Assembly (NCBI RefSeq): GCF_000739695.1
Contig: NZ_BBIO01000021.1
Coordinates: 1-44,234, forward strand
Direction: 5' to 3'
DNA: 44,234 nt
DNA from: Tepidicaulis marinus
GTDB taxonomy: Bacteria > Pseudomonadota > Alphaproteobacteria > Parvibaculales > Parvibaculaceae
Position 1 is the stretch's first letter. Every line of letters begins with the position of its first letter. This document shows positions 1-44,234 of the stretch, piece by piece. The notes under the pieces were generated by a model. That model did not search any database and was not told the DNA's origin. It was given only the letters and a program-made list of their open reading frames with translations. Made by a program: the position numbers and the translations under genes.

Positions 1-596
1 TCATCGAGGACGGGGTTTACACGAGGCTCACCGAGCCTCAGCGCCCGCTTGCCGCTTTCACGCCGGAGCGCGCGCTTCTCGTTTCCAGCCTGTCGAAAAC
101 CGTGGCGCCGGGGCTGCGCTACGGCATGGTGCTCTGCCCGCCGCGCCTTGCAGAGCGCGCCCGCGCCGCCCAGCACGCGCTTGCCCAGGGCCTGCCCGCC
201 ATCACCATCGCCATGGGCACGCATCTTTTGCGCAGCGGCGAAGCCGCGCGCCTTGCGGGCCTTCAACAGAAAGAATGCCGCGCCCGCAATGCGCTCGCCC
301 GCGAAACGCTGGGCGCTTATCTCACACGCCCACATCCCGACAGCCCCCATCTTTGGATCGAATTGCCGGAACCCTGGCAGCGCGAGGGCCATGCTTATGC
401 CTTTGTGGAAGCGGCAAGAGAGCGCGGCGTCGCGCTTGCCGCCGATGCTGATTTTGCCATTGCCGCCCCGCCGCCCCGTGCGCATATCCGCTTGGCGCTC
501 GGCGCGCCGGAAAGCCGGGCGCTTCTGGAAGAAGGCCTTGCCCGCATCAAAACCTTGCTGGAAGACGGGCCCCTTGCCCGCCGCGATTTGACGTAA
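1..596 (+). CDS. MocR-type PLP-dependent aminotransferase-like regulator, 3' part
   Basis: This is the C-terminal part (197 residues, open from base 3) of a fold-type I PLP enzyme whose 5' end lies outside the window. The stretch SSLSKTVAPGLRYG near residues 32-45 of the fragment carries the PLP Schiff-base lysine in an S-x-S-K context, followed by the GLRxG sequence common in MocR proteins (GntR winged helix fused to an aminotransferase-like domain). The C-terminus has the usual small-domain pattern with an HIRLALG segment. MocR proteins usually sense a PLP-related ligand and regulate a neighbouring gene rather than catalyse. The N-terminal DNA-binding domain cannot be seen here, so a plain aminotransferase remains possible. 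The gene is convergent with thiD, with 7 bases between the stop codons. Confidence 0.75.
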   Translation, partial: IEDGVYTRLTEPQRPLAAFTPERALLVSSLSKTVAPGLRYGMVLCPPRLAERARAAQHALAQGLPAITIAMGTHLLRSGEAARLAGLQQKECRARNALARETLGAYLTRPHPDSPHLWIELPEPWQREGHAYAFVEAARERGVALAADADFAIAAPPPRAHIRLALGAPESRALLEEGLARIKTLLEDGPLARRDLT

Positions 597-603
597 AAGC
601 GCC

Positions 604-1416
604 TCACTCGCCTTGCGAAAACGTAAAGCCGTGATTGAGCGGCCCATGCCCGCCGCCGAAACCGGGGGCAAGGGCAATCGCCTCATGCACATAATCGCGC
701 GCCTGAAGAACGGCCTCCGTTAGATCGAGCCCGAAGGAAAGCCCCGCCGCAATGGCCGAGGCCAGCGTGCAGCCCGTGCCGTGGGTGTGGCGCGTGTCGA
801 TGCGCGGGCTTGTCATGACTTGAATGGTCTCGCCCGTCACGAGCACGTCCTGCACCGTCTCGCCCGTGCCATGGCCGCCTTTGACGAGGACGGCGAGCGC
901 CCCCATTTCCAAAATCGCCTCGCCCGCGCGTTTTTGCTCTTCCACGCTTTCCACCTGAAGGCCCGTCAGCGCCGCCGCTTCGGGCATATTGGGCGTGACG
1001 ATATCGGCAAAAGGAAAGAGCGCTTTTTTAAGCGCATCGATGGCGGAAGGTTCCAAAAGCGGGCTGCCGCCCTTCGCCACCATCACCGGATCGACGATGA
1101 GCGCGGCGGGCGCATCATAGGCATCGGCTTCTTCGGCCACCGCTTCGATCACCTCCGCCGTTGCCAGCATGCCGGTCTTGATCGCATCGGCGCCGATATC
1201 CCCCAGCACCGCCTTCATCTGAGCACGGATGATATGAACCGGCACGGGAAAGACGTCCTTGACGCCGTGCGTGTCCTGCACGGTCAGCGCCGTGATCGCG
1301 GTTGCCGCATAAGCGCCAAGCGCCGTGATGGTCTTGATATCGGCCTGAATGCCCGCGCCGCCGCCGCTATCGGACCCGGCCACCGCCAGCACCCTGCCTT
1401 TGAATTCATCGTTCAT
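604..1416 (-). CDS. thiD: Hydroxymethylpyrimidine/phosphomethylpyrimidine kinase ThiD
   Basis: ThiD phosphorylates HMP to HMP-P and then HMP-PP, the pyrimidine half of thiamine, in the cytoplasm. The 270-residue product has the family N-terminus VAGSDSGGGAGIQADIKT (residues 12-29), where substrate and phosphate bind, the TVQDTHGV segment, and the ribokinase-fold C-terminal HGTGCTLASAI (about residues 212-222) with the anion hole and catalytic region. Length matches the bifunctional kinase (about 265-270). It follows glmM on the same strand with a 241-bp gap holding a palindromic repeat, so it probably has its own promoter. No TPP-riboswitch core was recognised upstream. ThiE is encoded 28 kb away in the window, so thiamine genes are dispersed. 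Confidence 0.95.
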   Translation of the reverse strand: MNDEFKGRVLAVAGSDSGGGAGIQADIKTITALGAYAATAITALTVQDTHGVKDVFPVPVHIIRAQMKAVLGDIGADAIKTGMLATAEVIEAVAEEADAYDAPAALIVDPVMVAKGGSPLLEPSAIDALKKALFPFADIVTPNMPEAAALTGLQVESVEEQKRAGEAILEMGALAVLVKGGHGTGETVQDVLVTGETIQVMTSPRIDTRHTHGTGCTLASAIAAGLSFGLDLTEAVLQARDYVHEAIALAPGFGGGHGPLNHGFTFSQGE

Positions 1417-1541
1417 GAATGCCTGCTTTGCGAAGAGTTACCCGAGGCTAGACATAGCCGATTACGCAGGCATTGCAATGCGGCGCATTTGGAACAGAAG
1501 CGGGTGCCCTCAGACCGTCACCCTCGGGCTTACACACGCAT

Positions 1542-1635
1542 CGTCATGCCCCGCTTTATGCGGGGCATCCACGGGCAGCTTGGAAAAGCGGTCAGTAAAC
1601 AGTCATGGATGGCCCGGCCAAGCCGGGCCATGACA
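1542..1635. repeat. Composite intergenic palindromic repeat (REP-like), copy 1
   Basis: Two related imperfect palindromes face each other. Unit 1 (1542-1573) begins CGTCATGCCCCGC and ends GCGGGGCATCCACG. Unit 2 (1604-1635) begins CATGGATGGCCCGGC and ends GCCGGGCCATGACA. The reverse complement of unit 2 has the same layout as unit 1: GTCATG, GC-rich stem, CATCCA. About 30 unrelated bases separate them. The same architecture occurs at 28833-28922. It lies between glmM and thiD. Confidence 0.75.
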
Positions 1636-1657
1636 GTGTCTAAAAACCCGCCCTGCC

Positions 1658-3007
1658 TCACGCCGCCGCCGCATCCTCGATGGCGCTCACGATGTCGTTC
1701 ACCACGGCCTTGACGAGTTTTTCGTCGTCGCCCTCACCCATCACGCGGATCAGCGGTTCGGTGCCCGATTTGCGGATCACGAGACGGCCCTGGCTTGCCA
1801 GCCGCCGCTCGCCCTCGGCGATGGCTTCTTTCACCAGTGCGTTTTCCAAAGGCTCGCAATTGCGGTAGCGCACATTGCGCAGGAACTGCGGCAAGGGTTC
1901 GAAGACGTTGCAAAGCTCGCTCATCGGCTTGTCGCCGGCGCGCAGCACGGCAAGCACCTGCAGCGCCGCGATCAGCCCGTCGCCGGTGGTGGAGAAATCG
2001 GAGAGCACGATATGGCCCGACTGCTCGCCGCCGAGATTGAAGCCGTTCTCGCGCATATGCTCGACCACATAGCGGTCGCCCACTTGCGTGCGCGCCAGAT
2101 TAAGCCCGAGCCCTTTCAGATAACGCTCCAGCGCCAGGTTCGACATGATCGTCGCCACAATGCCGGGCGCGGAAAGCTGGCCTTCCTTGTGCCAGCTCTG
2201 GGCCACGAGCCCCATGATCTTGTCGCCGTCAATCACTTCGCCGTTTTCATCGCAAATGATCACGCGGTCCGCGTCCCCGTCGAGGGCGATACCGATATCC
2301 GCGCGCCGCTCGCGCACCAATTGGCCCATGCGCTCCGGCGCGGTCGAGCCGCAGCCATCATTGATGTTGAACCCGTTGGGATCGACGCCGAGCGTCACGA
2401 CTTCCGCGCCAAGTTCCCAAAGCGCCGTGGGCGCCACTTTGTAGGCAGCGCCATTCGCGCAGTCGATCACGACGCGCACGCCTTCCAGGCTCAGCTGTTT
2501 GGGGAAAGTGCGCTTGGCAAATTCGATATAGCGGGCCTGGGCATCGTCGATGCGCTTTGCCCGGCCAAGCTCGCGCGGCCCGGCCAGATAATCGTTGAGC
2601 CCATTATCCATCATATGTTCGATCTCAAGCTCCACCTCATCGGAGAGCTTGTAACCGTCGGGCCCGAAAAGCTTGATGCCATTATCTTCGAAGGAATTAT
2701 GCGAGGCGGAAATCATCACCCCGAGATCCGCCCGGAGCGAGCGCGTCAGCATCGCCACCGCAGGCGTCGGCACCGGGCCGAACTGGAAAACGTCCATACC
2801 CGCCGAGGTAAAGCCTGAGACCAGCGCCGATTCCAGCATATAGCCGGAAAGGCGCGTGTCCTTGCCGATCACCACCCGGTGGCGGTAATCGCCGCGCTTG
2901 AATTTACGCCCGGCGGCAAGCCCGACGCGCAGCGCCGTTTCAGCAGTCATCGGCTTTTCATTCGCCTTACCGCGGATTCCGTCTGTACCGAAATATTTGC
3001 GAGACAT
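1658..3007 (-). CDS. glmM: Phosphoglucosamine mutase GlmM
   Basis: GlmM converts glucosamine-6-phosphate to glucosamine-1-phosphate on the route to UDP-GlcNAc, and hence to peptidoglycan and lipid A. The start is set at ATG 3007 ([13 protein letters not shown]), because the upstream in-frame GTG adds only two residues and the family begins this way; the product is then 449 residues, the normal length. Visible motifs are FGTDGIRG at the N-terminus, the phospho-serine loop ISASHN (catalytic Ser near residue 102), the metal loop DGDADR near residue 245, the sugar-binding GGEQSGH near 328, and the C-terminal phosphate-binding [12 protein letters not shown]. It lies 116 bases downstream of folP on the same strand, the ftsH-folP-glmM order also seen in enterobacteria. 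A glmM remnant also accompanies the mobile sul2 gene, which matters given the Sul-like folP here. Confidence 0.97.
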
Positions 3008-3123
3008 CCCCACTCAACTCGTTCTTACAATTTCCCCCCGGCCCGCTTTCACCGGCCGATTTGAGGCACAGTATACCCACGCAGCCATGAGCGCACACTT
3101 AACGTTTTATTGCTGAATATGTC

Positions 3124-3966
3124 TCAATCCGCCTTATTTTTGGCTGATTCCAACGCGTTTTGCACCAAAAGTCCGTCTTTGAGCGCACCTGCGTCATGGG
3201 TGCGGATGTAATCGGCCCCGGCGCGGGCGGCATATAGCTCGGCGGCCAGGCTCGCCGGGCCCGCCTCGCCCACGGCCCGGCCCGTCATGGCTCTGAGGAA
3301 TGATTTCCGCGAGACGGAGACAAGCATCGGCAGGCCGAAGCGTTCTTTGAGCCGCCCCACCATGGCGAGCGCCCTGATCGACGGCTCGGGCGCATTGCCG
3401 AGGAAAAACCCCATGCCGGGGTCAAGGATGATTTGCCCGCGCGCCACCCCGCCTGCCTCCAACGCCTCCAGCCGCGCCTCGAAAAAACGGCAGATGTGAT
3501 CGAGAATATCCCCTTCCGGCGCCGCTTCCCGCGTCGCTTTGCTTTTTACTTGCCCCTTTGCCTGGATCGCATGCATGAGAATGAGTTTGGCTTTCGAGGC
3601 GGCAAGCTCGGGATAAATCGCCTCATGGGCAAAGCCGTGAATATCGTTGAGAAAGGCCGCGCCCTTCGACAGCGCGAAAAGCTGTACCTCAGGATGGAAC
3701 GTATCGACGGACAGCGTCGCCCCCGCCGCCGAAAGCGCCGCCATCACCGGCTCCAGGCGGCGGATTTCTTCCTCCGGCGAAACATCGCCTGCATCGGGAT
3801 GGCTGGAAGCCGCGCCGAGATCGAGAATATCCGCCCCCGCCGCCATCAGCGCGCGCCCATGGGCGATGGCCTTTTCCGGATCGAGAAACTTGCCCCCGTC
3901 GGAAAAAGAATCCTCCGTGATATTGACGATGCCCAGTATCCCCGGGCGCTGCGCTGCCTTGCTCAT
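3124..3966 (-). CDS. folP: Dihydropteroate synthase, Sul1/Sul2-like
   Basis: DHPS condenses p-aminobenzoate with hydroxymethyl-dihydropterin pyrophosphate and is the sulfonamide target. The 280-residue TIM barrel shows ITEDSFSDGG (16-25), DTFHPE (88-93), LNDIHGF (106-112), MHAIQ (131-135), DPGMGFFLGNAPEPS (182-196), SVSRKSF (217-223) and RTHD (255-258). The usual pABA-loop GGESTRPG is replaced by GAASSHPD (51-58), so the Arg equivalent to E. coli R63 is His56. These blocks match what I recall of Sul1 (TEDSFFDE, PAASHPDA, LNDIQGF, DPGMGFFLSPAPETS, SVSRKSFLG, GPASLAAEL) much better than E. coli FolP. The loop after MH is also longer than in E. coli. It sits at the normal chromosomal site between ftsH and glmM, so it is probably the sole housekeeping DHPS, and intrinsic sulfonamide insensitivity is inferred. 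No strong Shine-Dalgarno is seen before the ATG. Confidence 0.95.
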   Translation of the reverse strand: MSKAAQRPGILGIVNITEDSFSDGGKFLDPEKAIAHGRALMAAGADILDLGAASSHPDAGDVSPEEEIRRLEPVMAALSAAGATLSVDTFHPEVQLFALSKGAAFLNDIHGFAHEAIYPELAASKAKLILMHAIQAKGQVKSKATREAAPEGDILDHICRFFEARLEALEAGGVARGQIILDPGMGFFLGNAPEPSIRALAMVGRLKERFGLPMLVSVSRKSFLRAMTGRAVGEAGPASLAAELYAARAGADYIRTHDAGALKDGLLVQNALESAKNKAD

Positions 3967-4013
3967 GCCAAGGACCTAGCACGGCTCCCGATACGGCGCC
4001 ATATGGCTGAGCA

Positions 4014-4124
4014 CCCCCTCACCCAACCCTCTCCCCCAGGGGAGAGGGCTTTAGCAAACCCCCTCGCCCCCTTTAGGGGGAGAGGGAGGGGCCCATCGCG
4101 CCAAGCGATGGGAGGGTGAGGGGG
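4014..4124. repeat. 111-bp cruciform-type intergenic repeat
   Basis: Outer arms CCCCCTCACCC (4014-4024) and GGGTGAGGGGG (4114-4124) are exact reverse complements. They enclose three further hairpins: CCCTCTCCCC/GGGGAGAGGG (4027-4048), a CCCTC-CCCCC/GGGGG-GAGGG hairpin with one mismatch (4061-4086), and CCCATCGC/GCGATGGG (4092-4112). The folded shape is a four-way junction. It resembles the C-rich palindromic repeats scattered between genes in many proteobacteria. It lies between the ftsH terminator and folP. Confidence 0.7.
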
Positions 4125-4149
4125 CCCGCCACAACTTAAAGAGGGGGTC

Positions 4150-4187
4150 CAAAACAAAAAAGGCGGCGCCGAAGCACCGCCTTTCTC
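4150..4187 (-). terminator. Intrinsic terminator of ftsH
   Basis: On the minus strand a hairpin AAAGGCGGTGC-TTCG-GCGCCGCCTTT, with a stable tetraloop, is followed directly by TTTTTGTTTT. It starts 27 bases after the ftsH stop codon and should separate ftsH from folP. Confidence 0.85.
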
Positions 4188-4213
4188 AATCACTCGATAG
4201 AACTTATGTCCGC

Positions 4214-6127
<1,914 letters not shown>

Positions 6128-6198
6128 CCGTTTGACCTTCCGATGTAAGCCCCGCGCGCCCGGCGGCGTTTGGAGGCTTTCTTAGAGTTCTTCTAACT

Positions 6199-6285
6199 AC
6201 TGTAGAGAAGATAGGAACAGAAAGGCAATTTACCAGACTTGAGCCTCTACTTCATCTTCTCCCCCTGCCTGTATCTTCTCCCCCC
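6199..6285 (-). promoter_or_regulatory. Possible ftsH promoter and upstream direct repeat
   Basis: On the minus strand TTGCCT (6223-6228) and TACAGT (6199-6204) are 18 bases apart, a weak sigma-70-like pair about 75 bases before ftsH. Further upstream, GGGGGAGAAGAT occurs twice, 19 bases apart (6254-6265 and 6273-6284). The role of the direct repeat is unknown. The promoter call is tentative. Confidence 0.25.
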
Positions 6286-6347
6286 ACCAGTGCCCCATCT
6301 TAGCCAATTGAGGGCAAGCGGGGGTAAATCTCCCGTCAGATTTCCGT

Positions 6348-7679
6348 TCAGACGTCCATTTCGCGCGCCATGCGCAATCCCGCGTCCCAGATCGGCTCAC
6401 AAAGGATGCCCGAGGCCCCCTTTGCCCGGACCCCGGCAAGAGGCGCAGCAAAAAACCTGCCAGCCCGCCGCATCATCGGCCCGGCCATCAGCGCCTTGCG
6501 CGCCGGGCCGGTGGGCAGCGCCGTCCCTGCCTCTTTCAGGGCTCTCAAACCTTCCTGGCCGAGCGGGCCGATTTCGAGCCCGGAGCGCAAGGCTTCCGCT
6601 TTGAGTAAAAAGCGCCCGTCCCACACCGCCTGTTTGCCCGGCAAAACGGCAATATCCGGGGCAATGGCCGCAAATTCGCGCCAGATCACCGCCCCGCCCT
6701 TTTTGCCGGCGCTGTTGTCCTCGGCAATGACACAGCCATGCAGCGTGCGCCCCTTGCCGAGCTTGCCGCGCAGGAAAGCATGATAGGCCGTTTCCAGCGC
6801 CTCCAAACGCGGCGGATAGACGCTGCCGCTGACCGCGCGCAAAAGCTGCGCAAAGGCGGAAAGACCGGTTTCCTCGAAGGGTTTTCCCCAGGCCGCCCGG
6901 TCGATCCGGCAAAACCCGTATGGATGACGCGTCACGGCGCGGGCGATAAGCGCATCGCGCTGCGCCTCCAGCACCTCCCCGGCGCGGGCCATATGCCGGG
7001 CCGTCGCCACAAGGCGCTCCGTGCCAAGCCCCAGCTCTTCCAAGAGCGGCAGGGCCTTGCGGACTTTCACCCGCAAAAAGCCGGCATCCTCATTGCTCGG
7101 ATCGTCGATATAGGCCTGATCATGGGCTTTGAGCACCGCCTCGAGCCGGGCGCGCGGCACGCTGAGAAGCGGGCGCAGGAGCCGCATTCCCTCCCGCTCC
7201 GAAACGGGCTTCATCGCGGCAAGGCCCGCAACGCCGCTGCCACGCTGAAGGCGCATCAAAAAGGTCTCGGCCTGATCTTCCAGATGATGGGCAAGCAAAA
7301 GATCGCGGATGCCGCGCGAGGCCGCCCATTCGCCCATAAGCCTGTAACGGGCGGTCCGCGCCTCGGCCTGAATATCGGCGGAGGGTTTTTCACCTTCCCA
7401 GCGCAAGATCCGGTGCGCAAGGCCGAGGGCGCGCATCCAGCGGCCCACTTGCCGCGCCTCGCGTGCCGCTTCTTGGCGCAGGCCATGATCGACGCTGAGA
7501 ACGAAGACCTGCGGTACAGGCAGTTTCTTCTCCTCCCGCCAGCGCAGCCATCCGGCCACCAGCACCGCAAGCGCCATGGAATCGCGCCCGCCCGAAACCC
7601 CGAGCGCCAATCGCGCGCCGGGCTCCAGCGGTTTCATCAGCCGGTCGAAAGCGGCAGGGGTGAGCGGACGGGCGCTCAT
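6348..7679 (-). CDS. tilS: tRNA(Ile)-lysidine synthetase TilS
   Basis: TilS adds lysine to C34 of tRNA-Ile(CAU), switching its decoding from AUG to AUA; it is essential in the cytoplasm. The N-terminal PP-loop SGGRDS (residues 29-34) binds ATP, and the family motif LLLAHHLEDQAETFLMRLQRG (wording shortened in this note to HHLEDQAET) lies near residue 131. The RGSGVAGLAAM segment follows. The product is 443 residues, usual for the family. It lies 19 bases after cpoB on the same strand, the standard alphaproteobacterial tol-cpoB-tilS-ftsH order. The start ATG has no obvious Shine-Dalgarno, which is compatible with coupling to cpoB. Confidence 0.95.
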   Translation of the reverse strand: MSARPLTPAAFDRLMKPLEPGARLALGVSGGRDSMALAVLVAGWLRWREEKKLPVPQVFVLSVDHGLRQEAAREARQVGRWMRALGLAHRILRWEGEKPSADIQAEARTARYRLMGEWAASRGIRDLLLAHHLEDQAETFLMRLQRGSGVAGLAAMKPVSEREGMRLLRPLLSVPRARLEAVLKAHDQAYIDDPSNEDAGFLRVKVRKALPLLEELGLGTERLVATARHMARAGEVLEAQRDALIARAVTRHPYGFCRIDRAAWGKPFEETGLSAFAQLLRAVSGSVYPPRLEALETAYHAFLRGKLGKGRTLHGCVIAEDNSAGKKGGAVIWREFAAIAPDIAVLPGKQAVWDGRFLLKAEALRSGLEIGPLGQEGLRALKEAGTALPTGPARKALMAGPMMRRAGRFFAAPLAGVRAKGASGILCEPIWDAGLRMAREMDV

Positions 7680-7698
7680 GCCGGGCGCCAGCGCGGCA

Positions 7699-8736
7699 TC
7701 AGCATCCTGCGCGCTGCTTTTCCAGCTCGGCGCGCTGAATGACCGATTGCGAGGCGGAGGGGAAACGGCGCTTCAGCTCGTTCATCGTCGCGCAGGCCGC
7801 ATCTTTCTGGCCGAGCGCGGAAAGCGTGATGCCGAGCTTCAGCAAGCTGTCCGGCGCCTTGGGCGAGGCTTCGTAGGTCGTATAGCCTTTCAAAAAGGCG
7901 TCCGCCGCCTGCTTATAGTCGCCGCGCACATAATAGGTCTCGCCCAGCCAGTACTGCGCATTCCCGGCAAGCTGGTCGTTCGGATAAAGCTCGAGGAACT
8001 TGTCGAAATTGACCCGCGCCGCCTCGAACTCGCCGCGTTTGAGAAGATCGATGGAAGCGTCATAGGCATCCTTGGGCGAGGTCGCGCCGATAACGGCGGC
8101 GGCCGTTTGCGCCGGTCCGCCCGAAGCGGCCTCACCGCTTTCATTTTGCCCGCCCGTTGCACGTGCCGCAGCACCCGCCGCAGCACTGGCGCCGCCGGCC
8201 AGGGGATCGGCGGACTGGGACAGCGTGCCGAGCGTGCGCGGGCCTTGCGCGGCAGCGCTCGCATCGGCAGTGGCGCCATTGCCGTCCGGCGGCGTCAATT
8301 TCACCTGTCCGCCAGCCTGAGAACCGGCGGAAGCCTGAGCGCCGCCCCCGCCCTCAAGCTCCTGAAAACGGAACTCCACATCTTCCATGAAACGGGAGAG
8401 TTGCTCTTTGGTCTGACGAATATCGAAGGAAAGTTTTTCGATGCGTCCGTTCATCTCGCGCAGGCTCGTTTCCACTTCCTGCAGACGCAGCGTCACATCG
8501 CCCGCGCTTGCCGGATCGGAACTGTAAGAGGAAGAAGAGCCGCTCCCCGAGCCGCCGCGATAGGTCTGGCGCTGCAGGTCGAGCATATCCTGCTCGATTT
8601 TTTCCAGCCGGTTGTTGAGCCCGCGCAAATCGCTGCTCGGGTCGGCGGCAAGCGGGCCTGCAAAACTGGCGGCCAGAAGCAGGCTTGCACCTGCCGCAAG
8701 GCTCACCGACACGAATTTCCTGTCCCGCACCATCAT
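7699..8736 (-). CDS. cpoB: Cell division coordinator CpoB (YbgF)
   Basis: CpoB is a periplasmic TPR protein that links Tol-Pal activity to peptidoglycan synthesis at the septum. The open frame extends 26 codons upstream, but ATG 8736 is chosen because it has AAGG six bases upstream and opens directly into a signal peptide (MMVRDRKF, then hydrophobic SVSLAAGASLLLAASFAGPLA). The mature protein has a coiled coil with NRLEKIEQDMLDLQRQ and a second heptad stretch (roughly residues 30-115). A long Ala/Gly/Ser-rich linker follows, then C-terminal TPR repeats, with YDASIDLLKRGEFEAA and YWLGETYYVRGDYKQA marking repeats 1 and 2. It is the last tol-cluster gene. An apparent terminator lies between pal and cpoB. 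Confidence 0.93.
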   Translation of the reverse strand: MMVRDRKFVSVSLAAGASLLLAASFAGPLAADPSSDLRGLNNRLEKIEQDMLDLQRQTYRGGSGSGSSSSYSSDPASAGDVTLRLQEVETSLREMNGRIEKLSFDIRQTKEQLSRFMEDVEFRFQELEGGGGAQASAGSQAGGQVKLTPPDGNGATADASAAAQGPRTLGTLSQSADPLAGGASAAAGAAARATGGQNESGEAASGGPAQTAAAVIGATSPKDAYDASIDLLKRGEFEAARVNFDKFLELYPNDQLAGNAQYWLGETYYVRGDYKQAADAFLKGYTTYEASPKAPDSLLKLGITLSALGQKDAACATMNELKRRFPSASQSVIQRAELEKQRAGC

Positions 8737-8921
8737 CGATCCTTGCTCCGTCCCGCCAGAACTTAACTCAAGTCCCAGTTTAGTTAGGTTTTCGGCCAAA
8801 TTGAGGCCGCTCATAAAGACGTCTCATTGCCCGCAAAATGCCGTCCGCGCCGCGCCCGCGCAAGATGCGATTTATCATGGCAGCGCCCCGAAGCGGCGCG
8901 CGCAGAAGCGCCGTGCGCTTA

Positions 8922-8958
8922 CGAAAACGCCCCCGCATGCACCGGGCAGGCGGGGGCG
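8922..8958 (-). terminator. Probable terminator between pal and cpoB
   Basis: Minus-strand hairpin GCCCCCGC (8950-8957 as read on minus) with GCGGGGGC (8929-8936), 13-base loop, followed by GTTTTCG. The U-tract is short, so it may be a partial terminator that lowers cpoB transcription relative to pal. The rest of the 243-bp pal-cpoB gap shows nothing clear. Confidence 0.5.
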
Positions 8959-8979
8959 GTTGCGTCGAGCCAAGAAAAC

Positions 8980-9501
8980 TTAGCTGCCGGCGCGGTCGTT
9001 GACCACGGTCACGCCGCGGCGGTTCTGGCTCCAGCAGCTCTCATCCGAGCAAAGCGCGACGGGGCGTTCTTTGCCGTAAGAGATCGTGCGCACACGGGCC
9101 GGGTCGACACCCTGCGCCACCAGATAGTCTTTCACGGCATTGGCGCGGCGCCCGCCCAGGGCCAGGTTGTATTCACGCGTGCCGCGCTCGTCGGCATGGC
9201 CTTCGATCGTCACGGTCAGCGCGGGATACTGCTTCAGCCAGGCAGCCTGACGCTGCAGCGTCTGACGGGCTTCCGGCTTGATGTCGGAACGGTCGAGATC
9301 GAAGAACACGCGGTCGCCCACATTCACAACCAGATCCTGCTGAGTGCCCGGCGTTGCCCCGCCCGGAGCCGTTTCCGAGGAAACCGAAGACGGATTGGAT
9401 GCAGCCGAGGCGTCTTCGTCCGGCGTCGAGCTACAAGCGGCAAGAGCCAAGAATGCAGCGGCAACAGCGGTTACGCGCAGGCCTGCTTTGAGGAACGTCA
9501 T
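8980..9501 (-). CDS. pal: Peptidoglycan-associated lipoprotein Pal
   Basis: Pal is an outer-membrane lipoprotein that binds peptidoglycan and TolB. The 173-residue product has a signal peptide with lipobox LAAC (modified Cys at residue 23) followed by SST, favouring outer-membrane sorting. A short linker rich in Ser/Ala follows. The OmpA-like domain has VFFDLDRSDIKPEA, ITIEGHADERGTREYN (written TVTIEGHADERGT in the protein, about residues 95-107) with the diaminopimelate-binding Asp/Arg, and LGGRRANAVKDYL. The Shine-Dalgarno AAGGAG lies 9 bases before the ATG. The 263-bp gap from tolB suggests an extra promoter for pal. Confidence 0.97.
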   Translation of the reverse strand: MTFLKAGLRVTAVAAAFLALAACSSTPDEDASAASNPSSVSSETAPGGATPGTQQDLVVNVGDRVFFDLDRSDIKPEARQTLQRQAAWLKQYPALTVTIEGHADERGTREYNLALGGRRANAVKDYLVAQGVDPARVRTISYGKERPVALCSDESCWSQNRRGVTVVNDRAGS

Positions 9502-9764
9502 TTAGGTAGTCTCCTTAATTGCGCCATTGGCCTTTGCCGGGGCCGAATGGCTGTTCGTCACCATGACACGCCGGAAAATCCGGCAACAGCGGATTGAGTG
9601 GATCCGCTCATCCATCCCTTCAAGGCAAGCCCCGGCATTTCGGCCCAAGAGCCCTTCCTTGACATCCCGTTTAAACGTTAGCGGCCCGGGATAAGGTCCG
9701 CAACAAACGCACGGGAAATTTCATTTTTTACCTGAACCATGGTTCACAGAACCTTGGCCCGGCG
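9502..9764 (-). other. tolB-pal intergenic region with stem-loops and palindromes
   Basis: This gap is unusually long for a tol operon. It holds two adjacent perfect hairpins, GCCGGA-AAA-TCCGGC (9570-9584) and AGCGGAT/ATCCGCT with a 7-base loop (9588-9608), in what would be the pal leader. It also holds two perfect palindromes: CGTTTAAACG (9668-9677) and TGAACCATGGTTCA (9733-9746), the latter just after the tolB stop. None is followed by a U-tract on the minus strand, so they are not simple terminators. I could not define a convincing -35/-10 pair. Confidence 0.5.
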
Positions 9765-11186
9765 TTACCTCAGGCGCGGCGACCAGGCCGGGTCAGAGGC
9801 AAAAGTGGGCGTTGAGACCGGCCGCTCGTTGTAACCGGTCAAATCGACCGACCAGAGGCTGGGCCCGCCCTGCTCCCCGCGGCTTTCGCGGAAAAACATC
9901 AAAACCCGCCCATTTGGCGACCAGGTCGGTGCTTCGTTGTGGAAGCCTTCGGTCAAAATCCGCTCGCCCGTACCGTCCGGCCGCATCACCCCGATAAGAA
10001 ACCGTCCCTTATGCAGTTTTGTGAAGGCGATGAGATCGCCGCGCGGGCTCCAGACCGGGGTCGCATAGCGCCCGTCGCCGAAGCTGATCCGGTGGGCATT
10101 CGATCCATCCGCATTCATCACATAAATTTGCTGTGAACCGCCCCGGTCCGATTCGAAAGCGATCCGGTCGCCATCCGGCGCGTAAGACGGGCCGGTGTCG
10201 ATCGCCGCCGTATTGGTCAGGCGCTGGGTGACGCGGGTGCGCAGATCCATCTCGTAAATATTGGAATTGCCGCCCCGCTGCAGGCTCATCACGATTTTCT
10301 GACCGTCCGGCGAAAAACGCGGCGAGAAGGTCATGCCCGGAAAATCGCCCACGACTTCCTGCTGCCCCGTTTCGAGATCGAGCAGATAGACGCGCGGATT
10401 GTTACCCGCATAGGACAGATAGGTGATTTCCTGGTTCGAGGGGCTGAAGCGCGGCGTCAGCACGATGGACGAGCCATTCGTGAGCATGCGCGGGTTGTGC
10501 CCGTCCTGATCCATGATGGCGAGGCGTTTGACGCGGCGGTTCTTCGGCCCGGACTCCGACACATAAACGATGCGCGTATCGAAATAGCCTTCCTCGCCCG
10601 TCAGCCGCTCGTAAACAGCATCCGAAATGATATGGGCGACACGGCGCCAATTGTCCGGCGTGGTGAAGAACTGAAAGCCGGTCATCTGCTGTTCGGCATA
10701 AACGTCCCAAAGGCGGAACTCCACCTTCAGCCGCCCGTCGCTTTCGATGGTCGAGCGGCCCGTCACTAGCGCCTGGGCATTGATGATGCGCCAATCGCCG
10801 AAACGCGGCTGCACATTGACGTCGGAAATTTTCTCGATGAACGAGCTTTTGGGCAGCGGGCGGAAAAGCCCCGAGCGGTCGAGATTGGCCGCGATGACAC
10901 TCGCAATGTCGCTGCCGAGCCGCCGGTCCTCATCGCTCGCGCCCAAAAAGCCGGGAATGGCGATGGGCAGCGGATCGACATTGCCTTGGGTAATGTCGAT
11001 CTGCAGCGCCGCGCGGGCAGGCAAAGCGCCAAGCACCAGCGCGGCGAAGGTGAAGGCCAGCGCACGCAGGCCGGCGCCAAACTTGACCCGCCGGACTTGC
11101 GCTCGAATGCCGGAAAAGCGGCGGGTCTGCGGGTGCACCTGCGATGCGGTATGTCTCGTCCCGGCTGATCTCATCAGTGTCATCAT
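9765..11186 (-). CDS. tolB: Tol-Pal system beta-propeller protein TolB
   Basis: TolB is the periplasmic partner that moves between Pal and TolA during outer-membrane constriction. The product is 473 residues with a long N-terminal region; the hydrophobic signal core lies at residues 36-59, ending in ARA-A, so translocation follows a roughly 35-residue pre-region with no alternative ATG. The N-terminal domain (about 60-200) begins [13 protein letters not shown], followed by a six-bladed propeller with repeated WD40-like blocks such as [14 protein letters not shown] and [14 protein letters not shown]. The C-terminus ends DPAWSPRLR. It follows tolA by 27 bases. Confidence 0.97.
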
Positions 11187-11213
11187 CGTCTTTCCTCAGG
11201 CCCTCTCGAGTTT

Positions 11214-12095
11214 CTATCCGCCCAGCATTTCACGCGGATCGAACCGTAAATCGAGTTCCTGCCAACTGGAATATTTATCCGCCGGCATCTTAAAAGGTTC
11301 ACAGCGCCGGATCGCTCTGAGCGCGCTGTCGGCGGCGGCCCGGAAATAGGCATTCCCCGACAGAAGCGGTCCTTTGCTTATCAGCTCCGGCGCCCGCGCG
11401 AGCGAGCCGTCCGGATTGAGAAACACCTTGATCTCCACGATCAGCTTGTCCGCATTGGGCGCGCCCGCCGGCACGGACCAGCAGCGGCGCATCTGCAATT
11501 TGAACGCATCGATCTCAGAGACCGTCAGCTTCGTGTTCACCCCTTGCGGGGCTTGAGGCGCGGCATCCTTCTTCGTCTCGCGGGAAGGTTGACGCGTCTT
11601 CTTTTCTTCTTCGGGCAGCTTGTCGAGCAAGGCTGCAATCTTGGTCGGATCGAACGCCTCCTGCTTCTTGGCAGGTTTGGGCGGCGCCGGCTTTTGCGGC
11701 GCAGGCTTCGGCGGTTCGGGTTTCTTTTCCGGCTCCGCCTTCTTCTCTTCAGGCTCTGCTTCCGGTTCCGGCAAAGGCTCGGGCTCGCGCGCGGGCGGCG
11801 GCTCGACAGCGGCAGGCGCAGGCTGCGGCGCGGGCTTGGGCTCGGGGGCCGGTTCCGGCTCCGGCGCCTTCTCAGGCTCGGGCGCAGGTTCCGGCTCTTC
11901 CTCGATCTGCGGCGTCGGCTCGGCTTTCGCCACTTCCTCGCGCTTCAAATTCGTGAACTCGTCGATCGTGACAAGCTCCACCGGCAAGGCCTGATCGGGC
12001 ACCGCCGGAAGCGGGTCGGCCGAGGGCAAGGCGATGAAAGCCGCCGCGATCACCGCTGCGTGGACGCCGAAGGATGCAACAAGGCTTGCGCGCAT
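11214..12095 (-). CDS. tolA: TolA energy-transducing protein
   Basis: TolA spans the periplasm and couples the TolQR proton motor to TolB and Pal. The 293-residue product has one N-terminal membrane segment (about residues 4-24), then a long Pro/Glu/Lys-rich extended region (about 55-190) in place of the Ala-rich helix of E. coli TolA. The C-terminal globular domain (about 195-290) is recognisable from RRCWSVPAGAPNADKLIVEI and AIRRCEPFKMP. The start overlaps no other gene and lies one base after the tolR stop. Low-complexity Pro/Glu repeats make the strand-opposite frames look open, but position in the operon and the C-terminal domain settle the call. Confidence 0.93.
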   Translation of the reverse strand: MRASLVASFGVHAAVIAAAFIALPSADPLPAVPDQALPVELVTIDEFTNLKREEVAKAEPTPQIEEEPEPAPEPEKAPEPEPAPEPKPAPQPAPAAVEPPPAREPEPLPEPEAEPEEKKAEPEKKPEPPKPAPQKPAPPKPAKKQEAFDPTKIAALLDKLPEEEKKTRQPSRETKKDAAPQAPQGVNTKLTVSEIDAFKLQMRRCWSVPAGAPNADKLIVEIKVFLNPDGSLARAPELISKGPLLSGNAYFRAAADSALRAIRRCEPFKMPADKYSSWQELDLRFDPREMLGG

Positions 12096-12096
12096 G

Positions 12097-12558
12097 TCAC
12101 CTCTTCTGGGGGGCGCGTGTCGGGGTTTCCGTCACGAGCCCGACCCGGGCAAAACCGGCACTGGAAATCGTGCCCATTACGTCCATGACACGGCCGTAAT
12201 TGATGTTCTGATCGGCGCGCACATAGATGCGCTGCTCATAGCCGTTCTCGCCGATGGCCAGAAGGCGCGGCACGAGGTCTTCCACCTGCACTTCCGTTTC
12301 CTGCAGGAAGATCGCGCCGTCGCCGTTCACCGTAATGGTCAAAGGCTCATCATCGCCCGAAAGCGGGGCGGAGCGCGTCTTGGGCAGATCGACCGGCACA
12401 CCCACCGTCAAAAGCGGGGCGGCCACCATGAAAACGATGAGCAGCACGAGCATCACATCGACAAGCGGGGTGACGTTGATCTCGCTCATCGGCGCCATGC
12501 GCTGGCCGCGCCGGCGCTGGCCATTCTGCTTGCCGGGTTGCTGCGCGGACATGCCCAT
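12097..12558 (-). CDS. tolR: TolR proton-channel subunit
   Basis: TolR (ExbD family) forms the stator-like channel with TolQ. The 153-residue product has a single membrane helix VDVMLVLLIVFMVAAPLL (about residues 32-49), whose Asp33 is the conserved proton-carrying residue. The periplasmic domain follows with VPVDLPKTRSAPL and VYVRADQNINYGRVMDVM (here IYVRADQNINYGRVM). It is two bases downstream of tolQ and one base upstream of tolA, implying translational coupling. Confidence 0.96.
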   Translation of the reverse strand: MGMSAQQPGKQNGQRRRGQRMAPMSEINVTPLVDVMLVLLIVFMVAAPLLTVGVPVDLPKTRSAPLSGDDEPLTITVNGDGAIFLQETEVQVEDLVPRLLAIGENGYEQRIYVRADQNINYGRVMDVMGTISSAGFARVGLVTETPTRAPQKR

Positions 12559-12560
12559 GA

Positions 12561-13283
12561 CTATCTCCGCTCGTCGATCTGGCGGGAGACGATGGCCGAA
12601 AACTCGTCCGCAAAGTCTTCGAGCCGCGAACCGAAGCGGCCGATCTCGCTGGAAAATTTGTTATAGGCGATCACCGCGGGAATGGCGGCGACGAGGCCGA
12701 GCGCGGTCGCAAACAGCGCCTCGGCAATGCCCGGCGCCACGACGGCAAGGTTCGTATCGCGGCTGATGGCGATGGACTGGAAGGAATTCATGATCCCCCA
12801 AACCGTGCCGAAAAGGCCGATAAAGGGCGCCGTCGCGCCCACTGTCGCCAGGAAAAGCAGATTGGATTCCAGCGACATCATTTCGCGGTTGATGGTGATG
12901 GTCATCACCTTGTCCACCCGCTCGCGCAGGCCCGCGAAAGGCGCGCCGCTCTCATTGGAGCGCTTCCATTCGCGCATCGCCGCCACAAAGAGCGTGGAAA
13001 GGGGATGGCCCGGCCGGTGGCCCACATCGTCGTAAATCTCATCGAGCGAGCGGCCCGACCAGAAAAGGCGCTCGAACTGATCGGCGCGCTTGCGTAAGCG
13101 CGAGACCCGCCACCATTTGTCGAAAATGATCGCCCAGGACCAGACCGAGGCAAAGAATAGGCCGAGCATGACCATTTTTACGACCCAGTCGGCCCGCAAA
13201 AACAGCGACCAGAGGGAAAAGTCCAACGGCCCCGCATCGACGGTCACATCGGTCAGGACTTCATTTGCACGCGTGGGATCCAT
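12561..13283 (-). CDS. tolQ: TolQ proton-channel subunit
   Basis: TolQ (MotA/ExbB family) is the inner-membrane ring around TolR. The product has 240 residues and three membrane helices: near 33-53 (VVKMVMLGLFFASVWSWAI), near 142-162 (LLFLATVGATAPFIGLFGTV) and near 180-200 (IAEALFATALGLVAAIPAV). The family signature GLFGTVWGIMNSF is intact. It is the first gene of the tolQRAB cluster, but unlike most relatives it is not preceded directly by ybgC: two metabolic genes and a 309-bp gap intervene. Confidence 0.97.
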   Translation of the reverse strand: MDPTRANEVLTDVTVDAGPLDFSLWSLFLRADWVVKMVMLGLFFASVWSWAIIFDKWWRVSRLRKRADQFERLFWSGRSLDEIYDDVGHRPGHPLSTLFVAAMREWKRSNESGAPFAGLRERVDKVMTITINREMMSLESNLLFLATVGATAPFIGLFGTVWGIMNSFQSIAISRDTNLAVVAPGIAEALFATALGLVAAIPAVIAYNKFSSEIGRFGSRLEDFADEFSAIVSRQIDERR

Positions 13284-13592
13284 CTAAGGCCTCTTCAAAA
13301 ACACCGCGACGTCATCATGCCCCGCCTTCTGAGCGGGCTCTCAATCGGGACGCATCGGAGTATGCAGCCAGTGTCCTCCACCCTGCCTTGAAGATCCAAC
13401 TCCGGATCATGCTGGCGCGCCCGCCGCCCGGCGGCAAACGCAAACCCCCATCGAGCGCGGCAGATTAGCCGTTTAAATGTGTCAAAACTGCGGCACCTTG
13501 GCCCAGAAAACACGCGGAACGCTTGAGTTTTTCCCCTGTGGCGCTTTCGGCACACCGTCTGCGGCGGGGTCTTGGAAAAGCCGCGCGAAAAC
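13284..13592 (-). other. 309-bp gap upstream of tolQ
   Basis: This region between the ligase gene and tolQ must hold the tolQ promoter if the preceding genes do not read through. A perfect TTGACA occurs on the minus strand (13480-13485), but no good -10 lies 16-18 bases downstream. At 13310-13337, CGTCATCATGCCCCGCC...GCGGG looks like a degraded single unit of the palindromic repeat found at 1542 and 28833. No terminator after the ligase gene was identified. Confidence 0.35.
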
Positions 13593-14963
13593 TCACACCG
13601 TGCGCAGGTAATAATCGAAATCGAGGGGGGTGGGCTCGGCGAAAAAGCGGTCCGCTTCCGCCTCCTTGATCGTGCAGAAGGTCTCGACCAGGAAATTGCC
13701 GAAATAATCGCGCGCGAAAGCCGACTGGCGCAGCACCTCATTGGCGCGGAACCAGTTGAGCGGGAAAGGCTCGCTCGGCAGATCGTAACCATTGCCTTCC
13801 ACCGCCGGGCCCGGGTCCATCTTGCCGGTAATGCCGTGATGGATACCGGCCAGCACCCCGGCCAGCGCCAGATAAGGATTGGCATCGGCCCCGGCGATGC
13901 GGTGCTCGATATGGCGCGTCGGCGCCGCGCCCGCCGGAATGCGCAGCGAGACGGTACGGTTATTGACCCCCCAGGTGGCGGAGACGGGGGCATAGGATTT
14001 CGCCCGGAAGCGGCGGTAGGAATTGGCATTCGGCGCCCAGATGCCCATCATTTCGGCCATGGTCGCTTTGAGCCCGCCGACCGCATGGCGCATCAGCGCA
14101 TTGCCCTTCGGGTTTTCATCGGCAAAAGCATTCGCCCCGTCTTCGCCTGCAAGCGAGACATGCACATGCATGCCCGAGCCCGAATAGGCCGAATAAGGCT
14201 TGGCCATGAAACAGGCCATCATCCCGTGCTTGAGCGCGGCAAGCTTGATGAGGCGCTTGAACATAATCGCCTGATCCGCCGCTTTCATCGCATCGGGCTG
14301 GTGCTGCAGAACGATTTCCATCTGCCCCGGCGCATATTCGCTGATCAGCGTGCGCGCAGGCAGGCCCTGAGCCTCCGCGCTTTCATAAACATCGCGGAAG
14401 AAGGGCGAAAAATCGGTGAGATCGGAAAGCTGATAGGCCTGGAAATGCTGCGCGCGGCCCGCGCCATTCAGCGCCAGAGGCGGCTGCGGCGCGCCTTTGG
14501 CCGCAGCATCCCGGTCGAAAAGATAAAATTCCAGCTCGATGGCGGCGACCGGCGTCAGCTTCAATTCCTCGAAACGCGCCACTACCCGCTCCAGCACATT
14601 GCGCGGATCGCAGACGGACGGCGTGCCGTCGGCCTCCGTCATGCGCACGATGAACTGACCGGCACGGGGCCCTTCGAGCGGGCTCGGCACCAGCGAGCCT
14701 GAAACGGGCCGCGCGATGCGGTCCGCATCCCCGTCTTCCCAGACAAGACCCGTTTCTTCCACATCCGTGCCCGTCACATCGAGGCTCATGATCGAGCCCG
14801 GCATGAAGCGCCCGTCCCGGAACGCCGCCTCGATTTCCGCCCGGCGCAGCACCTTGCCCCGCGCCACGCCGCACAGATCCGTAAAGACCAGCGTGAACTG
14901 ATCGGCATCGGGATGGGCCGTCAAAAAGGCATTCAATTCATCGAGGGGCGGCAAGGCGTTCAT
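13593..14963 (-). CDS. Glutamine-synthetase-family ligase (PuuA-like)
   Basis: A 456-residue member of the glutamine synthetase fold, most like the gamma-glutamyl-amine ligases (PuuA type) rather than the ammonia-assimilating GlnA. Visible catalytic elements are FTDLCGVARGK (27-37) in the N-terminal beta-grasp, the metal/glutamate residues in ELEF (143-146) and SEYAPGQMEI (208-217), the ATP-binding GSGMHVHVS (262-270), and the Arg-rich NRTVSLRIP near 335. An adenylylation-site GlnA tail is not evident. The ATG overlaps the stop of the upstream aminotransferase by four bases (ATGA), so the two are translationally coupled and probably act in one pathway, such as gamma-glutamylation of an amine with transamination of a related substrate. 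The substrate is unknown. Confidence 0.85.
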   Translation of the reverse strand: MNALPPLDELNAFLTAHPDADQFTLVFTDLCGVARGKVLRRAEIEAAFRDGRFMPGSIMSLDVTGTDVEETGLVWEDGDADRIARPVSGSLVPSPLEGPRAGQFIVRMTEADGTPSVCDPRNVLERVVARFEELKLTPVAAIELEFYLFDRDAAAKGAPQPPLALNGAGRAQHFQAYQLSDLTDFSPFFRDVYESAEAQGLPARTLISEYAPGQMEIVLQHQPDAMKAADQAIMFKRLIKLAALKHGMMACFMAKPYSAYSGSGMHVHVSLAGEDGANAFADENPKGNALMRHAVGGLKATMAEMMGIWAPNANSYRRFRAKSYAPVSATWGVNNRTVSLRIPAGAAPTRHIEHRIAGADANPYLALAGVLAGIHHGITGKMDPGPAVEGNGYDLPSEPFPLNWFRANEVLRQSAFARDYFGNFLVETFCTIKEAEADRFFAEPTPLDFDYYLRTV

Positions 14964-16312
14964 TCGAAAAGCTCCGTCAGGAAGGCGGACACCGCCTGCG
15001 TGAGGCGATCTATATCCTCTTCCCGCGTTTCTGGCGAGACCAGCATCATATTATGGAAGGGCGTCAGCATCAGCCCCCGGTTGAGAAGGTAAAGATGAAG
15101 CGCGCGCTCGAGCGGATGGTTCATGCGCTCAGCCGATGCCGCCCCGCTGCGCACGGGGTTCGGCGTGAACCCGATTTCGGCCCGCGCCCCCACCCGCAGC
15201 ACATGCCAGGAAACACCTTTCTCCTTGAAAACCCGTGTAAGCCCGGCTTCAAGGCGCGCGGCAAGCTGTTCCATATGCGTATAAGCCGCCTCGGTCATCA
15301 CCTCGGCCAGCATGGCGCGGATCGCGGCAAGCTGGAGCGCGGAGCCTGAGAGCGTCGTGCCGATGCCCGAATGACCGGGCGCGCGGGTCTCATTGAAAGC
15401 GGCAATGCGCGCACCGACTTCCGCCGTGAACCCGTAAACCGCGGCAGGCACGCCGCCGCCGATGGGCTTGCCCGCCACCAGAAAATCCGGCCGGAGCCCA
15501 TGCACGCGGCCCCAGCCGCCCAGGCCGGAGGAAAGCGTATGCGTTTCATCGAGCGCGAAAAATGCGCCCGCCTCCCGCGCCGCTTCCGCTAGAAATGCGA
15601 TGAAGCCGGGATCGGAGGGCACCATGCCGATATTGGTGAGCAAGGGCTCGGTGAGCACCAGCGCGATATCGCCCTTGGCAAGCTCGGCCTTCACCGCCTC
15701 TTTGTCATTGAAGGGAACGACCGCCGTCGTCGCCGTGATATCCGCCACCTGGCCCACAAGGCCGGGACGCAGCTCCGTGCGCCCGCCCGCCCCGATGCGC
15801 ACGAAAACATCATCCACGGCGCCGTGATAGGAACCGTCGAAAATCAGAATGCGGGGCCGGCCCGTCACCCCGCGCGCCCATCGGATGATGGCGCGGTTCG
15901 CATCCGACGCGCTGGCCGTCACCTGCCACTGATCGAGCCCGAAATGGTCCGAAAGAAGCCGGCCCACTTCAGGGGCAAGCTCCGAGGGCAGCATTGCCGT
16001 TGCCCCGCGCGCCATTTGTCCGGCCACCGCCTTGACCACAGGCTCCGGCCCGTGCCCGAACATGGCGCCCGTGTCCCCAAGGCAGAAGTCGGTATAAAGA
16101 TTGCCGTCGGCATCCCAAAGCCGCGCGCCCTTCGCTTCTTTCAGAAAAAGCGCATGAGGCAACTCCCAATCGCTCATCCAGTGCAGCGGCACGCCTTTCA
16201 GCCAATGAGATGCGGCTTCTTCGGCAAGCACGGCCGATTTCGGCGTGCGCGCGGCATAGGCCGCTGCCTCTCGCTGCCAAAGGCTTTCGATTTTTTCGAC
16301 GGACCCCGCCAT
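14960..16312 (-). CDS. Class III (GSA-like) PLP aminotransferase
   Basis: A 450-residue fold-type I aminotransferase related to glutamate-1-semialdehyde aminomutase. The frame opens at 16372, but ATG 16312 (MAGSVEKIES) is preferred because AGGTGAG precedes it. PLP-site residues are visible: SYHG (161-164), DETHT (255-259) with the pyridine-nitrogen Asp255, and the Schiff-base Lys282 in GKPIGGG. The phosphate-binding segment reads ASASDANRAIIRWAR instead of the common SGTEA form. It is followed by an overlapping glutamine-synthetase-like ligase and preceded by ybgC, so this pair is inserted in the ruv-ybgC-tol block. Its amine substrate cannot be read from sequence; it is not an obvious hemL. 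Confidence 0.85.
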   Translation of the reverse strand: MAGSVEKIESLWQREAAAYAARTPKSAVLAEEAASHWLKGVPLHWMSDWELPHALFLKEAKGARLWDADGNLYTDFCLGDTGAMFGHGPEPVVKAVAGQMARGATAMLPSELAPEVGRLLSDHFGLDQWQVTASASDANRAIIRWARGVTGRPRILIFDGSYHGAVDDVFVRIGAGGRTELRPGLVGQVADITATTAVVPFNDKEAVKAELAKGDIALVLTEPLLTNIGMVPSDPGFIAFLAEAAREAGAFFALDETHTLSSGLGGWGRVHGLRPDFLVAGKPIGGGVPAAVYGFTAEVGARIAAFNETRAPGHSGIGTTLSGSALQLAAIRAMLAEVMTEAAYTHMEQLAARLEAGLTRVFKEKGVSWHVLRVGARAEIGFTPNPVRSGAASAERMNHPLERALHLYLLNRGLMLTPFHNMMLVSPETREEDIDRLTQAVSAFLTELFE

Positions 16313-16387
16313 GCCGCTCACCTGAAAATTCCCGCTCACGGCAAGTAAAGGTGGCCGGATGAAAGAACGCAAGCGGTGAGAAAAACC

Positions 16388-16843
16388 TCACCCGCCGCGC
16401 TTCATAAGATCTTCAACACCGTCGATGACGGCTTTCGGCAAGCGCGCGGGCCGTCCGTCTTGGTGAATGCAGGCGGCATGGACCATGGCCTGCCAGATCA
16501 CGTCGCCGCCGCGCAGAATTTTCTGCTCCGCCTCGATGCGCGCGCCTTTCAGCGTCACATAACGGGTATGGACTTCCAGAAGATCGTCGATGCGGGCGGG
16601 CTTCAGAAATTCGATTTCCATTTTATGGATGGCAAAGGCAAGCGGCTTTTCGCCCTCGATCAATTCATGATGGTGAACGCCCGCCATGCGCAGGCAGTCC
16701 GAGCGCCCGCGCTCGGCAAAACGCAGATAACCCGCGTGATAGACGATGCCGGTAAAATCCGTGTCCTCGTAATAAACGCGGATGGGCAGCACATGGGCGC
16801 CCCCTTCGATGCGCCCGGCAAGGTCCGGCCATTTTTCGCTCAT
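16388..16843 (-). CDS. ybgC: Acyl-CoA thioesterase YbgC (Tol-associated)
   Basis: YbgC is a small hotdog-fold acyl-CoA thioesterase regularly encoded beside tolQ and implicated in phospholipid metabolism at the inner membrane. The 151-residue product has the catalytic signature [19 protein letters not shown] (about residues 23-41), where the first Asp of DTD is catalytic. Its ATG overlaps the ruvB stop by four bases, so it is coupled to ruvCAB. Here it is separated from tolQ by the aminotransferase and ligase genes. Confidence 0.93.
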
Positions 16844-17883
16844 GCCCCCTCTCCCTCATCGAAGAGACCGCTCTGCCCCGCCCCGCTTCCCGAGGCGGGC
16901 GCGGGCAGGCCGAGATGGCGGAAGGCAAGCGCGGTGAGCACACGCCCGCGCGGCGTGCGGTTCACGAAGCCCTGCTGAATGAGATAAGGCTCGATGATTT
17001 CCTCGATCGCATCGCGCGGCTCGGAAAGCGCGGCGGCGATCGTTTCGATACCGACGGGCCCGCCGGAAAACTTCACCGCCACATTGCGCAAATAGCGGTG
17101 ATCGAGCGCATCGAGCCCGCGCGCATCGACCTCAAGGCGCTCCAGCGCCTTGTCGGCCAGCGCGGCATCGATGGCGCCTTCCCCGTCCACCACCGCAAAA
17201 TCGCGCACCCGGCGCAAAAGCCGCCCGGCAACGCGGGGCGTACCGCGCGCGCGCCGTGCAATTTCCTTGGCCCCGTCGCTCGTAATCGAGGTACCGAGGA
17301 CACCCGCCCCGCGCGTGACGATCGCCTCTAGCTCGGCTTCTTCATAAAAATTAAGCCGCACGGGAATGCCGAACCGGTCGCGCAGCGGCGTCGTCAAAAG
17401 CCCCGTGCGCGTCGTCGCCCCCACCAGCGTGAAAGGCGCAAGTTCGATGCGCACCGAGCGCGCCGCCGGTCCTTCACCGATAATGAGATCGAGCTGAAAA
17501 TCCTCCATCGCCGGATAAAGAATTTCTTCCACCGCGGGCGAAAGCCGGTGGATCTCGTCGATGAAAAGAACGTCCCGCTCTTCAAGATTGGTCAGCAGCG
17601 CGGCAAGGTCACCTGCCTTGGCAATGACGGGGCCCGAGGTTGCGCGGAAATTGACGCCAAGCTCGCGCGCCACGATCTGCGCCAATGTCGTTTTGCCGAG
17701 GCCGGGGGGGCCGGCAAAAAGCACATGATCGAGCGCTTCACCGCGCGTGCGGGCCGCCTCGATAAAGACGGAGAGGTTTTCGCGCGCCTTGCGCTGGCCG
17801 ACAAATTCGGAAAGGCGCTGCGGGCGCAGCGCCACATCGAAATCTTCTTCCCGCTCCCCGGCGCCCACCAGTCTTTCACTCAT
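16840..17883 (-). CDS. ruvB: Holliday junction branch migration helicase RuvB
   Basis: RuvB is the hexameric AAA+ motor that drives branch migration with RuvA. The 347-residue product shows [12 protein letters not shown] near the N-terminus, Walker [10 protein letters not shown] (about 60-68), Walker [12 protein letters not shown] (about 107-117), sensor GATTRTGLL and the C-terminal winged helix ending in [13 protein letters not shown]. The tail is Gly/Ser-rich. Four-base overlaps with both ruvA and ybgC show tight translational coupling. Confidence 0.98.
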
Positions 17884-18488
17884 CGGGCAAGCTCCTTAAG
17901 CCCAAGCCGGATCAAGGTTTCAGGCCCGGCCTCATCGTCGAGTTTCGCGCGCGCCTTGCGCACCGCTTCCGCCGCCTGCGCGGGCGCATAGCCCAGATTG
18001 GTCAGCGCTGAAATCGCATCGGCCTCGGCATCGGTCGGCTTCACCTCTTCCGCCCCGCCCTCCGATACGGCCATGGCGAACGCGCCCGCAGGCGCCTTGT
18101 CCTTCAGCTCCACCACAATGCGCTGAGCAAGTTTGGGACCGACGCCCGAGGTTTGCGCCACCGCCTTTTTATCCTGCGTCGCCACCGCCGATTGAAAGCC
18201 TTGCGGCCCGAGCGTGCCGATCACGGCAAGCGCAACGCGCGCGCCCACCCCTTGCACGCTTTGCAGGAGGCGGAACCAGTCCCGCTCCCCTTCGCTTGAA
18301 AAGCCGAAGAGCCGGATTTCCTGTTCGCGCACATGAGTGTGGATGAGAAGCGCCGCCGCCTCGCCCACGGCCGGCAAGCGGCGCAGCGTATAGGACGAGC
18401 ATTCGACGAGATAGCCGACGCCGCCCACATCCAGGATCAGCCAGTCTTCGCCCAGCTCATCGACAATTCCCTTCAGCTTGCCGATCAT
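17880..18488 (-). CDS. ruvA: Holliday junction binding protein RuvA
   Basis: RuvA tetramers hold the Holliday junction and load RuvB. The frame extends upstream, but the family start MIGKLKGIV lies at ATG 18488, which overlaps the ruvC stop by four bases; this gives 202 residues, the usual size. Domains: N-terminal OB fold (1-62), two helix-hairpin-helix motifs in the middle ([13 protein letters not shown] and [15 protein letters not shown]), a Glu/Ala linker, and the C-terminal RuvB-binding three-helix domain ([16 protein letters not shown]). Confidence 0.97.
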
Positions 18489-19024
18489 GCGCGCGCCCTG
18501 GTGGAGGTGGTGGCTTTGAGAAGCGCCGCATCGATGCGCGCCTTTGCCCCGCGCATCTGCGCATGGCAAATGGCGGTTGCCAGTGCATCGGCCGAATGTT
18601 CGCTGTCGATCACGGCTTTGGGCAAAAGAATACCGACCATGGTGCGGATCTGGTGCTTGTCCGCATGGCCTGCCCCCGTCACCGTCTTCTTGATCTGATT
18701 GGGCGCATATTCGCCGATCTCGAGCCCGGCGCGCGCGGCAATGAGCAGCGGCACGGCCCGCGCCTGGCCGAGCTTCAACGCCGCCACTGCGTCTTTCGCC
18801 ACGAAAGCGGTTTCGACGGCGACCGCCTGCGGCATAAATTCCTTCATGATGGTTTCAAGCGCCGCTTCGATTTCCGCCAGCCTGACCGGCACCGAGGCCT
18901 TGTCATTGGAAGCGATCGTCCCGTTCGCCACATGGGTAAGGCGCGAACCGGCAGCCTCCACCACCCCCCAGCCTGTACGCCGGAGGCCCGGATCGATGCC
19001 TAAAAGACGAAAGGCCCCGCTCAT
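18485..19024 (-). CDS. ruvC: Crossover junction endodeoxyribonuclease RuvC
   Basis: RuvC resolves Holliday junctions by paired nicks. ATG 19024 is chosen over the longer frame from 19147 because MSGAFRLLGIDPGLRRTGWG matches the family N-terminus, and because the longer frame would run into the yebC terminator region. The 179-residue product carries the catalytic acidic residues in GIDPG (Asp near 11), VAVETAF (Glu near 71) and the C-terminal DSEHSADALATAICH pattern (Asp residues near 143-146). It starts the ruvCAB-ybgC unit. Confidence 0.97.
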   Translation of the reverse strand: MSGAFRLLGIDPGLRRTGWGVVEAAGSRLTHVANGTIASNDKASVPVRLAEIEAALETIMKEFMPQAVAVETAFVAKDAVAALKLGQARAVPLLIAARAGLEIGEYAPNQIKKTVTGAGHADKHQIRTMVGILLPKAVIDSEHSADALATAICHAQMRGAKARIDAALLKATTSTRARA

Positions 19025-19107
19025 GAAACTGCCGCTCTCCTGATTCCGACTCGCGCCTTTATAACAGGAGGCTACACCCCAAGAGGCGAAAAAGAGAAGA
19101 AATCGGG

Positions 19108-19146
19108 AACAAAAAAGCCCCTTCCGCGCCGGAAGGGGCTTTTGCA
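19108..19146 (-). terminator. Intrinsic terminator downstream of yebC
   Basis: A near-perfect palindrome, AAAAGCCCCTTCCG facing CGGAAGGGGCTTTT with a short loop (19113-19143), lies 26 bases after the yebC stop. On the minus strand it ends in a T-run. It separates yebC from ruvC. Confidence 0.9.
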
Positions 19147-19171
19147 AGGCCGTGACAGGCGGCCTTAACGC

Positions 19172-19918
19172 TCAGGCCGAGAGTTTCTCGAAGACGGCAT
19201 CGGACATTTCATAGTTCGCGTAAACCTGCTGCACGTCGTCGCAATCATCCAGCGCGTCGAGCAGTTTGAGTAGAGTTTCGCCTTTTTCCTCATCCACTTC
19301 GATATTGTTCTGCGGCTTCCAGATCAGCCGGGCGGAGCGGGCCTCGCCGAATTTCTCTTCCAGGGTGCTCGCTACTTCATGCAGCGCGTCGGGGGCGCAG
19401 ATCAGCACATGCCCGTCCTCATCGCTCTCGCAATCATCCGCCCCTGCCTCGATCGCCGCTTCCAGCATGGTTTCGGCATCGGCAACATCCGCGCCATATT
19501 CGATCGAGCCCACATGATCGAACATGAAGGAGACCGAGCCCGTCTCACCCAGGTTTCCGCCGTTTTTGGAGAAAATCGAACGCACCTCGCTCGCCGTGCG
19601 GTTCTTGTTATCGGTCAGCGCCTCGACGATCACGCCGATGCCCGCCGGGCCGAAGCCTTCATAGCGCATGTCGAAATAGTCGTCCCCGCCCTGATCCGTG
19701 CTCTTCTTGATGGCGCGGTCGATATTGTCCTTCGGCATGGACTGGGCGCGGGCGGCCAGAATGGCGGCGCGCAGGCGCGGATTGTGCTCGGGGTCCGGCA
19801 GGCCCATTTTCGCCGCCACGGTAATTTCCTTGGCGAGCTTGGAAAACAATTTGGCGCGCTTCTTATCCTGCGCGCCCTTGCGGTACATGATGTTCTTGAA
19901 CTTGGAATGTCCGGCCAT
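19172..19918 (-). CDS. yebC: YebC/PmpR family protein (TACO1-like)
   Basis: YebC-family proteins bind DNA or the ribosome; members act as transcription regulators or relieve stalling at proline-rich sequences. The family start [21 protein letters not shown] is at ATG 19918, giving 248 residues, which is exactly typical; the longer open frame to 20047 is not supported. Conserved features include [20 protein letters not shown] and the GYGPGGVA-equivalent [14 protein letters not shown] near residue 80. It usually lies next to ruvC, as here, but the terminator downstream makes it a separate unit. Confidence 0.96.
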
Positions 19919-20228
19919 AGGCCCCTCCGACACCTGACTGTCACTCGCCGCGGGCCCGCAGCAATGCGGCCCTCCATCGAACGGCAATATCTGAAATCTC
20001 GCGCCCCTTATAGAAAGAGCCGGGCCCAAAATCCATAGGGCACGCAAATCCGGTTGGCCCGGCCTGTTTTCGGGAGAATTCCAGCCCTGTTCCCCAGGAA
20101 ATTAGAGTAAATACTCTTATTTAGTGAATTAACTTTTTCATCATACTTCTAGGGTTTTACTGTGGATAAGACAACTATACCGGGCACGAAAACTTGAACT
20201 CATATTTCCGGTTGCGTTGTCAGAACCA
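19919..20228. other. yebC upstream region with an A/T-rich island
   Basis: This non-coding stretch contains a conspicuous A/T-rich patch (20095-20160) in a GC-rich genome. A perfect 14-base palindrome AGAGTA-AA-TACTCT lies at 20104-20117. It probably holds the minus-strand yebC promoter and, on the plus strand, the promoter of the RNA proposed at 20229-20347. A CTTGAAC that could serve as a plus-strand -35 lies at 20193-20199, but the -10 17 bases downstream (TTGTCA) is weak. Confidence 0.4.
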
Positions 20229-20347
20229 CGCTCATCGGAGGAACCCGCCCCACTCACCCTCTCCGATGCGCGGCGCTGCACAACTCCCGCAGCGTTAAGC
20301 CCCGTCTGGACCGGCAAAACGCCTCGGCTGGTCCGGGCGGGGTTTTT
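20229..20347 (+). ncRNA. Candidate small RNA with intrinsic terminator
   Basis: No gene on the plus strand precedes it, yet a strong plus-strand terminator is present. CCCCGTCTGGACC (20300-20312) pairs fully, using two G-U wobbles, with GGTCCGGGCGGGG (20330-20342), then TTTTT. Upstream are two more perfect hairpins: CATCGGAG/CTCCGATG (20233-20268, C-rich 20-base loop) and CGCTGC/GCAGCG (20274-20294, loop ACAACTCCC). C-rich, CUCCC-bearing loops and a terminal U-tract resemble alphaproteobacterial trans-acting sRNAs with anti-Shine-Dalgarno loops. The 5' end is a guess based on a weak promoter. It matches no RNA family I recognise; it is not the SRP or 6S RNA. It lies convergent to ymdB. Confidence 0.5.
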
Positions 20348-20369
20348 CTGAAGGCAACCGGACAGAAAA

Positions 20370-21179
20370 TCAGGCCGGGCGCGCCGGTTTGAGCCGCCCG
20401 CCAAGGCGCAAGGGCTCCACGCGCTCGGCAAGCCCCCCCGCCCCCGTTTCCACGAAAACGCCGCAAACCGTGGCAGGTCCGAGCGCCGGGGTGAAACGCC
20501 CGCGCGGCATCTTCGTGATGAAGCGGTTGAGGGGTTCGTCCTTTTCCATGCCGATGACGGAATCATAATCCCCGCACATGCCGGCATCAGTCTGATAGGC
20601 GGTGCCGCCAGGCAGGATCTGCGCATCGGCCGTGGGGATATGGCTATGGGTGCCGACGACGAGGCTCGCCCGCCCGTCGCAGAAATGGCCCATCGCCATT
20701 TTCTCCGAGGTCGCCTCGCCGTGAAAATCCACCAGCGCCGCATCCGCCACATCGCCGAGCGGGCAGTCGCTTAGTGCCTCATCGACGGAGGCGAAGGGAT
20801 CGTCCATCGCATCCATGAAGACCCGGCCCATGGCATTGATGACGAGCACGCGCGCACCGTTTTTGGCCTCATAAAGGCCGTTGCCGCGCCCCGGCGTGCC
20901 GGGCGGGAAGTTGCGCGGCCGGATCAGCCGGTCCTCGCGCTCCACATGCGCCAGCGCCTCGCGCTGGTCCCAGGCGTGATTGCCGAGCGTGATGGCATCG
21001 GCGCCGGCATCGTAAAGCTCATCGCAGATCGCCGCCGTAATGCCGAAACCGCCAGCGGCGTTTTCCCCGTTGATCACCACGAAATCGAGCGCCATTTCCT
21101 GGCGCAGGCGCGGCAGCAGGCTCACCACCGCCTCGCGCCCGGAGCGCCCTACAATATCGCCGAGAAAGAGCAGCCGCAT
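20370..21179 (-). CDS. ymdB: YmdB-type metallophosphoesterase (TIGR00282 family)
   Basis: The 269-residue product belongs to the calcineurin-like phosphoesterases related to Bacillus YmdB, a cyclic-nucleotide phosphodiesterase; the substrate in alphaproteobacteria is not established. Dinuclear-metal ligands are seen in FLGDIVGRSGR (Asp8), NGENAAGG (Asn38/Glu39), LGNHAWDQ (Asn/His near 67-68), DFHGEATSEK (His near 152) and GTHSHIPTAD (His residues near 179-181). It lies between 5-FCL and yebC, the standard order in Rhizobiales, 29 bases after 5-FCL. Confidence 0.93.
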   Translation of the reverse strand: MRLLFLGDIVGRSGREAVVSLLPRLRQEMALDFVVINGENAAGGFGITAAICDELYDAGADAITLGNHAWDQREALAHVEREDRLIRPRNFPPGTPGRGNGLYEAKNGARVLVINAMGRVFMDAMDDPFASVDEALSDCPLGDVADAALVDFHGEATSEKMAMGHFCDGRASLVVGTHSHIPTADAQILPGGTAYQTDAGMCGDYDSVIGMEKDEPLNRFITKMPRGRFTPALGPATVCGVFVETGAGGLAERVEPLRLGGRLKPARPA

Positions 21180-21208
21180 GAAACACGAACCCTTGCGTTT
21201 GCGCGGCC

Positions 21209-21784
21209 TTACCTGAAGAACAAAACCGCCTTTTCCGTCACCACCGCATCCAATACTGCATCATGCGGCTCGCTGGGCAAGTTCTCGGCCTGTTGCGCCG
21301 AAAAGGCAAGCCCGACGGCCATCACTCTATGGCGCAGGCGCAGTTCTGCAAGCGTGCGGTCATAAAACCCGCCGCCATAGCCAAGCCGCCCGCCATCGCT
21401 ATCGAAGGCAAGCAGCGGCACGATGAGGATACGCGGCACCACATGCGCCGCCTTGATGCTGGGCTCCTTCGTGCCGAAGGGGCCTTCGATCAAAGGGTCG
21501 CCGGGCGCCCAGGCATAAAAGCCGAGCGCGCCTTCGCGCGCCTCGATACGGGGCAGCGCCGTGGCAATGCCCTTTTCCCGCAAGGCGGCGAGTAATGGCA
21601 GAGGATCGGCCTCGTTGCGCATCGGCATATAACCGGCAACGGCCTCGCCGGGCTCGGGAGAAAAATGTGCCAGAAAAAGTTTGGCCATGGCAGGCCCCGC
21701 CGTCTCGCCCAGAAGGGCTGCGGCTGCTTTGCGTTTTTCCATGAACGCGGTGCGCAAGGCGCGCTTGTCGTTCGGAACTGCCAT
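21209..21784 (-). CDS. 5-formyltetrahydrofolate cyclo-ligase
   Basis: The enzyme converts 5-formyl-THF to 5,10-methenyl-THF using ATP. The 191-residue product has an N-terminal basic segment (KRALRTAFMEKRKA), the substrate-binding YMPMRNEADPLPLL region (about residues 52-65) and the ATP-binding signature GRLGYGGGFYDR (about 141-152). It lies just downstream of 6S RNA on the same strand; the zapA-ssrS-5-FCL arrangement is widely conserved in proteobacteria, and the cyclo-ligase may be expressed by readthrough of the RNA gene. Confidence 0.95.
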   Translation of the reverse strand: MAVPNDKRALRTAFMEKRKAAAALLGETAGPAMAKLFLAHFSPEPGEAVAGYMPMRNEADPLPLLAALREKGIATALPRIEAREGALGFYAWAPGDPLIEGPFGTKEPSIKAAHVVPRILIVPLLAFDSDGGRLGYGGGFYDRTLAELRLRHRVMAVGLAFSAQQAENLPSEPHDAVLDAVVTEKAVLFFR

Positions 21785-21911
21785 AATTTCGTCCGGCCTA
21801 TCCGCCTGCGGCAGGCAAGGGGGATGCTACAACTTTTAAGACGTGAAAGATTGAAAAAGGATGAGGCGCCCCGCGGCCTTCCCCGGCCCTTATAGAGCCT
21901 GCGGGAAAAGA

Positions 21912-22073
21912 GAAGTGGGGAGCCGCCCTGGCCGTCGGAATCTGCTACCTCGGAGACCTACATAAGTAGGTGGGCGCCGTGTGCAGAAGGCCACGGCCAA
22001 CCGCAGGGACAGCTCCCTCGAAGAGCGTAAGGCCCCGAGCGTGTTTATTCCTAACGCACCGGGCAGCACCCCG
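21912..22073 (-). ncRNA. ssrS: 6S RNA
   Basis: 6S RNA mimics an open promoter and sequesters sigma-70 RNA polymerase in stationary phase. Support: location between zapA and the cyclo-ligase on the same strand, length near 160, and the alphaproteobacterial 6S-like sequence AATAAACACGCTCGGGGCC followed by TTACGCTCTTCGAGGGAGC. The terminal hairpin ACCTAC-TTAT-GTAGGT lies at 21957-21972. The ends can close through GAGCCG/CGGCTC-type pairing. Ends are approximate (within about 10 bases). It has its own promoter at 22079-22108. Confidence 0.85.
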
Positions 22074-22078
22074 GCTCT

Positions 22079-22108
22079 CTTATCTGGTGAAGTATCGAGC
22101 CGCGTCAA
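22079..22108 (-). promoter_or_regulatory. Probable ssrS promoter
   Basis: On the minus strand TTGACG (22103-22108) and GATAAG (22079-22084) are 18 bases apart. They place the start near 22072, exactly where the 6S RNA should begin. Confidence 0.5.
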
Positions 22109-22150
22109 CTGGATAACGCGCCCGCGCACTTGCGCCGCGGGGCACGCCCT

Positions 22151-22510
22151 TCAAGACGCCTCGATGCGCTGCGCCATCGTATCGAGGCGCTGGGCGGCTT
22201 TTTCGAGGATTTCCGCCACCGCCGCTTCCGCTTCTTCCGTGCGCTCCAAAGCCACGGAGCGGGCATCGCGCACCGTCGCCACTTCTTCTTCCAGCTTCTT
22301 GATGCGCCCGCGCATGTCCCACAGCTCGTCCGCCAGAAGAAGCGAGGCCATCAGCATGAGCCGGGCATCCCCCACCTGGCCGACCTGGGCGGCAAGACCC
22401 GTCACCTGCTCGTCCACATAAGCGGCAAGTTCGGTCAGATGCTTTTCCTGACCGTCATCGCAGGCAATCGAATAGGCCCGCCCGTTGATCGATACCGAAA
22501 CCTGTCCCAT
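22151..22510 (-). CDS. zapA: Cell division protein ZapA
   Basis: ZapA bundles FtsZ protofilaments at the division site. The 119-residue product has the N-terminal beta-hairpin VSVSINGRAYSIACDDGQEKHL (first part residues 4-16), the LAAYVDEQV helix, and a long C-terminal coiled coil with GDARLMLMASLLLADELWDM. It lies 8 bases downstream of the DUF4164 gene and upstream of 6S RNA, divergent from tkt, as in other Rhizobiales. Confidence 0.95.
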   Translation of the reverse strand: MGQVSVSINGRAYSIACDDGQEKHLTELAAYVDEQVTGLAAQVGQVGDARLMLMASLLLADELWDMRGRIKKLEEEVATVRDARSVALERTEEAEAAVAEILEKAAQRLDTMAQRIEAS

Positions 22511-22518
22511 GAAACCCC

Positions 22519-22791
22519 TCAGCCTGCCGCCAGAATTTTGCGGATGCCGTCCACGGCGCTCGTAATGTCCTGGCTGGCGCGCTCGTTCATGGTGGAAAGG
22601 CGGCGCACTTCCGCCTTCATGACATTGAGCTCTTCTTCAAGCCGCGCCTTGTCGCCGCGAAGGCCCGCCAGATCCCCCGCCGCATCGCCGCCGCCGACCT
22701 TGCGGCCCTGCGCCATGCGCCGGTTGAGCAGCGCCTCCAGCCGGTCGACCGAGCCGGCGAAACGGTCCATAGCGGTATCGAGTTTACTCAT
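22519..22791 (-). CDS. DUF4164 coiled-coil protein
   Basis: A 90-residue, highly charged, mostly helical protein with heptad patterns (MDRFAGSVDRLEALLNRRM and LEEELNVMKAEVRRL). It matches the alphaproteobacterial DUF4164 family found immediately upstream of zapA. The function is not known; the constant pairing with zapA suggests a division-related partner, in the manner of ZapB, but this is inference only. No signal peptide or membrane segment. Confidence 0.8.
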   Translation of the reverse strand: MSKLDTAMDRFAGSVDRLEALLNRRMAQGRKVGGGDAAGDLAGLRGDKARLEEELNVMKAEVRRLSTMNERASQDITSAVDGIRKILAAG

Positions 22792-22918
22792 CGCACGATC
22801 AGCCCGTCGAATGATCCCGGCGGCACAACGGCCCGCCGGATAATGGTGAACGGCCCCGTTCCCTGCCCGAACCTTCTCAAGGTTCTGAAGAGATGCCGGG
22901 AAGCCCCTGTTTTATAAG

Positions 22919-22947
22919 AGCATAGGCGCGCTGATCTGTCGCTGCAA
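22919..22947 (-). promoter_or_regulatory. Probable promoter of the DUF4164-zapA unit
   Basis: On the minus strand TTGCAG (22942-22947) and TATGCT (22919-22924) are separated by 17 bases, a good sigma-70-type match. They lie about 130 bases upstream of the DUF4164 ATG. Confidence 0.5.
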
Positions 22948-23078
22948 TAAGCCCGCCCCCGGCGGTCCCGGCGGCAGGCGCAGGGCAGCTTGAAGCCCCT
23001 TGCCCGGGCGGCTCCCGGACCATTTGCTAAATGCCGGCGCCAACCGGCCCCATGGCCCGGAATGGCGGGATTCCAGCA

Positions 23079-23316
23079 TTGACTCTCTATAGGCAGATGG
23101 TCATTGTGGCGCCGCTTCCCGAGGGGTGCCAATTGCTGCAGGGAAGCGGCCATCGCGGGCAGCATTGGCCGCCCGCCCGGTGACTTCACAGCATGCTTTC
23201 GAGCGCCCGGCAAACGATTGTCCGGAGCCTCAGGCAGAGACCGGCCCCCCGGAACGCCGGCCCCCGGAGCAACCGTCTGCGGAGCCGTTTTAGGTATTTT
23301 AAAGAGATTGAGAGAC
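23079..23316 (+). promoter_or_regulatory. tkt leader with tentative promoter and a 10-bp stem-loop
   Basis: TTGACT (23079-23084) with CATTGT 17 bases later is a weak promoter candidate. Directly after it, GCCGCTTCCC (23111-23120) and GGGAAGCGGC (23141-23150) form a perfect 10-bp stem with a 20-base loop. A further GC-rich stretch (23220-23290) can fold into more stems before tkt. The leader would be about 200 bases long. No known riboswitch core, including TPP, is recognised. The neighbouring 22948-23078 shows nothing else clear. Confidence 0.35.
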
Positions 23317-25374
23317 ATGACGCCATCTGATCCGTCGGCAGCCAAACCGGTTTCTTCCACCAGCCAGACCGAAGCGGCAAGCGGCGTCAATGCCGATCCT
23401 TCCTCTCACAAGATGATGGCGAATGCCATCCGCGCCCTTTCCATGGACGCCGTGCAGGCCGCCAATTCGGGCCATCCGGGCCTGCCGATGGGCGCCGCCG
23501 ATATCGCGACGGTTCTCTTTTCGAAATTCATGAAGTTCGATCCGCGCAATCCCAATTGGCCGGACCGCGACCGCTTCATTCTGTCCGCCGGCCACGGCTC
23601 GATGCTGGTCTATTCGCTGCTCTATCTTCTGGGCTATGAAGATATGACCATCGACGAGATCAAGAACTTCCGCCAGATGGGCTCGAAAACCGCAGGCCAC
23701 CCGGAAGTTTACCATACGCCGGGCGTGGAAACGACGACGGGCCCCCTCGGCCAGGGCATTTCCAACGCGGTCGGCATGGCCATGGCCGAACGGCTGATGG
23801 CGGCACGCTTCGGCGAGGATGTGGTCGATCACTATACTTATGTGCTCGCCTCCGACGGCGACCTGATGGAAGGCATCAGCCATGAGGCGATCAGCCTTGC
23901 CGGGCACCTGAAGCTGCGCAAGCTCATCGTGCTTTTCGACGATAATGGCATTTCTATCGACGGGCCGATCGAACTGGCCGAATCGGGCAACATGCTCGAC
24001 CGTTTCCGTGCCGCAGGCTGGGAAGCCATGCGCATCGACGGCCATAACCCGGAAGAAATCGAAGCGGCCATCGCCAAGGCGCGCGAAAGCCGCGCCCCGA
24101 CGCTGATTGCCTGCCGCACGACCATCGGTTTCGGCGCGCCCAACAAGCAGGGCACGGCCGGCGTCCACGGCGCCCCGCTCGGCCCCGACGAAATCAAACT
24201 CGCCCGCAAGGAACTGGGTTGGCCTTACGAGCCCTTCGAGGTTCCCTCCGAAGTGCTCGATGCCTGGCGCTGCACGGGCCTGCGCAGCGCCCGAGCGCGC
24301 GTTGCCTGGGAAGAACGCCTGGCGGGCCTCGATGCCGAAGCCCGCGCCGAATTCGAGCGGCGCATGGCCGGCGATCTGCCAAAGGGTCTGGCCAAAGCCA
24401 TCAACGCTTTCAAAAAGCAGATTTCGGACGAAAAGCCGAAACTCGCCACCCGCCAGTCCTCGCAAAACGTGCTCGGCGTCATCAATGACGCGGTGCCCGA
24501 GACGATCGGCGGTTCCGCCGACCTGACCGGCTCCAACAATACCCGCTCCAAGGACATGCAGGCGGTGACGCCGGATGATTTCTCCGGCCGCTTCATCCAT
24601 TACGGCGTGCGCGAGCACGGCATGGCTGCCGCCATGAACGGCATGGCGCTCCACCGCGGCGTGATCCCTTATTCGGGCACCTTCCTCGTCTTCACCGATT
24701 ATTGCCGCCCCTCCATCCGCATGTCCGCGCTGATGGGCGAGCGCGTCATCTATGTCATGACCCATGACAGCATCGGTCTTGGCGAAGACGGCCCGACGCA
24801 CCAGCCCATCGAGCATCTGGCCTCCTTGCGCGCCATGCCGAATGTGCATGTCTTCCGCCCCGCCGACAGCGTGGAAACGGCCGAATGCTGGCAGCTTGCG
24901 CTCGAAGCAAAGACGACGCCCAGCATCATCGCGCTGACCCGCCAGGGCCTACCGACGGTGCGCACCGAGCATACGGACGAGAATCTCTCGGCCCGCGGCG
25001 CCTATGAGCTCGCCGCAGCGGACGGGGAGGCGAAAGTCACTTTCCTTGCCACCGGCTCGGAAGTGGAAATTGCGCTGGATGCCCGCGCGCTTTTGCAAAA
25101 AGAAGGCATCGGCGCGCGCGTCGTCTCCATGCCCTGCACGGATCTCTTCGACCAGCAATCGGGCGAATATAAAAAGCAGATTCTGGGCGAAGGCACGGTG
25201 CGCGTTGCCATCGAAGCGGCAAGCGGCTTCGGCTGGGAACGCTATACGGGCCCGGACGGCGCCTTTATCGGCATGAATTCCTTCGGCGCCAGCGCGCCTT
25301 ACAAGGAACTTTACGAGCATTTCGGCATTACGGCTGAAAAAGCGGCAGAGGCGGCGAAACAGCGCCTCGGCTAA
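23317..25374 (+). CDS. tkt: Transketolase
   Basis: Transketolase moves two-carbon units between pentose- and hexose-phosphates using TPP. ATG 23317 ([11 protein letters not shown]) is chosen; the longer open frame from 23104 would include the leader stem. The 685-residue product has a Ser/Ala-rich extension of about 33 residues before the family start [22 protein letters not shown] (split here as MANAIRAL and ANSGHPG). TPP/Mg motif SDGDLMEG with a downstream Asn lies near residue 185. The pyrimidine domain shows [14 protein letters not shown] near 430, and the C-terminal domain [13 protein letters not shown]. It begins the tkt-gap-pgk-fba run, 31 bases before gap. Confidence 0.97.
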
Positions 25375-25405
25375 AGACCAACTTTTGGAGAAGGTGAGAA
25401 AGAAG

Positions 25406-26413
25406 ATGGCGGTTCGCGTTGCGATCAATGGTTTCGGACGGATCGGCCGGCACGTGTTGCGGGCGATTGTGGAATCGGGACGGAAAGACATCGAGGTTGT
25501 TGGCATCAACGATCTGGGTACGGTGGACGCCAATGCCCGCCTTCTGAAATTCGACAGCGTGCATGGCCGCTTCCCGAACGAGATCAAGACCACGGAAAAT
25601 TCCATGGATGTCGGTCTCGGCCCGATCAAAGTAACCGCCGAGCGCGACCCCACGCAGCTTCCCTGGAAGGAACTGGGCGTCGATATCGCGCTGGAATGCA
25701 CGGGCATCTTCGCCTCTAAGGAAAAAGCTTCCGCCCACATCACCGCCGGCGCCAAAAAAGTGCTGGTCTCCGCGCCCGCTTCCGGCGCCGACCTGACGGT
25801 GGTTTACGGCGTGAACCACGACAAGCTGGAAAAAGACCACACGGTCGTCTCCAACGCGTCCTGCACCACCAACTGCCTGGCCCCCGTCGCCCATGTGCTG
25901 CATCAGCTGTGCGGCATCGAGCAGGGCTACATGACGACGGTGCACGCTTATACGGGCGACCAGAGCACGGTCGACACGCTCCATTCCGACCCGCGCCGCG
26001 CACGCGCTGCCGCCGTTTCCATGATCCCGACCTCGACGGGCGCCGCCAAAGCCGTCGGCCTGGTGCTGCCGGAACTCGCCGGCAAGCTGGACGGCACTGC
26101 GATCCGCGTGCCGACCCCGAACGTCTCCATGATCGACCTCGTGATCAACGCCTCGCGCGACACGAGCGCGGAAGAAGTCAACGACGCCATCCGCAAAGCC
26201 GCCGACGGCCCGCTGAATGGCGTGCTGGGCTATGTGGACGAGCCGATGGTCTCCATCGACTTCAACCACAACCCCAATTCCTCCAGCTTCGACCTCACCC
26301 AGACCCAGGTCATCGACAAGCGTCTCGTGCGCATCCTGTCCTGGTACGACAACGAGTGGGGGTTTGCGAACCGCATGGGCGACACCGCCGTTGCCATGGG
26401 CAAACTGCTCTAA
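25406..26413 (+). CDS. gap: Glyceraldehyde-3-phosphate dehydrogenase, type I
   Basis: GAPDH oxidises glyceraldehyde-3-phosphate to 1,3-bisphosphoglycerate. The upstream in-frame TTG is ignored; ATG 25406 gives 335 residues, the usual length, preceded by an AGGTGAGAAAG purine-rich site. Features: Rossmann INGFGRIGR (7-15), Asp37 after GIN as expected for NAD use, catalytic Cys153 in SNASCTTNC, and the S-loop and C-terminal [12 protein letters not shown]. It sits between tkt and pgk, and is likely co-transcribed with both. Confidence 0.98.
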
Positions 26414-26431
26414 GCGGAGGACCGCAGGCTT

Positions 26432-27640
26432 ATGGCCGCGCACAAAACGCTCGACGATCTTTATGCGTCAGGTCCGGTGGAGGGCAAAACAATCCTCCTC
26501 CGGGCCGATCTCAACGTTCCGGCGAAAGACGGCAAGGTTACGGACGCAACGCGTCTGGAACGGCTTTTGCCCACCATCAAGGAACTCGCCTCCAAAGGCG
26601 CCAAGGTGCTCATCCTCTCTCATTTCGGCCGCCCCAAGGGCGAGCGTGTGCCGGAGATGACGCTGGCGCCCGTCGCCGTGGCGCTGGGCGAGCTTCTAGG
26701 CCTCGATGTCGCCTTCGCCGTCGATTGCATCGGCGACAGCGCGAAGGCGGCCGCCGAGGCGCTGCCGAAAGGCGGCGTTCTGGTGCTGGAGAACACCCGC
26801 TATCATGCAGGCGAAGAAAAGAACGACCCGGCCTTCGCCAAGGCGCTGGCCGAGCTCGGCGACATTTACGTCAATGACGCTTTCTCCGCCGCGCACCGCG
26901 CCCATGCCTCGACCGAGGGCATTGCCCATCTCCTGCCCTCCTATGCGGGCCGGGCGATGGAAGCGGAACTGACCGCCCTCGACAAGGCGCTGGGCAACCC
27001 CGCGCGCCCCGTCGTCGCCATCGTGGGCGGCGCCAAGATTTCCACGAAGCTCGATCTTCTCGGCAATCTCGTCAGTAAAGTCGATGCGCTTATCATCGGC
27101 GGCGGCATGGCCAACACGTTCCTGGCCGCCAAGGGCATTGAAGTGGGCAAGTCGCTTTGCGAACATGACCTGAAAGAAACAGCCCGCGAGATCATGGCCA
27201 AGGCGGAAGCGGCAGGCTGCCGCGTTGTGCTGCCGGCGGACGTGGTGGTGGCGCCGGAATTCAAAGCCCATGCCCCGGCCACCACAGTGCCGGTGGACAA
27301 GGTGCCGGCGGATCAGATGATCCTCGATATCGGCCCTGATAGCCTTGCCGCGCTTGCCGGTCATTTCGAAACCGCCAAGACGGTGGTCTGGAACGGGCCT
27401 TTCGGGGCTTTTGAAATTCCGCCCTTCGACAATGGCACCAACGGCGCAGCCCGCCATGTGGCCATGCTGACGAAAATGGGCGAAATGATTTCGGTTGCAG
27501 GTGGCGGCGACACGGTTGCCGCGCTAAACAATGCCGGCGCTGCCGATGATTTTTCGTATGTATCGACCGCGGGCGGCGCGTTCCTGGAATGGCTGGAGGG
27601 CAAAACCCTTCCAGGTGTCGCCGCGTTGGAACATGCCTGA
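26432..27640 (+). CDS. pgk: Phosphoglycerate kinase
   Basis: PGK transfers phosphate from 1,3-bisphosphoglycerate to ADP. The 402-residue monomer shows the N-domain substrate motif LLRADLNVP (22-30), the basic patch residue in SHFGRPKG (about 65-72), hinge [12 protein letters not shown], and the nucleotide-binding WNGPFGAFE and GGGDTVAAL in the C-domain. A GGAGG Shine-Dalgarno precedes ATG 26432, 18 bases after gap. Confidence 0.98.
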
Positions 27641-27690
27641 GAAAGCCTGAGCCGCTTGGGGCTCCCGTACCGTTTAGAGGGTGAGAGAAT

Positions 27691-28713
27691 ATGACCGAGA
27701 CGCTTGAATCCATTGCACAGGCCATGGTGGCCCCGGGCAAGGGGATCCTGGCTGCCGATGAAAGCACCGGCACGATCAAGAAACGCTTCGATTCCATCGG
27801 GGTGGAATCGACCGAAGACAATCGCCGCGACTACCGCGAAATGCTTTTCCGCACGGAAAGCGCGATGAAGGAAAACATCTCCGGCGTCATTCTGTATGAT
27901 GAAACGATCCGCCAGAAAGCCAAGGACGGCACGCCGCTCGTCGATCTGATCAAGGCGGCCGGCTCCATTCCGGGCATCAAGGTCGATGCGGGGGCAAAAG
28001 ACCTGACCGGCGCGCCGGGTGAAAAGATCACCGAAGGCCTCGACGGTCTCGGCCAGCGCTTTGCCGAATATTACGATCTGGGCGCCCGCTTTGCGAAATG
28101 GCGCGCCGTGATCAATATCGGCGAGGACATTCCGAGCACCTATTGCATCAATGCCAATGCCCATGCGCTGGCCCGCTATGCGAAGCTCGCCCAGGCCGCC
28201 GGTATCGTGCCGATCGTCGAGCCGGAAGTGATCATGGATGGCGGCCATACCGCCGAGCGCTGCTTCGATGTGACCGAGGCCATGCTGAACGCGCTTTACG
28301 ATGCGCTTTACGAGCAGCGCGTCCTCCTGGAAGGCACGATCCTGAAGCCGAACATGATCGTCTCCGGCACCGAATGCCCCACCCAGGCCGGTGTCGAGCA
28401 GGTCGCTGAAATGACGATCAAATGCTTCAAGCGCACCGTTCCCGCCGCCGTGCCCGGCATCGTCTTCCTGTCCGGCGGCCAGTCGGATGAAGACGCCACC
28501 GCGCATCTGAGCATGATGAACCAGATCGGCGGCTTCCCCTGGAAGATGAGCTTCTCCTACGGCCGCGCGCTGCAGGCAGCGCCGCTGAAAGCCTGGGGCG
28601 GCAAGGCGGAAAACGTCCCCGCCGCACAGGCCGCCTTCGCGCACCGCGCCCGCATGAACGGCCTTGCAACCACGGGCGAGTGGAAAGCGGACCTCGAAAA
28701 ATCCGCCGCCTGA
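27691..28713 (+). CDS. fba: Class I fructose-bisphosphate aldolase
   Basis: This is the Schiff-base (metal-independent) aldolase, the type common in animals and some alphaproteobacteria. The 340-residue product has GKGILAADEST (17-26 region), ILYDETI (67-73), VEPEV near 176 and Schiff-base Lys219 in GTILKPNMI, with SGGQSDEDAT near 268. No class II zinc motifs are present. It lies 50 bases after pgk and is followed at once by a strong terminator, so it ends the operon. Lower-glycolysis/gluconeogenesis and pentose-phosphate genes are thus combined; no RuBisCO or phosphoribulokinase gene is in view. Confidence 0.96.
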   Translation: MTETLESIAQAMVAPGKGILAADESTGTIKKRFDSIGVESTEDNRRDYREMLFRTESAMKENISGVILYDETIRQKAKDGTPLVDLIKAAGSIPGIKVDAGAKDLTGAPGEKITEGLDGLGQRFAEYYDLGARFAKWRAVINIGEDIPSTYCINANAHALARYAKLAQAAGIVPIVEPEVIMDGGHTAERCFDVTEAMLNALYDALYEQRVLLEGTILKPNMIVSGTECPTQAGVEQVAEMTIKCFKRTVPAAVPGIVFLSGGQSDEDATAHLSMMNQIGGFPWKMSFSYGRALQAAPLKAWGGKAENVPAAQAAFAHRARMNGLATTGEWKADLEKSAA

Positions 28714-28737
28714 CCGCGCGGAGCTTTCAAAGAAAAC

Positions 28738-28772
28738 CGAAACGCCCCGGAGACATCCGGGGCGTTTTTCTT
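28738..28772 (+). terminator. Intrinsic terminator of the tkt-gap-pgk-fba operon
   Basis: AAACGCCCCGG-AGACAT-CCGGGGCGTTTTT: an 11-bp GC-rich stem with a six-base loop and a T-run, 25 bases after the fba stop. Confidence 0.93.
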
Positions 28773-28832
28773 GGCCGCGCCCCCTCCGGCCTGACGCCTC
28801 AGTGGAACGCAGAGCCTCACACCACAAAAAAC

Positions 28833-28922
28833 CGTCACCCCGGGCCCCGTCCCGGGGTCCACGCAGCCTTTCGCAATGGCGGAGAGGCCCTATGGATCCC
28901 GGCACAAAGGCCGGGATGACGG
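28833..28922. repeat. Composite intergenic palindromic repeat (REP-like), copy 2
   Basis: Unit A (28833-28863) begins CGTCACCCCGGG and ends CCCGGGGTCCACG. Unit B (28892-28922) begins ATGGATCCCGGC and ends GCCGGGATGACGG, and is an inverted relative of unit A. The paired, head-to-head layout and the CGTCA...TCCA ends match the copy at 1542-1635. It lies in the convergent space between fba and the glyoxalase-fold gene. Confidence 0.75.
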
Positions 28923-28977
28923 CTGAGCGGGAGGCGCGGCGAGTGCACCTAGCTGGTAGGCGGCACGAAAAAAGAGC

Positions 28978-29334
28978 CTAATACCCCTCCGCCGGCTGCC
29001 AGAGGGAGAAGCGGGTGCCTTGGTCATCAAGGCAGACGGCGGACAGGCCGCTGTCCGATTCCTGCACCTCGCCCGCCGAGCCGCCGAGGTCGTAGACCCG
29101 GTCGACCATGAAATCGATATCCTCGACCCGGAAATAGATATTGCCCGCATCCTGCGCGCCGTCTTCCACCAGGCCGAAGGGAAATTCGGTATTGGCGACA
29201 TGGGCGTAGATCGCATCCTCCTCGCTTTCGAACTCCCAGCCGAAAAGCGCGCCGTAGAAATCCATCGCCTTATCCAGCGTTTCCACCGAAATCGTGAAAT
29301 ATCCCGGCTCGCACACTCCCGCTCCGCCTGCCAT
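28978..29334 (-). CDS. VOC/glyoxalase-fold protein
   Basis: A 118-residue single-domain vicinal-oxygen-chelate protein. ATG 29334 ([17 protein letters not shown]) is chosen because an excellent AAGGAGG lies just upstream; the longer frame would overlap thiE. Motifs typical of the fold are [12 protein letters not shown] (about 23-34), [13 protein letters not shown] and [14 protein letters not shown] at the C-terminus. Metal ligands are not all evident, so enzymatic activity is uncertain; many relatives resemble bleomycin-resistance or glyoxalase-like proteins. Divergent from thiE with about 85 bases between starts. Confidence 0.8.
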
Positions 29335-29419
29335 TACCGCCTCCTTGCTGACATCCCGCGTCAATTTACGCCCGCCCCGCCGATTGCGCAAAGGCGCGGT
29401 TGCTGGTACTTCCGCTTTC

Positions 29420-30076
29420 ATGAGCACGAAAGACGAGCGCATTCCCACCCGCCTTTACCTGATCACGCCGCCAAGGCTGGATCCGGCCGGCTTTGCCGAC
29501 ACGCTAAAAGCCGCCCTCGATGCAGGCGATGTCGCCTCGCTGCAATTGCGGCTGAAGACGGAGGCGGGGGATACAGCGCCGGCGGATGAGCTGCGCCGGG
29601 CGGCGGAAATCCTGATGCCGCTCGCCCATGCCCGCAATGTCGCCTTCATCGTCAATGACAGCCCGGAAATCGCCCGGGAAATGGGCGCGGACGGGGTGCA
29701 TATCGGCCAGGACGACACGCCCTATAAGGAGGCGCGCAAGATCGTCGGGCCCGACGCCGTTGTCGGCGTCACCTGCCACAATTCCCGCCACCTTGCCATG
29801 GAGGCGGGCGAGGCCGGCGCCGATTACGTGGCTTTCGGCGCCTTTCATCCAACTGACACAAAGGTGACCCATAGTCGCGCCGAGCCGGAAATCCTGACAT
29901 GGTGGTCGGAGCTTTTCGAGCTGCCCTGCGTGGCGATCGGCGGCATCACGGTGGAAAACGCCCCGCCGCTGATCGAGGCCGGGGCCGACTTTCTGGCCGT
30001 TTCGGCCGGGGTCTGGGCCCATGAAAAGGGACCGGCGGAGGCCGTGCGCCTCTTTAACCTGTTGATGAACCCCTAA
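29420..30076 (+). CDS. thiE: Thiamine-phosphate synthase ThiE
   Basis: ThiE couples HMP-PP to the thiazole phosphate to give thiamine phosphate. The open frame starts further upstream, but [18 protein letters not shown] at ATG 29420 fits the family. The 218-residue TIM barrel shows LQLRLK (about 37-42), [22 protein letters not shown] (cited in two parts: VNDSPEIA and GVHIGQDD), GAFHPTDTK in place of the usual GPxFxTxTK, and IGGITVENA. The variant FHPTDTK retains the Thr-Lys pair. It is far from thiD and no TPP riboswitch is seen before it. Confidence 0.9.
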
Positions 30077-30099
30077 ATGCAAAGGGTGCAAGAGTGTCC

Positions 30100-31164
30100 A
30101 TGATGAACCGTCCGAGCCCCTTCACCCGCCCTCGCTTGTCCCAAGCCCCCCTCGCCGTCTTCCTGCTGGCTTTCGCACTCACGCTCGGCGCGCTGGAAAG
30201 CCCCGCCCATGCCGGGCCTTACGAAGAAGCGGTGAAGCTTTATCAGGCCGAAGATTACGAGATTGCCTTCGGCAAGGCGATGGAAGGCGCGCTCGCCGGT
30301 GACAGCCGGGCGAAGCTGCTGGTCGGCACCATGTATCTGAACGGCGAAGGCACGCAGGTGAGCCCGCAAGAGGCGATCCGCTGGCTGAACGAGGCCGCGG
30401 AACAAGGCGAGCCCACCGGCTATTATGCCCTCGCCGTGATTTACCGCGACGGGGTGGTGGTGCCTCAAGACCTCGCCAAAGCCCGCGCCAATCTCGAAGA
30501 AGCGGTGATCAAAAACCATACGGCGGCGAAATTCGTGCTCGCCCAGTTCCTTGCCGCAGGGCTTGGCGGGGAGGCGGATACGCCGCGCGCCAAGGCGCTT
30601 TTCGAGGAAGCGGCCAAGGAAGGCCATCCCGGCGCCCAGTTCAGCCTCGGCGCGCTTTATGCGAGCGGCAAGGACGTGCCCCAGTCGGACGCAAAAGCCG
30701 CCGAATGGTTCCGCAAGGCCGCCGAGCAGAACCAGCCCGACGCCGCCTTCAATCTCGGCCTCATGCTGCTGGAAGGCCAGGGCGTTCCCGCCTCCTCCAC
30801 AGAGGCTGCAAAATGGTTCAAGGTCGCCGCCGATCAGGGCTTCCCGGATGCCCAGACCTATCTCGGCCAACTTTATCTCGCCGGTGAAGGGGTGGCTCAG
30901 GACGATGAAAAGGCTTTTGGCCTCTTCTGGAAGGCGGCGGAGGCGAACGAGCCCGTCGCCCAGGCCCGCCTTGCCCGGCTTTTTCTGATCGGGCGCGGCA
31001 CCAGCCAGGATATCGCCACGGCCTATGCCTTCTATCTTCTTGCCCAGTCGAACGGCTTTGAAGATGCCGAATTCGCAGAGGCGATCGGCCCGCATCTCAC
31101 CCCGGAGGTAAAAGCCGAGGCCCAGAAGAAACTGGCCGAATGGCGCGCTTCCCCCGCCAATTAA
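30100..31164 (+). CDS. Periplasmic Sel1-repeat protein
   Basis: A 354-residue exported protein with a signal peptide (LAVFLLAFALTLGALESPAHAG) and about seven Sel1-like helical repeats. Recognisable units are AKLLVGTMYLNGEGT, AQFSLGALYASGKDVPQ, AAFNLGLMLLEGQGVP and AQTYLGQLYLAGEGVAQ, each followed by an AxxWFxKAAEQ-type second helix. Sel1 proteins act as scaffolds in envelope assembly and signalling; the partner here is unknown. ATG 30100 is preferred over the GTG at 30094 because of the AAGAG six bases upstream. It follows thiE by 23 bases and is closed by a terminator, so the two may be co-transcribed. Confidence 0.85.
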   Translation: MMNRPSPFTRPRLSQAPLAVFLLAFALTLGALESPAHAGPYEEAVKLYQAEDYEIAFGKAMEGALAGDSRAKLLVGTMYLNGEGTQVSPQEAIRWLNEAAEQGEPTGYYALAVIYRDGVVVPQDLAKARANLEEAVIKNHTAAKFVLAQFLAAGLGGEADTPRAKALFEEAAKEGHPGAQFSLGALYASGKDVPQSDAKAAEWFRKAAEQNQPDAAFNLGLMLLEGQGVPASSTEAAKWFKVAADQGFPDAQTYLGQLYLAGEGVAQDDEKAFGLFWKAAEANEPVAQARLARLFLIGRGTSQDIATAYAFYLLAQSNGFEDAEFAEAIGPHLTPEVKAEAQKKLAEWRASPAN

Positions 31165-31176
31165 GGCGGAGGGCGG

Positions 31177-31220
31177 CGCGCTGCCCCGCTCCACCCGCTT
31201 CCGGGGCGCTTTTCTTTTGT
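31177..31220 (+). terminator. Probable terminator after the Sel1-repeat gene
   Basis: GCGC-(TG bulge)-CCCCG pairs with CGGGGCGC across a 13-base loop and is followed by TTTTCTTTTGTTTT. It separates the Sel1 gene from efp. Confidence 0.7.
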
Positions 31221-31329
31221 TTTGAGCGCGAGACAATGCTATCAGAGCGGCCAATTCAAGGCGCCTGACGCAACCATTCCGGCCCGCGCGCGCCCTTCCG
31301 CGATCCCATAAGACGCAAACGGTTATTTC

Positions 31330-31893
31330 ATGAAGATCAATGGCAACGAAATCCGCCCCGGCAACGTCATCACCCATAAGGGCGGCCTCTGGGCGGCGGT
31401 GAAAGTGCAGCACGTCAAGCCCGGCAAGGGCGGCGCTTTCGCCCAGGTGGAACTGAAGAACCTCGTGGACAACACCAAGCTGAACGAGCGCTTCCGCTCC
31501 GCCGAAACGGTGGAACGCGTGCGCCTTGAGCAGAAAGACTACCAGTTCCTTTTTGCCAATGGCGACATGCTCTCCTTCATGGACCTTGAAAGCTACGAGC
31601 AGATCGAACTGCCCACGGACTTTCTCGGCGACCGCGCCGCCTTCCTGCAGGACGGCATGCAGATCATCGTGGAAAGCCATGAAGGCAAGCCCATCGGCGT
31701 GCAGCTTCCCGACCAGGTGACGCTGGAAATCACCGAGACCGAGCCGGTCGTGAAAGGCCAGACGGCGGCTTCTTCCTATAAGCCCGCTATGCTGGAAAAC
31801 GGCCTGCGCGTCATGGTGCCGCCCTTCGTTTCCACCGGCGACCGCATCGTCGTCGACACCGCCGAAGTCACCTACATCAAACGGGCCGAATAG
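31330..31893 (+). CDS. efp: Elongation factor P
   Basis: EF-P rescues ribosomes stalled at polyproline. The 187-residue product has the three-domain EF-P/eIF5A layout: domain I with [10 protein letters not shown], where Lys33 aligns with the modified lysine of E. coli, domain II starting near residue 65 ([17 protein letters not shown]), and the C-terminal OB domain ending [12 protein letters not shown]. No modification gene (epmA) is seen nearby. It begins a run with the downstream IMPase-family gene 9 bases away. Confidence 0.97.
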
Positions 31894-31902
31894 GCCGGGT
31901 TC

Positions 31903-32715
31903 ATGCAGCTTTCAGCCACACTCACCGTCATGGTTCAGGCCGCCCGCAAAGCGGCGCGGGGCCTGCAGCGCGATTTCGGCGAAGTCGAAAATCTTCAAGT
32001 CTCCCGCAAGGGGCCGGGGGACTTCGTCACCGCAGCCGATCTGAAAGCGGAAAAAGTCCTGCGCGAGGAGCTTGCCAAAGCCCGTCCCGGCTACTCCTTC
32101 CTTTTGGAAGAAGCGGGCGAGGTGAAAGGCAGCGACAAGAGCCACCGCTGGATCATCGATCCTTTGGACGGCACGACGAACTTCATGCACGGCATCCCCG
32201 TCTTTGCAATTTCCATTGCGCTGGAACGGGCGGGCGAAGTAGTGGCCGGGCTCGTCTATAACCCGGTTACGGACGAAATGTTCCTCGCCGAAAAAGGCCG
32301 GGGCGCGTTTCTCAACAACCGGCGCCTGCGCGTGGCCGCGCGCACGGAACTCACCGATGCGGTGATCTGCACGGGCATCCCGCATCTCGGCCGTCCCAGC
32401 CCGCTTTTCCTGCCCATGCTGAGCGAGCTGATGCCGCGCGTCGCCGGTATCCGGCGCACCGGCTCCGCCGCGCTCGATCTGGCCTATGTCGCCGCAGGGC
32501 GCTTCGACGGTTTTTGGGAAGCAGGCCTTGCGCCTTGGGACATGGCGGCGGGCCTTTGCCTCATCCGCGAGGCAGGCGGCACGGTCAGCGATCTCAGCGG
32601 CAAGGATAAAATTTTCGAGACGGGCGGCGTTCTGACCGCGAATGAGCGCCTGCATGGGCCCCTGCTCGATCTCCTGAAAAAAGCGCGCAAAAGCAGCGCC
32701 GCCAGCGACACCTAA
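31903..32715 (+). CDS. suhB: Inositol monophosphatase family protein (SuhB-like)
   Basis: A Mg-dependent sugar-phosphate phosphatase of 270 residues. Metal-site motifs are clear: VTAADLKAE (about 43-51), LLEEAGE with Glu near 68, WIIDPLDGTTNF (about 83-94), and the C-terminal WEAGLAPWDMAAG (about 207-219). Substrates in this family include inositol-1-phosphate, NAD-related and sulfur-nucleotide compounds, so the exact role is open. Pairing of efp with this gene is common in alphaproteobacteria. Confidence 0.9.
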   Translation: MQLSATLTVMVQAARKAARGLQRDFGEVENLQVSRKGPGDFVTAADLKAEKVLREELAKARPGYSFLLEEAGEVKGSDKSHRWIIDPLDGTTNFMHGIPVFAISIALERAGEVVAGLVYNPVTDEMFLAEKGRGAFLNNRRLRVAARTELTDAVICTGIPHLGRPSPLFLPMLSELMPRVAGIRRTGSAALDLAYVAAGRFDGFWEAGLAPWDMAAGLCLIREAGGTVSDLSGKDKIFETGGVLTANERLHGPLLDLLKKARKSSAASDT

Positions 32716-32886
32716 GCTGCAACCGGTGCGGGAACCAGCGCAGGAGCCGCGTTCCACCAAGTCTCAGCCAAGTCTCAAATGTCTCAGACGGGCCAATTTT
32801 TGCCGGATTTCGCCCTTAAGGCTTGCCCTCGTGCCTCCGCAGGCGCGCCTTCTGTGGTAAAATGGCGCAAATCAGCGGGACGGGAG

Positions 32887-33810
32887 ATGAAGGTTCAGAA
32901 CATGGCGAAGTCCGGTCGCACAAACGTCACTCTTTCAATGTTCCTCGGCGCGGTCTTCTGCGCCGCCCTTCCGGCACAGGTGCAGGCCGATGACGTGACG
33001 GTCAATTGGGAAGCGCTCGGCCCTGCCCCGCAAAGCGAGGCGCCCATCGTGCTGCGCTATCCGGGCGCGAAGAAGAACCTGCCCGGCACCCTCAAACTCA
33101 AGGCACCGGAGGGGGCTGAGGCCCCGCAGCCCCGGCTGAAACCCCATATCATTCCCGATAACGGCCCCGAAACGCCGAAAGCCGCCGCGCTGCCGCCGCA
33201 AAAACCGGCGCAGAAGAATGAGGCCGAGACACCCCGTCAGGCCGAGCCGAAACCCAAGCCGCAAACCGCTGCGGTAAGCCCCGCACCCACCGCGCCCGCA
33301 CCGAAAACCGCGGAGCCCAAACCTGCACAGGCTTCCGCACCGCAGGCGCCCGCCGCAGCTCCAGCGCCTGAGCCTGCCGAAGCGCCCCAGCAAAGCGCGC
33401 CGGAAAACAGGCCCGCGCCTGCCGCCCCGCAAGTGGCAAGCCTCGGCGATCCCAAGAAAGACGCCCCGGCAAAGAGCACGGAGAAACTCGGGCCGCCGGA
33501 ACCTGCCTTTGCCCGCGTGCTGTTCGAGGCCGAGAGCACCTCCATCCTCTCTTCCGTGCGCGCCGGGCTCGATGAAACGGCGGAGCGGCTGAAGCAAAGC
33601 GCCGAGCGCATTCAGCTCAAGGCCTATGGCGGGGCGCGCGGCGATCTCTCATCGGATTCGCGCAAACTGTCGCTGAAACGCGCACTCGCCGTTTACAATT
33701 ATTTGCGCGATCAGGGCGTGCTCACCAGCCGCATGGATGTGCGCGCCTTTGGCGGCGCACGCGATGACGGCCCGGAGAACCGTGTCGATATCGTCTTGCA
33801 AGGACGCTAA
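32887..33810 (+). CDS. OmpA-family periplasmic protein with Pro/Ala-rich linker
   Basis: A 307-residue exported protein. ATG 32887 (MKVQNMAKSGR) is chosen; ATG 32902 is equally possible. A signal peptide (TLSMFLGAVFCAALPAQVQA) is followed by a long Pro/Ala/Lys/Glu linker (about 70-215) resembling those of TonB or TolA. The C-terminal OmpA/MotB-like domain has ARVLFEAESTSILSSVRAGLD, a shortened middle (IQLKAYGGARGDLSSDSRKLSLKRALAVYNYL, of which KLSLKRALAVYNYL is the diagnostic part) and RMDVRAFGG, ending ENRVDIVL. The usual GHTD peptidoglycan motif is replaced by YGGARGD. It precedes the MotA-like and MotB-like genes by 91 bases. Confidence 0.8.
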   Translation: MKVQNMAKSGRTNVTLSMFLGAVFCAALPAQVQADDVTVNWEALGPAPQSEAPIVLRYPGAKKNLPGTLKLKAPEGAEAPQPRLKPHIIPDNGPETPKAAALPPQKPAQKNEAETPRQAEPKPKPQTAAVSPAPTAPAPKTAEPKPAQASAPQAPAAAPAPEPAEAPQQSAPENRPAPAAPQVASLGDPKKDAPAKSTEKLGPPEPAFARVLFEAESTSILSSVRAGLDETAERLKQSAERIQLKAYGGARGDLSSDSRKLSLKRALAVYNYLRDQGVLTSRMDVRAFGGARDDGPENRVDIVLQGR

Positions 33811-33901
33811 AAGCGTCTGAGGGGGTCCGGCTTATCCAGCCGGAAGACAGACAGCGGCGCACCGGCGCATGGCCGGATGCCGCATGAACGAGGGGACCGA
33901 G

Positions 33902-34816
33902 ATGGCGAAAGATTTTTCCGACGGTATCAAACTTTCACAGCCCCGCCCCTACCTCACGCGGATGATGCTGTTTCTGGCGCTGGTCGGCTTTCTGCTGCTC
34001 ATCCTCGCCCCGCGCATCATGGACGCCTTTCTTGCCAATCCCGGCCTTAACGGGCTGATCGTCGGCACGCTTTTCATCGGCATGCTCTATGCCTTCCGCC
34101 AGGTGCTGCAGCTTGGCCCGGAAGTAAAATGGGTAAACGCCTTCCGCCGCGCCGATCCGGGCCTCGCGCTGCCGCCCGCCCCGCAGCTTCTCGCGCCCAT
34201 GGCAACGATGCTCGGCAACCGCAAGGGGCGCATGACGCTCTCGGCAGGCTCGATGCGCGCCATGCTCGATTCCATCGGCTCGCGGCTCGACGAGCAGCGC
34301 GAGATTTCCCGCTACATGATCGGGCTGTTGATCTTTCTGGGCCTGCTCGGCACGTTCTGGGGCCTGCTCATCACCGTTTCCTCCGTCGGCGATACGCTGC
34401 AGAGCCTGAATGTGGAGGCAACGGATTCCGCCTCCGTTTTCACCAGTCTGCGCGAGGGACTGCAAGCACCGCTGCGCGGCATGGGCACGGCGTTTTCTTC
34501 CTCGCTTTTCGGCCTGACGGGCTCGCTTATTCTCGGCTTTCTCGATCTGCAAGCAGGCCAGGCGCAGAACCGGTTTTACAACGAGCTGGAAGAATGGCTC
34601 TCCACGGTGACGAATGTCATCGACGTGCCGGCAACGGCCGGAGAAAACACGACGCCCGAACAGGCTTCGCTTCTCGCCCTTGCCGGGCAGATCGCCGCGC
34701 TCACCGAACAGCTTCATGCCGAACAGCGCCTGGTGCGCGAGCTTGCCGAAAACCAGGCGGCGATCCGGCCCGCGCTTGAAGAACTTGCCGGTTCCTTGAA
34801 AAAGCGCGGGAGCTAA
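33902..34816 (+). CDS. MotA/TolQ/ExbB-type proton channel protein
   Basis: A 304-residue inner-membrane protein starting MAKDFSDG (ATG 33902; GAGGGGACCGAG upstream). Four membrane segments are visible: about 22-38, 48-64, 142-160 (MIGLLIFLGLLGTFWGLLITV region) and 190-208 (MGTAFSSSLFGLTGSLILGFL region). The GLLGTFWGLL stretch matches the TolQ/ExbB signature GLxGTVxGL. A cytoplasmic loop lies between helices 2 and 3, and a helical tail follows. It is separate from TolQ and lies three bases from a MotB-like partner, so they should form a channel of their own. It is not flagellar by context. Confidence 0.85.
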   Translation: MAKDFSDGIKLSQPRPYLTRMMLFLALVGFLLLILAPRIMDAFLANPGLNGLIVGTLFIGMLYAFRQVLQLGPEVKWVNAFRRADPGLALPPAPQLLAPMATMLGNRKGRMTLSAGSMRAMLDSIGSRLDEQREISRYMIGLLIFLGLLGTFWGLLITVSSVGDTLQSLNVEATDSASVFTSLREGLQAPLRGMGTAFSSSLFGLTGSLILGFLDLQAGQAQNRFYNELEEWLSTVTNVIDVPATAGENTTPEQASLLALAGQIAALTEQLHAEQRLVRELAENQAAIRPALEELAGSLKKRGS

Positions 34817-34819
34817 GCC

Positions 34820-35833
34820 ATGGCGGTTTCGCGGCGCATCAGAGGCCGCGCGCCGAGCGCGGATTACTGGCCGGGCTTTGTCGATGTCATGGCGACGCTG
34901 CTGCTTGTCCTGATCTTCCTGCTTTCGATCTTCATGCTGACGCAGTTCTTCCTCGCCAAATCCATTACCGGCAAGGATTCCGCGCTCGACCGGCTGCGCG
35001 CGCAAATCAGCGAGCTGACAGATCTTCTGGCGTTGGAACGGGCGGAAAAAGCCGAACTGCAAACCACCATTGCAGCCCTCAACGATGCGCTGGCCAGCGC
35101 GGAAAGCGAAAAGGCGGCCCTGCAAAGCGCGCTTTCGGAAGGCGGCAGCGAGCGGGTCGCCGCGCTTGAAAACGCGCTCGAGAAAGAAAAAGAAATTTCT
35201 TCCGACGCTTTGGCGCAGGTCGAGCTGGTCAACCAGCAGCTTGCCGCGCTCCGCCGTCAGCTCGCCTCGCTCCAGGCCGCGCTTGAAGCGGCGGAGGCAA
35301 AGGACCGCGAAGCCCAGGCGCAGATCGCCGATCTCGGCCGCCGCCTCAACGCCGCCCTTGCCCAGAAAGTGCAGGAGCTTGCCCGCTACCGCTCGGAATT
35401 TTTCGGCAAGCTGCGCGAGGCGCTCGGCAGCCGCAAGGACATCGAGATTGTCGGCGACCGTTTCGTCTTCCAGTCGGAAATTTTCTTTTCCTCCGGCTCC
35501 GCCGCCCTTTCGCGTGCCGGGCAAAGCGAGCTCGACAAGATCGCCGCGGCGGTAAAAGAAATCTCCCGCGACATTCCCGCCGACATCAACTGGATCCTGC
35601 GCGTCGATGGCCATTCCGATGCCGCGCCCATCGCCACGAAGGAGTTTCCTTCGAACTGGCATCTGTCGGCAGCGCGCGCCATTTCGGTCGTGCAATATCT
35701 GGCAGGCCAAGGCGTGCCGCGCAAAAGGCTGGTTGCCGCCGGTTTCGGCGAACACCAGCCCCTTGCAAAAGGCACCAGCCCGCAGGATTACCGGCGCAAC
35801 CGGCGCATCGAGTTCAAGCTGACAGAGCGCTGA
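34820..35833 (+). CDS. MotB-like protein with coiled coil and OmpA domain
   Basis: A 337-residue partner of the preceding channel protein. One N-terminal membrane helix (about 20-46) carries Asp22 in PGFVDVMATLL, in the position of the proton-binding Asp of MotB and TolR. A long coiled coil (about 50-190) with ERAEKAELQTTIAALNDAL follows. The C-terminal OmpA-type peptidoglycan-binding domain shows FFSSGSAALS, RVDGHSDAAPI, LSAARAISVVQYL and NRRIEF. The architecture (TM, long coiled coil, OmpA) is like a motor stator that reaches the cell wall. The stop is 6 bases from the convergent lactonase gene, with no terminator in between. Confidence 0.88.
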   Translation: MAVSRRIRGRAPSADYWPGFVDVMATLLLVLIFLLSIFMLTQFFLAKSITGKDSALDRLRAQISELTDLLALERAEKAELQTTIAALNDALASAESEKAALQSALSEGGSERVAALENALEKEKEISSDALAQVELVNQQLAALRRQLASLQAALEAAEAKDREAQAQIADLGRRLNAALAQKVQELARYRSEFFGKLREALGSRKDIEIVGDRFVFQSEIFFSSGSAALSRAGQSELDKIAAAVKEISRDIPADINWILRVDGHSDAAPIATKEFPSNWHLSAARAISVVQYLAGQGVPRKRLVAAGFGEHQPLAKGTSPQDYRRNRRIEFKLTER

Positions 35834-35839
35834 TTCGGC

Positions 35840-36955
35840 TTATTCAGTTTCTTCGGCAGCGCTTTCCTGCGCGCAGACGAGGATCTTCGGCTCGAAGACA
35901 CCGGAGGCGAGCATCAAGCCATTATAGCCTGCCGCCGTTGCAAGGCCGGAAAGCAGATCGCCCTTATCGAGAAGCAAAGTGCGCGCTTCCCCGCCGCCGC
36001 CGGCGCGCGGGGTCATTTCCACGATCTGGCTCGGCGAAAGCGCTGCCGGATCGTTTGCATGGGCGAGGAAATCGGTGAGCGAGGGATGCGCACCGATGAG
36101 AAGGCGCCCGTCTTCGAGCACATCGATATTGTCGACACCGGTGCCGAGATAGACCGTCTCGAAAGGCTCGAGCGCGCCGGTTTCGATATCGCGGCTAAAA
36201 ATGCGCAGCGTCATGTCGAGCGTTTCGGCGACATAAAGCTTGGTGCCGTCGGGGCTGGAATTGACGCCATTTGCGTAAGTAAAACCGTCCGCGACAACGC
36301 GGCCCTCATCGCCTTCCCAGTAAACGAGATTGCCCCGGTCGGCGAGGAAGAAATCTTCCAGCAGCCGGCCGAAATTCGACGACGAGCCGTGATCGTTGGT
36401 CAGGTAAAACGCATCGGGGCCAACCGCATGCACATCGTTCGGGTGAATGAAAAGCTCCGAGCTCACCGTGCGCCGGTGCTCCAGAAGCCCGCCCTCCAGC
36501 ACTTCGAAAATTTCCACATCATGCGTGCCATCGGAGGGATGATTGACGACGAAGAGAAAGCGCTGGCCTTCCTCGCTCACATAAAGATCGATCCCATGCG
36601 GGCGGAAGTCGGCAGGCTCGAGCGCCGTGACGGGGCGCAGCGCCCAGGTATCGGAGGCTTCGGAAAGATCGATCACGTAAATCCCGCCCCGGATTGCCTG
36701 AGACCCCGGACCGCCCGCCACGATCTTGCGCCGGTCGACGGCAGAGACGAAGGCAAGCGCGCGCTCCCGGTCGATCACGATATCTTCCGGTCCCGGCACC
36801 GCCTCGATGGCGCTGCAATCGGCGGTGATCTCTTCCCGGAAAGAAGTGAACATGCCCGCGGAAGTGAGAAAGCGGATGGTAAAGAAACTCCCCGCCGCCA
36901 CAAGGATGACTGCTGCATAGATCGCCCAGCGCAAAGCCGCGCTCTTTTCTTTCAT
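35840..36955 (-). CDS. Membrane-anchored paraoxonase/SMP-30-like lactonase
   Basis: A 371-residue protein with one N-terminal membrane anchor (WAIYAAVILVAAGSFFTIRF, about residues 10-29 from the first ATG) and a six-bladed propeller resembling arylesterases/paraoxonases. Diagnostic stretches are GPEDIVIDRERALAFVSA, PHGIDLYV, HPNDVHAVGPDAFYLTNDH (calcium-site Asn/Asp), YANGVNSSPDG and VDNIDVL. ATG 36955 is preferred because GAGGGG then has proper spacing; 36964 is the alternative. Lactone or ester hydrolysis is expected, including possible acyl-homoserine-lactone cleavage, but that is unproven. It follows the ABC exporter by about 50 bases and is likely in its transcript. Confidence 0.8.
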   Translation of the reverse strand: MKEKSAALRWAIYAAVILVAAGSFFTIRFLTSAGMFTSFREEITADCSAIEAVPGPEDIVIDRERALAFVSAVDRRKIVAGGPGSQAIRGGIYVIDLSEASDTWALRPVTALEPADFRPHGIDLYVSEEGQRFLFVVNHPSDGTHDVEIFEVLEGGLLEHRRTVSSELFIHPNDVHAVGPDAFYLTNDHGSSSNFGRLLEDFFLADRGNLVYWEGDEGRVVADGFTYANGVNSSPDGTKLYVAETLDMTLRIFSRDIETGALEPFETVYLGTGVDNIDVLEDGRLLIGAHPSLTDFLAHANDPAALSPSQIVEMTPRAGGGGEARTLLLDKGDLLSGLATAAGYNGLMLASGVFEPKILVCAQESAAEETE

Positions 36956-37006
36956 CCCGCTCATCCCCTCAACTCCCCTCTTGGCTTTCCCGGCCTGTGC
37001 CGGATG

Positions 37007-38848
37007 TTATTCGGCAATCTGGCGGACGGGCGCGACCCCGCCCTCGCCTTGCCCGAATTGCAGATCGGCGAGGCGCGCATAAAGCCCGCCTTCGGCCACC
37101 AGTTCCTCATGGGTGCCTGCGGCAACGACGCGGCCCCCATCCATTACCACGATCCGGTCCGCCTTGCGCACGGTGGCAAGACGGTGCGCGATGACGAGCG
37201 TCGTGCGCCCCGCCATCAGACGGTCGAGCGCCTTTTGCACCAGCTGCTCGCTTTCCGCATCGAGCGCGCTCGTCGCCTCGTCGAGAAGCAGCACCGGCGC
37301 ATCGCGCAGCAGCGCGCGGGCAATGGCAATACGCTGGCGCTGGCCGCCGGAAAGCGTCACGCCGCGCTCGCCAAAGCGCGTTTCATACCCTTCGGGCAGG
37401 GACGAAAGAAAATCGTCGATCAGCGCCGCTTTCGCCGCCTCGCGCACCTCTTCATCGCTTGCCTCGGGCCGGCCATAGCGGATGTTCTCCGCCGCGCTCA
37501 TGCCGAAGACCACAGGCTCTTGCGGCACCAGCGCAAAGCGGCGGCGCAAGGCCCGAGGGTCCGCCTTTTGAAGATCGACCCCGTCAAGGCGGATCGTGCC
37601 CGACTGGGGATCGTAAAAGCGCAGAAGAAGCTGGAAGACCGTGCTCTTGCCCGCGCCCGAAGGACCGACGATCGCCACGGTTTCACCCGGCTTGATATTG
37701 AGCGAGAAGCCTGACAGCGCGGAGACATCGGGCCGTGTGGGGTAGGAAAAGGAAACATCCTCGAACGCGATTTCCCCGCGCCCAGGTTCGCTCAAAGCGG
37801 CGGCATGGGACGGCGCCTTGATGGCAGGTTCCACATCGAGAAGCTCGTTGAGACGCTCGGTCGCCCCTGCCGCCATTTGCACATCGCCCCAGACTTCCGA
37901 AAGCGCGCCGAGCGCGCCCGCCGCAAAGACCGCATAAAGAATGAACTGCAAAAGTTCGCCGCCCGTCATGCGGTCGGCCAGCACCTGCTGCGCGCCGAAC
38001 CAGAGCACGCCGACAACGGCGGAAAGACCGAGAAAGAAGGCAAGCGCGGTGAGCACGGCGCGCGCGCTGATGCGCCGGCGCGCCGCCGCGAAAGCCCCTT
38101 CTACCGTATCGGCGAAACGGCGGCCTTCCTCGTTTTCATGGTTGAAGGCCTGCACGGTCTGAATGGCATTGAGGCTTTCCCCGCCCACCGCGCTTGTATC
38201 GGCGATCTTGTCCTGGCTGTCGCGCGAAAGGCGGCGCACCCGGCGCCCGAAAATCACGAAAGGCAGCACGATCAGCGGCAGCGGCAGCAGCACGAGGCCG
38301 GACAGTGTCGGGCTGGTGATCGCCATCATCGTCGCCGCGCCGATGAGAAGGAAGATATTGCGCAGCGCAACGGACGCGCTCGACCCCACCACCGTCTTGA
38401 TCAGCGTCGTGTCGGCGGTCAGCCGCGAGAGCACTTCGCCCGTGCGGGTGATTTCAAAGAAGGCCGGAGAGAGCGTCAGAATATGCTCATAGACCGCCTT
38501 GCGCAGATCGGCCACCACGCGCTCGCCGATCCAGCTGACAAAGAAGAACCGCGCGGCGCTCGAAATACCCAGCATCAGCGCCACGAAAATCAGCATGGCG
38601 AAATATTGATCGATAAAGGCGGCGTTTTCTTTCGAGAACCCTTCATCCAGCATCCGCCGCATGGCCATGGGAATGGCAAGCGTGGAGAGCGTTGCCATGA
38701 TCAGCGCGAAGAACGCCGCCCAGACCATGGATTTGTACCGCGCCAGAAAAGGAACGAGCCGCATCAAGGGGCGCACATTGCGCGCGGGCTTGCGCCGCAA
38801 AGCTTCCTGCTCGATCGCCTCGGCAACGGGATTGGAATTATCGCTCAT
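37007..38848 (-). CDS. MsbA-like ABC exporter (half transporter)
   Basis: A 613-residue fused permease/ATPase that should work as a homodimer. Six membrane helices occupy about 40-325. The nucleotide-binding domain has Walker A GPSGAGKS (395-402), Q-loop region VPQEP, signature LSGGQRQR near 505 and Walker B/D-loop [11 protein letters not shown] near 527. It resembles the MsbA-related subfamily common in alphaproteobacteria rather than the lipid A flippase itself. Substrate unknown. There is no clear Shine-Dalgarno, and a 16-bp tandem repeat lies just upstream. A TetR gene precedes it on the same strand and a lactonase follows. Confidence 0.92.
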
Positions 38849-38871
38849 GAAATGGGGTACCGGTTCAACGA

Positions 38872-38919
38872 GAAAAGGTCAGAACTAGAAAAGGCCAAAA
38901 CTGGAAAACGTCAGGGGCC
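38872..38919. repeat. 16-bp direct repeats upstream of the ABC exporter
   Basis: GAAAAGGTCAGAACTA, GAAAAGGCCAAAACTG and GAAAACGTCAGGGGCC lie head to tail (38872-38887, 38888-38903, 38904-38919), with 12 of 16 bases shared by the first two and the third matching over its first half. They begin 24 bases from the exporter start codon. They may be a regulator site or a simple-sequence expansion. Confidence 0.6.
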
Positions 38920-38997
38920 ACATATAGCAAGCCAGGCACGGGAGAACCACCGGCACGGGCCCGCCCGCCTGGGGCAAAAGGTCCCGCAAGCGGCCCG

Positions 38998-39585
38998 TTA
39001 CGCCAAAAGCACGCTGAGATGCGCCTCGGTAAGGCGCTGCGCCGCTTCTTCCCCCTGCCAGCCCCGCTCGCCCGTCAAAAGATCCCATATCTGTACAGAA
39101 GAGGCCGCCCAAAGATAATCCGCCGCTTTGCCCGCCTGCCAGGACGGGGCAAGGCGGCCTTCCGCTTCCAGCGTTACCGCCAGATCCCGGAAGACGCCGT
39201 AAAGCTCGTCCATCCTGTCGTTCCAGGCGGCGGCGACCGCCTCATCCTGAGGTTTGAGGCGGATGAGCTCCCGCGCCACAGGCGCGATCAGCGGCACGAA
39301 GGCGAACCAGGCGGCGAGCACGGCGCGCAGTTTTGCCGCTGTCTCCGCCTCCCCCAGCGCCTTTTCCATCGCCTCCCAGATCGCAAAACGCTCATCGGCC
39401 CGCTGCACCAGCGCCATGAGCAGCCCGCCGCGCGAGCCGAAATGCACATAGACGGATTGGCGCGTCACCCCCGCTTCCTTGGCGATTTCCGCGAGCGAAA
39501 CATCCGCGCCCTTTCGGGGAATGAGCGCCCAGGCGACATCGAGGATTTCTTCTCTTGTACGGGCGGATTTCTTATTTTTTGACAT
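38998..39585 (-). CDS. TetR-family transcriptional regulator
   Basis: A 195-residue repressor-type protein. The N-terminal helix-turn-helix is clear: [13 protein letters not shown] (10-22), [30 protein letters not shown] (diagnostic parts [12 protein letters not shown] and [12 protein letters not shown], residues 28-57). The C-terminal ligand domain is all-helical. It is divergent from the DUF1330 gene with 56 bases between them and lies upstream of the ABC exporter, so either or both may be targets. Ligand unknown. Confidence 0.9.
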
Positions 39586-39641
39586 ACGTAAAATTTCTGA
39601 TTATATGTTTTTTACACGCGTAATATTTTTAAAGGATTCCC
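39586..39641. promoter_or_regulatory. Divergent promoter/operator region of the TetR gene
   Basis: This 56-bp A/T-rich gap contains TTAC-ACGC-GTAA (39612-39623), TACGTA (39585-39590) and ACATA/TATGT half-sites. TAATAT (39621-39626) could be a -10 for the plus-strand gene. TetR proteins usually bind palindromes in just such a gap. The exact operator is not resolved. Confidence 0.35.
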
Positions 39642-40064
39642 ATGCAAAAAGCCATCCCGCAAAACCGCCTCGATGCCCTGATTGCCGCTTATGGAGAAGA
39701 CCGGGCCGGAACCGGCGCCGTGCCGAGCCCGGCCCAATGGCAGGCACTCGCCGCGCTCGATCCCGCCAAACCCGTCACATTGATCAATTATTTCAAGCTC
39801 GCCCCGCAAGGAAACGAGGCGATGATGAATTACGCCGCCGTTTCCATGCCTGCCCTGGAAAAACTGGGCGGGCGCTTTCTTCTCACCGCGCCTTTTGCCG
39901 GCACGTTGATGGGCGGGGCGGAAGACTGGGACATGATCGCCATCGGCACCTACCCGGAAGCGCGGCTCGTTTTCGCGCTTTTCGAGGACCCGGCCTACCG
40001 GGAGGCCTATGCCCACCGCAAGGCGGCGTGCCTGCGCCAAAAGGTGCTGATCGCAGCCGGATAG
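39642..40064 (+). CDS. DUF1330-type small protein
   Basis: A 140-residue cytoplasmic protein that fits the DUF1330 / dimeric alpha-beta barrel group: VTLINYFKL (about 45-53), [21 protein letters not shown] and [16 protein letters not shown]. Function unknown; relatives look like small ligand-binding or monooxygenase-like barrels. AAAGGA lies 8 bases before the ATG. Divergent from a TetR gene, which may control it. Confidence 0.7.
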
Positions 40065-40168
40065 CCCCCTTGCAATTCCCCCCTCCCTCCGCTATAAGCC
40101 CGCTTTCCAAGAGGTTTCCAGGGTCATCCGCCGCTTTGCCGGCTGCCCCGCAGAGAATGAGAAGACGG

Positions 40169-40396
40169 ATGAAAAAAGACATCCATCCCGACTACCACAT
40201 GATCAAAGTGGCCATGACGGACGGCACCGTGTACGAGACCCGCTCCACCTATGGTGCAGAGGGCGACACGATCACGCTCGACATCGACCCGACGACCCAC
40301 CCGGCCTGGACCGGCGGCTCGTCGAACCTGATGGACCGCGGCGGCCGCGTGAGCCGCTTCAACGAGAAGTACAAAGGCTTTCTCGGCAAGAAATAA
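40169..40396 (+). CDS. rpmE: 50S ribosomal protein L31
   Basis: L31 joins the 50S and 30S subunits near the central protuberance. The 75-residue product starts [10 protein letters not shown] at ATG 40169 within a longer open frame. It has [18 protein letters not shown], the conserved C-terminal half, but lacks the CxxC zinc cysteines, so it is the C-minus form whose expression need not depend on zinc. It is followed by a strong terminator and convergent with rcdA. Confidence 0.95.
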
Positions 40397-40452
40397 GTTT
40401 CTGCCGGTACCGCTTTGGGCCGGCGCCCTGCCCTGCTTGTGGCGCCGCCTGC

Positions 40453-40486
40453 CAAAAAGCCCCGCTTTTCAAAGCGGGGCTTTTGC
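40453..40486. terminator. Bidirectional terminator between rpmE and rcdA
   Basis: AAAAGCCCCGCTTT and AAAGCGGGGCTTTT face each other with a 2-base loop (40455-40484), giving a stem with T-runs on both strands. It can end both rpmE and rcdA transcripts. Confidence 0.9.
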
Positions 40487-40515
40487 CGTCTTCGGGCTTC
40501 AGCGTCTGAAACGGC

Positions 40516-41085
40516 TCAGTGCCGGTCCCAGCGCATCAGGCCTTTATCCATGGTTTCCTGGAAGAAGGCTTCCACCTGATCGAACTGGGCGGCGAGCGGC
40601 GAGCGCACCATATCCTCTTCTTCCTCGAAGACATCCGGCTCGTCGTTGAGTTGCTTGTCGAGCCGTTCGATCCGCTCATAGATCCGTACCGATTTTTCCA
40701 TCAGCGCGCGCAGCTCGTCCGGCAAGTCTTCCGACCCGCTCATCGGCTTGGAGCGCGCAACGGACTGCCCGCCGAGACGGTATTTGTCCTGCGCGGCATC
40801 TTCCGGCGTCATCTCGCCTTCAAAGACGGCTTTTTGAACCAGCAGCCAGGCGGCCACCTGCATGAGGCGCGTGGTGACGCGCATGCTTTCGGCCGCATAA
40901 GCAAGAGCGGCCATGCGGGGCAGAAGCTTGGCCTGCTCGCGGCCCGGCCCGTCCAGATAAGAGGCCGCCTCTTCTACAAGGCCCATGCCTTCACGGTAGG
41001 TACGTTGAAAAAGTTCCGAGCCGCCGAAAAGTTTCGCCATTGCCGCGGCGCCCGCGCTTTGAGATTCCCCGCCATGATACGTCAT
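40516..41085 (-). CDS. rcdA: RcdA, regulator of CtrA degradation (DUF1465)
   Basis: In Caulobacter RcdA is an adaptor that helps deliver the master regulator CtrA to ClpXP at the stalked pole. The family start MTYHGG lies at ATG 41085, preceded by AAGG; the longer frame from 41220 would include its promoter. The 189-residue product is helical: ELFQRTYREGMGLVEEAASYLDG (part ELFQRTYREGM, about 25-35), LLPRMAALAYAAESMRVTTRL and the acidic C-terminal DEPDVFEEEEDMV. The rcdA, DUF1192, oxidoreductase and trcR neighbourhood is recurrent in Rhizobiales. Confidence 0.88.
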   Translation of the reverse strand: MTYHGGESQSAGAAAMAKLFGGSELFQRTYREGMGLVEEAASYLDGPGREQAKLLPRMAALAYAAESMRVTTRLMQVAAWLLVQKAVFEGEMTPEDAAQDKYRLGGQSVARSKPMSGSEDLPDELRALMEKSVRIYERIERLDKQLNDEPDVFEEEEDMVRSPLAAQFDQVEAFFQETMDKGLMRWDRH

Positions 41086-41190
41086 CAGCCTTACTCCACT
41101 TGGCTTTAGCGGCCGCTGCCGGATTGTCCCAAAACGAAACGAGTATCCGGTGCGCGATTTCGACTCATCCCAGCCGGTTTTTCTATTCCG

Positions 41191-41220
41191 ACTATAAACG
41201 AGGAATCGTCCCGCCGTCAT
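41191..41220 (-). promoter_or_regulatory. Probable rcdA promoter
   Basis: On the minus strand ATGACG (41215-41220) and TATAGT (41191-41196) are 18 bases apart, about 105 bases before the rcdA ATG. GANTC methylation sites lie inside it (41203-41207) and downstream (41162-41166), consistent with CcrM-linked cell-cycle timing. Confidence 0.45.
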
Positions 41221-41311
41221 ACATCTGAGGACAGTTACATCAACAAACGTGCCAGGGAAGAAAGAGTTAGCAAAAGCCTAATGAAGTTTAGGGTGCGCAC
41301 CCAAGCTAGGC

Positions 41312-41341
41312 TCAAAAAAGAGCCGCGGAAGCCGCGGCTCA
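41312..41341 (-). terminator. Intrinsic terminator upstream of rcdA
   Basis: On the minus strand GAGCCGCGG-CTT-CCGCGGCTC is followed by TTTTTTG: a perfect 9-bp GC stem with a T-run. It is about 210 bases beyond the DUF1192 stop, so it more likely ends a separate RNA (see 41314-41416) than DUF1192 alone. Confidence 0.9.
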
Positions 41342-41416
41342 AGTTCTAACAGGGAGGCGTCGAACAGAGTGGATAGGAGCCACTCAAATCCATATGACTG
41401 GATTACGCAACGCTAC
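41314..41416 (-). ncRNA. Candidate small RNA between DUF1192 and rcdA
   Basis: A compact transcript of about 100 bases is predicted. Its order is: hairpin AATCC/GGATT (41387-41404); hairpin GAGTGG-CTCCTAT-CCACTC (41367-41385); a stretch GACGCCTCCCTGTTA held by GTTC/GAAC (41343-41365); then the strong terminator at 41314-41340. CUCCUAU and GCCUCCC in loops are anti-Shine-Dalgarno-like, the hallmark of several alphaproteobacterial sRNAs. A TAGAAT -10 (41423-41428) sets the start near 41416. No ORF covers it. I do not recognise the family. Confidence 0.6.
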
Positions 41417-41420
41417 AGTA

Positions 41421-41460
41421 CGATTCTAATACCTAATGAATCCCTAACGAAATGCCTAAT
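41421..41460 (-). promoter_or_regulatory. Promoter with phased TTAGG repeats and GANTC sites
   Basis: On the minus strand TAGAAT (41423-41428) is a 5/6 match to the -10 consensus, with no good -35. Where a -35 should be, TTAGG is repeated at 41455-41459, 41443-41447 and 41432-41436, spaced 12 and 11 bases, one helical turn. OmpR-class regulators, including CtrA (TTAA-N7-TTAA), bind direct repeats with 11-base spacing. Two GANTC sites (41422-41426 and 41438-41442) overlap the -10 and the repeats. The rest of the 332-bp gap (41221-41552) holds the sRNA, its terminator and the rcdA promoter. Confidence 0.5.
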
Positions 41461-41552
41461 TCGCAGTCAATGCGGTTCAATTTGCAACACTGCCTCTAAA
41501 AACCGCCGATTTCAGCGCTTTAATCCCCATAAACCGAAGGGAAAATAATCAT

Positions 41553-41744
41553 CTATTTGCGGAAAAAAGCTTCCGCAGCGTCACGGGAATTTTGCTTTTT
41601 ACCGATTTCGGTACTGATTCGTTCGATCTCGCCTTTCAAAACCTCGATCCGCTCGGTCAGTTCCTCGACGCTTTTCATCGAAAGATCCTCACGGATCAGC
41701 GCCTCCAGCGCTTCCGACCTCTTGCGCGGCTCCAAATCGTCCAT
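41553..41744 (-). CDS. DUF1192 small helical protein
   Basis: A 63-residue charged protein with a C-terminal coiled coil (MSKSVEELTERIEVLKGEIE-like; here MKSVEELTERIEVLKGEI, about residues 23-40), matching alphaproteobacterial DUF1192. GAGGAG lies 7 bases before ATG 41744. Function unknown; it commonly neighbours rcdA and a quinone oxidoreductase, as here. Confidence 0.8.
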   Translation of the reverse strand: MDDLEPRKRSEALEALIREDLSMKSVEELTERIEVLKGEIERISTEIGKKQNSRDAAEAFFRK

Positions 41745-41892
41745 ATCCCGCTCCTCATTGTTCGCCCTTGAACGGGGCGCCGCTCGCGCTCATGTGGCCG
41801 GCATGTGACTGGTCACGCCCCCGATTGCCGCCTAGTCTGCCCCAACTGAGCCGCCCTGAGAATATGGCCAAAAGAAAACGAGGAGAGCCTTC

Positions 41893-42900
41893 ATGCCCAA
41901 GGTGCCCGAAAAAATGATCCGCATCGCCATCGCCGAGCCGGGCGGGCCCGAGCAGCTCAAACCCGAAGAGATTGCCACCCCCACCCCTGCCGCCGATGAA
42001 GTGCTGATCAAAATCGCGGCCGCCGGGCTCAACCGGGGCGACATCGTCCAGCGCCAGGGCTTTTACCCCCCGCCCCCCGGCGCCCCCGACACACCGGGCC
42101 TCGAGGTTTCCGGCACCGTCGTTGCCACCGGCGAAAATGTCAGCCGCTGGAAAGAGGGCGACGAGGTCTGCGCGCTGCTGGCCGGCGGGGGTTATGCGGA
42201 ATATTGCGCGGTGCATGAAGCTCATTGCCTGCCCGTTCCCAAAGGTGTGAGCCTGACCGAAGCCGCCGCCCTGCCGGAAGTCTATTTTACGGTCTGGACC
42301 AATGTTTTCGAGCGCGGCCAGCTCAAAGCGGGCGAAACGCTGCTCATCCATGGCGGCTCAAGCGGCATCGGCACGGCGGCCATTCAGCTTGCCTCGGCGC
42401 TTGGCACCCGGGTTTTCGTTACAGCGGGCACCGACGAAAAATGCCGGGTCTGCCAGACGCTTGGGGCGGAGCGCGCCATCAATTACAATGAAGAAGACTT
42501 CGTCCTCGTCACGAACGCGCTGACGGAGGGCAAAGGCGTCGACGTTATTTTCGACATGGTCGGCGGCCCTTACGTGCAGCGGAACATTTCCGCCGCCGCC
42601 CGCGACGGGCGCATCGTCAATATCGCCTATCAGGCAGGCTCCAAGGTCGAGCTCAACCTCCTGCCCATCATGCTCAAACGCCTGACCATGACGGGCTCGA
42701 CCCTGCGCGCCCGCTCCGTGGGCGAAAAAGCAGCGCTCGCCGAGGCGGTAAAGGCCAATGTCTGGCCGCTGATCGAGGCAGGCCGCCTCAAACCCGTCAT
42801 CCATGCCACCTTCCCCCTCGTCAAGGCGGGCGAGGCCCAGAAACTCATGGAAAGCTCCACCCATACGGGCAAAATCCTGCTTTTGCCGGAAGAAGCCTAG
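41893..42900 (+). CDS. NAD(P)H quinone oxidoreductase, PIG3 type
   Basis: A 335-residue zinc-independent medium-chain dehydrogenase/reductase. Features: GroES-like N-domain with GLNRGDIVQRQGFYPPPPG and PGLEVSGTV, and the nucleotide-binding LIHGGSSGIGTAAIQL (about 155-170). C-terminal PVIHATFPL and HTGKILLLP are family-typical. It reduces quinones by NADPH in relatives such as human TP53I3/PIG3. GAGGAGAG precedes the ATG. Divergent from DUF1192 with a 148-bp gap. Confidence 0.92.
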   Translation: MPKVPEKMIRIAIAEPGGPEQLKPEEIATPTPAADEVLIKIAAAGLNRGDIVQRQGFYPPPPGAPDTPGLEVSGTVVATGENVSRWKEGDEVCALLAGGGYAEYCAVHEAHCLPVPKGVSLTEAAALPEVYFTVWTNVFERGQLKAGETLLIHGGSSGIGTAAIQLASALGTRVFVTAGTDEKCRVCQTLGAERAINYNEEDFVLVTNALTEGKGVDVIFDMVGGPYVQRNISAAARDGRIVNIAYQAGSKVELNLLPIMLKRLTMTGSTLRARSVGEKAALAEAVKANVWPLIEAGRLKPVIHATFPLVKAGEAQKLMESSTHTGKILLLPEEA

Positions 42901-42954
42901 GGAGGAAGCGGCGGAATAAGCGCTGCCGCAGGAAGTGCTTTCCTTGGAAGGCCT

Positions 42955-42974
42955 TAGCCCCTATATAGGGGCTA
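42955..42974. promoter_or_regulatory. 20-bp perfect palindrome upstream of trcR
   Basis: TAGCCCCTATATAGGGGCTA reads the same on both strands. It lies 65 bases before the trcR start, and its core CTATAT resembles an alphaproteobacterial -10. It is a likely binding site for a dimeric regulator or part of the trcR promoter. No U-tract follows, so it is not a terminator. Confidence 0.6.
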
Positions 42975-43038
42975 TTCCGCTCATTTTGACGAACAAAGGT
43001 TCATTCGGAGACGTCCGGATGGATCATAAGGAGAGACC

Positions 43039-43812
43039 ATGTCACGGCCCCTTATGCCCAAGGCAACCGCCGTTTGGCTTGTAGACAACACCGCCCTTAC
43101 CTTCGACCAGATTGCCGATTTCTGCGGCCTGCATGCGCTGGAAATCAAAGGCATCGCGGACGGGGACGTGGCGCAGGGGATTAAAGGCCTCGATCCTGTC
43201 GCCGCCGGTCAGCTCACGCGCGCGGAAATCGAGCGCTGCCAGAAAGACAGCAGCGCCCGGCTGAAACTGTCCGAGAGCCAGCACGACCTGCCGGAAGTCA
43301 AACCGCGCAAGGGCCCGCGCTATACGCCGGTCTCCCGCCGTCAGGACCGCCCGGACGCCATTGCCTGGCTGCTGCGCCACCACCCGGAACTGACGGATGC
43401 GCAAGTGACGAAGCTTGTCGGCACCACCAAGCCGACGATCCAGTCGATCCGTGACCGCAGCCACTGGAACTCGCCCAACATCAAGCCGGTCGATCCCGTG
43501 ACGCTCGGTCTTTGCACACAGCTCGAACTTGACGCTGCCGTGCAGAAAGCCGCCCGCCGCGTCGAACGCGAGCATAAAAAGGCGGTGAAGGAAGGCCGTG
43601 CGGTCGAAACGCTGCTGCCCGCCGCCCAGACCACGGCGGAAGAGCCGGCCGAGGAAGAACGCGAGAAGCGCGCGCCGAGCGCCGCGGAAGCTTTCTCCCG
43701 CCTCAACAACCCGGTGCAGGAAGAAGAAGAGCCGTCCTATGACGCCGACAGCGTCTTTTCCAAATTGAAAGACCTGAAAAAAGACGATGAGGAGGAAGAA
43801 GACAAGGAGTGA
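43039..43812 (+). CDS. trcR: TrcR-type cell-cycle regulator (DUF1013)
   Basis: A 257-residue cytoplasmic DNA-binding protein of the DUF1013 family, annotated in Caulobacter relatives as the cell-cycle transcriptional regulator TrcR. The first half has two helix-turn-helix-like segments: LTFDQIADFCGLHALEIKGI (residues 19-38) and ITWLLRHHPELTDAQVTKL-type (here AIAWLLRHHPELTDAQVTKL, about 108-127) followed by GTTKPTIQSIRDR. The C-terminal third is low complexity and very acidic (EEEEPSYDADSVFSKLKDL, then Asp/Glu-rich end). AAGGAGAG lies 8 bases before the ATG. Strong terminator follows. Confidence 0.88.
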   Translation: MSRPLMPKATAVWLVDNTALTFDQIADFCGLHALEIKGIADGDVAQGIKGLDPVAAGQLTRAEIERCQKDSSARLKLSESQHDLPEVKPRKGPRYTPVSRRQDRPDAIAWLLRHHPELTDAQVTKLVGTTKPTIQSIRDRSHWNSPNIKPVDPVTLGLCTQLELDAAVQKAARRVEREHKKAVKEGRAVETLLPAAQTTAEEPAEEEREKRAPSAAEAFSRLNNPVQEEEEPSYDADSVFSKLKDLKKDDEEEEDKE

Positions 43813-43838
43813 TCCTCTTCTTCTTTCGCACGAAGAAA

Positions 43839-43870
43839 CAAAGCCGCCCCTCGGGGCGGCTTTTTTCTTA
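43839..43870 (+). terminator. Intrinsic terminator of trcR
   Basis: AAGCCGCCCC-TC-GGGGCGGCTT followed by a run of Ts (43841-43866). It lies 28 bases after the trcR stop and adjoins the convergent synthetase gene. Confidence 0.9.
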
Positions 43871-44234
43871 ACTCTTCGGATAACCCGCCTGCTTAAGCGC
43901 GCCGCCGATCTCATCGAGGATCGCCGGGTCGTCGATGGTTGCCGGCAGGCTCCAGCTTTCCCCGTCCGCCATCTTGCGCATCGTGCCGCGCAGGATCTTG
44001 CCGGAGCGGGTCTTGGGCAGCCGCTCGACCACGAAAGCCTGTTTGAAGGAGGCGACGGGGCCGATCTTCTCACGCACCAGCGCCACCGCCTCGCGGATGA
44101 TCTCTTCTTCAGGGCGGCTCACGCCCGCGTTCAGCACCAGAAAACCTGCGGGCACCTGCCCCTTCATCGCATCGGCAATGCCGATCACCGCGCATTCAGC
44201 GACGTCGGGATGGGCGGCAAGCACTTCTTCCATG
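43868..44234 (-). CDS. Acetyl/propionyl-CoA synthetase, C-terminal part
   Basis: The last 121 codons of an AMP-forming acyl-CoA synthetase; the 5' part lies beyond the window and the apparent ATG (44233) is internal. The C-terminal domain has MEEVLAAHPDVAECAVIG, the hinge/catalytic LPKTRSGKILRGTMRK with the adenylation Lys, and the ending ATIDDPAILDEIGGAL. The TIDDPA ending and GTMRKMADGE resemble the propionyl-CoA synthetase (PrpE/ACSS3) group more than Acs, but this is a weak distinction without the active-site pocket. Confidence 0.85.
   Translation of the reverse strand, partial: MEEVLAAHPDVAECAVIGIADAMKGQVPAGFLVLNAGVSRPEEEIIREAVALVREKIGPVASFKQAFVVERLPKTRSGKILRGTMRKMADGESWSLPATIDDPAILDEIGGALKQAGYPKS

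Follow-up and report, generated by a model that had tools for sequence, protein, structure and literature searches.

A small-RNA gene occupies the junction between a DUF1192 gene and rcdA in Tepidicaulis marinus, and all three genes lie on the minus strand (Table 1). The window, i.e. the whole 44,234-nt stretch of DNA that was analysed, matches the Rfam family BjrC1505 (RF02356) at 41454-41313 (-) with 79.2 bits (cut-off 50, E = 2.1e-13). The match covers all 140 model positions and displays the family hairpins, the GCCUCCC stretch and the terminator. Since the score exceeds the cut-off, the sequence identifies the RNA as a member of a known family and the element as a real small-RNA gene; the original prediction had read it as a candidate and gave no family name. 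One copy is present in the genome. The terminator described by the original prediction is indeed a perfect 9-bp stem (41340-41320) followed by TTTTTT (41319-41314), and it has no ORF ahead of it, as no minus-strand ORF of at least 40 aa occurs across 41220-41553. The rcdA cluster of the window also contains a gene for TrcR, a transcriptional cell-cycle regulator (PF06242), at 43039-43812 (+). Elsewhere in the window, 6S RNA (RF00013, 61.7 bits) is found at 21916-22072 (-).

Table 1. Features of the rcdA region, in window coordinates
Feature	Positions	Strand	Basis or remark
rcdA (DUF1465), likely ATG 41085 (inferred)	40516..41109	-	PF07323, 3.8e-52, on ORF 40516-41220
RF02356 (BjrC1505) match	41313..41454	-	Rfam covariance score
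Predicted RNA, ~95 nt, start inferred	41314..41408	-	GCGTAATCC, conserved past the -10 within the window's family; terminator end
Hairpin 4, intrinsic terminator with U6	41314..41340	-	8/9 pairs changed on both sides
Nearly invariant anti-Shine-Dalgarno (anti-SD) stretch, possible hairpin 3, UUCGACG[CCUCCC]UGUUAGAA	41344..41364	-	Invariant columns
Hairpin 2, loop CTCCTAT (41379-41373), covarying stem	41367..41385	-	6/6 pairs changed on both sides
Hairpin 1, variable sequence, covarying	41387..41404	-	Pairs changed on both sides: main helix 5/5, extension 1/1
Probable -10, TACTGT	41415..41420	-	12 nt after the box; TANNGT at equal spacing in relatives
CtrA-type box TTAG-GGATTCA-TTAG, ~-39 to -25	41433..41447	-	Register shared with relatives' boxes (6-8 of 8)
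DUF1192 gene, upstream neighbour	41553..41744	-	PF06698, 1e-21
Quinone-oxidoreductase-like gene (QOR), recurrent neighbour	41893..42900	+	PF00107/PF08240; also a neighbour in other genomes

RF02356 is present in 35 of the 40 genomes of the window's family, including all 27 that are complete and clean; an order-level search returned the same 40 genomes. Together with the above-cut-off score and the covarying stems discussed below, this bears out the prediction of a small RNA gene. In an even draw of 387 genomes from the class, 45 have an RF02356 match, 19 of them above the cut-off. A covariance model built without the promoter part (R1) matches 97/387 class genomes at E <= 0.001. Its weak matches (33-43 bits) away from the rcdA locus are doubtful, being mostly boxless and looking like other RNAs. 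Seven such boxless weak matches (L142, L143, L145, L147, L149, L151 and L152) share TTGC/TGCA-type repeats near their start and possibly represent another small RNA family. Extra RNA copies were seen at L030 (genome G319), at L137 and contig C10 of genome G178, and at L138 (genome G001), the last being a second site away from the rcdA cluster; each extra copy read (two in L030, L137 and L138) has a perfect TTAA-N7-TTAA box.

The original prediction had placed the RNA beside the gene for CtrA degradation; rcdA (PF07323) does adjoin it, and the arrangement recurs across relatives. DUF1192 and rcdA both adjoin the RNA in 30/30 family loci read. The order QOR-DUF1192-RNA-rcdA-L31 recurs in the class, with TrcR beyond QOR in some genomes; the cluster TrcR-QOR-DUF1192-RNA-rcdA-L31, whole or partial, was also seen in distant genomes. 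Of the 113 R1 matches, 39, from 37 genomes, share a contig with rcdA and are at most 7 kb from it, all of them upstream and on the rcdA strand; the 7-kb limit is our choice, and five of the six matches beyond 3 kb score <47 bits and may be due to chance. RcdA (PF07323) was detected in 141/374 class genomes; under strict filters, R1 matches no farther than 7 kb from rcdA in only 37 of them, the RcdA and R1 counts resting on slightly different genome draws. Thus, most rcdA genomes have no detected neighbouring copy. In a named set, whose loci were picked by the RcdA protein alone and the RNA then located with the promoter-free model, 26 of the best 80 loci carry the RNA, always on the rcdA strand, and the RcdA match begins 99-509 nt downstream of it. 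Carriers include Parvibaculum, Stappia, Roseibium/Labrenzia, Chelatococcus, Breoghania, Aestuariivirga, Taklimakanibacter and Phreatobacter; two named loci (L153 and L154) look identical to loci of the family set (L034 and L054). By RcdA similarity among these best 80 loci, the window appears to lie near Parvibaculum. The RNA was not matched in the Caulobacter, Phenylobacterium, other Caulobacteraceae and Caulobacterales, Maricaulis, Hyphomonadaceae and Robiginitomaculum records of the best 80 loci. At 15 Caulobacterales-type loci, the ~700 nt that precede the rcdA match hold a 7/8 box without CCTCC in three cases and both in none. Overall, the distribution of sequences supports an old association of the RNA with rcdA.

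For the 103-nt RNA of the minus strand (41416-41314), the folding energy is -37.5 kcal/mol, compared with -24.7 +/- 3.0 for shuffled sequences (z = -4.2, 0/200 shuffles as good). In the covariation alignment (82 aligned matches, 81 distinct), 90.1% of cells are paired and 20/26 pairs have changes on both sides; the alignment was fitted to the model structure and hence leans towards it. None of 500 shuffles reaches any of these measures, and slid controls are 38-48% paired. Compensatory changes in relatives, the check proposed for the prediction, are thus found in hairpins 1, 2 and 4, with 75-77% of the hairpin 1 cells paired. Hairpin 3 is different. Its pairing is possible, and none of its five pairs has changes on both sides, each being invariant or changed on one side. 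The UUGACGCCUCCCUGUU stretch is almost invariant across the family alignment, i.e. held at the sequence level. In the minimum-energy fold of the window RNA, the first letters of GCCTCCC pair with the RNA 5' end and CUCCC is free. When eight relatives were folded, CCUCCC was in a hairpin loop in three, free in one and paired in its 5' part as in the window in four. A free CUCCC stretch is therefore the better supported model, because the pairs of hairpin 3 lack double changes and only 3/8 relatives fold in that way. Of the two exposed loops originally predicted, CUCCUAU (CTCCTAT in the DNA) does lie in a hairpin loop, whereas GCCUCCC is only partly exposed. The hairpin 2 loop is anti-SD-like in certain lineages only, CUCCUAU being lineage-specific; the general anti-SD element is the CUCCC stretch.

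The promoter has a conserved architecture. The published CtrA consensus is TTAA-N7-TTAA (PMC4287350, PMC12403871), and the window box, TTAGGGATTCATTAG, is a degenerate version of it (TTAG-N7-TTAG, 6/8 matches) that lies in the family register. It is formed by the second and third of the three TTAGG repeats of the original prediction, which start at 41459, 41447 and 41436 with spacings of 12 and 11; the first repeat is outside the conserved element. TANNGT (TAGGGT, TATTGT or TACTGT) sits exactly 12 nt past the box in 24/30 family loci, 6-7 nt ahead of a conserved GCG(U)AAUCC. In the named loci outside Parvibaculum, TANNNT lies 11-13 nt past the box in just 13/24. TAGAAT (41428-41423), formerly taken as the -10, is present, but the conserved register favours TACTGT. 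This register also moves the probable start from near 41416, as first proposed, to near 41408. The 5' part of the RF02356 consensus, UUuACggccuAUUaa, is itself a CtrA-type box (TTTA-N7-TTAA), suggesting that promoter DNA forms part of the Rfam model. Model positions 1-45 appear to hold this DNA, and the first ~45 positions would thus lie outside the RNA; searches with RF02356 therefore favour loci that keep the box.

Box counts were made in two sets, in both of which related genomes are not independent. In the 26 RcdA-selected RNA loci of the named set, all have a box of at least 6/8 (7.1 expected from dinucleotide shuffles), 24 reach at least 7/8 (1.4 expected) and six are perfect (0.1 expected); 0/1068 control 40-mers from the RcdA-selected loci, mostly coding DNA, reach 7/8. 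For the class set, 70 of the 113 R1 matches were read as loci and the 24 without GAYGCCTC were dropped ahead of the count. Of the remaining 46, 39 reach at least 7/8 against 2.7 expected, and the perfect ones number 18 against 0.2 expected; this set is partly biased because many members were first found with the box-containing Rfam model. Near rcdA, 30 of 37 R1 loci read have at least 7/8, six have 6 and one (L126) has 4. A good box is missing from L133, L131 and L126. The window's genome encodes both CtrA and GcrA, and perfect boxes are rare in it, with 26 in 3.48 Mb compared with 20 for a reversed control pattern. Collectively, the fixed-register box in relatives supports a CtrA-type promoter, in line with the predicted CtrA activation. 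In the window's genus, CtrA control is less sure than in relatives, since its own box matches only 6/8, and this degenerate box is presumed to be active.

Two GANTC sites overlap the region, as originally described (41442-41438 and 41426-41422). The timing by CcrM methylation that was read from them does not hold as a family trait and was rejected, because only two of 30 family loci, both from the window's genus, carry GANTC near the promoter; any such site is present in 7/26 named loci. CcrM timing within the window's genus alone is possible.

Published data on Sinorhizobium meliloti touch this locus directly. CtrA gives a ChIP signal at the rcdA promoter region, yet rcdA is reported as unresponsive to CtrA depletion (PMC4433202), and a CtrA motif is reported upstream of an rcdA start site (PMC3616915). 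For agrobacteria, possible CtrA sites are described ahead of rcdA and other genes, farther upstream than in Caulobacter (PMC10469942). The S. meliloti DUF1192-rcdA gap (L253) contains TTAACCGCAAATTAA, a hairpin, CUCCCUGUU and a terminator, i.e. a diverged RNA that scores below threshold (RF02356, 27.2 bits against a cut-off of 50; R1, 19.3 bits). A second perfect CtrA-type box, TTAACCCTTTCTTAA, lies between this RNA and rcdA (L253 3803-3817). A second perfect box before rcdA was likewise seen in Shinella (L255). As this second box directly precedes rcdA, it could account for the S. meliloti ChIP peak; the published signal may stem from the RNA, from rcdA or from both. A 3.7-Mb record of S. meliloti that bears the title pSymB (CP090106.1) carries rcdA, DUF1192 and rpmE, and for this reason may be a chromosome under a plasmid label.

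From these features it is tempting to propose that BjrC1505 is a chromosomal, trans-acting RNA of ~95 nt, activated by CtrA, that blocks Shine-Dalgarno sites through CCUCCC and is separate from rcdA, a reading that we consider rather probable. The CtrA-type box would overlie the -35 of the RNA promoter, and phosphorylated CtrA would most likely turn the RNA on late in the cycle, at high CtrA levels. The transcript would end at its own terminator ahead of rcdA and act apart from it. Through its near-invariant CCUCCC stretch, the RNA would most likely bind target mRNAs at their Shine-Dalgarno region and prevent their translation, a role that we infer from the invariance itself.

Conversely, the element could be a leader or attenuator of rcdA, with the CtrA box driving rcdA and the hairpins and terminator tuning read-through. 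The constant position upstream of rcdA on the same strand (39/39 matches within 7 kb and 26/26 named-set RNAs) agrees with this, and CtrA boxes beside rcdA are known to serve another purpose, as CtrA directly activates rcdA itself in Caulobacter (PMC4433202, PMC4287350). However, the box goes with the RNA. Among 12 strong matches (at least 55 bits) without an adjoining rcdA, 11 keep a 7-8/8 box (L008-L010, L012, L016, L025, L027-L029, L132 and L138; the exception is L133), a count that leaves out L137 and L021 (contig ends) and L018 and L026 (rcdA adjacent by tblastn). In L008-L010, rcdA is 42-46 kb away, and PF07323 finds none in G001 (L012, L138). In G319, each of the two tandem RNA copies carries a perfect box. 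Well-supported cases show a gap between RNA and rcdA of anything from ~90 nt to 1.5 kb; the terminators, with U5-8, are strong, and no conserved antiterminator was seen in the loci read. In S. meliloti, rcdA does not answer to CtrA depletion in the available account (PMC4433202). A simple rcdA leader is therefore disfavoured and, in our estimation, very unlikely. It is a little less unlikely that a different OmpR-type regulator reads the box, or that CtrA no longer does so in the window's genus, and that the RNA answers another signal. The TTAG-N7-TTAG form of the window box and palindromic variants such as TTTACCTTTTGGTAAA in some lineages are in keeping with such a switch, but sites in relatives centre on TTAA-N7-TTAA, which is the CtrA consensus (PMC12403871, PMC4287350), and the window's genome encodes CtrA.

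A further alternative is an RNA that acts like CcnA of Caulobacter, a CtrA-activated RNA feeding back on the translation of ctrA and gcrA. The same design, a C-rich loop under a CtrA-dependent promoter, would apply to both; CcnA is a cell-cycle ncRNA for which a CtrA site is predicted (PMC8959179). Against this, the start regions of ctrA (30) and gcrA (28), taken from -60 to +30, with one family version of the stretch standing for every genome, pair with the RNA no better than shuffled sequence. Moreover, CcnA targets ctrA and gcrA from a different locus, the replication origin instead of rcdA, and is 182 nt long (PMC4287350). We judge feedback of this type to be quite improbable. The start regions of rcdA (26) also pair no better than composition shuffles, with the start crudely set at the nearest in-frame ATG or else at the match start. 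For the trans-acting RNA that we prefer, a sequence exactly complementary to the 16-nt anti-SD stretch, wobble pairs allowed, occurs at 58 places in the 40 family genomes, 33 of which are the opposite strand of the RNA gene itself. Three other complement motifs recur within genera: one was seen in four g4 genomes, another in both members of the window's genus and a third in five g4 genomes, the sites lying in G000, G420 and g4. These recurrent sites are possible targets or coding coincidences. Among the matches listed, ACAGGGAGG-N3-10-ATG gives many scattered ones.

Several described sRNAs resemble BjrC1505 in part. EcpR1 of S. meliloti (SmelC291) is a conserved cell-cycle-linked sRNA with a conserved loop, but it is located by divK-pleD and rpmG, is linked to the stringent response and has the loop UCCGCCGCAUCU, as opposed to the DUF1192-rcdA locus and the GCCUCCC stretch of the window. 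GspR of S. meliloti (SmelC775) is an sRNA that acts on ctrA, but is reported for Sinorhizobium only, between SMc03844 and SMc03845. According to the available descriptions, EcpR1, GspR and CcnA occupy different loci and were rejected as the same gene. Agrobacterium PmaR was likewise rejected, as it is described on the circular chromosome and as restricted to Agrobacterium and one Rhizobium. SorY, SorX and mmgR (suhB) all have a CUCCCU stretch ahead of the terminator, as does the window RNA; their models match it at 26.7, 22.4 and 17.9 bits, far under the cut-offs of 111, 46.6 and 41, and these covariance scores provide no sign of a shared origin.

In print, BjrC1505 was met as a table entry in a Herbaspirillum study, in the portion of that source available. 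The literature searched, to which most subscription papers and supplements did not belong, states no CtrA link, rcdA link, target or function for BjrC1505/RF02356 and, including the accessible text of PMC4842269 and PMC7143759, does not describe this RNA as a CtrA target or rcdA neighbour. What is new here, relative to that literature, is a BjrC1505 promoter with a CtrA-type TTAA-N7-TTAA box at a fixed register. The fixed box and the rcdA link place BjrC1505 in the cell-cycle circuit, with a candidate regulator and a likely time at which it acts. They also offer a testable explanation of how CtrA occupies the rcdA region of S. meliloti without changing rcdA expression (PMC4433202). More broadly, across much of the Alphaproteobacteria CtrA may act through an RNA arm of old standing, an idea for which we see an even chance. 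In this arm, CtrA would directly drive a dedicated anti-SD sRNA encoded beside its own degradation adaptor and would thereby silence mRNAs post-transcriptionally, besides switching promoters; the CtrA signal at S. meliloti rcdA would then be, at least in part, that of this RNA.
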